Shown here in pieces: positions 1 to 46,830 of a DNA stretch of 46,830 nt; the first letter of the stretch is position 1; each line of letters opens with the position of its first letter. The notes under the pieces were generated by a model that was not told where the DNA came from, made no database searches, and saw only the letters and a list, made by a program, of their open reading frames with translations. The position numbers and the translations under genes were made by a program. Source of the DNA: Prevotella sp. (GTDB lineage Bacteria; Bacteroidota; Bacteroidia; Bacteroidales; Bacteroidaceae); the NCBI GenBank assembly GCA_017965475.1, contig JAGCPV010000174.1, positions 1-46,830 of the forward strand, given 5' to 3'.

Positions 1-45
1 ATCTTTGCCCCCGATAACATAATTGTAGAACCTAAAAAGATGTAA
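1..45 (+). CDS. C-terminal end of an upstream gene (partial)
   Basis: The first frame is open from the window edge and ends at TAA, giving a 14-residue tail that finishes IVEPKKM. A possible next gene starts three bases after the stop, as expected inside an operon. Nothing about its function can be read from so short a tail. It could also be chance open frame. Confidence 0.35.
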   Translation: MFAPDNIIVEPKKM

Positions 46-48
46 GTT

Positions 49-132
49 ATGACTGGATTATTTCTGATTTTTGTAATGGCGATTGCCCTCGGCAGTCTGA
101 TGAATGGTTATATTGTTTCACTTAATGATTAG
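49..132 (+). CDS. Possible small membrane peptide (27 aa)
   Basis: An ATG opens three bases after the preceding stop and encodes 27 residues that are almost entirely one hydrophobic helix (LFLIFVMAIALGSLM), ending SLND. It would be a single-pass membrane peptide. Its tight spacing to the upstream frame supports translation, but there is no recognised family and no homology evidence, so it may be spurious. The HIRAN gene follows directly. Confidence 0.3.
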   Translation: MTGLFLIFVMAIALGSLMNGYIVSLND

Positions 133-139
133 TAAAGTT

Positions 140-490
140 ATGGTTACAAAGAAAGTGTTTTTTATGGATTGTCACCTCGCAGGTCGTAAGTATCACGATG
201 CAGACGAGGTGTGGGATGAACTCAAAGTGGGTACCATTGTGGAACTTCGTCGTGATTTGGAAAACAGGTTTGATGGTTATGCTGTTCAGGTAGTTTATAC
301 TGATGCCGATGGAGAGGAGTTTTGTCTTGGTTACGTGCCAAGTGGCGAGAACGAAGATCTGGCCAATTTCCTCGAAATGGGATGGGGTAAAATCTTTGAA
401 GCACGTATCAGCAGGATCATCCCAGAGGCTCACCCAGAGCAACAGATCCAACTCACCATCAAGATCAGACGAAATGAAAAGTTGTCTTGA
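140..490 (+). CDS. HIRAN domain-containing protein
   Basis: A protein of about 116 residues that is essentially one HIRAN domain, the small beta-barrel first described in HIP116/Rad5 helicases, where it binds DNA ends. Visible hallmarks are HLAGRKYHD near the N terminus, the VELRRDLENRFDGYAVQV strand pair, LGYVPSGEN, and a C-terminal strand IQLTIKIRR. In-frame ATGs exist at 104, 125, 140 and 161. The ATG at 140 is preferred because it leaves a compact domain and limits overlap with the upstream peptide. Free-standing bacterial HIRAN proteins are widespread but poorly characterised; a DNA-binding or repair accessory role is inference. Confidence 0.8.
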   Translation: MVTKKVFFMDCHLAGRKYHDADEVWDELKVGTIVELRRDLENRFDGYAVQVVYTDADGEEFCLGYVPSGENEDLANFLEMGWGKIFEARISRIIPEAHPEQQIQLTIKIRRNEKLS

Positions 491-638
491 AAAGATGATC
501 GATCATTCTCTGTCTGCTCTCTTCCGGATTGCAGACCTTGTCACCAGCAGGAATTCACATTCTTTAGGCGAGTCTGCTGGTGATAATCTCTCAACGAAAA
601 CAATCAGATTCTCTAAAGAAGATGTGCTGATGGATTAA
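474..638 (+). CDS. Small hypothetical protein overlapping the HIRAN gene (54 aa)
   Basis: An ATG at 474 lies inside the last codons of the HIRAN gene, a 17-base overlap, and opens a 54-residue frame ending at 638. The product is polar, with an amphipathic N-terminal part (MKSCLEKMIDHSLSALFRIA) and a Ser/Asp-rich tail. No family is recognised. The overlap would allow translational coupling to the HIRAN gene. The frame can be extended upstream to 303, but only as a shadow of the HIRAN coding sequence. Confidence 0.4.
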   Translation: MKSCLEKMIDHSLSALFRIADLVTSRNSHSLGESAGDNLSTKTIRFSKEDVLMD

Positions 639-654
639 AATAAATATGGTATTA

Positions 655-686
655 TTTGGCAGATACGAATTATTTGACTATCTTTG
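655..686 (+). promoter_or_regulatory. Bacteroidetes-type promoter for the 703 gene
   Basis: TTTG at 655-658, a 20-base spacer and TATCTTTG at 679-686 match the sigma-70-like (sigABfr) consensus TTTG-N19..21-TAnnTTTG. Transcription would begin near 693, about 10 bases before the ATG at 703. This decides the start of the downstream gene, because the upstream ATG at 646 would not be in the mRNA. Confidence 0.75.
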
Positions 687-702
687 CACAAACTTAAAAC
701 AA

Positions 703-1371
703 ATGAGGATATTAACCTATAACATCAATCGCTCTTCGCAAGAGAAGATAGATAAGATTATGCAATTTGATGCAGATGTCTATATCTTGCCAGAAGTTGC
801 CTCTCCTGCTCAGGTAAAGTTGTCTGAGGGGTATAGGATGGAATGGATGGGCAATTACGACTTCAAAGGGCTTGGTGTTATCTGGAAATCAGAGTTGAAG
901 GCGATTGTACCTCAATGGCTCAACCCTAACCATCAGTATATGCTTCCTTTGATGATGGAGGGAGTTTTGATAATGGCAGCGTGGCCTACAAGGTCTGATA
1001 GTAATGCCCCTAAAGACTATCCTCAGATTGCGATGGAAGCTTTGCAAGAGTATGCTCCATATCTCAAAGAATATTCCGCGATTATCTCTGGAGACATGAA
1101 CTGCTATAAAGGCCAGTCTGGCGAAACGAAGCAATTTAGTATTGAGGCCATCTTTGATTTCCTTGGAAGCATGGGCTATGTCAGTGCTTATCATCAGCAG
1201 ACGGGTGAGGTGCTGGGTAAGGAAACCACAGCAACCTATTTCCATAGGTTTGATGAGAAGTCGCCTTTCTTTTTAGACTACACTTTCTCAAATATACCTA
1301 TCAAGTCCTATACTCTTTGCAATTGGGAAAAAGAGATGAGTGACCATGTAGCACAAGTGGTAGAGATATAA
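703..1371 (+). CDS. Endonuclease/exonuclease/phosphatase family protein
   Basis: A 222-residue member of the EEP fold (DNase I / exonuclease III / phosphodiesterase superfamily). The N terminus MRILTYNIN carries the strand with the conserved Asn. LPEV supplies the metal-binding Glu, SGDMNCY is the GDxN motif, and SDHVAQVVEI at the C terminus is the SDH motif with the catalytic His. The protein is short for the family and has no signal peptide, so it should act in the cytoplasm. The substrate cannot be read; DNA, RNA or a phosphodiester are all possible. The ATG at 703 is chosen because of the promoter just upstream. The sirtuin gene follows after 11 bases, so the two are probably co-transcribed. 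Confidence 0.82.
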   Translation: MRILTYNINRSSQEKIDKIMQFDADVYILPEVASPAQVKLSEGYRMEWMGNYDFKGLGVIWKSELKAIVPQWLNPNHQYMLPLMMEGVLIMAAWPTRSDSNAPKDYPQIAMEALQEYAPYLKEYSAIISGDMNCYKGQSGETKQFSIEAIFDFLGSMGYVSAYHQQTGEVLGKETTATYFHRFDEKSPFFLDYTFSNIPIKSYTLCNWEKEMSDHVAQVVEI

Positions 1372-1382
1372 TACAGTATTCT

Positions 1383-2105
1383 ATGGAAACGAAGAGTATT
1401 ATTAGACAGAAACTTGTTGTATTCACAGGAGCAGGGATTAGCAAAGAAAGTGGCATCCCGACTTTCCGTGATGCTGATGGATTGTGGAAAAAATATGATG
1501 CGAAGGAACTGGCAAGTGTTGCTGGCTTCGAAGAAAAGCCTCAGGCCGTACTTGATTTCTATAATGCCCGTCGTAAGAATCTGCTTGAGGTTGAGCCAAA
1601 TCATGCTCATATAGTATTGGCAGAGTTGGAACAAATGCATGATGTGACAATAATAACTCAGAATGTTGATAATCTACATGAACGAGCAGGTAGTAGTCGT
1701 GTTATCCATCTGCATGGTGAATTGACAAAGGTAACTTCTTCACGTAATCGCCTTGATCCTGATAATATTCAGGAGTATCCACTAGAGAAGCCAATCCTTT
1801 TAGGAGATAAAGCTGCAGATGGTTCGCAACTTCGTCCATATATTGTGTGGTTTGGTGAATATCTTGGACCAGAAATACAGGAGGCCATTCATCTGATAGA
1901 ATATGCAGATATATTTGTGGTGATAGGTACGTCGCTTGTTGTATATCCTGCAGCTGGCTTGGTAGATTATGTACACCCAGAAATACCAAAATTTATAGTT
2001 GATCCAGGTGTTATGGATGGAAAACTACCACATGGTTTTATGCATATAAGAGCAGGTGCAGTTGATGGAATAGATATTTTAGTTGAGGAATTGAAGAAAC
2101 TATAG
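1383..2105 (+). CDS. NAD-dependent protein deacylase (SIR2 family, class III-like)
   Basis: A 240-residue sirtuin that removes acyl groups from lysine using NAD+. GAGIS (16-20) and IPTFRD form the NAD loop, TQNVD (92-96) binds NAD, H111 in HLHGE is the catalytic base and GTSLVVYPAAGLV is the second Rossmann motif. FYNARR places Tyr60 and Arg63 in the YxxR arrangement that marks SIRT5/CobB-type desuccinylases and demalonylases. The protein contains no cysteine, so the usual four-Cys zinc ribbon is absent; this is known from other Bacteroidetes sirtuins. Its full canonical fold argues for protein deacylation rather than a phage-defence SIR2 effector, although its neighbour is a defence-type nuclease. 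Confidence 0.9.
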   Translation: METKSIIRQKLVVFTGAGISKESGIPTFRDADGLWKKYDAKELASVAGFEEKPQAVLDFYNARRKNLLEVEPNHAHIVLAELEQMHDVTIITQNVDNLHERAGSSRVIHLHGELTKVTSSRNRLDPDNIQEYPLEKPILLGDKAADGSQLRPYIVWFGEYLGPEIQEAIHLIEYADIFVVIGTSLVVYPAAGLVDYVHPEIPKFIVDPGVMDGKLPHGFMHIRAGAVDGIDILVEELKKL

Positions 2106-2124
2106 ATAATTAAAAACAAGGATT

Positions 2125-4245
2125 ATGCGTGACGCGACAAGAATTTGTGATTACTTTTATGGGGCAATGACATTATTCATTATTCCATTATATCAGCGTA
2201 AGTATGCTTGGCAGCAAAAGCATTGTGTGAGGCTGTTTGAAGACCTGAAGAAGATTCATCGACAGGGAATATATAGTCATTTCTTTGGTAGTATTGTAGC
2301 CTCTAGAGTTAATGAAGTGGATGATGATCTACTTATCATTGATGGCCAGCAACGTATTACAACCTTATCTCTACTGATTCTTGCTGGTCTTAATGCTGTT
2401 GCAAATAATGACATGGAAAAAGGTGACGAGGATATAGAGGAAGTGCGAAAGAACTATCTTTATGCTGTGCGTAGAAGAGTGGAGCGAAAGATAAAGTTGA
2501 AGCCTATTGAGGGAGACCTGGAAGCTTATGATGCTCTATTTAGTAATAACCTAGATGAGTTTATTAAGAACTCTGGCATCACATCAAATTATCTGTTATT
2601 CTATCAGATGATCAAAGCTAGTGATTTGAGTTTCAAAGACTTGATTGGTGCTATTGAAAAACTGACGGTAATAGATATCCGACTGGATTCCAAGGATAAT
2701 CCCCAACTTATATTTGAATCGTTGAACTCATGTGGTAAAGATCTAGAAGAGGCAGACAAGGTAAGAAACTATCTTTTGATGTCGCTATCACCATCTGAAC
2801 AAGAAGAATACTATCGTTCTTATTGGAGCAAAATTGAAAAAATGACAGATGGAGAACCCACAATGTTTATTCGTGACTACCTGACTATTGAAGAAGGTAT
2901 CATTAGCAATATTGAGGATTTGTATTTCGATTTTAAGAAGTATGACGAAGAGCGTCAAATAGAAAGAAGAAAACTTCTGGAAATGATGTTGAAGTATGCC
3001 CGTTATTATAGACAAATAACAAAAGGTGAAACAGGTAATAAGCGTATAGACAGGAAGTTGAAGCAGATAGCCAACATCGGAACTACTGTGCACTTGCCTT
3101 TCTTTATGTCATTCTTTGATTATGCAGAAAATAATGCATTAAGCGAGGATGAGATATACGAAGTACTTGATGTAATAGAGAACTTTTGGGCTAGACGTAT
3201 TATTTGTAACTATCCAGCCAATGCGCTTCAGAAGATGTTCGCCATTTTGCATAATGATATTCTGAAGATATATAAACGCCATGAGAAGAGGGGTATAGAA
3301 TTAACGTTGCCTTATTCACAGATATTAAAGCATGTACTTCTGAGAAAACAAGGTACGGCAGCTTTCCCTGAGAACGAAGAGATAATAAAAGAGTTTCCTA
3401 TTAGACAAATATACAGAATACCAAGTAGTTATCGTTGTTTCTTGTTTGAGAGAATGGAAAATGAAAACAGTCCTGAAGCCAACGATACAATTGTGGCGAA
3501 GATGCAGTCTGGCGAATTCACCATTGAACATATCATGCCTCAGACATTGACTCCTCAGTGGAAACTGGAACTTGGTGAAAACTGGGAGGATATATATAAT
3601 GCTTATTTACATACATTTGGCAATCTCACGTTGACAGGATTTAATGTATCCTACAGCAACCATTCTTTCATGGAAAAGAAAGAAGGCTATATAGATCGTA
3701 AGGGTAATAAAATAGATGGTTTTGATAACTCTGCTTTCCGTTTGTCGAACTATTTGAAACATTGCTCAAAATGGACTCTGGATGAGATCCTGGAAAGGCA
3801 GAATAACCTGCTCAACAATTTCCTACATCTATGGCCCATGATAAAGTCTGATTATATACCTTTAGAGAAAGAGTATGAGCTTGTTTCATTCGATGATGAT
3901 GAATATGAACTGACTGGCAGAACGATTCAAGGATTCAGATATCGTGATGAGCGGCACTCTGTAATAACTTGGAAGGATATGTTGGTTATGGTTTGTAAAC
4001 TCATGTATAATGAGAATCCCTCAACCATGACTTATCTCGCCACTAAGAACTACTGGATACACGAGACAGATGGCAAAGATAAGACAAAGATAGCGGATCA
4101 ATGCTACGTGTATTCTTCGTGTAGTACAAATACAAAACGGAGCATATTAAATTATCTTTTTATGGAATTAGGTATTCCTTCGAGTGTATTGGAATTTGAA
4201 TTGGCTCCACTTGCGGATAAAGTATTTGATTCAGAAGGTGAATAA
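2125..4245 (+). CDS. GmrSD-type restriction endonuclease-like protein (DUF262 + DUF1524)
   Basis: A 706-residue protein with the layout of single-chain GmrSD/BrxU/SspE-type enzymes. The N-terminal DUF262 domain shows IPLYQRKYAW (about 19-29) and the nucleotide-binding/hydrolysis motif DGQQR (73-77), followed by the helical IFESLNSCGKDLEEADKVRN-type segment. The DUF1524 His-Me nuclease motif is EHIMPQ (E468-H469), with the conserved N500 in FGNLTLTG. About 130 further residues form an unassigned C-terminal domain. Related enzymes restrict modified phage DNA (type IV restriction), and that is the likely role here. The gene is AT-rich compared with the region from 4824 onward. The next gene starts 16 bases downstream and may be a partner. 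Confidence 0.85.
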   Translation: MRDATRICDYFYGAMTLFIIPLYQRKYAWQQKHCVRLFEDLKKIHRQGIYSHFFGSIVASRVNEVDDDLLIIDGQQRITTLSLLILAGLNAVANNDMEKGDEDIEEVRKNYLYAVRRRVERKIKLKPIEGDLEAYDALFSNNLDEFIKNSGITSNYLLFYQMIKASDLSFKDLIGAIEKLTVIDIRLDSKDNPQLIFESLNSCGKDLEEADKVRNYLLMSLSPSEQEEYYRSYWSKIEKMTDGEPTMFIRDYLTIEEGIISNIEDLYFDFKKYDEERQIERRKLLEMMLKYARYYRQITKGETGNKRIDRKLKQIANIGTTVHLPFFMSFFDYAENNALSEDEIYEVLDVIENFWARRIICNYPANALQKMFAILHNDILKIYKRHEKRGIELTLPYSQILKHVLLRKQGTAAFPENEEIIKEFPIRQIYRIPSSYRCFLFERMENENSPEANDTIVAKMQSGEFTIEHIMPQTLTPQWKLELGENWEDIYNAYLHTFGNLTLTGFNVSYSNHSFMEKKEGYIDRKGNKIDGFDNSAFRLSNYLKHCSKWTLDEILERQNNLLNNFLHLWPMIKSDYIPLEKEYELVSFDDDEYELTGRTIQGFRYRDERHSVITWKDMLVMVCKLMYNENPSTMTYLATKNYWIHETDGKDKTKIADQCYVYSSCSTNTKRSILNYLFMELGIPSSVLEFELAPLADKVFDSEGE

Positions 4246-4261
4246 AGAAGAAATATTAGCT

Positions 4262-4699
4262 ATGTGCAGGTTCTACAAAGGTGAAAAAAGATGTCCTAAG
4301 GATATATCCTTTGTAGGATGGGAGTGTGAGGAGATGTATGTGAAGGAAAAACTGGCTGGTAATGAGGATTCCTTCATGGAGGATGTGAACTTATTCTGTA
4401 AATTAGGGCTTGATAAGATTCCTGAACTAAAAGATGGTACCCCCATTGAGATACAAGCAACCATGTTTGAACGATTCTGTCATAATAGTGACACTGATCC
4501 TGTTATATTAGCTAACTATTTCCCCCAGTTTTATGCAAGGGAAGTGAATAAGTCAGATGAATTGGACTCTGATATTATCTGCCTTAAGTTATGGAAAGGT
4601 GATCGAGTGCCCCAGAATGAGTGGGAGAGAAAGCAGAAAGAAGAGTTCGATGAAATGAAAAAACAAGGGGAGGTACCTGATATATCTTGGTTTGAGTAG
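4262..4699 (+). CDS. Hypothetical protein next to the GmrSD-like gene
   Basis: A 145-residue acidic, soluble protein of no recognised family (MCRFYKGEKRCPKDISFVGWECEEMY at the start, DEMKKQGEVPDISWFE at the end). There is no signal peptide or membrane segment. The frame is open back to 4184 inside the nuclease gene, but the ATG at 4262, 16 bases after that stop, is the natural start. The spacing suggests co-transcription with the nuclease, so a cofactor, inhibitor or specificity role is possible. That is inference from position only. Confidence 0.6.
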   Translation: MCRFYKGEKRCPKDISFVGWECEEMYVKEKLAGNEDSFMEDVNLFCKLGLDKIPELKDGTPIEIQATMFERFCHNSDTDPVILANYFPQFYAREVNKSDELDSDIICLKLWKGDRVPQNEWERKQKEEFDEMKKQGEVPDISWFE

Positions 4700-4823
4700 G
4701 ATAAAAAGCAATAATGAAATATCTCAAATCCAATAAATAGGGAAATCATCTCGCAGAAATAGGGTTTTCCCCATAGGAATATTAGATATTTTTCTCACCT
4801 TTGCAACGTCAAATCTTTTAAAA

Positions 4824-5525
4824 ATGATGCTTATGAAAGAAAATCGTATTATTGCATCGGCCCTCATTGCGGTGGGCGTTGCGGTTATGGGCTTGTTTAT
4901 CAAGGCTGGCATCGACAACTTTGCCAACAAGGATCGTAAGGTTACCGTCAAGGGACTTGCTGAGCGCGAGGTGCCTGCTGATAAGGTGACGTGGAGCATT
5001 GGCACCAAGGTGACGGGTAACGACCTGCCGCTGCTCTATGAGAACATCAACATCCAGACGGACAAGATCAAGAGGTTCCTGAAACAGAATGGTCTCGACG
5101 AGAAGGAAATCACGGTGAATCCTCCCACCATCAGCGACCTAGAGGCCCGCGAATGGGGCGACAACCAGAAGAACTTCCGTTACATCGTCAACACGACGAT
5201 TACCGTGGCGACGAATAAGGTGACAGAGGTCAATAAGGCCATCTTCAAACAGGGTGAACTGCTGAAACAAGGTGTCGCCATCGAGAACAGCTCCCCTGAC
5301 TATGAGTATGCCTCGTTCCAGCAGATGAAGCCGGAGATGATGGCGGAGGCGATCAAGAATGCACAGAAGACGGCAGAACAGTTTGCCGAGGCCAGCAAGA
5401 GTGAACTGGGCCAGATCCTGACGGCAGGGCAGGGGCAGTTCGAGATCGAGGATCGCGACCAGAACACACCCTACATCAAAAAACTGCGCGTCGTGACCAC
5501 CATCACTTATTCGTTGAAAGACTAA
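4824..5525 (+). CDS. SIMPL domain-containing protein (DUF541)
   Basis: A 233-residue exported protein. One hydrophobic helix (about residues 8-28, [18 protein letters not shown]) acts as a signal anchor and is followed by a SIMPL/DUF541 domain: [21 protein letters not shown] at its start, a central [21 protein letters not shown] helix and the final [15 protein letters not shown] strand. Such proteins sit in the periplasm or at the inner membrane face and have been linked to oxidative-stress resistance; the molecular function is unclear. Three clustered ATGs (4824, 4827, 4833) make the exact start ambiguous. CACCTTTG at 4796-4803 resembles a -7 box but has no matching -33 box. GC rises sharply here relative to the preceding genes. 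Confidence 0.85.
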
Positions 5526-5545
5526 AATGGCAATGAATATGCAGA

Positions 5546-5629
5546 AATAAGTGGATATTTATGCGTAATAAGGAGTCCTTTAGCGAAAATAAGGACTCCT
5601 TTTGCCAAAATAAGGAACCCTTAATTCGT
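5546..5629 (+). repeat. 21-bp tandem repeat, three clear units plus one degenerate
   Basis: Units beginning AATAAGG start at 5567, 5588 and 5609, exactly 21 bases apart. A degenerate unit (AATAAGTGG) sits one period earlier at 5546. The cores AAGGAGTCCTT, AAGGACTCCTT and AAGGAACCCTT are near-perfect palindromes, so each unit can form a small hairpin. The array fills the gap between the SIMPL and AlkZ-related genes. It may act as a terminator or a protein-binding array; no function can be assigned from sequence alone. Confidence 0.7.
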
Positions 5630-5654
5630 GAAAAGTACCTTTTTATGGCATAAA

Positions 5655-5686
5655 TTTGGATTTCTGCGGGATTTTGCTTAATTTTG
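5655..5686 (+). promoter_or_regulatory. Bacteroidetes-type promoter for the AlkZ-related gene
   Basis: TTTG at 5655-5658 and TAATTTTG at 5679-5686 are separated by 20 bases, a full match to the Bacteroidetes consensus. Predicted transcription starts near 5693, about 14 bases before the ATG. Confidence 0.75.
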
Positions 5687-5706
5687 CCACAAATTCTAAA
5701 TGATGA

Positions 5707-6387
5707 ATGATGGATTTAAAGCATCGCGAAATATACAGTTGCGCCCAAATCATGGAGCTGATCCAGGAAATTGGTTTTCTGCCGTTGCTGGATAGTGGCA
5801 TCCGTGGCTATTCAGCGGAGGAGATGGTGGCTGACGACTGCCGTTACGTGGTGCTGCCTGACGGTGGCTGGGACTGGCCGTTGTGGAAGTGGAAGGGCCC
5901 GATCATCACGGAGGGCAACTGCGTCTATGGCAAGTTCTTCGCGGGTAAGGCAGGCTTTATCAGTAAGGCATGGTGGCCTGATTTCTGCAACTACCGCCGT
6001 CATCTGCATCCTGTGCCATCGGAGGGTTCCATCGAGGAGACCATCCTCTTCACGCTGCAGGAACAGGGGCCGCTGATCACCCGTGAACTGCGGGCGGCCT
6101 GTGGCTTCACAGGCCCCAAAATGCGCAGTCGTTTTGATGGCTATGTCACCCGTCTGCAGATGGCCTGTCGCGTCATCACGGAGGATTTCGTCTATCCCAT
6201 GGACAAGCATGGGCGCGAATACGGCTGGGGATGGTCGCTGCTCACGACACCAGAACAACTCCTTGGGCGGGAGGCATGTCAGTGTCCGCGTTTGCCAGAG
6301 GCCTCTTTCGACCGTCTCTTCGACCATTTCAAGACCCTCCTTCCCGATGCTTCGGAGAAGCAGATCCTGAAACTCATCAAAGGCTGA
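5707..6387 (+). CDS. AlkZ-related protein (winged-helix)
   Basis: A 226-residue protein resembling the Bacteroidetes family annotated as AlkZ-related. It has an N-terminal IYSCAQIMELIQEIGFLPLL helix, the ADDCRYVVLPDGGWDWPLWKWK segment, the YGKFFAGKAGFISKAWWPDF core and a winged-helix-like region (TLQEQGPLITRELRAACGF). AlkZ/YcaQ proteins are DNA glycosylases for crosslinks. This family shares the helix-turn-helix architecture, but whether it has glycosylase activity is not established. Two ATGs three bases apart mark the start. The next gene follows after 23 bases, suggesting a short operon. Confidence 0.7.
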   Translation: MMDLKHREIYSCAQIMELIQEIGFLPLLDSGIRGYSAEEMVADDCRYVVLPDGGWDWPLWKWKGPIITEGNCVYGKFFAGKAGFISKAWWPDFCNYRRHLHPVPSEGSIEETILFTLQEQGPLITRELRAACGFTGPKMRSRFDGYVTRLQMACRVITEDFVYPMDKHGREYGWGWSLLTTPEQLLGREACQCPRLPEASFDRLFDHFKTLLPDASEKQILKLIKG

Positions 6388-6410
6388 GACAATACAGTAA
6401 ATACACAGAT

Positions 6411-6785
6411 ATGGAACAGAAAAGGACAACACCAGAGCAGATCACGCAGTTAGGGCCGAATGAGATCTTCGTCTTCGGCAGTAACCTTGCAGGCATGCAT
6501 GGCGGTGGGGCGGCCTGGGTCGCCTACAGAAAGTTTGGTGCCATCATGGGACAGGGCGTCGGCTTGCAGGGGCGCAGCTACGGCATTCCCACGATGCAGG
6601 GTGGGGTGGAGACCATCAAGCCCTATGTGGATGAGTTTATCGCCTTTGCCAAGAGCCGTCCGGATCTGACGTTCCTCGTCACCCGTATCGGCTGTGGCAT
6701 CGCTGGCTTCACGGATGCGGAGATCGCGCCTCTGTTCGTGAGGGCCCATGAGGTGGAGAATATCGTGCTGCCTCCGGATTGGTGA
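6411..6785 (+). CDS. A1S_2505-like (phosphatase-fold) protein
   Basis: A 124-residue cytoplasmic protein. IFVFGSNLAGMHGGGAAWVA near the N terminus and VTRIGCGIAGF in the second half are the signature segments of the small family seen in phages and bacteria (A1S_2505 family), whose glycine-rich loop resembles macro/ADP-ribose-binding proteins. Substrate and role are unknown. The ATG at 6411 is used; the frame extends upstream to 6231 only as a shadow of the preceding gene. The SDR gene follows within 22 bases. Confidence 0.72.
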   Translation: MEQKRTTPEQITQLGPNEIFVFGSNLAGMHGGGAAWVAYRKFGAIMGQGVGLQGRSYGIPTMQGGVETIKPYVDEFIAFAKSRPDLTFLVTRIGCGIAGFTDAEIAPLFVRAHEVENIVLPPDW

Positions 6786-6807
6786 TGGACAAATAAAAAA
6801 CAAGAAG

Positions 6808-7527
6808 ATGAAAGCAATCGTGATTGGTGCCTCTTCAGGCATCGGCAAAGAGGTGGCGCAGCTCTTCATCGACGAGGGTTGGACAGTCGGACTGGCAGCC
6901 CGTCGTGACGGTATGCTGCTGCCGATGATGCATGCCCATGAGGACAGGGTGAAAGTGGCGAAGATCGATGTGACAGCCAGTGATGCTGGAGAGAAACTGA
7001 TGACGCTGATCAAGCGGATCGGTGGTATGGACCTGTTCTTCTATGCCGCTGGTATCGGAAGGCAGAACCGTGAGTTGGAGGAGACGATCGAACTCTCCAC
7101 CGTGCGTACCAACGCTTTGGGCTTTACGCGGATGATCGGCGAGGCCTACCGCTACTTTGCTGCCAATGGTGGGGGACATATCGCCGCCATCACGTCGATC
7201 GCTGGTACGAAGGGTCTGGGACCCGCTCCTTCCTATTCCGCCACGAAGGCCATGCAGGCCACCTATCTGCAGGCACTGGAACAGTTGGCTCATGCCAAGG
7301 AACTGAAGATCAGCCTTACGGATATCCGTCCCGGTTTTGTGGATACCGACCTGTTGTCGGGCACCCATCATTATCCGATGCTGATGCAGCCGGCGCCTGT
7401 GGCCAAGGCCATCGTGAAGGCCGTCAAGCAGAAGAAGCACGTCTGCGTCATCGACTGGAAATGGCGCCTGCTGACAGCCCTCTGGCGCAGGATCCCACTC
7501 TGGTTCTGGCGCAGGATGAAGCTGTAA
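6808..7527 (+). CDS. SDR family NAD(P)-dependent oxidoreductase
   Basis: A 239-residue short-chain dehydrogenase. GASSGIG near the N terminus is the TGxxxGxG cofactor loop, the AAG segment follows strand 4, the catalytic Ser is in ITSIAG and the catalytic pair is YSATK (YxxxK). The C terminus (WKWRLLTALWRRIPLWFWRRMKL region) is basic and aromatic and may associate with membrane. No partner fixes the substrate. It ends 130 bases before the DAR-APE cluster, which has its own promoter and no ketoreductase of its own. This enzyme is therefore a candidate for the missing beta-keto reduction, but that is a guess from position. Confidence 0.85.
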   Translation: MKAIVIGASSGIGKEVAQLFIDEGWTVGLAARRDGMLLPMMHAHEDRVKVAKIDVTASDAGEKLMTLIKRIGGMDLFFYAAGIGRQNRELEETIELSTVRTNALGFTRMIGEAYRYFAANGGGHIAAITSIAGTKGLGPAPSYSATKAMQATYLQALEQLAHAKELKISLTDIRPGFVDTDLLSGTHHYPMLMQPAPVAKAIVKAVKQKKHVCVIDWKWRLLTALWRRIPLWFWRRMKL

Positions 7528-7574
7528 TCCTGATCTCCCTTTTGGGATGAAAATGCAGTTTTTTGGTCTTTTTG

Positions 7575-7606
7575 CTTGCGCAAGTCAATAATTATATGTA
7601 CCTTTG
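7575..7606 (+). promoter_or_regulatory. Promoter of the first DAR-APE transcription unit
   Basis: TACCTTTG at 7599-7606 is a good -7 box. CTTG at 7575-7578 lies 20 bases upstream, with TTTG at 7571-7574 slightly further away. A perfect 10-bp palindrome, CTTGCGCAAG (7575-7584), covers the -33 element and could be a regulator site. Transcription would start near 7613, about 44 bases before the methyltransferase ATG. Confidence 0.6.
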
Positions 7607-7656
7607 CACGCCAAATACGCGTGCATACGGATAATTAAGCAAAAAAAGACAATAAA

Positions 7657-8757
7657 ATGAATCTATCTCCTGCATTAGAGAAGGCTTATACGAAAGAGCA
7701 CTTGTCGGCCCGTGAGGCTCAGGCAAGGGCGGAGTGGATTGCCTGGGGACCCATCGTGTTTCAGGCATCAAGACTGATGCTGAAGTTCGGCATCCTCGAC
7801 TTGCTCCGCGACAGTGACAAGGGTATGACGATTGCCGAGGTGGCTGAGAAGACGGGCCTGTCGGTCTATGCCGTCAAGGTGCTGATGGAAGCCTCACTCT
7901 GTATTGGAACCGTGATCGTCGATAAGGACAGTGAACGGTTCGAGTTGGCTAAGACAGGCTGGTTCCTGATCAACGATCCGGCCACCCGTGTGAACATTGA
8001 TTTCAACCACGATGTGAACTACGAAGGGTGGTTCCATCTGGAAGAGGCCCTGAAGGAGGGCAAACCCGCCGGACTGAAGCATTTCGGTGACTGGCCCACG
8101 ATCTACGAAGGACTCTCCTCACTGCCCGAACAGGTGCAGAAGAGTTGGTTTGGCTTCGATCATTTCTATTCCGACAGCTCTTTCCAGCAGGCGCTGGAGG
8201 TGGTGTTCGGCAACAAGCCCAAGACACTGCTCGACGTGGGTGGCAACACGGGCCGTTGGGCACTGCAGTGCGTCGGCTATGACCAGGATGTGGTCGTGAC
8301 GGTGATGGATCTGCCCCAGCAGGTGGAGATGATGAAACAGCAGACGGCGGGCAAGCCTGGTGCAGAGCGCATCGATGCCTATCCTACCGACCTGTTGAAC
8401 CGCTCGAACGCGTTCCCCACGAACAAGCACTACGATGCAATCTGGATGAGCCAGTTCCTCGACTGCTTCGGTGAGGATGAGATCCAGAGCATCCTGGAGC
8501 GTGCCGCCAAGATCATGGACAAGGATAGCCGCGTCTATATCATGGAGACCCTCTGGGATCGTCAGCGCTTCGAGCCCGCTGCCTTCTGTCTGACGATGAC
8601 CAGCCTGTATTTCACGGCACTGGCCAACGGAAATAGTAAGATGTATAATACTGACGACATGACGCGTATCATCCGTCAGGCCGGTATGGAGGTGGAGACT
8701 ATCCACGACAACCTCGGACAGGGCCACTCCATCATGGTATGTAAAGTAAAAGACTAA
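7657..8757 (+). CDS. SAM-dependent O-methyltransferase-like protein, first gene of the DAR-APE cluster
   Basis: A 366-residue methyltransferase of the small-molecule O-methyltransferase type. The N-terminal half is a winged-helix dimerisation domain (IAEVAEKTGLSVYAVKVLMEA). The C-terminal half holds the SAM-binding motif LLDVGGNTGRW (D193 to G199), VTVMDLPQQVEMM and a late ARIMDKDSRVYIMETLWD segment. In aryl polyene clusters such enzymes methylate the aromatic head group; here the substrate is inferred from context. It is the promoter-proximal gene, followed after 13 bases by an ACP. Confidence 0.82.
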   Translation: MNLSPALEKAYTKEHLSAREAQARAEWIAWGPIVFQASRLMLKFGILDLLRDSDKGMTIAEVAEKTGLSVYAVKVLMEASLCIGTVIVDKDSERFELAKTGWFLINDPATRVNIDFNHDVNYEGWFHLEEALKEGKPAGLKHFGDWPTIYEGLSSLPEQVQKSWFGFDHFYSDSSFQQALEVVFGNKPKTLLDVGGNTGRWALQCVGYDQDVVVTVMDLPQQVEMMKQQTAGKPGAERIDAYPTDLLNRSNAFPTNKHYDAIWMSQFLDCFGEDEIQSILERAAKIMDKDSRVYIMETLWDRQRFEPAAFCLTMTSLYFTALANGNSKMYNTDDMTRIIRQAGMEVETIHDNLGQGHSIMVCKVKD

Positions 8758-8770
8758 ACGATTCAACAAA

Positions 8771-9013
8771 GTGAGCAGACAAGAAATAGAAGAGAAGGTC
8801 AGGGCAATCCTCATCGACGATCTGGAGATCGACGAGGAGAAGATCGCGCCTGAGGCCTTGTTGAAAGAGGAACTGGGTATCGACAGTCTCGACTTTGTCG
8901 ATATCCCTGTGATCGTCAAGCGTGAATTCGGCTTTAAGATCAAGTCGGAGGAAATGGCTGGGGTGAAGACTTTCAGCCAGTTCTGTGATTATATAGAGAG
9001 CAAGATCAGTTAA
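8771..9013 (+). CDS. Acyl carrier protein (first of three)
   Basis: An 80-residue ACP. GIDSLDFVD carries Ser39, the attachment site for phosphopantetheine, within the usual four-helix length. The start is GTG at 8771; the paralog at 15347 aligns residue for residue from its own ATG, which supports this start. The two proteins are clearly paralogous (both contain LIDDLEIDE and GFKIK and end DYIESK). It should tether the growing acyl chain for the neighbouring ketosynthase, dehydratase and acyltransferase. Confidence 0.93.
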   Translation: MSRQEIEEKVRAILIDDLEIDEEKIAPEALLKEELGIDSLDFVDIPVIVKREFGFKIKSEEMAGVKTFSQFCDYIESKIS

Positions 9014-9017
9014 GGAG

Positions 9018-9932
9018 ATGTCAGAACAGCTGGGACACGAGGAATGGCGCGGCAATACCGGCGGGATGACCTGGATGCACAGGGTGCTGATATGGGCGTT
9101 CCGTTATATGAACATCCGGATTTTCTACGGGTGCATGGCCGTGTTCTTCGTACCGTTCTATATGCTGTTCGCCCACAAGGGGTATATCTCGATGTACCAC
9201 TATTTCCGTCAGCGACAGGGCTATGGCGTGTGGAAGTCGTTCCGCTATGTCTATCTCAACCACTACCGCTTCGGACAGATCATCCTGGACCGTTTCGCCG
9301 TCTTTGCAGGACGGCAGTTCCAGTTTGAACTCGATGGCTACGACAAATACCTGGAGTTGTGCAAGGGGGAGTCGGGATTTATGATCCTGAGCTGTCATGT
9401 GGGCAACTACGAGGTGGCCGGCTATACCTTCAAGGCGACGGAGAAGCGCTATAATGCACTGGTGTTCCCTGGAGAGGCCAAGGCCGTGATGGAGAACCGC
9501 CACAGGGTGCTCACGGAGAACAATATCCACATGATCCCCGTCAGTGAGGATATGTCGCATATCTTCCTGATGAACGACGCGCTGGCCAGTGGTGAGATCG
9601 TGAGTATCCCGGGTGACCGTATCTTCGGATCGCCCCGTTATGTAGAGTGTGATTTCATGGGCAGTCGTGCCCGCTTCCCCCTCGGGCCGTATATGCTGGC
9701 CCTGCAAAGGGAGGTGCCGACCATCGCCACTTTCGTGATGAAGGTGTCGGCCTATCGTTATCAGGTGTATATCAGGCGTATACAGACAGACGATCGTCCG
9801 TTTGCCAATCGTCATGAGCAGGCCGCCAATCTCGCCCAGCATTTCGCCAGTGAGATAGAGACCATCCTGAAACAGTACCCTGAACAGTGGTTTAACTATT
9901 ATGAATTCTGGAATCATGACGCGGGGCAGTGA
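9018..9932 (+). CDS. LpxL/HtrB-family acyltransferase (first copy)
   Basis: A 304-residue membrane-associated acyltransferase of the lipid A lauroyltransferase family, which transfers acyl groups from ACP. An N-terminal hydrophobic stretch (IFYGCMAVFFVPFYMLFA) anchors it, and SCHVGNYEVAG supplies the catalytic H(x4)E pair (H127, E132). ENNIHMIPVSEDM and SIPGDRIFG follow at the expected places, and the C terminus has the family's QWFNYYEFW. Within the cluster it probably esterifies the polyene or its glycerol/lipid carrier rather than lipid A. It starts four bases after the ACP and overlaps the next gene. A homolog lies at 14425. Confidence 0.85.
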   Translation: MSEQLGHEEWRGNTGGMTWMHRVLIWAFRYMNIRIFYGCMAVFFVPFYMLFAHKGYISMYHYFRQRQGYGVWKSFRYVYLNHYRFGQIILDRFAVFAGRQFQFELDGYDKYLELCKGESGFMILSCHVGNYEVAGYTFKATEKRYNALVFPGEAKAVMENRHRVLTENNIHMIPVSEDMSHIFLMNDALASGEIVSIPGDRIFGSPRYVECDFMGSRARFPLGPYMLALQREVPTIATFVMKVSAYRYQVYIRRIQTDDRPFANRHEQAANLAQHFASEIETILKQYPEQWFNYYEFWNHDAGQ

Positions 9933-10368
9933 TGTGGAGAAGATCGACGTGCTGACGTTGCTGCCGCAGCGTCCTCCGTTTGTGATGATAGACCGTCTGA
10001 TCCATTTCGACGAGGTGGTGACGACGACGAGTTTCGCCGTGCGCGAGGATAACCTCTTCATGGAGGAGGACGGCATGCTGAACTCCTGTGCACTGATGGA
10101 GAACATCGCACAGACCTGTGCCGCCCGCATGGGATACATCAACCTCTTTGTCCATGAGGAGCATGTGAAACTGGGATTCATCGGCAGTGTGAAGGGTTTC
10201 AAGGTGATACGTCCTGCCCGGAAGGGTGAGGTGTTGACCACCAGCATCGAGGTGATTCAGGAAGTGATGCAGCTGACACAGGTGCTTGCGGAGGTGAAGG
10301 TCGGTGATGAGACCATCGCCATGGCAGAGATGAGAATAGCAGAGACAGATATAGACGCCATCAGTTGA
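9916..10368 (+). CDS. ApeP-like 3-hydroxyacyl-ACP dehydratase (first copy)
   Basis: A hotdog-fold dehydratase of about 150 residues. LLPQRPPFVMIDRL and MENIAQTCAARMGY are the signature segments of the aryl polyene dehydratase (ApeP) type, which makes the trans double bond during polyene elongation. ATGs at 9901 and 9916 overlap the preceding gene. GTG at 9934, two bases after that gene's stop, gives the closest alignment to the paralog at 15599, so the true start is uncertain within about 11 codons. The cluster carries a second copy, suggesting a heterodimer or two chain-specific enzymes. Confidence 0.82.
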   Translation: MTRGSDVEKIDVLTLLPQRPPFVMIDRLIHFDEVVTTTSFAVREDNLFMEEDGMLNSCALMENIAQTCAARMGYINLFVHEEHVKLGFIGSVKGFKVIRPARKGEVLTTSIEVIQEVMQLTQVLAEVKVGDETIAMAEMRIAETDIDAIS

Positions 10369-10369
10369 T

Positions 10370-11473
10370 ATGATACGTAGGATTGCAGATAATATCTATT
10401 CGCCCCTAGGCTTGACGACGGCAGAGAACTATGCCAACGTCAAGGCTGGCAGGAGTTGTCTGCATCGTTATGAAGGTGCGATGGGACTGCCCGAGCCCTT
10501 CACGGCCTCGTTGTTCGACTGGGATCAGGTGGAGCGTCTTGACGGCTATACGCGTTTTGAGACCATCGCCATCCAGTCCGCCCGTCGTGCGTTGGCACAG
10601 GCGGATATCGACCCGGCATCGCCCAGGGTACTGTTCGTGGTATCGACGACGAAGGGAAACGTGGAGTTGCTACCCCATGAAGATCGGATTCATCTCGGGG
10701 CTGCGGCAAAGATGATCGCTGCGTATTTCGGAAATCCAAACCAGCCTCTGGTGGTTTCCAACGCCTGTATCTCTGGTCTGAGTGCGCAGATCATCGCCAT
10801 GCGGCTGTTGGAGAATGGCGTCTGCGACACGGCTGTGGTCATTGGGGCCGACGTGCAGTCGCATTTCATCATCAGCGGTTTCCAGTGTCTGATGGCGTTG
10901 TCGCCCATGGAATGTCGTCCGTTTGATATCGAGCGGGTAGGGCTGAACCTCGGTGAGGCCGCTGCCACGATCATATATGATAAAGTGGACCAGCTGGGGG
11001 CTGACGAGTGGCAGGCTGTGAGTGGTGCTGTCCGTAATGATGCCCATCATATCTCCAACCCGTCGCGGACGGGGGAGGGTAGCTACAGGGCTATCTGTGC
11101 AGCGATGGGGGACATGTCCGCAGAACGGTTGGCTTTCGTCAATGTGCATGGCACCTCCACACTCTATAACGATGAGATGGAGGCTGTGGCCGTGAATAGG
11201 GCAGGGTTGAAGGACGTGCCCGTCAACTCCCTGAAAGGCTATTATGGTCATACGATGGGAGCCGCTGGTGTGCTGGAGACGATCCTCTCGATGCAGGCTG
11301 TCGATGATGGCTGTGTCTTGGGTACCCGTGGGTTCGAGGAACTGGGTGTCTCCAAAGCTGTCCGTGTATCTGCCCAGAACGGGCAGACGGATAAGCGGGC
11401 TTTCCTGAAGCTCCTCTCGGGCTTCGGAGGATGCAATGCCGCCATGCTGTTTGGGAAAGGAGGTGAGCGATGA
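10370..11473 (+). CDS. Beta-ketoacyl-ACP synthase (KAS I/II type)
   Basis: A 367-residue condensing enzyme with an intact catalytic triad: Cys133 in SNACISG, His260 in VHGTST and His294 in YGHTMGAAG. It is a little shorter than FabF (about 410 residues), mainly at the N terminus. It should perform decarboxylative Claisen condensation of ACP-bound chains. It starts one base after the dehydratase stop and overlaps the next gene by four bases (ATGA), a sign of translational coupling. Confidence 0.88.
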   Translation: MIRRIADNIYSPLGLTTAENYANVKAGRSCLHRYEGAMGLPEPFTASLFDWDQVERLDGYTRFETIAIQSARRALAQADIDPASPRVLFVVSTTKGNVELLPHEDRIHLGAAAKMIAAYFGNPNQPLVVSNACISGLSAQIIAMRLLENGVCDTAVVIGADVQSHFIISGFQCLMALSPMECRPFDIERVGLNLGEAAATIIYDKVDQLGADEWQAVSGAVRNDAHHISNPSRTGEGSYRAICAAMGDMSAERLAFVNVHGTSTLYNDEMEAVAVNRAGLKDVPVNSLKGYYGHTMGAAGVLETILSMQAVDDGCVLGTRGFEELGVSKAVRVSAQNGQTDKRAFLKLLSGFGGCNAAMLFGKGGER

Positions 11474-12021
11474 CGACCAGACAATGGGTGAAGATCACGC
11501 CAGAGCGTGTGGAACTGAACGGTGAGATGCTGGCCACGACGGCGCAGGGTGCTGCCCTGCTAACGGAAATATACAGAGCCCGTATCAACGACTATCCGAA
11601 GTTCTTCAAGATGGACGAGCTCAGTAAGTTGGGTTTCATCGCCTCCGAGTTGCTCCTGCAGGCAGAGGGCGATCGTCATCAGGACTCGGAAGACCGTGCC
11701 GTCATCCTGTTCAATCGCAGCGGTTCGGTGACGAACGACCGTAAATATCAGGACACGATCCAGCGGCCTGACGACTATTTCCCCAGTCCCGCTCTGTTCG
11801 TCTATACCCTGCCAAACATCGTGACGGGTGAGATTGCCATCCGTAACGGCTATTATGGTGAGACCTCCTTCTATGTGCTCGACGCCTATGATGAGGCTGC
11901 CATCCGTGCCACTGTCGAGGCCTCCTTCCTGGACGGCACGACGCAGAGTGCCATCTGCGGGTGGCTCGACTGCGATGATCCGGACCATTTTGAGGCATCC
12001 GTCTATCTGATTGAGAAATAA
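11470..12021 (+). CDS. KS-like protein lacking catalytic residues
   Basis: A 183-residue protein similar to the short proteins annotated as 3-oxoacyl-ACP synthase in Bacteroidales. KFFKMDELSKLGFIASELLL, AVILFNRSGSVTNDRKYQDTI and ALFVYTLPNIVTGEIAIRNGY resemble the N-terminal thiolase-fold half of a KS. The region corresponding to the active-site Cys shows no Cys, and the two His motifs are absent. It probably pairs with the preceding active KS, with which it overlaps by four bases, as a chain-length or scaffold subunit. That role is inferred. Confidence 0.7.
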   Translation: MTTRQWVKITPERVELNGEMLATTAQGAALLTEIYRARINDYPKFFKMDELSKLGFIASELLLQAEGDRHQDSEDRAVILFNRSGSVTNDRKYQDTIQRPDDYFPSPALFVYTLPNIVTGEIAIRNGYYGETSFYVLDAYDEAAIRATVEASFLDGTTQSAICGWLDCDDPDHFEASVYLIEK

Positions 12022-12040
12022 CCAAATAAAAACAAGAAAT

Positions 12041-12298
12041 ATGGAAGATTTAGTATTAGAACTGAAAAAGCAAATCATTGAAGTGTTGAATCTTGAGGAT
12101 GTTCAGCCCGAGGAAATCGAGGACGATGCCCCCCTGTTTGGCTCAGGTCTCGGTTTGGACTCTATCGATGCTCTGGAACTCATCGTTATGATGGAGAAGA
12201 ACTATGGCATCAAGATCAAGGACCCCTCAGCCGGCAAGGAGATCTTCAAGTCCATCAAATCGATGGCTGAGTTCGTTCAGGCCAACCGCAAGAAGTAA
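12041..12298 (+). CDS. Acyl carrier protein (second)
   Basis: An 85-residue ACP with the 4'-phosphopantetheine Ser41 in LGLDSIDALEL. It is less similar to the ACPs at 8771 and 15347 than they are to each other, and carries an FGSGLGLDS loop typical of ACPs in aryl polyene clusters. The frame extends to 12011, but the ATG at 12041 starts a standard ACP helix I. It is the last gene before a strong terminator. Confidence 0.92.
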   Translation: MEDLVLELKKQIIEVLNLEDVQPEEIEDDAPLFGSGLGLDSIDALELIVMMEKNYGIKIKDPSAGKEIFKSIKSMAEFVQANRKK

Positions 12299-12313
12299 TT
12301 TCCTGCACACGAT

Positions 12314-12357
12314 GACAGCCCCCGACAGAAAGCATCCTTTCGTCGGGGGCTGTCTTT
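12314..12357 (+). terminator. Strong intrinsic terminator ending DAR-APE unit one
   Basis: A perfect 13-bp stem (GACAGCCCCCGAC at 12314-12326 with its complement at 12342-12354) closes a 15-base loop and is followed by TTT. Within the loop GAAAG and CTTTC can extend pairing. It sits 15 bases after the ACP stop and separates the first transcription unit from the NusG-like gene. Confidence 0.85.
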
Positions 12358-12381
12358 ATATGAAGTTTTTTGCGAATAGCG

Positions 12382-12421
12382 TCTTTTATTTCATAAAAAA
12401 CTTCTTTTATTTCATAAAAAA
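12382..12421 (+). repeat. Two tandem 19-bp palindromes, operator-like
   Basis: The same 19-mer, TCTTTTATTTCATAAAAAA, occurs at 12382-12400 and 12403-12421, a 21-bp period (two helical turns). Each copy contains the inverted repeat TTTTAT-TTC-ATAAAA. The second copy spans the -33 to -10 region of the promoter of the NusG-like gene. This geometry is what two regulator dimers on one DNA face would need. No binding protein is known. Confidence 0.7.
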
Positions 12422-12433
12422 GTAGTACTTTTG
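12402..12433 (+). promoter_or_regulatory. Promoter of the second DAR-APE transcription unit
   Basis: TACTTTTG at 12426-12433 is a good -7 box; the -33 position (12402-12405) reads TTCT, a weak match. Transcription would start near 12440, leaving about 19 bases of leader before the ATG at 12459. The weak -33 and the overlapping palindromes suggest regulated rather than constitutive expression. Confidence 0.55.
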
Positions 12434-12458
12434 CAGCCGAATTTGGGAAAATCCATTC

Positions 12459-13151
12459 ATGGGCACATTGTCTAATGTAAAAACTCGCGGAGGCGAGGCC
12501 AATCCTCCAAGCGTTGGACTTACCTCTGACGCCCTCCCCGAAGCAACAAGCTCAATAACCGGGGTGTCGGTAAGATATGTGCCGGATCCAAACAAGAAGT
12601 GGTTTGTGTTTCGCGCTTCCTATGGCAGAGTGGAGAAAGCAATGGATTATCTCGTCGAGAACGGGACCTATACGTATGTGGCTCAGCATTATGTGCAGAA
12701 ATACGTAAATGGCAGGCGGAAGAAAGTCCTGGAGAATCTGATTCCCAATTTACTTTTTGCCTATACGACAGAAGAAAAGGCAGAGGAGTATGTGAAGCGG
12801 ACTCCTGTCATGTCTTTCCTGTCCTACTACTATAATCATTTCGAATTGATTGGTGATAACCAGAATCCTCCGCTTATCATATCCAATTCTGAGATGATTA
12901 ACTTCATTAGGGCAACGGTCAGCAAGAACGAGCATATTTTATTTGTGAAACCCTCTCAGTGTCATTACAAGGATGGTGACAGGGTCAGGGTGATAGATGG
13001 TCTGTTCCGTGGTGTCGAAGGAAAGGTCGCCAGGGTCTCAGGTCAACAGAGAGTGATTGTCTCCTTGTCGAAGGTCGGACTGGTTTCTACAGCCTATATT
13101 CCGACGGCTTTTATCGAGAAGTATGACACACTTTCTGATCAGGTGTATTAA
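12459..13151 (+). CDS. UpxY-family transcription antiterminator (NusG paralog)
   Basis: A 230-residue specialised NusG-like protein. After a non-conserved, Ser/Thr/Pro-rich N-terminal extension of about 45 residues comes the NusG N-terminal (NGN) domain, starting KKWFVFRASYGRVEKAMDYL and including LIPNLLFAYTTEEKAEEYV. A C-terminal KOW domain (GDRVRVIDGLFRGVEGKVARV) follows. UpxY proteins in Bacteroides load at the leader of capsule operons and suppress premature termination; LoaP does the same for polyketide operons in Firmicutes. As first gene of a unit of about 20 kb, it probably allows RNA polymerase to read through to 33582. The housekeeping nusG would sit with ribosomal protein genes, which are absent here. 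Confidence 0.87.
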   Translation: MGTLSNVKTRGGEANPPSVGLTSDALPEATSSITGVSVRYVPDPNKKWFVFRASYGRVEKAMDYLVENGTYTYVAQHYVQKYVNGRRKKVLENLIPNLLFAYTTEEKAEEYVKRTPVMSFLSYYYNHFELIGDNQNPPLIISNSEMINFIRATVSKNEHILFVKPSQCHYKDGDRVRVIDGLFRGVEGKVARVSGQQRVIVSLSKVGLVSTAYIPTAFIEKYDTLSDQVY

Positions 13152-13176
13152 TGATTAATCAGGTTGTTGAAAAGCA

Positions 13177-14394
13177 ATGAGAAGAGTTGTTATAACGGGC
13201 ATGGGCATCTGGTCCTGTCTTGGAACTAACTTGGAAGAGGTCAAGGATTCCCTTTATAACGGGAAATCCGGAATAGGCTTGGATGAGGAGCGTCTGACTT
13301 ATGGCTATAGGTCTGGTCTGACAGGATTCGTCGAGCGTCCTCAGTTGAAGTCCCTTCTTGAGCGCCGGTTGCGCATGGGGTTGTCGGAGGAGGCTGAGTA
13401 TGCCTATATGGCCAGTAGGGAAGCCTTTGAGATGGCCCGTGTTGATGAGGAATATTTATTGAGTCATGAGGTGGGTGGAATCTTCGGAAATGATTCTTCT
13501 GCAAAGGCTGTCGTCAGTACGAACCAGATTATGGAGGAGAAGCACGATTCAGCCTTGGTGGGTTCAGGATTGGTGTTCCAGGAGCTGAACTCGACAGTCA
13601 ATATGAACATGAGCACGATCTTCCATCTGCGCGGGGTTAACTTCACCGTAAGTTCGGCCTGTGCAAGTGGGTCTCACTCCATCGGTCTGGCTTATCTGCT
13701 GATCAAGCAGGGCATGCAGGACATGGTGCTTTGTGGCGGTGCTCAGGAGGTGAACAAGTATTCGATGTCATCGTTCGATGCCCTCAACACCTTCTCCGTC
13801 CGTATGGATGCCCCTACGAAGGCATCAAGACCCTTCGACAAGAACCGCGACGGTCTGGTTCCCAGTGGTGGTGCTGCTGCCCTGGTGCTGGAGGATTATG
13901 ATCATGCTGTCAAGCGTGGTGCGACCATTCTTGCCGAGGTCTGTGGTTATGGCTTCTCCAGTAATGGTGGTGGTATCAGTCAGCCGAGTGATGATGGGTG
14001 TGTGATCGCCATCACCCGTGCGATGCAGGATGCCGGTGTCAAGGCCGATGATATAGACTATATCAATGCGCATGCCACATCAACGCCACAGGGTGATATG
14101 TATGAGGCTATTGCCCTGAACCGTCTTTTCAATGGGGAACGGGCCCTCATCTCCAGCACCAAGTCCATGACGGGGCATGAGTGCTGGATGGCTGGCGCCA
14201 GCGAGATCGTCTATTCCACCCTGATGATGCGTAACAACTTTGTGGCGCCGAATATCAATTTCGAGGAGCCGGATCAGTATTCAGAGCCTCTGAATATCGC
14301 CACGAAAACGGTTGACACGGAGATTAACTATGTACTCAGCAACTCTTTCGGCTTCGGAGGCACGAACTCCGCATTGGTGATCAAGAAGTGTTAA
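13177..14394 (+). CDS. Beta-ketoacyl-ACP synthase II-type enzyme
   Basis: A 405-residue, full-length FabF-like condensing enzyme with Cys162 (SSACASGSHS), His299 (NAHATSTPQGD) and His334 (SMTGHECWMAG), plus the N-terminal RRVVITGMGIWS strand and C-terminal NSFGFGGTNSALV. It follows the NusG-like gene by 25 bases. In aryl polyene systems a KS of this type forms a heterodimer with a chain-length factor; the candidate partner here is the 17698 gene, or this enzyme acts alone. Confidence 0.92.
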   Translation: MRRVVITGMGIWSCLGTNLEEVKDSLYNGKSGIGLDEERLTYGYRSGLTGFVERPQLKSLLERRLRMGLSEEAEYAYMASREAFEMARVDEEYLLSHEVGGIFGNDSSAKAVVSTNQIMEEKHDSALVGSGLVFQELNSTVNMNMSTIFHLRGVNFTVSSACASGSHSIGLAYLLIKQGMQDMVLCGGAQEVNKYSMSSFDALNTFSVRMDAPTKASRPFDKNRDGLVPSGGAAALVLEDYDHAVKRGATILAEVCGYGFSSNGGGISQPSDDGCVIAITRAMQDAGVKADDIDYINAHATSTPQGDMYEAIALNRLFNGERALISSTKSMTGHECWMAGASEIVYSTLMMRNNFVAPNINFEEPDQYSEPLNIATKTVDTEINYVLSNSFGFGGTNSALVIKKC

Positions 14395-14424
14395 ACGAGC
14401 GAAATAATCACAGATACTTAAAAA

Positions 14425-15309
14425 ATGGGCTTAGGCAGAAAGAGAAAAGAGGGAACCACATACGGCAATGCTAAGATGTTTAGCATGCTGATCAGTCTGC
14501 TGAAACATGTGAATATCAAGATCATCTACGGTTTCATGTCGGTCTGTGTCATTCCTGTGACATTGGTCTTGAGCCCTGGTGCCCGTATTGCCTATCGCTA
14601 TTTCCACGAAAAAAGGGGCTATAGCCGCTGGAAGTCTCTGAAGGCGACCTACAGGAACCACTGTATCTTTGGTCAGACGGTCATTGACAAGTTCGCCATG
14701 TATGCTGGCCGTAAACTCCGGATCACCTATCACGGGGATGACTTGTTGATGGAGATGACGTCAAAGCCAGAGCCGATGCTGATGTTGAATGCACATATCG
14801 GATGCAGTGAGATCGTCGGCTATTCCATTCATCTGACGAAACCTTGTAATATCCTTGTGTATGGTGGAGAGAAACAGTCACTGATGAGTTATCGTCAGGC
14901 TTCGTTCCGCGATATGAATATGAAGATGATCCCCGTTGGCATAGAGACCTCCCACAGTGAAGAGATCGTAGAGGCCCTGGATAACGGTGAGGCAGTCAGC
15001 GCCTTCGTGGATCGTGTCATGAACAAGAACAAGGTCGTGACATCATCCATCCATGGTCATCAGGTCAACTTGGCAAAGGGTCCGCTTTCACTTGCGACGA
15101 CGAGAGGACTGAATGCCCTGATGGTGAGTGCGATGAAAGAGAAAGACGGTTCCTATACAGCCTATATGACACCGTTGTATTACGATAAGACATTACCCAA
15201 GGGTGAACAGAGACAGCAGTTGGCCGATGCTTATACCGCTGAGATAGAGAGACTGCTTGAGGCCTATCCTCTGCAGTGGTTCAACTATTCAGACATCTGG
15301 GTAGATTAG
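14425..15309 (+). CDS. LpxL/HtrB-family acyltransferase (second copy)
   Basis: A 294-residue paralog of the enzyme at 9018, with the membrane-entry segment IIYGFMSVCVIPVTLVL, the catalytic H124-x4-E129 in NAHIGCSEIVG, MKMIPVGIETSH, and the C-terminal QWFNYSDIW shared with the first copy. It transfers acyl groups from ACP to a lipid or glycosyl acceptor at the inner membrane. Its position before an ACP and a dehydratase repeats the gene content of 8771-10368, pointing to cassette duplication. Confidence 0.85.
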   Translation: MGLGRKRKEGTTYGNAKMFSMLISLLKHVNIKIIYGFMSVCVIPVTLVLSPGARIAYRYFHEKRGYSRWKSLKATYRNHCIFGQTVIDKFAMYAGRKLRITYHGDDLLMEMTSKPEPMLMLNAHIGCSEIVGYSIHLTKPCNILVYGGEKQSLMSYRQASFRDMNMKMIPVGIETSHSEEIVEALDNGEAVSAFVDRVMNKNKVVTSSIHGHQVNLAKGPLSLATTRGLNALMVSAMKEKDGSYTAYMTPLYYDKTLPKGEQRQQLADAYTAEIERLLEAYPLQWFNYSDIWVD

Positions 15310-15346
15310 TTGCGAATCAATATCATAACAATCAAAAATAAAAGAA

Positions 15347-15589
15347 ATGACAAGAGTAGAAATTGAAGAAAAGGTAAAGAATTTCCTTATTGATGACCTG
15401 GAGATTGACGAGGCAAACATTTTCCCTGAGGCAAAGCTGAAGGAGGACATGGGTATTGACAGCCTTGACTATGTGGATATCGTCGTCATCGTGGACAAGA
15501 ACTTCGGCTTTAAGATCAAGCCCCAGGAGATGACCGATGTGAAGACACTTTCACAGTTCTATGATTATATAGAGTCCAAGGTCGGATAA
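15347..15589 (+). CDS. Acyl carrier protein (third)
   Basis: An 80-residue ACP with Ser39 in GIDSLDYVD as the phosphopantetheine site. It is colinear with the ACP at 8771 along its whole length, with well over half of the residues identical by eye. It lies 37 bases after the acyltransferase and 9 bases before the second dehydratase. Confidence 0.94.
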   Translation: MTRVEIEEKVKNFLIDDLEIDEANIFPEAKLKEDMGIDSLDYVDIVVIVDKNFGFKIKPQEMTDVKTLSQFYDYIESKVG

Positions 15590-15598
15590 AGTTTCGTC

Positions 15599-16039
15599 AT
15601 GAATCTGAAAGACATTCCCATTATTAGTCTCATCCCCCAGCGTCCTCCCTTTGTGATGGTGGATAGGGTGCTGACATGTGAAGCAGCAGATGCTGTTACG
15701 GAACTGGTGGTGCGCGAGGATAATATCTTTTTGGATGACAATGAGTTGTCGCCGGCAGGTATCATGGAGAACATGACTCAGTCGTGTGCCGCCAGAATGG
15801 GCTGTATCAACAGGGAACAGAAAGAATCCATCAAGATCGGCTTCATAGGCAATGTCCGGAACTGTACCATTATCAGACAACCCCGCTGTCATGAAGTACT
15901 GCATACCTATATCGAGATCGTGGAGGAGGTGTTCAACCTGACACTGGCCAATGTCACGACGAAGGTAGGTGATGAGGTCATTGCCACTGCCAGTATGAAG
16001 ATTGCATTGACAGATATCCAGGCGGCAGATCATGAATAA
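15599..16039 (+). CDS. ApeP-like 3-hydroxyacyl-ACP dehydratase (second copy)
   Basis: A 146-residue hotdog protein homologous to the dehydratase at 9916: LIPQRPPFVMVDRV, ELVVREDNIFLDD, MENMTQSCAARMGC and KIGFIGNVRNC match equivalent segments. It should dehydrate 3-hydroxyacyl-ACP intermediates of the polyene. The last eight bases overlap the thioesterase gene. Whether the two copies act together or on different chain lengths cannot be told from sequence. Confidence 0.83.
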   Translation: MNLKDIPIISLIPQRPPFVMVDRVLTCEAADAVTELVVREDNIFLDDNELSPAGIMENMTQSCAARMGCINREQKESIKIGFIGNVRNCTIIRQPRCHEVLHTYIEIVEEVFNLTLANVTTKVGDEVIATASMKIALTDIQAADHE

Positions 16040-16487
16040 TTCTCAAACAATGACAGAGACATTCTTGAAATCCACTTTCCGCTTCAAGATCAGGTTTAGC
16101 GAGGTAGATGCCATGAGGGTCGTCTGGCATGGGGCATACGTGAAGTATCTGGAGGATGCCCGGGAATATTTCGGACAGGAGTATGGTCTGGACTACAACC
16201 TGATCGTGGATAATGGCTATTATGCGCCGATCGTTGACATGTCTATTCAATACAAACAGCCGTTGAAATATGGGATGCAGCCGGAGATGACGATCAGCTA
16301 TTGTCCGTCAGAGGCCGCGAAGATTGTGTTCGAATATGAGATTCGTCATCCCGAGGACGGCAGTATCATGGCAACAGGCCGGACCGTGCAGGTCTTTATG
16401 GATCCAAATTATCAATTAGTATGGGACATGCCCGCCTTCTACACGGAATGGATGAAACGATGGGATGTCTATAGTAAAGAGGTGTAA
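16032..16487 (+). CDS. Acyl-CoA/ACP thioesterase (4HBT hotdog family)
   Basis: A 151-residue hotdog thioesterase. RFSEVDAMRVVWHGAYVKYLEDAREYF is the 4-hydroxybenzoyl-CoA thioesterase/YbgC signature with the catalytic Asp26 and a nearby His. Aryl polyene clusters carry such a gene (ApeK-like) to release the finished chain or edit stalled ones. An alternative start, ATG at 16050, would remove the overlap with the dehydratase. Confidence 0.85.
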   Translation: MNNSQTMTETFLKSTFRFKIRFSEVDAMRVVWHGAYVKYLEDAREYFGQEYGLDYNLIVDNGYYAPIVDMSIQYKQPLKYGMQPEMTISYCPSEAAKIVFEYEIRHPEDGSIMATGRTVQVFMDPNYQLVWDMPAFYTEWMKRWDVYSKEV

Positions 16488-16493
16488 GGAATC

Positions 16494-17696
16494 ATGGAAT
16501 CGATATATGTAACAGGTGCAGGCGTTGTATCGGCTATTGGCATCGGTAAGAACGAGACACTGACATCCCTGTTGGAAGGTGCGAGTGGTATTCGACAGAT
16601 GAAATATCTACCGTCCATTCACAAAGATCTCCCTGTGGGAGAAGTCCAGTTCAGCAATGAGGAGATGATGCAGATGCTTGGTGTGGAATACAATCCTTTC
16701 CTGACGCGTTCCGCTCTGATGGGCAGGCTCGCCTTACGGGAGGCTCTGGAACAGGCAGGTCTTGCGGGTGAGCAGTTAAATGATATCCCCTTCATATCGG
16801 CAACGACTGTGGGCGGTATGGATCGGAGAGAGTTGTTCTTCGCTAAAGAGAAGGAGTGTGACAGTGCTCATGCACATGCGCTTATCTCCACCCATAATTG
16901 CGCAGACAGCACAGAGATGATTGCCGATTATTTCGGTCAGTTCGCCTCTTTGTCAACCGTCTCAACGGCCTGCTCTTCTGCAACGAATGCCATCATCACA
17001 GGTGCAAACATGTTGCGCTGTGGCATGGCGGAGAAGGTGGTCGTTGGTGGTGCCGAGTGCCTGACCATGTTCCACCTGAATGGATTCAATACGTTGATGA
17101 TCCTGGATCACCAGCCTTGCAGACCTTTCGACAAGGATCGGGCAGGCTTGAACCTGGGTGAAGGTGCTGCCTATCTGGTGCTGGAGACAGCTGCATCTGT
17201 TGAGAAACGTGGTGTGCAGCCTCTGTGTCTGCTCAGTGGCTATGGGAATGCCTGTGATGCTTTCCACCAGACCGCTTCGTCTCCTGAGGGAGAAGGTGCT
17301 GTCCTGGCTATGGAGAAAGCCCTGCAATTGGCAGGATTACAGCCTTCGGATATCCAGTATATCAATGCCCATGGTACAGGAACACCTAATAATGATGAGA
17401 GTGAGAGTCACGCCATCAGTCGTGTTTTCGGCAACCATCTACCTCCTGTATCTTCCACCAAGTCGTTTACTGGTCATACAACCAGTGCATCCGGCAGTAT
17501 TGAGGCTGTCTTCTGTATATTGGCTCTCAAGCATCAGTTCCTGCCAGTGAATATCAACTGGCACACGCCGATGGAGGATGGGATTATCCCCGTGATGGAT
17601 CCTCATCCCCAGACAGAGATCAAGCATATCCTGAGTAACGCCTTTGGATTCGGTGGCAATGATTCCTCTCTGATATTGTCTAAATATGATGCCTGA
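16494..17696 (+). CDS. Beta-ketoacyl-ACP synthase (third active KS)
   Basis: A 400-residue FabB/FabF-type condensing enzyme: Cys160 in STACSSATNAI, His293 in NAHGTGTPNNDESE and His328 in SFTGHTTSASGS, with NAFGFGGNDSSLIL near the C terminus. The NDESE and GGNDSS variants resemble the KSs of aryl polyene clusters. It directly precedes, one base apart, the catalytically dead KS-like chain-length factor, so these two are the likely KS-CLF heterodimer for polyene elongation. Confidence 0.9.
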   Translation: MESIYVTGAGVVSAIGIGKNETLTSLLEGASGIRQMKYLPSIHKDLPVGEVQFSNEEMMQMLGVEYNPFLTRSALMGRLALREALEQAGLAGEQLNDIPFISATTVGGMDRRELFFAKEKECDSAHAHALISTHNCADSTEMIADYFGQFASLSTVSTACSSATNAIITGANMLRCGMAEKVVVGGAECLTMFHLNGFNTLMILDHQPCRPFDKDRAGLNLGEGAAYLVLETAASVEKRGVQPLCLLSGYGNACDAFHQTASSPEGEGAVLAMEKALQLAGLQPSDIQYINAHGTGTPNNDESESHAISRVFGNHLPPVSSTKSFTGHTTSASGSIEAVFCILALKHQFLPVNINWHTPMEDGIIPVMDPHPQTEIKHILSNAFGFGGNDSSLILSKYDA

Positions 17697-17697
17697 C

Positions 17698-18735
17698 ATG
17701 AAACGAAATAGAATATACGTACAAGCAGCTGAGCAGATCTCAATCCAACAACCCTTGTCGGAGCAGTGGATGGAGGAACCCCTCTATTACCATGATATTC
17801 TGGTGAAAGCGATAGACCCCTCTTTCAAGGATTATCTGTCGCCTGGTGAGGTGAGAAGGATGGGTGGTCTGATGAAACGTGCGCTTGTCACCGCTTTGAA
17901 AGTCCTGAAGGATACGGGAATTGAGCATCCCGACGCCATCATCACCGGTACCAGTATCGGTAGTCTCGATTACACGGAGAAATTCCTGGAAGCAATGGTG
18001 GAGAACGGCGAGGAGACGCTTAGTCCTACCTATTTTATGCAGTCAACCCATAACACGGTGGGCGCCACATTAGGTATTTACACCAAGACACATAAGTATA
18101 ATACGACTTATTCGCATGGTGGCTTCAGTTTTGACCTCGCGCTGTTGGATGCCTGGATGCAGATGCAGTTAGGTGAGATCTCCACAGCTTTGGTGGGAGG
18201 ACATGATGAGATGGTGGAGTCGTATTTCAAGCTGCTTCAGAAGGCCGGATACGTGGGTGTGGAAGGTATGGACCCCTGTGGGGAAATAGCCATGTCAATG
18301 ATGCTCAATAGGAGCGAAAGTTCGGAGGATCTTTGTGAATTGGCTGGTATTAGCATCTTCCAGCTGTCATCCGAGGCTATGCTGAAGACGAGCCTGGATA
18401 AGATGTTGGATGAGGCTGGGATGACGATGGATGATATCAGTGCCGTGATGACAGGTATCAATGGTAATTCTGTGAATGATGAGCCTTATCAGAAATGTTT
18501 CGGGCTTTTCTCCCGGGATATACCCTTCCTGCACTATAAGCATCTCTTCGGAGAGAATTACACATCTTCGGCGTTAGGGGCATATGTAGCAGCCAGTTGC
18601 CTGAAGAAGGGACTCCTGCCGTCATTCCTCTTTGATGATCCACGTCAGGCCTCTTCATCAGCGCCCAAGGCTATCCTTCTGCTGAACCAGATGAACGGAA
18701 AGGAGTTCTCATTCATTCTGTTGAAGAAGAAATGA
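17698..18735 (+). CDS. KS-like chain-length factor, catalytic residues lost
   Basis: About 345 residues with the thiolase-fold order of a KS, but all three catalytic positions are changed. The Cys site reads TYSHGGFSF, the first His motif reads TGINGNSVND (Asn for His), and the second reads HLFGENYTSS (Glu for His). This is the pattern of chain-length factors such as ApeC, which pair with an active KS. An ATG at 17686 would overlap the KS by 11 bases; the ATG at 17698, one base after the stop, is preferred. It overlaps the next gene by four bases. Confidence 0.82.
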   Translation: MKRNRIYVQAAEQISIQQPLSEQWMEEPLYYHDILVKAIDPSFKDYLSPGEVRRMGGLMKRALVTALKVLKDTGIEHPDAIITGTSIGSLDYTEKFLEAMVENGEETLSPTYFMQSTHNTVGATLGIYTKTHKYNTTYSHGGFSFDLALLDAWMQMQLGEISTALVGGHDEMVESYFKLLQKAGYVGVEGMDPCGEIAMSMMLNRSESSEDLCELAGISIFQLSSEAMLKTSLDKMLDEAGMTMDDISAVMTGINGNSVNDEPYQKCFGLFSRDIPFLHYKHLFGENYTSSALGAYVAASCLKKGLLPSFLFDDPRQASSSAPKAILLLNQMNGKEFSFILLKKK

Positions 18736-19088
18736 TACTGAAATTGTTGCCCATATCATTGTTACAGTGCATGCTCCTGTCTGGAGGACAGGTTCTCATG
18801 AAGTACGGGCTTACCAAGGCTGGTGACTTCTCCATGTCGCTGTCATACTTCCAAAGACTGCTGATCAATTGGCAGTTCATCTGTTGTGGGCTGTGCTATG
18901 GTGCCGGTTCCATCCTGTGGATGTATATCATCAAGCATTTCCCCTTCAGTATGGCATACCCGATGGTCAGTCTCAGTTATGTCATGGGCATCTTTGCTGC
19001 CATCATCTTCTTCCACGAACAGATTCCCATGACCAGGTGGATTGGGGTATTTATGATATTAACAGGTTGTGTTCTTATAGCAAAATAG
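18732..19088 (+). CDS. Small EamA/SMR-like four-helix membrane protein
   Basis: A 118-residue integral membrane protein with four hydrophobic helices: LLPISLLQCMLLSGGQVLM, WQFICCGLCYGAGSILWMYI, FSMAYPMVSLSYVMGIFAAI and WIGVFMILTGCVLIA. The SMAYPMVSLSYV motif and length match half-size EamA/SMR transporters such as the ArnE/ArnF flippase subunits. In this setting it may move a lipid-linked intermediate across the inner membrane; substrate unknown. ATGA overlap with the chain-length factor gene shows coupling. Confidence 0.78.
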   Translation: MILKLLPISLLQCMLLSGGQVLMKYGLTKAGDFSMSLSYFQRLLINWQFICCGLCYGAGSILWMYIIKHFPFSMAYPMVSLSYVMGIFAAIIFFHEQIPMTRWIGVFMILTGCVLIAK

Positions 19089-19091
19089 AAT

Positions 19092-19724
19092 ATGAAAAGA
19101 ATAACGTTTATCATGCTGACTTTTGTCATGGCGCTTCAGATGTCTGGACAGACCAAACTGACAGCTGAGCAGCAGAAGCAGATTATTGAGAAGATCGACA
19201 AGGGGGCCTCGGCCACGAAGACGCTGCAGTGTGACTTCACCCAGACGAAGACCATGAAATTATTGAAGAAGGAGATGCAGTCGAAAGGTGTGATGTATTT
19301 CAAGCAGCCGAATAAGCTGAGGTGGCAATATACCGCCCCGTATGACTATGTCTTTATCATGAATAATGATAAGGTCCGCATCAAATCTACGAAATCCACT
19401 CAGGATATCAGTGTTCAGGGAAATAAGATGTTCCGTCAGATTACCAGCATCATCCTCAACAGCATCACGGGAGGAGGTCTGAAGAGTACATCTGATTTTG
19501 ATGTGGAGATCTACAAATCGGATCAGGGCTATTTCGCCCGCTTATATCCCAAGAAGAAGGAAGTGAAGCAGATCTACAATACCATTGAGATCTATTTCAA
19601 TCCTGCCCTGACTTTGGTCAGCAGTGTGAAGATGATCGAGAAATCTGGAGATGTCACGGTTGTCAAGATGAGCAACATGAAAGCGAATGTTTCCATTGAT
19701 GAGAAAGTGTTTAGCATTGATTAG
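19092..19724 (+). CDS. LolA-like outer membrane lipoprotein carrier
   Basis: A 210-residue periplasmic protein with a Sec signal peptide (MKRITFIMLTFVMALQMSG) and a LolA fold: CDFTQTKTMKLLKKEMQSKGVMYFKQPNKLRWQY region, DYVFIMNNDKVRI and a long beta-sheet tail. LolA homologs are regular members of aryl polyene clusters, where they are thought to carry the lipid across the periplasm. The downstream gene overlaps its 3' end. Confidence 0.87.
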   Translation: MKRITFIMLTFVMALQMSGQTKLTAEQQKQIIEKIDKGASATKTLQCDFTQTKTMKLLKKEMQSKGVMYFKQPNKLRWQYTAPYDYVFIMNNDKVRIKSTKSTQDISVQGNKMFRQITSIILNSITGGGLKSTSDFDVEIYKSDQGYFARLYPKKKEVKQIYNTIEIYFNPALTLVSSVKMIEKSGDVTVVKMSNMKANVSIDEKVFSID

Positions 19725-20148
19725 TCTTTTGTGGCTGACAGGACTGGGTTCTGTTCATGCCATGCAGGAAGTGCCGGATTCCGTGACGTGTCTGGAGTAC
19801 AACCTGTTGATGCAGGCACGAGGGAACGAGGTGACTGGCATCTGCATCATGAACAAAGAATCTGAAGACCAGATCGTTGGCACGGTCGTCAATGGGTTTG
19901 GTATCAAGGCATTTGATTTTTCCTATACCAATGGCAAGGCCCGTATATTCAATGTGATAGGTCCTCTTAACAAGTGGTATATCAAGAAGGTGCTAAAGGG
20001 TGATTTCACTTTCATCCTGTCGAACATCTTCCGTGGTGAGGATGCCGTCAAGAAGAAGAGGCGCATCTCATTCCTGCCAAATGGTGATATCAGTGTCAAT
20101 AACGCGAGATACAAAATTAACTATCTATTTACTCCCATAACAGACTGA
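19699..20148 (+). CDS. Exported protein of unknown function between LolA and a FabZ-like gene
   Basis: About 149 residues. The N terminus MRKCLALISLLWLTGLGSVHA is a clear signal peptide, which is why the ATG at 19699 is chosen over 19687. The mature part is beta-rich (LEYNLLMQARGNEVTGICIMN, IVGTVVNGFGIKAFDFSY). Aryl polyene clusters of Proteobacteria carry a DUF3261/LolB-like lipoprotein beside LolA. This may be a Bacteroidetes counterpart, but it has no evident lipobox and the match is not certain. It overlaps lolA by 26 bases and ends two bases before the next gene. Confidence 0.7.
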   Translation: MRKCLALISLLWLTGLGSVHAMQEVPDSVTCLEYNLLMQARGNEVTGICIMNKESEDQIVGTVVNGFGIKAFDFSYTNGKARIFNVIGPLNKWYIKKVLKGDFTFILSNIFRGEDAVKKKRRISFLPNGDISVNNARYKINYLFTPITD

Positions 20149-20150
20149 CT

Positions 20151-20519
20151 ATGAAATTGTTGAATGACTTCTATAGTATTGTTGACGAGACATCTTCTGA
20201 CGGCATATATAATTGTAAGGTGAAGATGAATCCCCAGCATGGTCTTTATAAGGTCCACTTCCCAGGTAATCCTGTGACCCCTGGTGTTTGTCTTGTCCAG
20301 ATGGCGACGGAGATTCTTGAACACAAATACGACAAGAAGTTCCTGTTAAGTGAGGCTGTAAACATCAAGTTCCGTAAGACGGTAGGTCCCCATGATGAAC
20401 CTTCCTTTGTCTTTAATAAGGTGGTCTTTGAGGATGATCAGCTGAAAACGAGTTTGAATATCGAAGACAGCGAGAATCAGTTCGTTAAGATGTCGCTGGT
20501 ATATCAGGTTGCTGATTGA
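20151..20519 (+). CDS. FabZ/ApeI-like hotdog protein
   Basis: A 122-residue hotdog-fold protein with the FabZ/FabA signature HFPGNPVTPGVCLVQM; His36 fits the catalytic histidine. The acidic partner found in FabZ (Glu) or FabA (Asp) is replaced by Gln50, so dehydration may be impaired or use another residue. ApeI-like proteins of this type work beside ApeP dehydratases in aryl polyene assembly. It lies two bases after the exported protein and is followed directly by a glycosyltransferase. Confidence 0.78.
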   Translation: MKLLNDFYSIVDETSSDGIYNCKVKMNPQHGLYKVHFPGNPVTPGVCLVQMATEILEHKYDKKFLLSEAVNIKFRKTVGPHDEPSFVFNKVVFEDDQLKTSLNIEDSENQFVKMSLVYQVAD

Positions 20520-20533
20520 TAGCTATTGGTTCG

Positions 20534-21274
20534 ATGGATAAGAAACTGTGTGTCATCATTCCGACGTATAACAACGTCCAGACCATTGGAAAAGTGGTAC
20601 AGGACGTGCTGTTATTCTGTCCTCAGGTAATTGTCGTCGATGATGGTTGCACAGACGGAACACTTGATGTTCTCAACACTTTATCCCAGAACATTCAGAT
20701 CATATCTTACCAGCCGAATAGGGGAAAGGGCCATGCCTTGGTGGCTGGCTTCAGAAAGGCCAAGGAACTGGGATTCACCCATGCCATTACGATAGATGCA
20801 GATGGTCAGCACTTTGCCGACGACATCCCCCAGCTGATTGGGGAGATGGAAAAGAATCCGCAGGCGATCATCGTTGGCTGCCGTAATCTCACGGAAAAGA
20901 ACATGCCTCGTCAGAATACGTTTGCCAATCGTTTCTCAAACTTCTGGTTTCGTTTACAGACAGGTATTAACCTCTCAGATACCCAGAGTGGTTACAGGCT
21001 CTATACGTTGTCCTCACTTCGGGGACTGAATCTGATCACTTCCCGATATGAAGCAGAATTGGAACTGTTGGTCTTTGCCGCATGGGCTGGTGTTCAGATG
21101 ATCTCTGTGCCCGTGAAGGTGTATTATCCCCCCGTGGAGGAAAGGGTTAGCCATTTCCGTCCTGTGTATGATTTCGTGCGCATCAGCATCCTCAATACCA
21201 TCTTGTGTGTGGCTGCATTTTTCTATGGTTTTCCCAGACGTCTCGCACGGCGTATAAAAAGATTGTTCAAATGA
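20534..21274 (+). CDS. Glycosyltransferase family 2
   Basis: A 246-residue GT-A enzyme of the dolichyl-phosphate mannosyltransferase-like GT2 group. CVIIPTYNN opens the nucleotide-binding fold, VVDDGCTDGT binds the nucleotide, IDADGQH is the metal-binding DxD equivalent and QTGINLSDTQSGYRLY matches the acceptor region. The C terminus ends with a hydrophobic stretch and basic residues (FFYGFPRRLARRIKRLFK), consistent with membrane contact. GT2s of this kind occur in aryl polyene clusters. An earlier TTG at 20516 is possible, but the ATG at 20534 starts the fold. Confidence 0.87.
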   Translation: MDKKLCVIIPTYNNVQTIGKVVQDVLLFCPQVIVVDDGCTDGTLDVLNTLSQNIQIISYQPNRGKGHALVAGFRKAKELGFTHAITIDADGQHFADDIPQLIGEMEKNPQAIIVGCRNLTEKNMPRQNTFANRFSNFWFRLQTGINLSDTQSGYRLYTLSSLRGLNLITSRYEAELELLVFAAWAGVQMISVPVKVYYPPVEERVSHFRPVYDFVRISILNTILCVAAFFYGFPRRLARRIKRLFK

Positions 21275-22017
21275 AAAGATCCATGTATATTATCAGGCAG
21301 ACAGCCTACACGTTTTTTTCATTCTGCTACTTCTTAGGCTTTGCCATCGATATGACGGTGCGGGGCTTCTTTCTGATTACGTTGGGAGGAGCTACTGAAG
21401 AGCATAAAAGAAAGTATCATGCGGTCCTTCAGCGTAAGTCACGTTTTGTGATCAATCATGTGCCAGGTACGACGTTCTCCTACAGCAACCCTGAGGATGA
21501 GACCTTTGAGAAGCCGTCTGTCATTATCAGCAACCATCAGTCTCACCTGGATCTGATGGCGATCATGATGCTGACCCCCAATCTGATCATCTTGACCAAG
21601 AAGTGGGTGTGGCATAATCCGTTCTATGGCATTGTCATCCGCTATGCGGATTATTTCCCTATCACAGATACGGATCAGATGACGCAGGATATCGAGAGAA
21701 AGGTTAAGGAGGGCTATTCGGTGGTGATCTTCCCAGAAGGTACCCGTTCTCCGGATAGTAAGATCATGCGTTTCCATCGGGGTGCCTTTTATCTGGCAGA
21801 GAACCTCGATCTGGATATCGTACCGGTATATATCAATGGATTTGGTCAGGTATTGCCCAAGGAGTCGTTTCATCTCCATCCTGGTCATATGTCTGTAGAA
21901 GTGATGAAAAGGGTTCGCCGTGATGATCCGCAGGAAGCATGTGGATATCGGGAGATGACCAAGAGGTTGCACGGCGTATATTTGAGAAAACATGAAGAAA
22001 TGCGTCATCATAGGTAG
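21271..22017 (+). CDS. 1-acyl-sn-glycerol-3-phosphate acyltransferase-like (PlsC family)
   Basis: A 248-residue membrane acyltransferase. NHQSHLD (N88 to D94) is the catalytic H(x4)D motif, FPEGTRS (154-160) binds the phosphate-bearing acceptor, and YFPITDTD and IVPVYINGFGQVLPK follow. The N-terminal helix is hydrophobic (YTFFSFCYFLGFAIDM). It starts at ATG 21271, overlapping the GT2 stop (ATGA). Together with the LpxL-like enzymes it suggests the pigment is built into, or onto, a glycerolipid. Confidence 0.87.
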   Translation: MKRSMYIIRQTAYTFFSFCYFLGFAIDMTVRGFFLITLGGATEEHKRKYHAVLQRKSRFVINHVPGTTFSYSNPEDETFEKPSVIISNHQSHLDLMAIMMLTPNLIILTKKWVWHNPFYGIVIRYADYFPITDTDQMTQDIERKVKEGYSVVIFPEGTRSPDSKIMRFHRGAFYLAENLDLDIVPVYINGFGQVLPKESFHLHPGHMSVEVMKRVRRDDPQEACGYREMTKRLHGVYLRKHEEMRHHR

Positions 22018-23476
22018 TGGCTTAGGAGGCTTGTCCTGTGGCTGTGTCCTTGCGAAGAATGGCTACGATGTAACCATCTTGGAGCAGGGAACACAGATCG
22101 GAGGCTGTCTTCAGTGTTTCCGACGTGGTGATACCGTCTTTGAGACGGGCATGCACTATATCGGAAGTGCCGACCCTGGTCAGACGCTCCACACGATATG
22201 GCATTATCTGGGTATCGATGATATTCCTCTGGAGAGGCTTAACTCTGATGGGTATGATGTGATCTCGTTCCAAGGAGAGCATTTCAGATTTGCCAATGGG
22301 AAGGAGAACTTTGTCAACACGCTGGCGGAACAATTCCCCCAAAGCAAGGATGAACTGGCGAAATTCCATGATCTGATTCATGTCGTGACCTCAGCAGCAG
22401 CGATGCACTCCCTGAATAGTGATGTGGATCTGGACGTCAATGCGAATTACCAGATTGTCAGTGTCAACAAAGTGATAGACAGTGTCATCAGTGATCCTGT
22501 GCTACGGCAGGTGCTTGCAGGGATTCAGCCCCTTTATGCAGGAGAAAAGGACCACACACCGTTCTTTACACATGCTTTGATCTTTGACTTCTATAATCAG
22601 AGTGCCTTCCGCATCGTGGGAGGTAGTAGTCTGGTCGCAGAGTCGCTTCAGAAGTCGCTTCAGAGAAACGGAGGACGGGTATTGGTACGTCATAAGGCAG
22701 AGAAGATAGAATGTGATGAGACACACGCCACGGCCGTGATCACTGCTGATGGTGAACGTTTTTCTGCTGATCTGGTGATCAGTGCCATCCATCCGGCACG
22801 TACGATGCCGCTTATCGATAGTCACTTGATCCGGCCTGTCTATAGAAGACGAGTAGGGAATGCAAGGAACACCACGTCGGCATTCACGGTATATCTGAAG
22901 TTCAAGAAGAATACCGTGAAGTATCTGGACAGTAACCTCTATTATTACCGTTCTGATACTACCTGGGGATGTAAAGACTACGACGAACGTTCATGGCCCA
23001 AGTGTCTGCTCTATATGCATTCCTGTCATGAGAAGAATCCGGTATATGCCGAAGCCGGTGAAATTCTTACCTATATGAGTATCGACGAGGTGCAGCAGTG
23101 GCTTGGTACGCATGTCGGACGCCGTGGTGAGGATTATGAAGCTTTCAAAAGAAGGAAGGCGGAGACCGTGATCGCTGCATTGGAACAGGAAATACCAGGG
23201 ATCAGTGGTCAGATAGAGCAATATTACACTTCGACGCCTTTGACTTATCTGGATTATACAGATGTCCCTGATGGTGCGATGTATGGCATTGCCAAAGACG
23301 TGATGGAGTTAGGACAAATCGGAATTACCAGTAAGACGAGAATCCCTAATCTCTTACTGACAGGACAGAGTATTACCTGTCACGGGATGATGGGTGTCTT
23401 AGCAGGTAGTCTGATTACCTGTTCTGAAGTCCTGACGAGAGAAACTCTCTTTTCTCAATTAAAACAGACCAGTTGA
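21992..23476 (+). CDS. FAD-dependent phytoene dehydrogenase-like oxidoreductase
   Basis: A 494-residue flavoprotein of the CrtI/retinol-saturase type. CVIIGSGLGGLSCGCVLAKNGYDVTILEQ is the N-terminal dinucleotide fold, IGGCLQCFRRGDTVFETGMHYIG follows, FRIVGGSSLVAESLQKSLQRNGG is the central FAD motif and LLLTGQSITCHGMMGVLAGS the C-terminal one. Such enzymes desaturate or isomerise polyenes and are common in flexirubin-type clusters; the exact step is not known. It overlaps the acyltransferase gene by 26 bases and is one base from darA. Confidence 0.87.
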   Translation: MKKCVIIGSGLGGLSCGCVLAKNGYDVTILEQGTQIGGCLQCFRRGDTVFETGMHYIGSADPGQTLHTIWHYLGIDDIPLERLNSDGYDVISFQGEHFRFANGKENFVNTLAEQFPQSKDELAKFHDLIHVVTSAAAMHSLNSDVDLDVNANYQIVSVNKVIDSVISDPVLRQVLAGIQPLYAGEKDHTPFFTHALIFDFYNQSAFRIVGGSSLVAESLQKSLQRNGGRVLVRHKAEKIECDETHATAVITADGERFSADLVISAIHPARTMPLIDSHLIRPVYRRRVGNARNTTSAFTVYLKFKKNTVKYLDSNLYYYRSDTTWGCKDYDERSWPKCLLYMHSCHEKNPVYAEAGEILTYMSIDEVQQWLGTHVGRRGEDYEAFKRRKAETVIAALEQEIPGISGQIEQYYTSTPLTYLDYTDVPDGAMYGIAKDVMELGQIGITSKTRIPNLLLTGQSITCHGMMGVLAGSLITCSEVLTRETLFSQLKQTS

Positions 23477-23477
23477 G

Positions 23478-24368
23478 ATGAAGATAGCAGTATTCTATTA
23501 TACCCAGAGCGGACAAGCACTCGACGCTGTCAAGCATATCTGTAGCGAGGTGACAGGTTCTGTCATCTATAAGCAGATCGTGCCTCAGCAGACATATCCT
23601 TTCCCATGGAGCAAAGACGAGTTCTTTGGTGTTTTCCCGGAGACGCGTCTTGGAATGCCGCCCTCAGGGATTGAACCCCTGGATTTCTCGGATATAGAGG
23701 ATGCTGATCTGGTGATGGTGGTTGGACAATCATGGTTCCTGTCTCCCTCACTTCCTCTTCAGTCCTTCTTCGAGGATCTGGATGTGAAAGCCTATCTGAC
23801 AGGAAGGGATGTTGTCTTCGTTAATGCCTGTCGTAATATGTGGCTGATGACAAGTCGGAAGGTTAAAGTGTATTTGGAAACTGCTAACGCCAACTTGTTG
23901 GGACACATTGTTTTACAGGACAGGGTACCAAACCTGATAAGTGCTGCTACAGTCGTCCGTTGGCTGATGTATGGAAAGAAAGAGGCCGCATGGCTATTGC
24001 CCAGTGCTGGCATCTCTCAGGAAGACTTATCCTCAGCCTCCCGCTTCGGCAAGATCATGGCAAGTTCATGGGAGAAGGGAGATCTGGCTCATCTGCAGAC
24101 AGACCTCTTATCGGCAGGTGCCATTCAGTATAAGCCCTCGGTGTTGTTTTTGGAGAAGGTGGGGCATCGTATGTTTGGCATCTGGGCCAAATTCATCCGA
24201 CGGAAGGGAGGCTTTGGAGACGAGAGACGTCGTTTCCGGATCAATCTCTTCTTCTATTACCTCCTGACGGTCCTGTTCTTGGTATCCCCCTTTGCGCAGA
24301 TCGTATTTTACCTGACATACCCCCTACACAGGGTTCATCATCATAAGCAGATAGATTGTAATCTCTAA
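23478..24368 (+). CDS. darA: Dialkylresorcinol condensing enzyme DarA
   Basis: A 296-residue DarA. The N terminus MKIAVFYYTQSGQ is a flavodoxin-like fold. FPFPWSKDEFFGVFPETRLG, QSWFLSPSLPLQSFF, ACRNMWLMTSRKVK and LPSAGISQEDL are segments I recognise from Bacteroidetes DarA proteins. A C-terminal hydrophobic helix (FFYYLLTVLFLVSPFAQIVFYL) anchors it. DarA, with the KAS III-like DarB, condenses two acyl chains and cyclises/aromatises them to a 2,5-dialkylresorcinol, the alcohol part of flexirubins. It lies 16 bases before darB. Confidence 0.92.
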   Translation: MKIAVFYYTQSGQALDAVKHICSEVTGSVIYKQIVPQQTYPFPWSKDEFFGVFPETRLGMPPSGIEPLDFSDIEDADLVMVVGQSWFLSPSLPLQSFFEDLDVKAYLTGRDVVFVNACRNMWLMTSRKVKVYLETANANLLGHIVLQDRVPNLISAATVVRWLMYGKKEAAWLLPSAGISQEDLSSASRFGKIMASSWEKGDLAHLQTDLLSAGAIQYKPSVLFLEKVGHRMFGIWAKFIRRKGGFGDERRRFRINLFFYYLLTVLFLVSPFAQIVFYLTYPLHRVHHHKQIDCNL

Positions 24369-24384
24369 AATATAAACATATTAT

Positions 24385-25521
24385 ATGGAAGTATTCATAA
24401 CAAAAGCAGCTAAGTTTTTCCCGAATGAGCCCGTATCGAATGATGATATGGAGAGTTATTTGGGAATGGTTGATGGAAAACCGTCAAAGGCACGAAGGGT
24501 AGTGCTTAGGCGTAATGGCATCAAGCAGAGGTATTATGCATTGGACAAGGAGGGCAACGTGACCCATACCAATGCTCAGATGTGTGCCAATGCGGTTCGT
24601 GGGCTTCTGGACGATCACTTCACCGTTGACGATATAGACGTGCTGGCATGTGGCACGTCATCGCCGGAACAGATCCTGCCATCTCATGGTGTCATGGTAC
24701 ATGGTGAACTGGGTGGCACCAAGAATACGGAGGTCGTCTCGTTTGCAGGTTCCTGCTGTACTGGTGTCGATGCCCTGAAATATGCCTATATGTCCGTCAA
24801 ACTCGGAATGTCGAAGAACGCTGTGGCAGCAGCTTCGGAACGTACCTCTGCCTGGATGAGAGCCTCCTATTTCCAGAAGGAGTCGGAGAAACTGGCCCAG
24901 TTGGAGAACCAGCCCATGCTGGCTTTCGAGAAGGAGTTTCTGCGCTGGATGCTATCCGATGGTGCTATGGCCCTGTTGCTTCAGGGTAAGCCAAATGACT
25001 CGGATATCTCCCTGCGAATCGACTGGATTGATATCACGTCGTTTGCCAATACCAGGGAGACCTGCATGTATTGTGGAGGCGAAAAGGGGGAAGATGGAAA
25101 ACTGAAGGGTTGGGCAGAGTTCCCTGGGGAGGAATGGCTCACGGAGTCGCTCTTCGCCCTCAAGCAGGACACCCGTATGCTCGCAGAGAATGTGGTTCCC
25201 TTAGGCGTTGACTTCCTTCTGCAGTTGGGAGAGAAATATCACTTCACACCAGATGATGTGGATTGGTTCCTGCCGCATCTCTCTTCGATGTTCTTCAAGG
25301 ATAAGATTTTAGAGGAGACTAAGAATAGAGGGTTCTTCTTCCCTGAGGAGAGGTGGTTCCTGAACCTTCCCAAAGTTGGAAATGTCGGTTCTGCCTCGGC
25401 CTTCGCCATGGTGGAGGAACTGATGTATTCAGGAAAGTTGAAGAAGGGTCAGAAGATCCTGTTGATGATTCCTGAAAGTGCTCGGTTCTCATACTGTTAC
25501 TGTATGCTGACCGTGTGCTAA
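24385..25521 (+). CDS. darB: Beta-ketoacyl-ACP synthase III-like enzyme DarB
   Basis: A 378-residue KAS III-type condensing enzyme. The catalytic triad reads Cys125 (GSCCTGVDAL, the second Cys aligns with FabH), His298 (WFLPHLSS) and Asn333 (KVGNVGSASAF). DarB condenses a beta-ketoacyl unit with a second acyl thioester and cyclises the product, after which aromatisation gives the dialkylresorcinol. It directly follows darA, the arrangement found in Bacteroidetes DAR clusters. Confidence 0.92.
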   Translation: MEVFITKAAKFFPNEPVSNDDMESYLGMVDGKPSKARRVVLRRNGIKQRYYALDKEGNVTHTNAQMCANAVRGLLDDHFTVDDIDVLACGTSSPEQILPSHGVMVHGELGGTKNTEVVSFAGSCCTGVDALKYAYMSVKLGMSKNAVAAASERTSAWMRASYFQKESEKLAQLENQPMLAFEKEFLRWMLSDGAMALLLQGKPNDSDISLRIDWIDITSFANTRETCMYCGGEKGEDGKLKGWAEFPGEEWLTESLFALKQDTRMLAENVVPLGVDFLLQLGEKYHFTPDDVDWFLPHLSSMFFKDKILEETKNRGFFFPEERWFLNLPKVGNVGSASAFAMVEELMYSGKLKKGQKILLMIPESARFSYCYCMLTVC

Positions 25522-25553
25522 ACACTCGTATTACTTTATAACATCGTAGCATC

Positions 25554-26807
25554 GTGAAAGTAAAAGACGTTCCTCAGGATCTGAAATACTATGAAGGGAG
25601 TCATGTCCGCGACGTCAACTATGCCGTTGACGACGATGGCAAGTACCAGGTGGTGCTGAGTGACGGATGGTCACCTAAGACGGAAGCCTTGGAACTGGCC
25701 TTAGAGGAGGATGTTGACAAGGAAGAAAGAAGTAAGATGAAGATGCAGATCCAGAATGATTTCAAGGGGTTTGAACTTCCCTTGGAACATCGGCCTGCGG
25801 CCCATTGTGAGAATGGCACCATCTCCTCACTGCTTCGCTATCATGGTATCGACTTGTCGGAACCAATGATCTTCGGCCTGGCCAGCGGACTGTTCTTTAC
25901 CCACATCACGTTCATCAAGATGGGGGGCTTACCTGTGACCTCGTTCCGCACGTTCCCGGGTGTCCTGTTCAAGCGTATCACGAAACTGTTGGGCATCAAG
26001 ACGACAACACATCGTTTTTTCAGTCCAGAGAAGGCGATGCAGACATTAGATAAGCTTCTGTTGGAGCAGAAGACTCCCGTAGGCTGTGTGGTGGGCATGT
26101 ATGAACTGCCCTATGTCCCTGTCGAGTACCGCTTCCGTTTCAATGGTCATAATATCTGCGTCATCGGCAAGGATGAGGAGAAGGGACAATATAGTGTGTT
26201 GGATTCGAACGTCACCCAGAAGGAGACCATCAGCTATGAGGATCTCGCCAAGGTACGTTTCCCCAAGGGAGGTGTCTATCCCCTGATGGGACAGATGTAT
26301 TGGATCAAGTCGGTTCCCAAACAGTTGCCAGACCTGAATCCCCTGATTCTGAAAGCCATCCATAAGACCTGTTGGTATATGACGTCGCAGCCCAAGTTCA
26401 TCCGTTATGTGGGAGCTAACGGCATCCTGTATCTGTCGGAATGTATCCGCACTTGGGAGGAGAAGAAGGGCCGTCGTAAGGCTGCACTCAATCTGGCACA
26501 GGTGATCCGTATGCTGGAAGAGATAGGTACTGGCGGAGCCGGTTTCCGTTTTGTCTATGGCGCTTTCCTCCAGGAGGCTGCCGAGCGTACTGGTATCCAA
26601 GAGTTGAATGAATACTCCAAGCGTATCACGGAGATCGGTGATATGTGGCGCGAGTTTGCCTATAAGGCATCCAGGATGTTCAAGAAACGGGCAGGGGAGA
26701 CCTTTACCTATGATGATCTGGGTGACCTGCTCCAAAAGATCGGTGAGAAAGAGAGAAAATTCTTTGAGGACCTCGATGTAGAGGTAAAAAAACATATAGA
26801 TAGATGA
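25554..26807 (+). CDS. BtrH N-terminal domain protein (first of tandem pair)
   Basis: A 417-residue protein. The N-terminal half is a BtrH_N domain (AHCENGTISSLLRYHGIDLSE, FGLASGLFF, FNGHNICVIGKDE, YSVLDSN), with Cys85, His199 and Asp217 suitably placed for a papain-like triad. The C-terminal half matches the DUF4872-type domain that usually follows (IRMLEEIGTGGAGFRFVYGAFLQEAA). BtrH of butirosin biosynthesis moves an acyl group from an ACP to an aminoglycoside, so acyl transfer from a cluster ACP is a reasonable guess. The start is GTG at 25554, supported by alignment with the next gene (KVKDVPQDLKYYEGS versus KVEEVPQDLKYYKGS). Confidence 0.83.
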   Translation: MKVKDVPQDLKYYEGSHVRDVNYAVDDDGKYQVVLSDGWSPKTEALELALEEDVDKEERSKMKMQIQNDFKGFELPLEHRPAAHCENGTISSLLRYHGIDLSEPMIFGLASGLFFTHITFIKMGGLPVTSFRTFPGVLFKRITKLLGIKTTTHRFFSPEKAMQTLDKLLLEQKTPVGCVVGMYELPYVPVEYRFRFNGHNICVIGKDEEKGQYSVLDSNVTQKETISYEDLAKVRFPKGGVYPLMGQMYWIKSVPKQLPDLNPLILKAIHKTCWYMTSQPKFIRYVGANGILYLSECIRTWEEKKGRRKAALNLAQVIRMLEEIGTGGAGFRFVYGAFLQEAAERTGIQELNEYSKRITEIGDMWREFAYKASRMFKKRAGETFTYDDLGDLLQKIGEKERKFFEDLDVEVKKHIDR

Positions 26808-28045
26808 AAGTTGAAGAAGTACCACAGGATTTGAAATATTACAAGGGCTCTGTTGTCCGTGATGCCAACTATGCGCTTGATGAAGAGAACCATTTCCAGT
26901 TAGTACAGAGTGATGGTTGGGCACCCAAGAACGATGCCCTCGACTTGGTGCTCGAGGAGTATAACGACAAGGAGGTGCGTAGTAAGATGAAGCTGCAGGT
27001 GCCCGAGGCGTATCATGGCTTTGAACTTGACCTGAGCCTCCGGCCTTCGGCCCATTGTGAGAACGGTACCACTTCGATGCTGTTGCGCTATTACGGCATC
27101 GATCTTTCCGAACCGATGATCTTCGGTCTGGCCAGTGGCTTGTTTTTTGCCCACATCCCCTTCGTCAAGATGACGGGCATGCCCATGACGACCTTCCGCT
27201 CCTTCCCTGGCGTGCTGTTCAAACGGGTCACGAAACAGTTGGGCATCGAAACGGGATCAAGTCGCTTCCTCATCAAGGATCATGCCATGCAGCAGCTCGA
27301 CAAGTTGTTGCTTGAAGAGAAACGTCCCGTGGGTGTCGTTGTAGGCATCTATTATCTGCCTTATTATCCCCCTGAGTACCGCTTCCCATTTAATGGTCAT
27401 AATATCTGTGTCATTGGCAAGAATGACCAGACGAACGAGTACAGTGTGCTCGACCCCAACACAACGCAGAAGATCACGATCAGCTACGATGATCTGCGCA
27501 AGGTTCGTTTCTCACCAGGCACATACCCCCTGATGGGACAGATGTATTGGATCAAGTCGGTGCCCGAGAAGATTCCGGATCTCAAACCCATCGTCCTGAA
27601 GGCAATCCATAAGACGTGTTGGCTGATGGTGAAGGAACCCTCGTGGGTCATCTTCGCAGGTACGAGGGGTATCGACTACCTCTCGAACCGTATGCGCAAG
27701 TGGGAAAAGAAAAAGGGAGCCCATGGCGCCCAGATGAATCTGGTGCATGTCATCCGTATGCTTGAGGAGGTGGGGACAGGCGGAGCAGGTTACCGCTTTA
27801 TCTATAGTGCCTTCCTCCAGGAAGCAGCTGAGAAGACAGGTTTAACCGTGCTCAATGACTATTCCATGCGACTCTCTGAGATTGGTGACCAGTGGCGTGA
27901 CTTCGCCTTCAAGGCCTCACGGGTCTATAAGAAGCGTAGTAACGAGACCTATACATACGACTATCTCGCCGACCTTCTGCATGCCATCGGAGAGAAGGAA
28001 AAACAATTCTTTATTGACCTCGATAATGAGGTACAAAATCTATGA
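26804..28045 (+). CDS. BtrH N-terminal domain protein (second of tandem pair)
   Basis: A 413-residue paralog of the preceding protein, colinear throughout and roughly two-thirds identical by eye. The putative triad is conserved at the same positions (Cys85 in AHCENGTT, His199 in FNGHNICVIG, Asp217 in YSVLDPN), and so is the C-terminal GTGGAGYRFIYSAFLQEAAEKTG. The ATG overlaps the first copy's stop by four bases. Both copies keep the proposed catalytic residues, so neither looks like a decaying duplicate; a heterodimer or two substrates is possible. It overlaps the next gene by four bases. Confidence 0.83.
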   Translation: MKVEEVPQDLKYYKGSVVRDANYALDEENHFQLVQSDGWAPKNDALDLVLEEYNDKEVRSKMKLQVPEAYHGFELDLSLRPSAHCENGTTSMLLRYYGIDLSEPMIFGLASGLFFAHIPFVKMTGMPMTTFRSFPGVLFKRVTKQLGIETGSSRFLIKDHAMQQLDKLLLEEKRPVGVVVGIYYLPYYPPEYRFPFNGHNICVIGKNDQTNEYSVLDPNTTQKITISYDDLRKVRFSPGTYPLMGQMYWIKSVPEKIPDLKPIVLKAIHKTCWLMVKEPSWVIFAGTRGIDYLSNRMRKWEKKKGAHGAQMNLVHVIRMLEEVGTGGAGYRFIYSAFLQEAAEKTGLTVLNDYSMRLSEIGDQWRDFAFKASRVYKKRSNETYTYDYLADLLHAIGEKEKQFFIDLDNEVQNL

Positions 28046-28836
28046 GATTAGTATTATCACTGATATTCAGTTGCTTGTCGGTATCGTTGTGTGCCTATAA
28101 GTTGACCCCGTATATCCCTCAGGAGAATCCCACGGGTACGGGGATTATTGTCTGTCCTGGTGGCAGTTATTTCTGGCTCGACAAAGCGACGGAAGGAAGA
28201 GGTGTCGCAGAGTGGTTGTGTCAGAACGGTATTGCGGCCTTTGTCCTGGAATATAGTCATGGGGGCTGGGGCGCTTTCGCCTTCCACATGCGTACGAAGG
28301 GACGCAGTTTCCCTGCTGGCTTCAATGATCTGTGTGAGGCTCTCGACAGTGTCAGACGTCATGCAGAGGAATATGGTGTCAGGGCAGACCGCATCGGGTG
28401 TATGGGCTTCTCCGCAGGAGGACATCTCGTGATGCATGCCGCTGAGCAACTGGCTGGTACCCCGTCTAGCCTGTTTTTCGTGGCACCGATGTATCCCGTC
28501 GTTTCCATGACCCATCCCTGTACCCATAAGCGATCGCGTAGGGGATTGTTGGGTGAGACATCCTCACAGGCGCTGAGGGATTCGTTGTCACTGGAGAACC
28601 ACGTGCCCGCCAATTGTCCGCCAGTGTTCCTGATGAACTGCAACGACGATCCGATTGTTCATTATCACAATGCCGAACTCTTGGATTCTGCTTTAACCGT
28701 ACATAAGATCCCTCATCACTATGAGCACTACCAGACAGGTGGACATGGTTTCGGGGCCACAGCCGCGAAGACTACTGCGGAGGCGATCCAGTGGAAGGAC
28801 CGCTTCCTGGCCTGGTTGAAGGACTTACTTAAATAA
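28042..28836 (+). CDS. Secreted alpha/beta hydrolase (BD-FAE/esterase-lipase family)
   Basis: A 264-residue hydrolase. A short signal peptide (MRLVLSLIFSCLSVSLCA) precedes GIIVCPGGSYFWLD (oxyanion region). The nucleophile Ser124 is in GFSAGGH, the acid is Asp202 or Asp203 in CNDDP and the base is His235 in GGHGFG. It probably acts in the periplasm as an esterase. In the cluster it might trim or edit an ester-linked product; the family also includes xylan and feruloyl esterases, so an unrelated substrate is possible. It is four-base coupled to the BtrH-like gene and eight bases before the MMPL gene. Confidence 0.83.
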   Translation: MRLVLSLIFSCLSVSLCAYKLTPYIPQENPTGTGIIVCPGGSYFWLDKATEGRGVAEWLCQNGIAAFVLEYSHGGWGAFAFHMRTKGRSFPAGFNDLCEALDSVRRHAEEYGVRADRIGCMGFSAGGHLVMHAAEQLAGTPSSLFFVAPMYPVVSMTHPCTHKRSRRGLLGETSSQALRDSLSLENHVPANCPPVFLMNCNDDPIVHYHNAELLDSALTVHKIPHHYEHYQTGGHGFGATAAKTTAEAIQWKDRFLAWLKDLLK

Positions 28837-28843
28837 TAGAGAA

Positions 28844-31800
28844 ATGGTAAAGTTTTTCCTGAACATATACGATTATCTTCAGCAGCGGCGTAGGCTGTGC
28901 ATGGGGCTGATGTTCGCCTGCATCGCCATCCTGCTGGCCATGATGGCCTCGCTGAGGTATAATGAGAATATCTTCGATTTCCTCCCTGTCAGCGGTAATG
29001 AGCAGAAGGCCATTACCCTGTATCAGGATATCTCGGGCGGTCAGCGCGTCTTCGCCATGATCAAGCATAAAGATGGCGATACGGATAACTCCGACCGTCT
29101 GACAGAGGCTGTCGATTCCTTTGCTCAGGGCCTGAACCCAATACTCGAGCGGGGACATATTACAGATGTAACCTCACAGGTTGATTTCGAGAAGGTGATG
29201 GGTATCACCAGTTTCGTCTATGAGAATATGCCGCTGATGCTGCGTGATTCCGACTATGTGCGCATGGAACGTCTGCTTTCTACGCCAGGATATGTCGAGA
29301 ATCAGTTGGCCAATGACGTACAAAGCATCATGATGCCCGCAACGGGCTTTTTTACGTCGAACATCAGCAACGATCCGTTAGGACTCTTCTCGCCGATCAT
29401 CAGCAGGTTGCAGTCCCGCCAGTCGTCCATGCCTGTTGATATTGACAATGGTTATATCTTCTCATCAGGGAAGAAGTTTGCCATTGTGATCATGGACTCG
29501 CCATTCGGGGCCATGGAGTCAGCCAACAACAGCATGCTTGCTGGTGAGGTTGACAGCGTGGCCCAGCAGACCATGCGCTCCTTGTCCGATGTCGATATCG
29601 CCATCACTGGTGCACCCATCATTGCTGTAGGAAATGCCACCCAGATCAAGAACGACAGTTATTGGGCGATCTCCATCTCCGTCACACTGATCATCCTCTT
29701 GCTGGTGTTCTCTTTCCGCAAGGTCAAGCACCTGCTACTGATTGGTGTGGCCATCATCTTCGGATGGCTATTTGCCATGGGCTTCATCGCCGTGATGAGG
29801 AGCGATGTGTCACTGATCGTCTTGGGAATAGGCTCTATCATCATCGGTATAGCTGTCAACTATCCACTTCATTTCGTTTTGCACACGGATCATGGTGGTA
29901 CTGTGCGAGAGGTGCTGAAGGAGATGGTCTCGCCGTTGTTGATAGGTAATATCACCACTGTTGGTGCCTTCGCCAGCTTGATGCCGCTCGATGCGCCAGC
30001 CTTGCGCGACCTTGGTTTCTTTGCAGCCTTTATGCTGATAGGTACCATCCTCTTCGTGCTGGTCTTCCTGCCTCACTTGGTGAAGCAGAGGGTTCGGGCA
30101 GAGGAGGAGCATCTGTCCTTCGGCAAGATCTCATCCATGTCGCCCGACCGTCACCGTTGGTTGCTGTGGGTATTACTGATATTGACAGTCGTTTTCGGCT
30201 ATTTCAGTCTGGGAACCTCTTTCGATACGAACATGCACCACATCAACTACATGACCAAGGAGCAACAGGCTTTGTTGGATGATATGAAGGCCTCGGCAGG
30301 TATCAGTGATACCTCCAATGTCTATGTGGTGACAGAGGGTGAGACATGGGATCAGGCTCTGAGCCGGAGGTCCCGTATCGCCCCGTTGCTGGATAGTCTG
30401 AAAGCCTCAGGTACCTTGAAAACATGTTCTGATGTGACGACGTTCATCTGTTCGAAGGAAGAACAGCAGCAACGTATCGCCAGATGGAACACCTTCTGGG
30501 AGCAGCATCGTGAGAAGTTGTTGTCAGAACTGAAGCAGAAGGCTCCCCAGTATGATTTCAGTACGGATGCATTCGAAGGTTTTGAAGAGATTATCAACCG
30601 TTCTTATACCCCTCAGCCGTTTGAATATTTTGAGCCCATCCAGTCTGTATTGCTTGACAACTCTTTCAGCACCAGCACAGGCATTCGCTCCGTAGTCGAT
30701 GTGCTTGATGTGAGCAGTGAGGATATGGACCAGGTGGAGACTGCTCTGAATGAGAGTTTAGGAACGGATGGTTATGCTTTTGACTTCGTGGGCATGAACA
30801 GTGCCATTGCCGATTCGCTTTCCGATGATTTCAACTATATCGGTTTTGCCTGCGGATTCATTGTGTTTATCTTCCTGTGGCTCTCGTTTGGCAGACTGGA
30901 ACTCAGTCTGTTGGCTTTCCTGCCGATGGCGATGGGATGGTTATGGATCCTGGGTATTATGTACCTCTTCAACATGCAGTTCAATATCGTCAACGTGATC
31001 CTGGCCACCTTTATCTTCGGGCAGGGTGATGACTATACCATCTTCATCACTGACGGTTTGATCAACGAGTTCGCCTACCATAAGAAACTCCTGCCTTCCT
31101 ATAAGAACAGCATCGTGATCTCAGCCCTGATCATGTTTATCGGCATGGGATCGCTCATTGTGGCCAAGCATCCTGCTCTTCACTCACTGGCAGAGGTGAC
31201 CATCGTTGGTATGTTCACAGTCGTTCTGATGGCATGGGTCGTACCGCCCTTAGTATTTGGGTGGTTGGTGAAGAATGATAACGAGGTGCGCCGTGTTCCC
31301 GTGACCATCGGACAGTTCGTCCGTACCACTTATTGTGCGTGCGTCTATCTGTTTGAACTGTGCTATGGTTGTGTGCTGGGTCTCATCATCCGTCTGATCC
31401 CAGGGAACAAGAGTAGCCGTGAGGCATGGCTCCATCGGGTTATCTGCAAGTCGATGCGTGCAGACATCAATCATATCTGGGGCGTCAGCAATTTTGTCCG
31501 CAACGAGCATGGAGAGGATTTCAGTCGTGGTAGTATTATCATCTGCAACCATCAGTCGATTCTTGACCCAGTGTATCTGTTGGCATTGGATCCGCATATT
31601 CTCGTGATGGTTGGTGGTAAGGTGTGGAAGAACCCCATTGTACATTGGATGTTCAAGTTCTCGCGCTTCTTCAATGCCAATGAGCCCTTGGAATCCTTGA
31701 AAGACGATATTGCCAAGGCAGTAGCCGATGGCTATAGTGTCGTGGTATTCCCTGAAGGCCAAAGAAATGAGGAAGAGATAACGCGATTCCATCAAGGTGC

Positions 31801-32422
31801 CTTCTATCTCGCTCAGGAAATAGGCGCAGACATCCTGCCGATGTATATACACGGTACCAGTCATGTGATGCCAAAGAGCAGTGGGTTTGCTACCCGTGGA
31901 CGTGTGGATGTCGAGATAGGGGAACGAATCCCTGTCGGACAACTGGCATCCTTTGGAGATACGAACCTGGCTGTAGCCCGTTCCTTCCGTCAGATGTTTA
32001 AGAGTCACTTTGATCAACTCAAGCGTGATATAGAGACAACTCATTATTTCCATCATTATATAATAGGTAAATATACCTATAAGGGTTATGGCATAGAGCG
32101 CGAGACAAGACAGCTACTGAAGCGGCATGATGACTTCAGCCAGTGGATTGATGGCTATCAGCCTACGAATCCGTCATCTAATATTGTGTCCGTGATAGAT
32201 GCTGGCCATGGACAGTTCTCCTTACTCTTTGCCCTTGTTCATCCAGAACTTGAAATCCACTCTTATGCCTTTGATGGGGATGATGCGGCATTACTTGCTG
32301 CCTGTGAGCCGAAGCCATCGAACCTCCATGCTCATTATTCTGAGAATGAACAGGTTGCACTGGAAACGGCAGGCGACAGTAACATAATCCTGTTGCCCAG
32401 TCTGCTGGGAAATCTCAAATAG
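28844..32422 (+). CDS. MMPL/RND exporter fused to PlsC-like acyltransferase and a methyltransferase-like tail
   Basis: A 1192-residue fusion. Residues 1 to about 840 form an RND/MMPL-type exporter: helix 1 at about 20-35, a large periplasmic loop, five-helix bundle (SVTLIILLLVFSFRKVKHL onward), a second loop and second bundle with GQGDDYTIFITDG. MMPL exporters in aryl polyene clusters (ApeM-like) move the product out of the inner membrane. Residues about 870-1080 are a lysophospholipid acyltransferase with NHQSILD (N902 to D908) and FPEGQRN. The last 80 or so residues carry a SAM-binding-like loop (VIDAGHGQFS, D1119) but end soon after. Bacteroidetes have trifunctional proteins of this type. 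The fusion implies acylation is coupled to export. Confidence 0.88.
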   Translation: MVKFFLNIYDYLQQRRRLCMGLMFACIAILLAMMASLRYNENIFDFLPVSGNEQKAITLYQDISGGQRVFAMIKHKDGDTDNSDRLTEAVDSFAQGLNPILERGHITDVTSQVDFEKVMGITSFVYENMPLMLRDSDYVRMERLLSTPGYVENQLANDVQSIMMPATGFFTSNISNDPLGLFSPIISRLQSRQSSMPVDIDNGYIFSSGKKFAIVIMDSPFGAMESANNSMLAGEVDSVAQQTMRSLSDVDIAITGAPIIAVGNATQIKNDSYWAISISVTLIILLLVFSFRKVKHLLLIGVAIIFGWLFAMGFIAVMRSDVSLIVLGIGSIIIGIAVNYPLHFVLHTDHGGTVREVLKEMVSPLLIGNITTVGAFASLMPLDAPALRDLGFFAAFMLIGTILFVLVFLPHLVKQRVRAEEEHLSFGKISSMSPDRHRWLLWVLLILTVVFGYFSLGTSFDTNMHHINYMTKEQQALLDDMKASAGISDTSNVYVVTEGETWDQALSRRSRIAPLLDSLKASGTLKTCSDVTTFICSKEEQQQRIARWNTFWEQHREKLLSELKQKAPQYDFSTDAFEGFEEIINRSYTPQPFEYFEPIQSVLLDNSFSTSTGIRSVVDVLDVSSEDMDQVETALNESLGTDGYAFDFVGMNSAIADSLSDDFNYIGFACGFIVFIFLWLSFGRLELSLLAFLPMAMGWLWILGIMYLFNMQFNIVNVILATFIFGQGDDYTIFITDGLINEFAYHKKLLPSYKNSIVISALIMFIGMGSLIVAKHPALHSLAEVTIVGMFTVVLMAWVVPPLVFGWLVKNDNEVRRVPVTIGQFVRTTYCACVYLFELCYGCVLGLIIRLIPGNKSSREAWLHRVICKSMRADINHIWGVSNFVRNEHGEDFSRGSIIICNHQSILDPVYLLALDPHILVMVGGKVWKNPIVHWMFKFSRFFNANEPLESLKDDIAKAVADGYSVVVFPEGQRNEEEITRFHQGAFYLAQEIGADILPMYIHGTSHVMPKSSGFATRGRVDVEIGERIPVGQLASFGDTNLAVARSFRQMFKSHFDQLKRDIETTHYFHHYIIGKYTYKGYGIERETRQLLKRHDDFSQWIDGYQPTNPSSNIVSVIDAGHGQFSLLFALVHPELEIHSYAFDGDDAALLAACEPKPSNLHAHYSENEQVALETAGDSNIILLPSLLGNLK

Positions 32423-32448
32423 AATAGCATATAATTAACCAAAAAAGA

Positions 32449-33582
32449 ATGAATAAGTATAATCCTTCACAGTTCGACGATATCCGTCCCTATTACGACA
32501 GTGAGATACCAGCAGCGATGCAGCGTATTGTCGAAAGCGATTTCTTCGGACTGTTGTGTACCTATGTTTATCCTGGTCGCAGTCAGGAAGATGTCAGGAA
32601 GATGATGCTCTCTTTCAAGACGATCCGTGACTTCCAACTGGAGGTGATGTTTCGTGTCAACGAACAGGTGATTGCCCGTTCCACCACGGCATTTACCTAT
32701 AGTGGTATTGAAAAACTGGATCCCAAGAAGCAGTATCTCTTTGTCAGCAACCATCGCGATATCATGCTCGACGCCTGTCTGCTGGAGTATTTATTAGCCA
32801 AGAACGGGCTCGACACGACGGAGATCACCTTTGGGGCCAACCTGATGTCGTCGCCACTGGTGATTGATATTGGCAAGGCCAATAAGATGTTCCGTGTGGA
32901 GCGTGGGGGAAACATGAAGGACTTCTATCTTTCCTCCAAGCACCTGAGTGATTATATCCGTTACGTGCTGACGGAGAAGGGACAGGGCATGTGGATAGCC
33001 CAGCGCAACGGACGTACGAAGGATGGTAAGGACCAGACGGATCAGGGCATCATCAAGATGTTCTGCATGAGTGAGCCCGAGGATAAGATCAAGGCCCTCT
33101 CGGAGTTGAACATCATCCCCGTGTCTGTCAGCTATGAGTGGGAGTCCTGCGACGTGCTGAAGGCGCTCGAACTCTATGCCTCCCGTTTCAGCAAGTATAT
33201 CAAGAAACCCGGCGAGGATCTGAACAGCATCCTCACGGGTATCGTCCAGCCAAAGGGTAGGGTGAACTTCACCTTCTGTGACCAGATCACGGAGGAGGAC
33301 CTGCACCAGTTTGATGGTTACACGAATAACGAGTACCACCGTGCTGTGGCCCAGTTGCTCGACAAGCGTATCAATGCCGCCTATCAGCTGACGCCCAACA
33401 ACTACATCGCCCATGATCTGCGCTATGGACAGCAGATCTACAGGAACCGTTATACGGATGCAGAGCGCGATGCCTTCCTCGCTCACATGGAGAAACTGAA
33501 CACCTTCGATATCTCCGAACCGGATGTGCTGAAGGATATCTTCCTGGGCATCTACTCGAATCCCATTGAGGCGAAGGAATAG
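32449..33582 (+). CDS. Glycerol-3-phosphate/1-acylglycerol-phosphate acyltransferase-like protein
   Basis: A 377-residue cytoplasmic or peripheral acyltransferase. YLFVSNHRDIMLDACLLEYLL holds the NHRD catalytic motif in a variant with one extra residue before the acidic partner, and MWIAQRNGRTKDGKD is the acceptor-binding segment. The family is common in Bacteroidetes and is related to PlsB/PlsC enzymes. It is probably the last gene of the 20-kb unit, 26 bases after the exporter fusion, although a housekeeping role in phospholipid synthesis cannot be excluded. No clear terminator is seen after it. Confidence 0.82.
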   Translation: MNKYNPSQFDDIRPYYDSEIPAAMQRIVESDFFGLLCTYVYPGRSQEDVRKMMLSFKTIRDFQLEVMFRVNEQVIARSTTAFTYSGIEKLDPKKQYLFVSNHRDIMLDACLLEYLLAKNGLDTTEITFGANLMSSPLVIDIGKANKMFRVERGGNMKDFYLSSKHLSDYIRYVLTEKGQGMWIAQRNGRTKDGKDQTDQGIIKMFCMSEPEDKIKALSELNIIPVSVSYEWESCDVLKALELYASRFSKYIKKPGEDLNSILTGIVQPKGRVNFTFCDQITEEDLHQFDGYTNNEYHRAVAQLLDKRINAAYQLTPNNYIAHDLRYGQQIYRNRYTDAERDAFLAHMEKLNTFDISEPDVLKDIFLGIYSNPIEAKE

Positions 33583-33620
33583 AAAAATGTAAGCGGAATC
33601 GCAAATTTTCTTGCAAAATA

Positions 33621-33652
33621 TTTGTTCAATTCACGGAAAAGTAATAATTTTG
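33621..33652 (+). promoter_or_regulatory. Promoter of the Phe/Tyr biosynthetic operon
   Basis: TTTG at 33621-33624, exactly 20 bases, then TAATTTTG at 33645-33652: a full match to the Bacteroidetes consensus. Transcription would start near 33659, about 20 bases upstream of the leader peptide ATG, so the whole attenuator is in the mRNA. Confidence 0.8.
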
Positions 33653-33679
33653 CAGCCGAAAACGATAAAAACGAGAAAG

Positions 33680-33757
33680 ATGTCAAAGTTGAACGCTTAC
33701 TTTTACGGCTATTACTTTTACTTTGCAAGCAATTGTGAAGCGGATAGTCGTAAGTAA
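33680..33757 (+). CDS. Phe/Tyr attenuator leader peptide (25 aa)
   Basis: A 25-codon ORF from ATG to TAA. Residues 7-15 read YFYGYYFYF: five Tyr and three Phe in nine codons. It lies between a strong promoter and an intrinsic terminator, directly upstream of pheA, an aminotransferase, DAHP synthase/chorismate mutase and tyrA. Ribosomes short of charged Tyr- or Phe-tRNA would stall there. Bases 33733-33744, inside the last third of this ORF, are the left arm of the antiterminator. The stalled ribosome leaves them free, whereas a ribosome reaching the stop codon covers them. Confidence 0.88.
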   Translation: MSKLNAYFYGYYFYFASNCEADSRK

Positions 33758-33807
33758 GATTGAACAATTGAAAGATTGAGAAAATGAAATAAGGCTCCGC
33801 TTCACAA
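33733..33807 (+). promoter_or_regulatory. Antiterminator of the Phe/Tyr attenuator
   Basis: TTGTGAAGCGGA (33733-33744) is the exact 12-base complement of TCCGCTTCACAA (33796-33807), and the latter is also the left arm of the terminator. The two structures are therefore mutually exclusive. CAATTGT (33730-33736) can alternatively pair with ACAATTG (33764-33770), a possible anti-antiterminator. The arrangement matches the trp/phe type of ribosome-dependent attenuation. Confidence 0.82.
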
Positions 33808-33832
33808 CCCAGTGAAAGCGGAGTTTCTTTTT
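33795..33832 (+). terminator. Attenuator terminator upstream of pheA
   Basis: CTCCGCTTCAC (33795-33805) pairs with GTGAAAGCGGAG (33812-33823) with a single bulged A and a six-base loop. It is followed by TTTCTTTTT. It ends about 45 bases before the pheA ATG and would stop transcription when aromatic tRNAs are fully charged. Confidence 0.88.
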
Positions 33833-33877
33833 AAGTGAATAGTGAAATAGTAAATAGTCAAATGGTCAAATAGAAAG

Positions 33878-34720
33878 ATGAAGAGAATTGCCATACAGGG
33901 AATTGAGGGTTCGTTCCACGATATCGCGGCACACCTGTATTTTGAGGGTGAACAGATCCAGCTGATCTGCTGCTCTACTTTCGAACAGGTGTTTCAGAAC
34001 CTCAAGCAGGATCCTACGGCCATCGGGATGCTCGCCATCGAGAATACGATTGCTGGCTCGCTGTTGCATAACTACGAGCTCTTGCGCGACAGCGGCACGA
34101 CGGTGGTAGGGGAGCATAAGTTGCACATCTCGCACTGCATCTGTTGTCTGCCTGAGGACGACTGGGACACGATCACGGAGGTGCACTCCCATCCTGTGGC
34201 CCTGATGCAGTGCCGTCAGTTCCTCGCCCAGCACCCGCAACTGAAAAACGTGGAGGCTGAGGATACGGCAGGCTCTGCCCAGATGATTGCTGAAGGCCAG
34301 AAGAAAGGGTGGGCTGCCATCTGTCATGCTGAGGCAGCCAGACTTTATGGTCTGAAGGTGCTTGAGGATCATATTGAGGACAACAAGCACAATTTCACCC
34401 GTTTCCTGGTGGTGTCGAATCCCAACAAGGCCGACATGCTGCGTCCCCTGCTGGAGACCAACAAGTCGAGCATCGTCTTCTCACTGCCCCACGAGGAGGG
34501 CTCGCTCTCGCACGTGCTCGCGATCCTTTCATTCTATAAGATCAACCTGACGAAGATTCAGTCGCTGCCCATCATCGGCAAAGAGTGGGAATACCTGTTC
34601 TATGTCGATGTGATGTACGACGACCTCACGCGATACCGTCAGAGCATTGATGCGATTATCCCTTTAACAAAAGATTTAAAGATATTAGGAGAATATAAAG
34701 ATGGCAAACAAACCAATTGA
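33878..34720 (+). CDS. pheA: Prephenate dehydratase
   Basis: A 280-residue monofunctional prephenate dehydratase, converting prephenate to phenylpyruvate for phenylalanine synthesis. RIAIQGIEGSFHDIAAHLYF begins the catalytic domain, IENTIAGSLLHNYELL is the conserved Asn/Ser segment and NFTRFLVV (T174-R175-F176) is the catalytic TRF motif. A C-terminal ACT domain (VFSLPHEEGSLSHVLAILSF, YLFYVDV) is the expected site of Phe feedback, though the usual ESRP is replaced by IQSLP. It is the first structural gene behind the attenuator and overlaps the aminotransferase by 20 bases. Confidence 0.95.
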   Translation: MKRIAIQGIEGSFHDIAAHLYFEGEQIQLICCSTFEQVFQNLKQDPTAIGMLAIENTIAGSLLHNYELLRDSGTTVVGEHKLHISHCICCLPEDDWDTITEVHSHPVALMQCRQFLAQHPQLKNVEAEDTAGSAQMIAEGQKKGWAAICHAEAARLYGLKVLEDHIEDNKHNFTRFLVVSNPNKADMLRPLLETNKSSIVFSLPHEEGSLSHVLAILSFYKINLTKIQSLPIIGKEWEYLFYVDVMYDDLTRYRQSIDAIIPLTKDLKILGEYKDGKQTN

Positions 34721-35876
34721 ACCCGCAGATAGATTAAGTTTAGTACAGGAGTACTACTTCAGCCGTAAACTGAAGGAAGTGGCCCAACTCAATGCTGAAG
34801 GCAAGGACATTATCAGTCTCGCCATTGGCAGTCCTGATATGCCCCCGTCAAAGCAGACCATCGAGAAACTCTGTGAGGTAGCGCATAATCCCAATGCCCA
34901 TGGTTACCAGCCCACGGGGGGGACGCCTGAACTGCGCGAGGCGATGGCCGGTTTCTACAAGCGTTGGTACGATGTTGATCTTGACCCCAAGACGGAGATC
35001 TTGCCGCTCATCGGCTCGAAGGAGGGTATCCTGCACGTCACATTGGCCTTCGTGAACCCTGGGGATGAGGTGCTCGTGCCCAATCCCGGCTATCCAACCT
35101 ACACCTCACTGTCGAAGATCCTCGGTGCGAAGATCGTGAACTACAACCTGCGCGAGGATAATGGCTGGCAGCCTGATTTCGACGAACTGGAGAAGATGGA
35201 TCTCTCGAAGGTGAAGCTCATGTGGACGAACTATCCCAATATGCCGACGGGTGGTAATGCCCGCCGTGAGACCTACGAGCGACTGGTGCAGTTTGCGAAG
35301 GCACATGGCATCGTGGTTGTCAATGATAATCCTTATAGTTTTATCCTGAGTGAGGAACATCTCTCGATTCTCCAGGTGCCAGGTGCCAAGGAGTGCTGTA
35401 TCGAGTTTAACTCGATGTCGAAGAGTCATAACATGCCAGGTTGGCGTGTGGGTATGTGTCTTACCAACGCTACGTTTATCTCCTGGATCATGAAGATCAA
35501 GTCGAACATCGACTCAGGTACCTTCCGAGGCATCCAACTTGCTGCTGCTGAGGCGCTGAGGAACGATGCCGCCTGGCATCATGAGGCGAATATCGAGACC
35601 TATGGTCGTCGCCGCCAGTATGCCGAGCAGATCATGGACGTCTTGGGCTGCACCTACGACAAAAATCAGGTGGGTATGTTCCTCTGGGGTAAGATCCCTG
35701 AGAAGTATGCCGACGTCGAGGATCTGACTGAAAAAGTTTTACACGAAGCACGTGTCTTTATCACCCCTGGCTTCATCTTCGGCTCCAATGGCAAGCGTTA
35801 CATCCGCATCTCCCTCTGTGCTAAGGAAGACAAAATCAAGCAAGCCTTGGAGCGCATCGAGAAAATAGTAAAATAG
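34701..35876 (+). CDS. PLP-dependent aminotransferase (class I/II) of the aromatic operon
   Basis: A 391-residue fold-type I aminotransferase. PTGGTPELREAMAGFY, PLIGSKEGILHVTLAF, NYPNMPTGG and the PLP-lysine segment NSMSKSHNMPGWRVG (K241) are as in the LL-DAP/aspartate-aromatic aminotransferase group. Its place between pheA and the DAHP synthase makes transamination of phenylpyruvate and 4-hydroxyphenylpyruvate (or prephenate) the likely reaction. Bacteroidetes operons of this layout are common. It starts within the 3' end of pheA. Confidence 0.9.
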   Translation: MANKPIEPADRLSLVQEYYFSRKLKEVAQLNAEGKDIISLAIGSPDMPPSKQTIEKLCEVAHNPNAHGYQPTGGTPELREAMAGFYKRWYDVDLDPKTEILPLIGSKEGILHVTLAFVNPGDEVLVPNPGYPTYTSLSKILGAKIVNYNLREDNGWQPDFDELEKMDLSKVKLMWTNYPNMPTGGNARRETYERLVQFAKAHGIVVVNDNPYSFILSEEHLSILQVPGAKECCIEFNSMSKSHNMPGWRVGMCLTNATFISWIMKIKSNIDSGTFRGIQLAAAEALRNDAAWHHEANIETYGRRRQYAEQIMDVLGCTYDKNQVGMFLWGKIPEKYADVEDLTEKVLHEARVFITPGFIFGSNGKRYIRISLCAKEDKIKQALERIEKIVK

Positions 35877-35904
35877 TGAAATTGTAAAATAGCAAAATAT
35901 AATT

Positions 35905-36969
35905 ATGGAACTGGATTTAGCCCCACTGAATTTACCAAGTGACAATGAACGTCCCTTCGTGATTGCAGGCCCTTGCTCTGCAGAGACAGAGGAACAAGTG
36001 ATGACTACGGCCAAGGAACTGGCGATGAAAGGTTGCCACAACTTCCGTGCCGGTGTGTGGAAACCCCGTACGAAACCAGGTGGCTTTGAGGGTCACGGAG
36101 AACCTGCCCTGAAATGGATGAAGCAGGTGAAGGACGAGACCAAGATGCTCGTCTCTACGGAGGTGGCTACGCCTGAGCATGTCGAACTGGCTCTGAAATA
36201 CGGCATCGACATCCTCTGGATTGGTGCCCGCACGTCAGCCAACCCCTTCGCCATGCAGGCCATTGCCGATGCCCTTCAGGGTGTCGATGTGCCCGTATTC
36301 GTGAAGAACCCCGTGAACCCTGACCTCGAACTTTGGATAGGTGCTCTGGAGCGTCTGAACCAGGCAGGTGTGAAGCGTCTGGGTGCTATCCATCGTGGCT
36401 TCTCCAGCTACGAGCAGAAGATCTATCGTAATGCCCCGATGTGGCAGATTCCCATCGAGCTGCGTCGCCGCATCCCGTCATTGCCGCTGATCAGTGACCC
36501 CTCACATATCGGAGGTCGTCGCGAACTGGTGGCCCCTCTCTGTCAGCAGGCAATGGACCTTGGCTTCGACGGTCTGATCGTCGAGAGCCACTGTGATCCT
36601 GACAAGGCGTGGAGTGATGCCAAGCAGCAGGTGACACCTGATGTGCTCGACTATATCCTCTCGCTGTTGGTGATTCGTGACGAGAAGCAATCGACGGAGG
36701 GTATCACCCAGTTGCGTAAGCAGATCGACGAGCTCGATAACCAGCTGATGGAACTGCTCTCGAAGCGCATGAAGGTTTGCCGCGAGATCGGCCAGTATAA
36801 GAAGGAGCACAATATGACCGTTCTTCAGGCCAATCGTTACAATGAGATCCTGAACAAGCGTGGTGCCCAGGGTTCGCTCTGTGGCATGGATCCCGAGTTT
36901 GTGGCCCACGTCTTCGAGAACATCCACGAAGAGTCCGTCCGTCAGCAGATAGAAATTATCAATAAGTAG
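35905..36969 (+). CDS. Bifunctional DAHP synthase / chorismate mutase type II
   Basis: A 354-residue fusion. Residues 1 to about 255 form a 3-deoxy-7-phosphoheptulonate synthase, first step of the shikimate pathway: FVIAGPCSAETEEQVMTTA, RAGVWKPRTKPGGFEG, KNPVNPDLELW, GAIHRGFSSYE and SDPSHIGGRRELV. Residues about 265-354 are an AroQ chorismate mutase (ITQLRKQIDELDNQLMELLSKRM, IGQYKKEHNM), which makes prephenate. The fusion channels carbon to Phe/Tyr, and the mutase domain often provides allosteric control in such enzymes. It lies 28 bases after the aminotransferase and four bases before tyrA. Confidence 0.95.
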   Translation: MELDLAPLNLPSDNERPFVIAGPCSAETEEQVMTTAKELAMKGCHNFRAGVWKPRTKPGGFEGHGEPALKWMKQVKDETKMLVSTEVATPEHVELALKYGIDILWIGARTSANPFAMQAIADALQGVDVPVFVKNPVNPDLELWIGALERLNQAGVKRLGAIHRGFSSYEQKIYRNAPMWQIPIELRRRIPSLPLISDPSHIGGRRELVAPLCQQAMDLGFDGLIVESHCDPDKAWSDAKQQVTPDVLDYILSLLVIRDEKQSTEGITQLRKQIDELDNQLMELLSKRMKVCREIGQYKKEHNMTVLQANRYNEILNKRGAQGSLCGMDPEFVAHVFENIHEESVRQQIEIINK

Positions 36970-36973
36970 GAGT

Positions 36974-37768
36974 ATGAAAATTCTTGTCATGGGTGCAGGT
37001 AAGATGGGAAGCTTCTTCATCGACCTGCTGAGTTTTGAACATGAGGTGGCGGTCTTTGAGCGCGACCCCAAACGCATGCGTTTTACATACAACTGTCAGC
37101 GCTTCACCACCTTCGACGAGATCCGCGAGTTCAAACCTGAACTGCTGATCAACGCCGTTACATTGAAATACACGATCCCCGTGTTCCGCGAGGTGATCCC
37201 CTTCTTGCCGAAGGAGTGTATCATCAGCGATATCGCTTCAGTGAAGACCGACCTGAAGGAGTTCTACGAGAGCACGGGCATGCGCTACGTCTCAACACAC
37301 CCGATGTTCGGCCCGACATTCGCCAACCTCCAGCAGCTCTCTGAGGAGAACGCCATTATCATCAGTGAGGGCGACTACATGGGGCGTATCTTCTTCAAGG
37401 ACTTATACCAAAAATTAGGACTAAATATCTACGAGTATTCGTTCGAGGAGCACGATAAGACGGTGGCTTACTCGTTGTCGATCCCGTTTGTGAGCACCTT
37501 CGTGTTCGCTGCCGTGATGAAGCATCAGGACGCGCCAGGTACCACCTTCAAGCGCCACATGCGCATTGCTAAAGGTGTTCTCAACGAGGACGACTATCTG
37601 TTGCAGGAGATCCTCTTCAACCCCTATACCCATGATCAGGTCTCTCAGATCCGTACGGAGCTGAAGGAACTGTTGGAGATCATCGACACCAAGGATGCTG
37701 AGGGCATGAAGGGCTACCTGACGAAAATTCGCAACAATGTAAAGCGGGATATTGAAATCAAGAAGTAA
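36974..37768 (+). CDS. tyrA: Prephenate dehydrogenase
   Basis: A 264-residue TyrA that oxidises prephenate to 4-hydroxyphenylpyruvate. MKILVMGAGKMGSFFIDLL is the NAD-binding loop, CIISDIASVKTDLKEF the dinucleotide-proximal helix, and STHPMFGPTFANLQ the catalytic His region. The dimerisation helices follow (HDKTVAYSLSIPFVSTFVFAAV). There is no C-terminal ACT domain, so control may rest on the attenuator and the upstream enzymes. It closes the Phe/Tyr set. Confidence 0.94.
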   Translation: MKILVMGAGKMGSFFIDLLSFEHEVAVFERDPKRMRFTYNCQRFTTFDEIREFKPELLINAVTLKYTIPVFREVIPFLPKECIISDIASVKTDLKEFYESTGMRYVSTHPMFGPTFANLQQLSEENAIIISEGDYMGRIFFKDLYQKLGLNIYEYSFEEHDKTVAYSLSIPFVSTFVFAAVMKHQDAPGTTFKRHMRIAKGVLNEDDYLLQEILFNPYTHDQVSQIRTELKELLEIIDTKDAEGMKGYLTKIRNNVKRDIEIKK

Positions 37769-37773
37769 GCGCT

Positions 37774-38757
37774 TTGGGCACAGGTTCGTCGCATAGACTG
37801 TTGTTATATCATCTCGTCGCCTTTGTGACGGTGGCCATCTGGGGTAGCACCTTTGTCTTTACGAAGTTGCTGCTCCAGAGTGGTTTGTCCCCTGCGCAGA
37901 TCTTCACCCTTCGCTTTATCATTGCCTACGTGCTCCTGCTGGGCTATTCCATGATTATAGAATTCCCCGCCCCTTTAAGAGGAGGGGTTAGGGGTGGGGT
38001 AACCTCTTTCCACTGGTTCTGCACTTCCTGGAAAGACGAACTCCTGATGGTTGTTCTCGGCCTTGCGGGCGGCTCCGTCTATTTCCTCACGGAAAACGCG
38101 GCGATGCTCTACACCACGGCCACGAACACCTCCCTGATCGTCTGTTCCTGTCCGCTGTTCGCGATGCTGCTCTATGCACTGATCTATCGCTACTCGGAGT
38201 CGATCTCGAAGATCCAGGCTCTGGGTTCCGTCATCGCCTGTATAGGTATGGCCGTCGTGGTGCTCAATGGTCATTTCGTGCTTCATCTTTCCCCCTTGGG
38301 CGATACACTCGCCTTTGGCGCTTGTCTCTGTTGGGCGGTGTATAGTCTGTTAATGAAGCCTGCCACTGAACGTTATTCCTCCCTGTTCATCACACGCAAG
38401 GTGTTCTTCTATGGTCTCCTCACCATCGTCCCGTATTTTATCCTTAGGCCTGAGGAAGCCTGGATCTTTACACCTTCCATTCTCCAATTCTTCAATCTTT
38501 CCATTCTCCTGAATCTGCTGTTTCTGGGTGTCGTTGCCTCGATGATCTGTTATGTCACCTGGAATTGGGTCATCAGCAAACTCGGTGCCGTCATCGCCAC
38601 CAACTGGGTGTATTTCAATCCCATCACCACCATTCTCTTCGCCTGGTGGCTCCTCCACGAACAGATCACCGTCTGGTTCCTTCTCGGCACCGCCCTCATC
38701 CTCACAGGCATGATCCTCGCCGAAAAACCTCGTACTGGGGTCAGGCCCCGACACTAA
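37774..38757 (+). CDS. EamA-family (DMT) transporter with repeat-derived insertions
   Basis: A transporter of up to 327 residues with two EamA repeats and about ten hydrophobic helices. The first is FVTVAIWGSTFVFTKLLL and the last VWFLLGTALILTGMILAE. No ATG is near the N terminus; TTG at 37774, five bases after tyrA, gives a full first helix, and TTG at 37801 is an alternative. Residues about 65-77 (PAPLRGGVRGGVT), between helices two and three, are encoded by a GC-rich palindrome. The last residues (RTGVRPRH) come from a second repeat that also supplies the stop codon. Both look like insertions tolerated in cytoplasmic parts. Substrate unknown; amino acid or metabolite efflux is typical. Confidence 0.83.
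   Translation: MGTGSSHRLLLYHLVAFVTVAIWGSTFVFTKLLLQSGLSPAQIFTLRFIIAYVLLLGYSMIIEFPAPLRGGVRGGVTSFHWFCTSWKDELLMVVLGLAGGSVYFLTENAAMLYTTATNTSLIVCSCPLFAMLLYALIYRYSESISKIQALGSVIACIGMAVVVLNGHFVLHLSPLGDTLAFGACLCWAVYSLLMKPATERYSSLFITRKVFFYGLLTIVPYFILRPEEAWIFTPSILQFFNLSILLNLLFLGVVASMICYVTWNWVISKLGAVIATNWVYFNPITTILFAWWLLHEQITVWFLLGTALILTGMILAEKPRTGVRPRH
37964..38003 (+). repeat. GC-rich palindromic repeat inside the EamA gene
   Basis: CCCCGCCCCT (37965-37974) pairs with AGGGGTGGGG (37990-37999) with one G-T wobble. The centre contains a second possible pairing of CCCCT with AGGAGGGG. It is in frame and encodes a Gly/Arg/Pro stretch between membrane helices. Such elements look like dispersed palindromic repeats of the genome, but only one clear copy is in this window. 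Confidence 0.55.
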
Positions 38758-38811
38758 GTTTTTCCGCACAAGGGACAGGTTTCACCTCCTACTGGTGCCA
38801 GGCTCCAGTCC
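38733..38811 (+). repeat. Pair of REP-like direct repeats after and within the EamA 3' end
   Basis: TACTGGGGTCAGGCCCCGACAC region (38733-38754) and its relative at 38790-38811 are similar over 22 bases, 57 bases apart. Each folds on itself: GGGG/CCCC in the first, ACTGGTGCC/GGCTCCAGT with one mismatch in the second. The first copy lies inside the EamA coding sequence and provides its last codons. The pair resembles REP/RAYT-type mobile repeats and marks the left edge of the AT-rich restriction-modification block. Confidence 0.5.
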
Positions 38812-38885
38812 TAATTATGTTAATGCATGAATGCAAAAAAGACATAAAAACAACATAAAAACTACTATATATGAAGATTATTTCC

Positions 38886-38893
38886 TATCTTTG
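38886..38893 (+). promoter_or_regulatory. Candidate -7 box for the AccI operon
   Basis: TATCTTTG matches the Bacteroidetes -7 consensus and is followed by CA as usual, but no TTTG lies 19-21 bases upstream. Transcription would start near 38900, 36 bases before the ATG at 38936. Restriction-modification operons often have weak promoters. Confidence 0.5.
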
Positions 38894-38935
38894 CACGTAA
38901 ATGAAAACATAATTATCATAGAGGTTAAGTTATAT

Positions 38936-40027
38936 ATGGAAGAATATAAGGATGTAATAAGTAGTCTTTGTAATAACATACATACAGGGCTAATTGACTT
39001 CTCGGAACCGCGTAGTTTGGCATCTATGCCAACATTAGCGTCATCAGAATTCATTACGAACAAGCAACAGGGAGATTGGGCCGAGGATGTTATTTTCAGG
39101 GCTATTAATGATAACTCTAATAATATCGTTGCCGTCAGATATGGTAAATCTGATGATCTGGTAGCTGGCGATGAAGGTTTTGAAGAGTTTTTCAATAACT
39201 ATCAAAAAGAATTGGATACGATAGGGAAGAGACCCGACATCCTTTTGTATAAAAAAGAAGACTTTAATGAAGCTATGGGCTATGATATTAGTTCGCTGAA
39301 TAGTGATGATATTGGAGAATATGTAAAAAAAGCCGTAGCTGGAATAGAAGTACGTTCAAGTGCATTCCTTATCAATAAATATACAGAGGAAACGAATAAA
39401 GTTGTACGTGAGAATACACAGAAAGTAATAGAGTTAAGAAATACAATCCTTTCAAATTATGCTGATTTGTTAGAGCAGAAACGTCCAGAAATGATTAGAA
39501 TACTTCAACAACTTGATGAAACATCTGTAAGAACTCTTGATTATCGGGTGACATCATGGCGTTCATCCCAGCGTCTTCAGGAACTCTCTTCGCTATTGTC
39601 AGATATCAAGAAATGTCTGAAAATAATTCAGAAAAGAAATGCTCTTTCTATTACTCCGAAAGTTGAGGATCTTAAGGTTGTGTATAAATGGATTATGACC
39701 TATAATGTTCCTCATTTCTACGTGCAGGTATTTTTCGATAAGATTTATGGCGTGTCTTTTCAGCAGATACTTGAATTAGTGTCAAATCCTGATTTGGAAG
39801 ATGACAAATATTATGTTGAGCAGGATACTAAGAATCAGAATAAGACCACTATTAAAATCCCTTCTCAAAATGGTATTTGTTTAGCCCAAACAGTATCAGA
39901 GCCAAACCATCACAGTGTTAGAAAAGAACTTAACAAAGGTCGTTTGCTGTTTTATGTAAAATTTGATGGTGGTGAGGCATTCCTTGATAAGGAGAACTTT
40001 GATACATTGTTCAATTGCAGTTTATGA
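38936..40027 (+). CDS. AccI-family type II restriction endonuclease
   Basis: A 363-residue enzyme resembling the AccI family, whose prototype cuts GTMKAC. KRPDILLYK (R99-P100-D101) and AGIEVRSSAFL (E138-V-R140) are the candidate catalytic D...ExR/K elements and match the family's strongly conserved segments; a helical second half follows. The ATG at 38936 is preferred; the frame is open to 38831 but the promoter lies in between. The stop overlaps the methylase ATG by four bases (ATGA), so restriction and modification are translationally coupled. The block is clearly more AT-rich than the genes to its left, suggesting acquisition by transfer. Confidence 0.83.
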   Translation: MEEYKDVISSLCNNIHTGLIDFSEPRSLASMPTLASSEFITNKQQGDWAEDVIFRAINDNSNNIVAVRYGKSDDLVAGDEGFEEFFNNYQKELDTIGKRPDILLYKKEDFNEAMGYDISSLNSDDIGEYVKKAVAGIEVRSSAFLINKYTEETNKVVRENTQKVIELRNTILSNYADLLEQKRPEMIRILQQLDETSVRTLDYRVTSWRSSQRLQELSSLLSDIKKCLKIIQKRNALSITPKVEDLKVVYKWIMTYNVPHFYVQVFFDKIYGVSFQQILELVSNPDLEDDKYYVEQDTKNQNKTTIKIPSQNGICLAQTVSEPNHHSVRKELNKGRLLFYVKFDGGEAFLDKENFDTLFNCSL

Positions 40028-42123
40028 TAACAGAGAAGGAATATATTAGAAGAACAAGCATTGAACATAGAAAAAGATTTGCACAGTTCTTTACGCCCGA
40101 ACAGATTGCAGATTATATGGCAGAATGGGTTATGGAAGACATCCATGACCATGCAGATATACTTGAACCTGCATATGGTCTGGGCATTTTTAGCAGATCT
40201 ATGTTCAAATCTCATCAGGACATTAAGGTTAATGGCTATGATGTTGATGAGACGATATTCCAATACGCTCTGTCGAATGCATCAGAAACTCAATGTGAGA
40301 TATCCCTTAGTAATGAGAATTACCTGACGTCTTCTTGGGATAAGAAGTATGACGGCATTATATGTAATCCCCCATACATGAAATTTCATGATTATGATAA
40401 TTCTACCCTTGTTCCATTGGTGAATAGTAAACTTCATATAAAACTTAACGGTTTTACTAATATATATACCTTATTTCTCCTAAAGTCAATCTATCAGTTA
40501 AAACAAGGTGGAAGGCTCGCCTACATCATCCCATCGGAATTCCTTAATGCAGATTATGGAGTTGAGGTGAAACGAGCATTACTAGACAGTGGAACACTCC
40601 GTCACGTTATTATTGTCGATTTCAATCAGTGTGCATTTGACGATGCCTTGACCACAGCCTGTATTTTGTTCTGCCAAAATACGACGGACCCTGGAATTGT
40701 GAAATTCTCGAATGTGAAGAATGTGACAGATCTTTCAACAGCATTGACTGATTATACTGATGTCGCCACAGGTCTGCTCGATCCAGAACAGAAGTGGAAG
40801 TCATATTACGAAGAAACGCAGGCTTCACAATATAATCACCTGGTTCCCTTCTCAACATTTGCAAAGGTTTCAAGGGGAATCGCAACTGGAGCCAACGACT
40901 ATTTTACATTTAAACAGTCAAAGAAAGATTTCTATAATATACCGGACTCATGTTTCTTGCCTTGTATTTGTCACTCTACAGATGTGAAAAGCTTGATATT
41001 TACAGACGAAGATTTTGAGCAATTGACTCATCAAGACAAAACGGTCTTTCTGTTTAATGGTAGTGCTGGTGAATCAAATAGCCATGTGAAGGACTACCTT
41101 CGCATGGGCGTGGAAAATGAAATCAACAAGAGGTATCTTACTGCTAACCGTTATCCATGGTATGCACTTGAGAACCAGCGACCTGCTCCTATATGGGTTT
41201 CTGTTTTTAGCAGAAGCGGCCTTCGATTTGTAAGGAATAAAGCAAATGTCTATAATCTAACCACTTTCCATTGTGTATATAATATAAGTGAGATTGATAC
41301 CAATATTTTATTTGCTTACCTCATTACAAACGTAGCAAAGGAGATTTTCCTTGACAATTCGCGACAATATGGCAATGGGTTGGTTAAGTTTGAACCTAAT
41401 GATTTAAACAAGGGGAAAGCAGTGGATCTACGTCTGCTAACAAACGAAGAAAGTGATTTCGTTTCTCAGGTTTATAAGAAACTTCGTCATTACGGTGCGA
41501 TCAGTCAGCAATATATTGACCTGCTTAATGATTTTTTTGTGACGAAATACACAGTAGGTCAGGTCCGTATGAGTAGTTTTGAAGAAAGGTTAGATAGTAT
41601 CAAAGATTATACGTCTGTAAGGATACGTAAGAGGGTGAAAACAGAGCGTGTCAAACAACTTAATTTTTTTGACATTTTTGATCGCTATTCAAACAGTCCT
41701 ATCGTTGAGAACTATCTGGTAAGTGATGACCCTGATTTAAACAGAAAGAGAAAGGGAATGCCTCAGATAGACCTGACAAGGAATTGCCTTATCAGTTTTA
41801 TCAAGAAGGATAACATGAGCCAATTTGAAGATCAGACTGCTAAAATATATTACACAGGAAAGAAATTCCCTGCTACAGTCCAACTAAACAATTTATATTA
41901 CTTCATGCCATACCTGAAAGGTAAAGGAATCCGTGACTTGTATTTAATCAAGGTTGCACGTGTTGGTATGCGTAAGGAGGGGCAGGTAGATGAAGATCCC
42001 AAAGATATTCGTCTTGTATTTGAGATTGAGTATGTGGAACAGCTTTTCGAGGACTATAAGCCAATCGAACTCAAAATATGGAGAACATTTACAGATACAA
42101 CCTTACAGGATATAATCGTTTAA
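40024..42123 (+). CDS. N6-adenine DNA methyltransferase of the AccI-type system
   Basis: A 699-residue class I SAM-dependent methylase. FAQFFTPEQIADYMAEWV is the N-terminal motif of gamma-type N6-adenine methylases, ILEPAYGLGIF (E48 to G54) is SAM motif I and ICNPPYMKF (N115-P-P-Y118) the catalytic NPPY. The long C-terminal part (about 300-699) should hold target recognition, as in M.AccI/TaqI-like enzymes. It protects the host by methylating the sequence cut by the neighbouring endonuclease. The ATG at 40024 overlaps the endonuclease stop; the frame extends nine bases further upstream. Confidence 0.88.
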   Translation: MITEKEYIRRTSIEHRKRFAQFFTPEQIADYMAEWVMEDIHDHADILEPAYGLGIFSRSMFKSHQDIKVNGYDVDETIFQYALSNASETQCEISLSNENYLTSSWDKKYDGIICNPPYMKFHDYDNSTLVPLVNSKLHIKLNGFTNIYTLFLLKSIYQLKQGGRLAYIIPSEFLNADYGVEVKRALLDSGTLRHVIIVDFNQCAFDDALTTACILFCQNTTDPGIVKFSNVKNVTDLSTALTDYTDVATGLLDPEQKWKSYYEETQASQYNHLVPFSTFAKVSRGIATGANDYFTFKQSKKDFYNIPDSCFLPCICHSTDVKSLIFTDEDFEQLTHQDKTVFLFNGSAGESNSHVKDYLRMGVENEINKRYLTANRYPWYALENQRPAPIWVSVFSRSGLRFVRNKANVYNLTTFHCVYNISEIDTNILFAYLITNVAKEIFLDNSRQYGNGLVKFEPNDLNKGKAVDLRLLTNEESDFVSQVYKKLRHYGAISQQYIDLLNDFFVTKYTVGQVRMSSFEERLDSIKDYTSVRIRKRVKTERVKQLNFFDIFDRYSNSPIVENYLVSDDPDLNRKRKGMPQIDLTRNCLISFIKKDNMSQFEDQTAKIYYTGKKFPATVQLNNLYYFMPYLKGKGIRDLYLIKVARVGMRKEGQVDEDPKDIRLVFEIEYVEQLFEDYKPIELKIWRTFTDTTLQDIIV

Positions 42124-42136
42124 TTTAAAAAGTGAA

Positions 42137-42505
42137 TTTTGCCTACATCGCCTACATTTGTGTATAATCTTTTGAATTATAGCTAGTTAGAACGTGTAAG
42201 GAGGGAATAATCATCCTACATTTACCTACATTATCCTACATTCGTCTGAGAACAGCACCTAAATTTATGAAGGTGAGAGTACAACATTACCATCGTATAT
42301 TTTCATAAAGTAAAACAAGTTGTTTTACTGTGGTATAGATCGGTCAAAACCTTCGTAAAGGGCTCCTTTAGAAAGTAAAACAACTTGTTTTACATCTGTG
42401 TAGGATAATGTAGGTAAATGTAGGATGTTTTTTTCTCCTACACAGTTCGTAATGCGCAGAAAATCAGTAATTTAGTTGTTGAAATGTAGGCAATGTAGGT
42501 AAAAA
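42137..42505 (+). repeat. Nested inverted-repeat element between methylase and IMPase genes
   Basis: Non-coding stretch of about 370 bases with three nested symmetries. Outer arms at 42137-42159 and 42482-42505 pair with two transitions. A 29-bp arm at 42212-42240 has its exact reverse complement at 42399-42427. Inside lie two 19-bp palindromes, at 42310-42328 and 42375-42393, that are reverse complements of each other (GTAAAACAA-G/C-TTGTTTTAC). The arms are made of CCTACATT-like heptamers (TGTAGG on the other side). No ORF of note is present. It could be a miniature transposable element, an integration or recombination site, or a structured RNA. The remainder up to 42541 shows nothing else. 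Confidence 0.75.
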
Positions 42506-42541
42506 TCGTATTATTAAAAACAAAAAAAATATCATCGGATA

Positions 42542-42571
42542 TTTGTCATCGAAAAATATTTCGTACCTTTG
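42542..42571 (+). promoter_or_regulatory. Promoter of the inositol monophosphatase-family gene
   Basis: TACCTTTG at 42564-42571 is a good -7 box, with TTTG at 42542-42545 and an 18-base spacer, slightly short. It places the start of transcription near the ATG at 42581 and excludes the upstream TTG reading at 42569. Confidence 0.6.
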
Positions 42572-42580
42572 CAGGCAACA

Positions 42581-43423
42581 ATGAAAGAGCAGATCGATTT
42601 AGAGAAATGTACGTTGGCTGTGTGCGGGATCGCACGCAGGGCGGGCGAGTATATCAGGGAGGAGCGCAAGAAGTTCTCCCTCGACAGTGTGGAACGTAAG
42701 CACGCCCATGACTATGTGTCGTATGTGGATAAAGGATCGGAGCGCCTGATTGTCAGTGCGTTGCGCGAGTTATTGCCAGAGGCTGGATTTATTACGGAGG
42801 AGGGCACGGCACAAGGGGACAGTCCCTCTGTGCAGCATAAACTTCGCACAGAAGGAACAGTCCCCTTGTGCTGGGTGGTGGATCCTCTCGATGGTACGAC
42901 GAACTTCATCCATCAGTATGCGCCGTATGCCGTGAGCATCGCTCTCTTGCAGGGCAGGACGATTCTCCTCGGCGTGGTCTATGAGATCTGCGCCGACGAG
43001 TGTTTCTACGCCTGGCAGGGTGGGGGTGCGTATCTTCATCATTGTTCAATGGATCATACTGTGCGTCTCCACGTTAGCAACCAGCCGCTTCAGGATGCGC
43101 TGCTCTGTTTCCAGTTGCCTTACAACAGCGACGCCTATAAACCTGTCATCCAGCGACTTATCAATACGTTCTATGGTCGTGTTGGTAGCATCCGCGCCTG
43201 TGGCTCTGCAGCGATGGCGCTTTGCAACGTCGCCGCAGGACGTCTCGATGGTTATGCCGAGCAGTACATTGGCCAGTGGGATTACATGGCGGGTGCCCTG
43301 ATCGTGATGGAGGCAGATGGCACAGTGACAGACTACGCTGGCTCTCCTGACTTCACTCAGGGGAATAGTGTCGTTGCCACGAATGGCATCATCCAGCAGG
43401 ATCTGTTGGAAGCGGTTTCTTAG
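42581..43423 (+). CDS. Inositol monophosphatase-family phosphatase with an in-frame palindrome insertion
   Basis: A 280-residue Mg-dependent phosphatase (SuhB/IMPase family). WVVDPLDGTTNFIHQY (D101 to N108) is metal motif one, and GQWDYMAGALIVMEADG (W233-D234) motif two; FITEEG supplies the first Glu pair. Residues 77-97 (AQGDSPSV... to ...TVPLC) are encoded exactly by a 63-bp inverted repeat and sit in the loop just before the DPLDGTTN motif, where relatives have a short turn. The fold is otherwise complete, so the enzyme may remain active. Exact substrate (inositol phosphate, nucleotide or sugar phosphate) is not readable. Confidence 0.87.
   Translation: MKEQIDLEKCTLAVCGIARRAGEYIREERKKFSLDSVERKHAHDYVSYVDKGSERLIVSALRELLPEAGFITEEGTAQGDSPSVQHKLRTEGTVPLCWVVDPLDGTTNFIHQYAPYAVSIALLQGRTILLGVVYEICADECFYAWQGGGAYLHHCSMDHTVRLHVSNQPLQDALLCFQLPYNSDAYKPVIQRLINTFYGRVGSIRACGSAAMALCNVAAGRLDGYAEQYIGQWDYMAGALIVMEADGTVTDYAGSPDFTQGNSVVATNGIIQQDLLEAVS
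42809..42871 (+). repeat. 63-bp palindromic repeat inserted in frame in the IMPase gene
   Basis: GCACAAGGGGAC (42809-42820) is the exact reverse complement of 42860-42871. TCTGTGC (42827-42833) pairs with GCACAGA (42846-42852), leaving a 12-base loop and a slightly mismatched middle. Its length is 21 codons and it begins and ends on codon boundaries, so the reading frame is kept. Confidence 0.75.
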
Positions 43424-43489
43424 GAAACAGTTTTGGCTGATATTTGGCGTGTTTTGGGGGGTTATATTACCCTTTATAGGGTAAAAGTG

Positions 43490-43529
43490 AAAAAAAGTCT
43501 TAATTTTGTCTTTATTTCAGACTTTTTTT
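43490..43529 (+). promoter_or_regulatory. Inverted repeat across the surface-protein promoter / possible terminator
   Basis: AAAAAAAGTCT (43490-43500) and AGACTTTTTTT (43519-43529) form a perfect 11-bp inverted repeat with an 18-base loop. The right arm ends in a T run and could terminate the IMPase transcript. The same repeat brackets the TTTG at 43505-43508, so it could also be an operator. Confidence 0.45.
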
Positions 43530-43538
43530 CTACCTTTG
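43505..43538 (+). promoter_or_regulatory. Candidate promoter of the large surface-protein gene
   Basis: TACCTTTG at 43531-43538 is a consensus -7 box; TTTG at 43505-43508 is 22 bases upstream, slightly long. Transcription would start near 43545, 14 bases before the ATG at 43559. Confidence 0.55.
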
Positions 43539-43558
43539 TCCCCAAATACGCCATAAAA

Positions 43559-46500
43559 ATGAGACTGAAAACTCATACGATCATCCGGATTCTGACCGTC
43601 ATCCTCCTCTTGTCGGGATTGTTGGGCAGGGGGAATATGTCGTATGCGTGGAGTGGTAGTGGAGATTCTTCCGATCCTTATACAATAAGTAGTAAAACAG
43701 ATTGGGAATTTTTTGTTAATAATATATCTTCTACTAGTTCTTATGTTCATTTCGAAGGCAAATATATTAAGTTAACTGCAGATATTTCTGTAGGTAATGT
43801 TATGACACCTGATAGTTATTCCTTCCGGGGCACGTTTGATGGAAATGGCCATACGATAAAAATAGACGTCAATTCCTATGGCAAATATTTGGCTCTTTTT
43901 CGATTTACTTATGGGGCAACGATTAAAAACTTGAGGGTGGTTGGCTCAATTAAAAATGGAGCGACTGGTAGTAATGCTGACGGAGCTAATAAATATTCAG
44001 CAGGACTTGTAGGCGATTGTAGGTATGGTACAACTATCAAGAACTGTGTGATCAGTGTTACCATTAGTTCTTCTATAGATGGAGACGGTTCTCATGGGGG
44101 TATAGTAGGTCGTTTGTATGAAACCGATAATACTGGTTGTCAAGTTAAAATTGAAAATTGTTTGTTTAACGGAAAGTTACTCGGTGATAAGACTCATTCT
44201 TGTGGTGGTTTTGTGGGGGCAGGATATAATAATTCCCAAAAATGTGAAATCCGTAACTGTCTATTCTCACCGTCAGAGATAACGATGATATCTGATGGTC
44301 GTAGTTCTACGTTTTCACGTTGTTCAAATAATACTTTTAGTTATAATTACTATACAAAAGCCTTAGGAACAACTCAGGGGGGTGATGTTTCTGAAACTAT
44401 GGCTTCAAATATTCCAAGCCTTTTGAATACGTCGAATTCTGGGGTGGATGGAAATTCCAATCCTTGGGTGTTAAACGAGGGTGGAAACATTGCCTATCTG
44501 AAGACTTTCAACACTCCTGTTGACATAACGGGCTGGATTGCAGGCTCTACTGCAGGCACATCCTCCACCAATCCATATTTGGATATTTTTGGTGGCGTTG
44601 GGGTGACGTATGAATATAAAAAGGATGGTTTCCTTGATGAGTATTACACAACAACGGCACCTACAACCGCTGGTCATTATGTGGTAAGAGCTACAACTTC
44701 GGATGGCTTTAAAAATATTAAGGACTTTTATGTCTATGCCCCTCCTACACCTATCACGTCGCTCACTTATAACGGGAATGAACAGAATCTTCTGACAGTA
44801 CCAAATATTGCCAATGGGTACTATATGTTTAAAGTCAATCAAGATGATTGGGGGCCATCTACGCCGAAGAAACGACCAGCTAATACATATACTATCTATT
44901 ATTTCGTAAAAAGCTCTGAATATGGTTATAATGATGTTGGTAGTAGGGAATTGCCGGCAGGTATTATCGAAGTTACTATAGCTCCGAAGTCATTGGACTC
45001 TGGCGCTATTGTGTTAGGAGAAACAACTTATACCTACGATGGTACGGAGAAAAAGCCGTCAGTGACGGTGAAGGATGGTAGTACAACGGTAAGTTCTGAT
45101 GCTTACACTGTCAGTTATTCGAGTAATACGAATGCTGGAACCGCTACGGTGACCGTCACGGATAAAGAAGGTGGTAACTATGTTGTCAATGGTACTGCCA
45201 CTTTCACCATCAACCGCAAAACGTTGGCCTCTGATGACATAACCATTAAGCTTAATCCAGAGAGCGTGGAATTTAACTACGAGGAGCAGAAGCCGGAAGT
45301 GATACTATATGATGGAAATGCAGATGATGGTAAAATCATCCCCAGCTCGGAATATTCTGTCACGTATTACAAAAATGTCAAGGTGGGTACGGCTACCGCA
45401 GTGGTTACTGATTCCGATGCTGATGGTGGTAATTATAACCTTGCCGAAAAGTCAGCAACCTTTACCATCATTGCCAGAACGGTGGATAACCCCAAGATTA
45501 CAGTAAGTCCCTTAACGTTCACCTACGACGGCACGGAGAAGGAACCGGACGTGACGGTGAAAGACGGTGATACATTGATCCCATCTACAGAATACACCGT
45601 CAGCTATTCGAATAATGTCAATGTGGGTACAGAAGCCACTGTGACAATCACTGATAATGAGGGTGGCAGCTACACTGTCAATGGCACGGCCACTTTCAGC
45701 ATTGTGGCTAACGGCTCCACCTATATACCTCCGACGGCGAGGTCGGGTCTGACCTATACTGGCGAAGCGCAGGAACTGATCACATCTGGTAGTACCACGA
45801 CGGGCACGATGCATTATTACAGCCTTGATGACGAGAACTACAGCACGAATATCCCCAAAGGCACGGACGCCAAGACCTATACCGTGTATTACAAGGTGGT
45901 GGGTGATGCCAACCATTATGACAGTCCTGCCTCAAAGTTGACGGTGACCATCAGTCCTAAGACGGTTGATGCCCCCACGATCACGGTGTCACCTTCGAGC
46001 TACACCTATGACGGCAAGGCGAAGGAGCCCTCCGTGACAGTGAAGGACGAAGAGACGGTGATCCCTTCCACGGAATACACTGTCACCTATTCCAACAACA
46101 CGAATGTGGGTACAGCTAAGGTGATGATCACTGATAAGGATGGTGGCAACTATATCGTCAACGGAAAAGCCACCTTCAGTATCGTGAGTGAAGGCACCAC
46201 CTATACGGCTCCAACGGCGAAGACAGATATGACCTATACAGGCAGTGCTCAGGAACTGATCACGGCAGGCAGTGCGACTTCGGGCTTGATGGTCTATAGC
46301 CTCGACGACGAGACCTATAGTACGGACATCCCCAAGGGTAAGGATGCCAAGGACTATGCCGTGTATTACAAAGTGGTCGATAGTGATGGTAATGACGTGA
46401 TATCCGCCATGCAGTTGACGGCCACCATCAGTCCGAAGACGGTGGATGACCCCACGATCACGGTGACTCCTTCGTCATACACCTACGACGGTACGGCGAA

Positions 46501-46830
46501 AAGACCCTCTGTGACGGTGAAGGACGAGGACGCGGAGATCGCTTCCTCGGAATACTCCGTCATCTATTCCAACAATACGAATGTCGGAACCGCTAAGGTG
46601 TCGATTATTGATAAGGACGGTGGTAACTATAACGTTAGCGGAACGGCCACCTTCACCATCGTGAGTGGTAGCTCCACCTATACGGCTCCGACGGCGAAGA
46701 CGGGCCTGACTTATAACGGTAGTGCACAGGAGCTGATCTCTGCTGGTAGTACCACGACTGGCACGATGAAGTACAGTCTTGACGACAAGAGCTATAGCAC
46801 GACCATCCCCACAGGCACCAATGCTCAGAC
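43559..46830 (+). CDS. Large secreted GLUG/Ig-like repeat protein (partial, open at right edge)
   Basis: I translated this frame throughout: it is open for 1090 codons from ATG 43559 to the window end with no stop. A signal peptide (about 1-31, IIRILTVILLLSGLLG) comes first. Residues about 45-250 resemble GLUG-type beta-helix repeats (FRGTFDGNGHTIKI, GATIKNLRVVG, YSAGLVGD, GGIVGRLYE). From about residue 480 two Ig-like modules recur. Module A reads TYDGTxKxPSVTVKD...EYTVSYSNNTNVGTA...GGNYxVNGTATFTI; module B reads TYTAPTAKTGLTYTGSAQELI...TGTM..YSLDDxxYST. The protein is probably cell-surface or secreted, for adhesion or glycan contact; a Por-type sorting tail may lie beyond the edge. The N-terminal part is more AT-rich than the repeats. 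Confidence 0.85.
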   Translation, partial: MRLKTHTIIRILTVILLLSGLLGRGNMSYAWSGSGDSSDPYTISSKTDWEFFVNNISSTSSYVHFEGKYIKLTADISVGNVMTPDSYSFRGTFDGNGHTIKIDVNSYGKYLALFRFTYGATIKNLRVVGSIKNGATGSNADGANKYSAGLVGDCRYGTTIKNCVISVTISSSIDGDGSHGGIVGRLYETDNTGCQVKIENCLFNGKLLGDKTHSCGGFVGAGYNNSQKCEIRNCLFSPSEITMISDGRSSTFSRCSNNTFSYNYYTKALGTTQGGDVSETMASNIPSLLNTSNSGVDGNSNPWVLNEGGNIAYLKTFNTPVDITGWIAGSTAGTSSTNPYLDIFGGVGVTYEYKKDGFLDEYYTTTAPTTAGHYVVRATTSDGFKNIKDFYVYAPPTPITSLTYNGNEQNLLTVPNIANGYYMFKVNQDDWGPSTPKKRPANTYTIYYFVKSSEYGYNDVGSRELPAGIIEVTIAPKSLDSGAIVLGETTYTYDGTEKKPSVTVKDGSTTVSSDAYTVSYSSNTNAGTATVTVTDKEGGNYVVNGTATFTINRKTLASDDITIKLNPESVEFNYEEQKPEVILYDGNADDGKIIPSSEYSVTYYKNVKVGTATAVVTDSDADGGNYNLAEKSATFTIIARTVDNPKITVSPLTFTYDGTEKEPDVTVKDGDTLIPSTEYTVSYSNNVNVGTEATVTITDNEGGSYTVNGTATFSIVANGSTYIPPTARSGLTYTGEAQELITSGSTTTGTMHYYSLDDENYSTNIPKGTDAKTYTVYYKVVGDANHYDSPASKLTVTISPKTVDAPTITVSPSSYTYDGKAKEPSVTVKDEETVIPSTEYTVTYSNNTNVGTAKVMITDKDGGNYIVNGKATFSIVSEGTTYTAPTAKTDMTYTGSAQELITAGSATSGLMVYSLDDETYSTDIPKGKDAKDYAVYYKVVDSDGNDVISAMQLTATISPKTVDDPTITVTPSSYTYDGTAKRPSVTVKDEDAEIASSEYSVIYSNNTNVGTAKVSIIDKDGGNYNVSGTATFTIVSGSSTYTAPTAKTGLTYNGSAQELISAGSTTTGTMKYSLDDKSYSTTIPTGTNAQ
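45007..46830 (+). repeat. DNA-level Ig-module repeats of about 480 bp
   Basis: The A-module landmark coding TYDG recurs at about 45032, 45521, 46004 and 46481, spaced 489, 483 and 477 bases; a divergent A-like module lies between the first two. B modules sit between the later ones (about 45710, 46190 and 46670). The last two A+B units are similar at the nucleotide level, implying recent duplication or gene conversion. The array continues past the window. Confidence 0.8.

Follow-up and report, generated by a model that had tools for sequence, protein, structure and literature searches.

The DNA studied is a 46.8-kb window (the whole stretch that was analysed) from a Prevotella-like genome, in which a pheA operon with a 5′ leader region lies on the plus strand. 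To our knowledge, no regulator of this pheA–aminotransferase–DAHPS/CM–tyrA operon has been demonstrated experimentally in gut or rumen Bacteroidia. The promoter, the leader and the genes are as follows.

33621–33652, plus strand: Bacteroidetes-type promoter, TTTG (33621–33624), 20 nt, TAATTTTG (33645–33652), read from the sequence
33680–33757, plus strand: leader peptide ORF of 25 codons plus TAA, read from the sequence and conserved in 78/80 close relatives
33698–33724, plus strand: putative regulatory codons YFYGYYFYF (5 Tyr, 3 Phe, 1 Gly), from the sequence and a codon content that tracks gene content
33878–34720, plus strand: pheA, prephenate dehydratase (Pfam PF00800, E 2.2e-58)
34701–35876, plus strand: aminotransferase class I/II (Pfam PF00155, E 7.7e-63)
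35905–36969, plus strand: DAHP synthase (DAHPS) fused to chorismate mutase (CM) (Pfam PF00793 and PF01817)
36974–37768, plus strand: tyrA, prephenate dehydrogenase (Pfam PF02153, E 4.6e-10)

A gene for an EamA-family transporter (37774–38757, same strand) lies 3′ of tyrA and could be part of the operon.

The leader ORF at 33680–33757 is translated as MSKLNAYFYGYYFYFASNCEADSRK, followed by the stop. Eight of the nine codons at 33698–33724 are aromatic, making this a short ORF rich in codons for the products of the operon. An earlier reading of the sequence alone had described a 25-residue leader with this run of eight aromatic codons in nine, and the run is read directly at that place. The same reading placed the leader behind a “consensus promoter”. 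A promoter does exist, in the form that we take to be the Bacteroidetes consensus, TTTG-N20-TAATTTTG. Of 79 rows with a leader (two of them duplicate the window locus), 78 have a match to this form 5′ of it, and shuffles gave 2 in 1580. It is not of the sigma-70 type, as a sigma-70 scan of 33300–34200 returned no promoter.

Alternative pairings of the leader RNA

Segments 1, 2, 3 and 4 of the classical attenuation model are all there, with the sensing codons themselves as segment 1. The elements below were located by sequence, folding and comparison.

33696–33728, plus strand: segment 1, the 5′ arm of the 1:2 hairpin, made up of the aromatic codons themselves (fold; helix pairing in 72 Prevotella sequences)
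33733–33758, plus strand: 3′ arm of the 1:2 hairpin, containing segment 2 (fold; pairing in 72 sequences)
33733–33744, plus strand: segment 2, the 5′ strand of the antiterminator (exact complement of 33796–33807)
33796–33807, plus strand: segment 3, common to antiterminator and terminator (sequence; pairing in 72 sequences)
33794–33832, plus strand: intrinsic terminator, hairpin 33794–33824 with a T tract to 33832 (sequence; fold; 3:4 98 percent paired)

Over 12 bases, TTGTGAAGCGGA at 33733–33744 is the exact reverse complement of TCCGCTTCACAA at 33796–33807. The latter segment contains most of the left arm of the hairpin 33794–33824; TTTCTTTTT comes next. The antiterminator pairing put forward in the sequence-only reading is thus exact, and none of 2000 leader shuffles paired with the terminator arm as well as the real leader. 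An exact 12-base inverted pair with its second copy within the next 80 nt occurs at only four other places in the window. The region 33668–33838 folds at −47.1 kcal/mol (z −4.3; 0/200 shuffles as good), and its lowest-energy fold has a long hairpin of 33696–33728 with 33733–33758 (1:2). Sequence and fold, with Pfam for the genes, also uphold a terminator that shares the right-hand segment of the antiterminator and precedes pheA–aminotransferase–DAHPS/CM–tyrA. The parts of the switch do stand in the right order, and the third classical element, the 1:2 leader hairpin, had been overlooked earlier.

A simple terminator scan reported one terminator on the other strand only and missed that at 33794–33832, because the bulged stem does not fit the scan pattern; folding does find it. 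Searched against Rfam 15 (4227 RNA families), the whole window had no hit that reached the gathering score. Relaxing the limit to E 10 brought only four low-scoring hits, to families of eukaryotic snoRNA/lncRNA or of unrelated sRNA. Rfam 15 presumably includes the T-box families and that of the E. coli-type Phe leader, and a T-box or riboswitch was dropped as a candidate on the lack of a match.

Pairing was compared in 72 unique Prevotella sequences, with one side of each pairing shifted by 1–3 columns as a slid control. The three helices of 1:2 were paired to 100 percent (inner), 85 percent (middle) and 70 percent (outer), where the slid controls reached at most 62, 47 and 48 percent; 2:3 was 92 percent paired (best slid control 58 percent) and 3:4 was 98 percent paired (slid at most 51 percent). 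The set came from 86 relatives and the window, with 11 dropped: L017, L051, L050 and L083 at the leader or length filter, and L028, L067 and L088–L092 at the terminator filter, where the first regular expression was too strict. L067 and L088–L092 have terminators by eye, and only L028 is without a right arm. Upstream of pheA in L028 the leader and the left arm of the terminator are intact; the missing right arm may truly have been lost, or short repeats may have collapsed in the assembly.

Compensatory changes in the shared arm, which had been proposed as a check, were found as pair-keeping double changes at 2 of the 12 terminator (3:4) pairs, in 23 and 34 of the 72 sequences. Such changes also occur in one of the 12 pairs of 2:3 and in one of the eight pairs of the inner 1:2 helix (30/72 sequences). 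Most 2:3 pairs never vary and are evidence in neither direction. The third positions of TTT TAC TTT GCA hardly vary because the aromatic codons double as the pairing arm of segment 1.

With high probability, this leader acts as a ribosome-mediated transcription attenuator of pheA–aminotransferase–DAHPS/CM–tyrA, with charged tRNA-Tyr and tRNA-Phe as its signals. When tRNA-Tyr or tRNA-Phe is short, the ribosome would stall in codons 7–15 and cover segment 1. This would leave segment 2 free to pair with segment 3 as the latter leaves the polymerase, so that 2:3 would block the terminator and the operon would be read. When both charged tRNAs are plentiful, the ribosome would reach the stop codon near 33755 and there hide the greater part of segment 2; transcription would then be halted near 33832 by the 3:4 terminator. 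We infer the ribosome stalling, the co-transcriptional timing and the response to Tyr and Phe supply.

The 2:3 duplex (−23.6 kcal/mol) is weaker than 3:4 (−28.5 kcal/mol), so antitermination has to be kinetic, a matter of timing, as in the classical model. With a modelled ribosome whose A site is at the tested codons 7–14, the RNA outside it forms the complete 2:3 duplex ahead of the synthesis of segment 4; for codon 15, 10 of the 12 pairs form by then. Once segment 4 exists, 3:4 is the more stable. With the modelled ribosome at the stop codon, the free RNA folds into 3:4, the only one possible. In the absence of a ribosome, RNA ending just beyond segment 3 also prefers 2:3 (−27.0 kcal/mol). 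The untranslated state is therefore not clearly “off” in the model, and 1:2 does not clearly win without a ribosome.

The full transcript without a ribosome already folds into 1:2 and the terminator, as would be expected if termination took place but depended solely on Rho, an RNA-binding protein or RNA folding, with the leader ORF as a by-product. That reading is extremely improbable, since the frame and the aromatic codons within it persist over very divergent loci and the codon mix tracks gene content.

Conservation of the leader in the Bacteroidia

The leader of the sequence-only reading is conserved, being present in 78/80 close relatives (named Prevotella-type loci), in 28/29 other own-family genomes (the best 29 of 127 other genomes with a pheA match) and in 118/140 further Bacteroidia loci. 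The two exceptions among the close relatives, L017 and L051, are on contigs that end too near pheA, with only 140 and 117 nt upstream. The 118 loci, in other Bacteroidia families, have an ATG leader with at least five aromatics in 10 residues (shuffles 208/2800); at least seven are found in 104/140 loci and in 8/2800 shuffles, and on these counts a chance aromatic ORF was dropped as an explanation. A terminator follows 3′ of the leader in 114 of the 118. Of 135 leader–terminator pairs from Bacteroidia loci, 106 have a 2:3 duplex that surpasses shuffles (p 0.05 or better); the other 29, which include two of the six stand-alone cases scored (L197 and L299), have none at 0.05. An ATG leader is absent by the filter in 22/140 loci. 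The ATG-only filter misses GTG and TTG leaders, seen by eye for example in L441, L445, L210, L234 and L326. Other classes of the phylum gave a match in 172 genomes, and no comparable leader was seen at the best-scoring 29 loci.

Within the Prevotella set the core YFYGYYFYF hardly changes. Such constancy might point to a regulatory arrest peptide, in which the peptide sequence, and not codon starvation, would cause stalling once free Tyr or Phe is bound; TnaC is an arrest peptide that stalls the ribosome with Trp. Across families, however, aromatic richness is kept and the order is not, with Tyr and Phe exchanging places freely between lineages, and on this variation a specific arrest peptide was dropped. 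In Prevotella the 1:2 and 2:3 pairing accounts for the invariance, which extends to third codon positions. An arrest peptide thus appears very improbable, and the free order of Tyr and Phe would suit codon sensing better.

In a separate observation, the leader of L259 (family f159, another order), MKFNNAYFYGYYFYFTSKSRD, has the exact core AYFYGYYFYF of the window; descent, transfer and convergence are all possible.

Two complete leader–terminator units stand in series at about 20 of the 140 loci, in several families, while the window has one. The count follows from 21 loci flagged as tandem, less L208, which has two overlapping ORFs and one terminator. Examples 5′ of pheA are L195, L207, L217, L224, L314, L328, L333, L335 and L351, among others. 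Tandem units also precede two detached tyrA operons, L436 and L437. The tandem attenuators of Salmonella mgtCBR are alike in having two leader ORFs in series, but belong to another operon with other signals, whereas the tandem aromatic units carry the same kind of codon twice (PMC3641672).

Elsewhere in the genome of the window, none of the short ATG ORFs listed around hisG (L438) is a His-rich leader, and attenuation is therefore not the general rule of that genome. This is unlike the hint for Flavobacterium hisG (PMC9723704). At trpE, a trpB-like gene lies 5′ of it at the contig end. A pattern search of the genome for five Tyr/Phe codons gave 56 matches against 83 for the reversed-pattern control, and was of no help in finding other leaders.

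Leader codon content tracks gene content

The main new result is that the codon content of the leader tracks the gene content of the operon. Where pheA stands with DAHPS and/or tyrA, Tyr makes up 45% of the Tyr and Phe codons of the leader core (453/1008; 453 Tyr, 555 Phe). These 106 loci have a leader with a terminator, and DAHPS and/or tyrA 3′ of pheA on the same strand; tyrA itself was detected in 73. Where pheA stands alone with a leader, Tyr makes up 4% (4/93; 4 Tyr, 89 Phe) in 15 genomes of five lineages. At least one Tyr codon is present in the core of all 127 leaders at operon loci. A permutation over loci reached this association in 0 of 100000 trials, uncorrected for kinship, for which five of five lineages is the fair count. 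The proposal that mixed Tyr and Phe sensing fits an operon making both amino acids is therefore borne out against gene content (45% Tyr in operons vs 4% in stand-alone genes).

The five stand-alone lineages are the own-family genus g10 and the families f19, f29, f39 and f99. Their 15 genomes comprise six from the 140 loci, a further eight from family f39 (the families of three were sampled further) and the own-family L440. The stand-alone status was checked over more than 5 kb in 10 of the 15, over 3.2 kb in one and over about 2 kb in four. Among the 140 loci, 17 are without DAHPS or tyrA within more than 5 kb. Six of these have a leader with a terminator, with 2 Tyr and 38 Phe codons, and the other 11 have none; a leader is likewise absent in 4/13 f39 loci and 6/8 f29 loci.

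The change can be followed within genus g10. Its operon loci have five ATG leaders with 4–7 Tyr in the core, and the GTG-start leaders of L441 and L445 are Tyr-rich by eye, while the lone stand-alone pheA (L440) has a leader with six Phe and no Tyr. L097/L440 had been considered as an own-family counter-example on account of its Phe-only leader, and was rejected as such since its pheA is stand-alone.

Seven genomes with a detached pheA were searched for tyrA, and a separate tyrA was found in six. All six separate tyrA operons have their own Tyr-rich leader with a terminator 3′ of it; together these leaders count 39 Tyr and 26 Phe (60 percent Tyr). In one of the six, G291, pheA is without any leader. 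Trp codons number 30 in the 127 leader cores of pheA operons, and there are none in the 15 stand-alone pheA leader cores. Trp codons are seen where the operon includes DAHPS, which also feeds Trp synthesis.

The switch could instead answer to Phe only, with the Tyr codons as tolerated filler that keeps segment 1 pyrimidine-rich for pairing. The aromatic codons of Prevotella do also form a hairpin arm. The aroR–aroF attenuator of Corynebacterium glutamicum resembles the window in having a Phe-Tyr-Phe leader 5′ of a DAHPS gene, and reportedly answers to Phe but not to Tyr, which calls for caution on Tyr sensing at the window leader; it differs in having three aromatic residues and in belonging to a different phylum (PMC11802643). 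Filler would not, however, track gene content, and Tyr is nearly absent from the stand-alone pheA leaders of five lineages (4/93 aromatic codons) and rises to 60 percent at the detached tyrA/DAHPS operons. A response to Phe only is for these reasons considered unlikely.

The comparison suggests that there is probably one old family of attenuators for aromatic synthesis in the class Bacteroidia, whose codon mix has been rewritten by gene rearrangement. It would read Tyr and Phe (sometimes Trp) with DAHPS and tyrA, Phe alone where pheA moved away, and be Tyr-rich where tyrA/DAHPS moved away, with some lineages stacking two units.

Known attenuators and significance

By anatomy and comparison, the element appears to be a real attenuator of a known kind, and its mixed Tyr/Phe specificity is supported by the comparison between genomes. 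It is like the pheL–pheA attenuator of E. coli in its aromatic leader peptide, alternative hairpins and terminator 5′ of pheA. The pheL leader has Phe only, and E. coli pheA is not in an operon with tyrA. In contrast, the window leader has five Tyr and three Phe codons 5′ of a Phe/Tyr operon and matches no Rfam family. The pheL–pheA system has been named as an attenuator (PMC11802643), and in Acholeplasma a Phe-coding uORF has been described 5′ of aroF (PMC8632094).

Attenuation 5′ of amino-acid operons in this phylum is already in print and is not new. The 2004 survey of Vitreschak et al. reportedly included Bacteroidetes/Chlorobi attenuators and is said to predict classical attenuation in the phylum. 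In Flavobacterium psychrophilum, of the same phylum, 5′ elements have been reported before pheA and hisG, with clues to leader-peptide attenuation at amino-acid operons (PMC9723704). The pheA element there is likewise a conserved structured 5′ element and is very likely the same kind of switch as in the window; the portion of that text considered differs in holding no Tyr/Phe codon analysis, link to gene content or tandem units (PMC9723704). Bacteroides thetaiotaomicron, of the same order as the window organism, has long 5′ UTRs with sORFs “reminiscent of leader peptides”, for which leader-peptide attenuation was proposed, but pheA and phenylalanine are absent from the main text (PMC7366714). 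Nothing was found in the open-access literature on tyrosine codons in leader-peptide attenuation, nor on Bacteroidota attenuators, which is weak evidence of novelty.

The leader RNA 5′ of pheA has the look of an off switch worked by translation. The Bacteroidia of gut and rumen are major producers of aromatic amino acids. Such a switch raises the question of whether the coupling of ribosome and polymerase is tight enough for attenuation in the Bacteroidota. As its specificity can be read from the codons and shifts with gene content in at least five lineages, the system offers a direct comparative test of codon sensing. If there is indeed one retuned family of attenuators, Tyr would be a genuine attenuation signal, and the Bacteroidia would hold many natural replicates of the retuning of a codon sensor.
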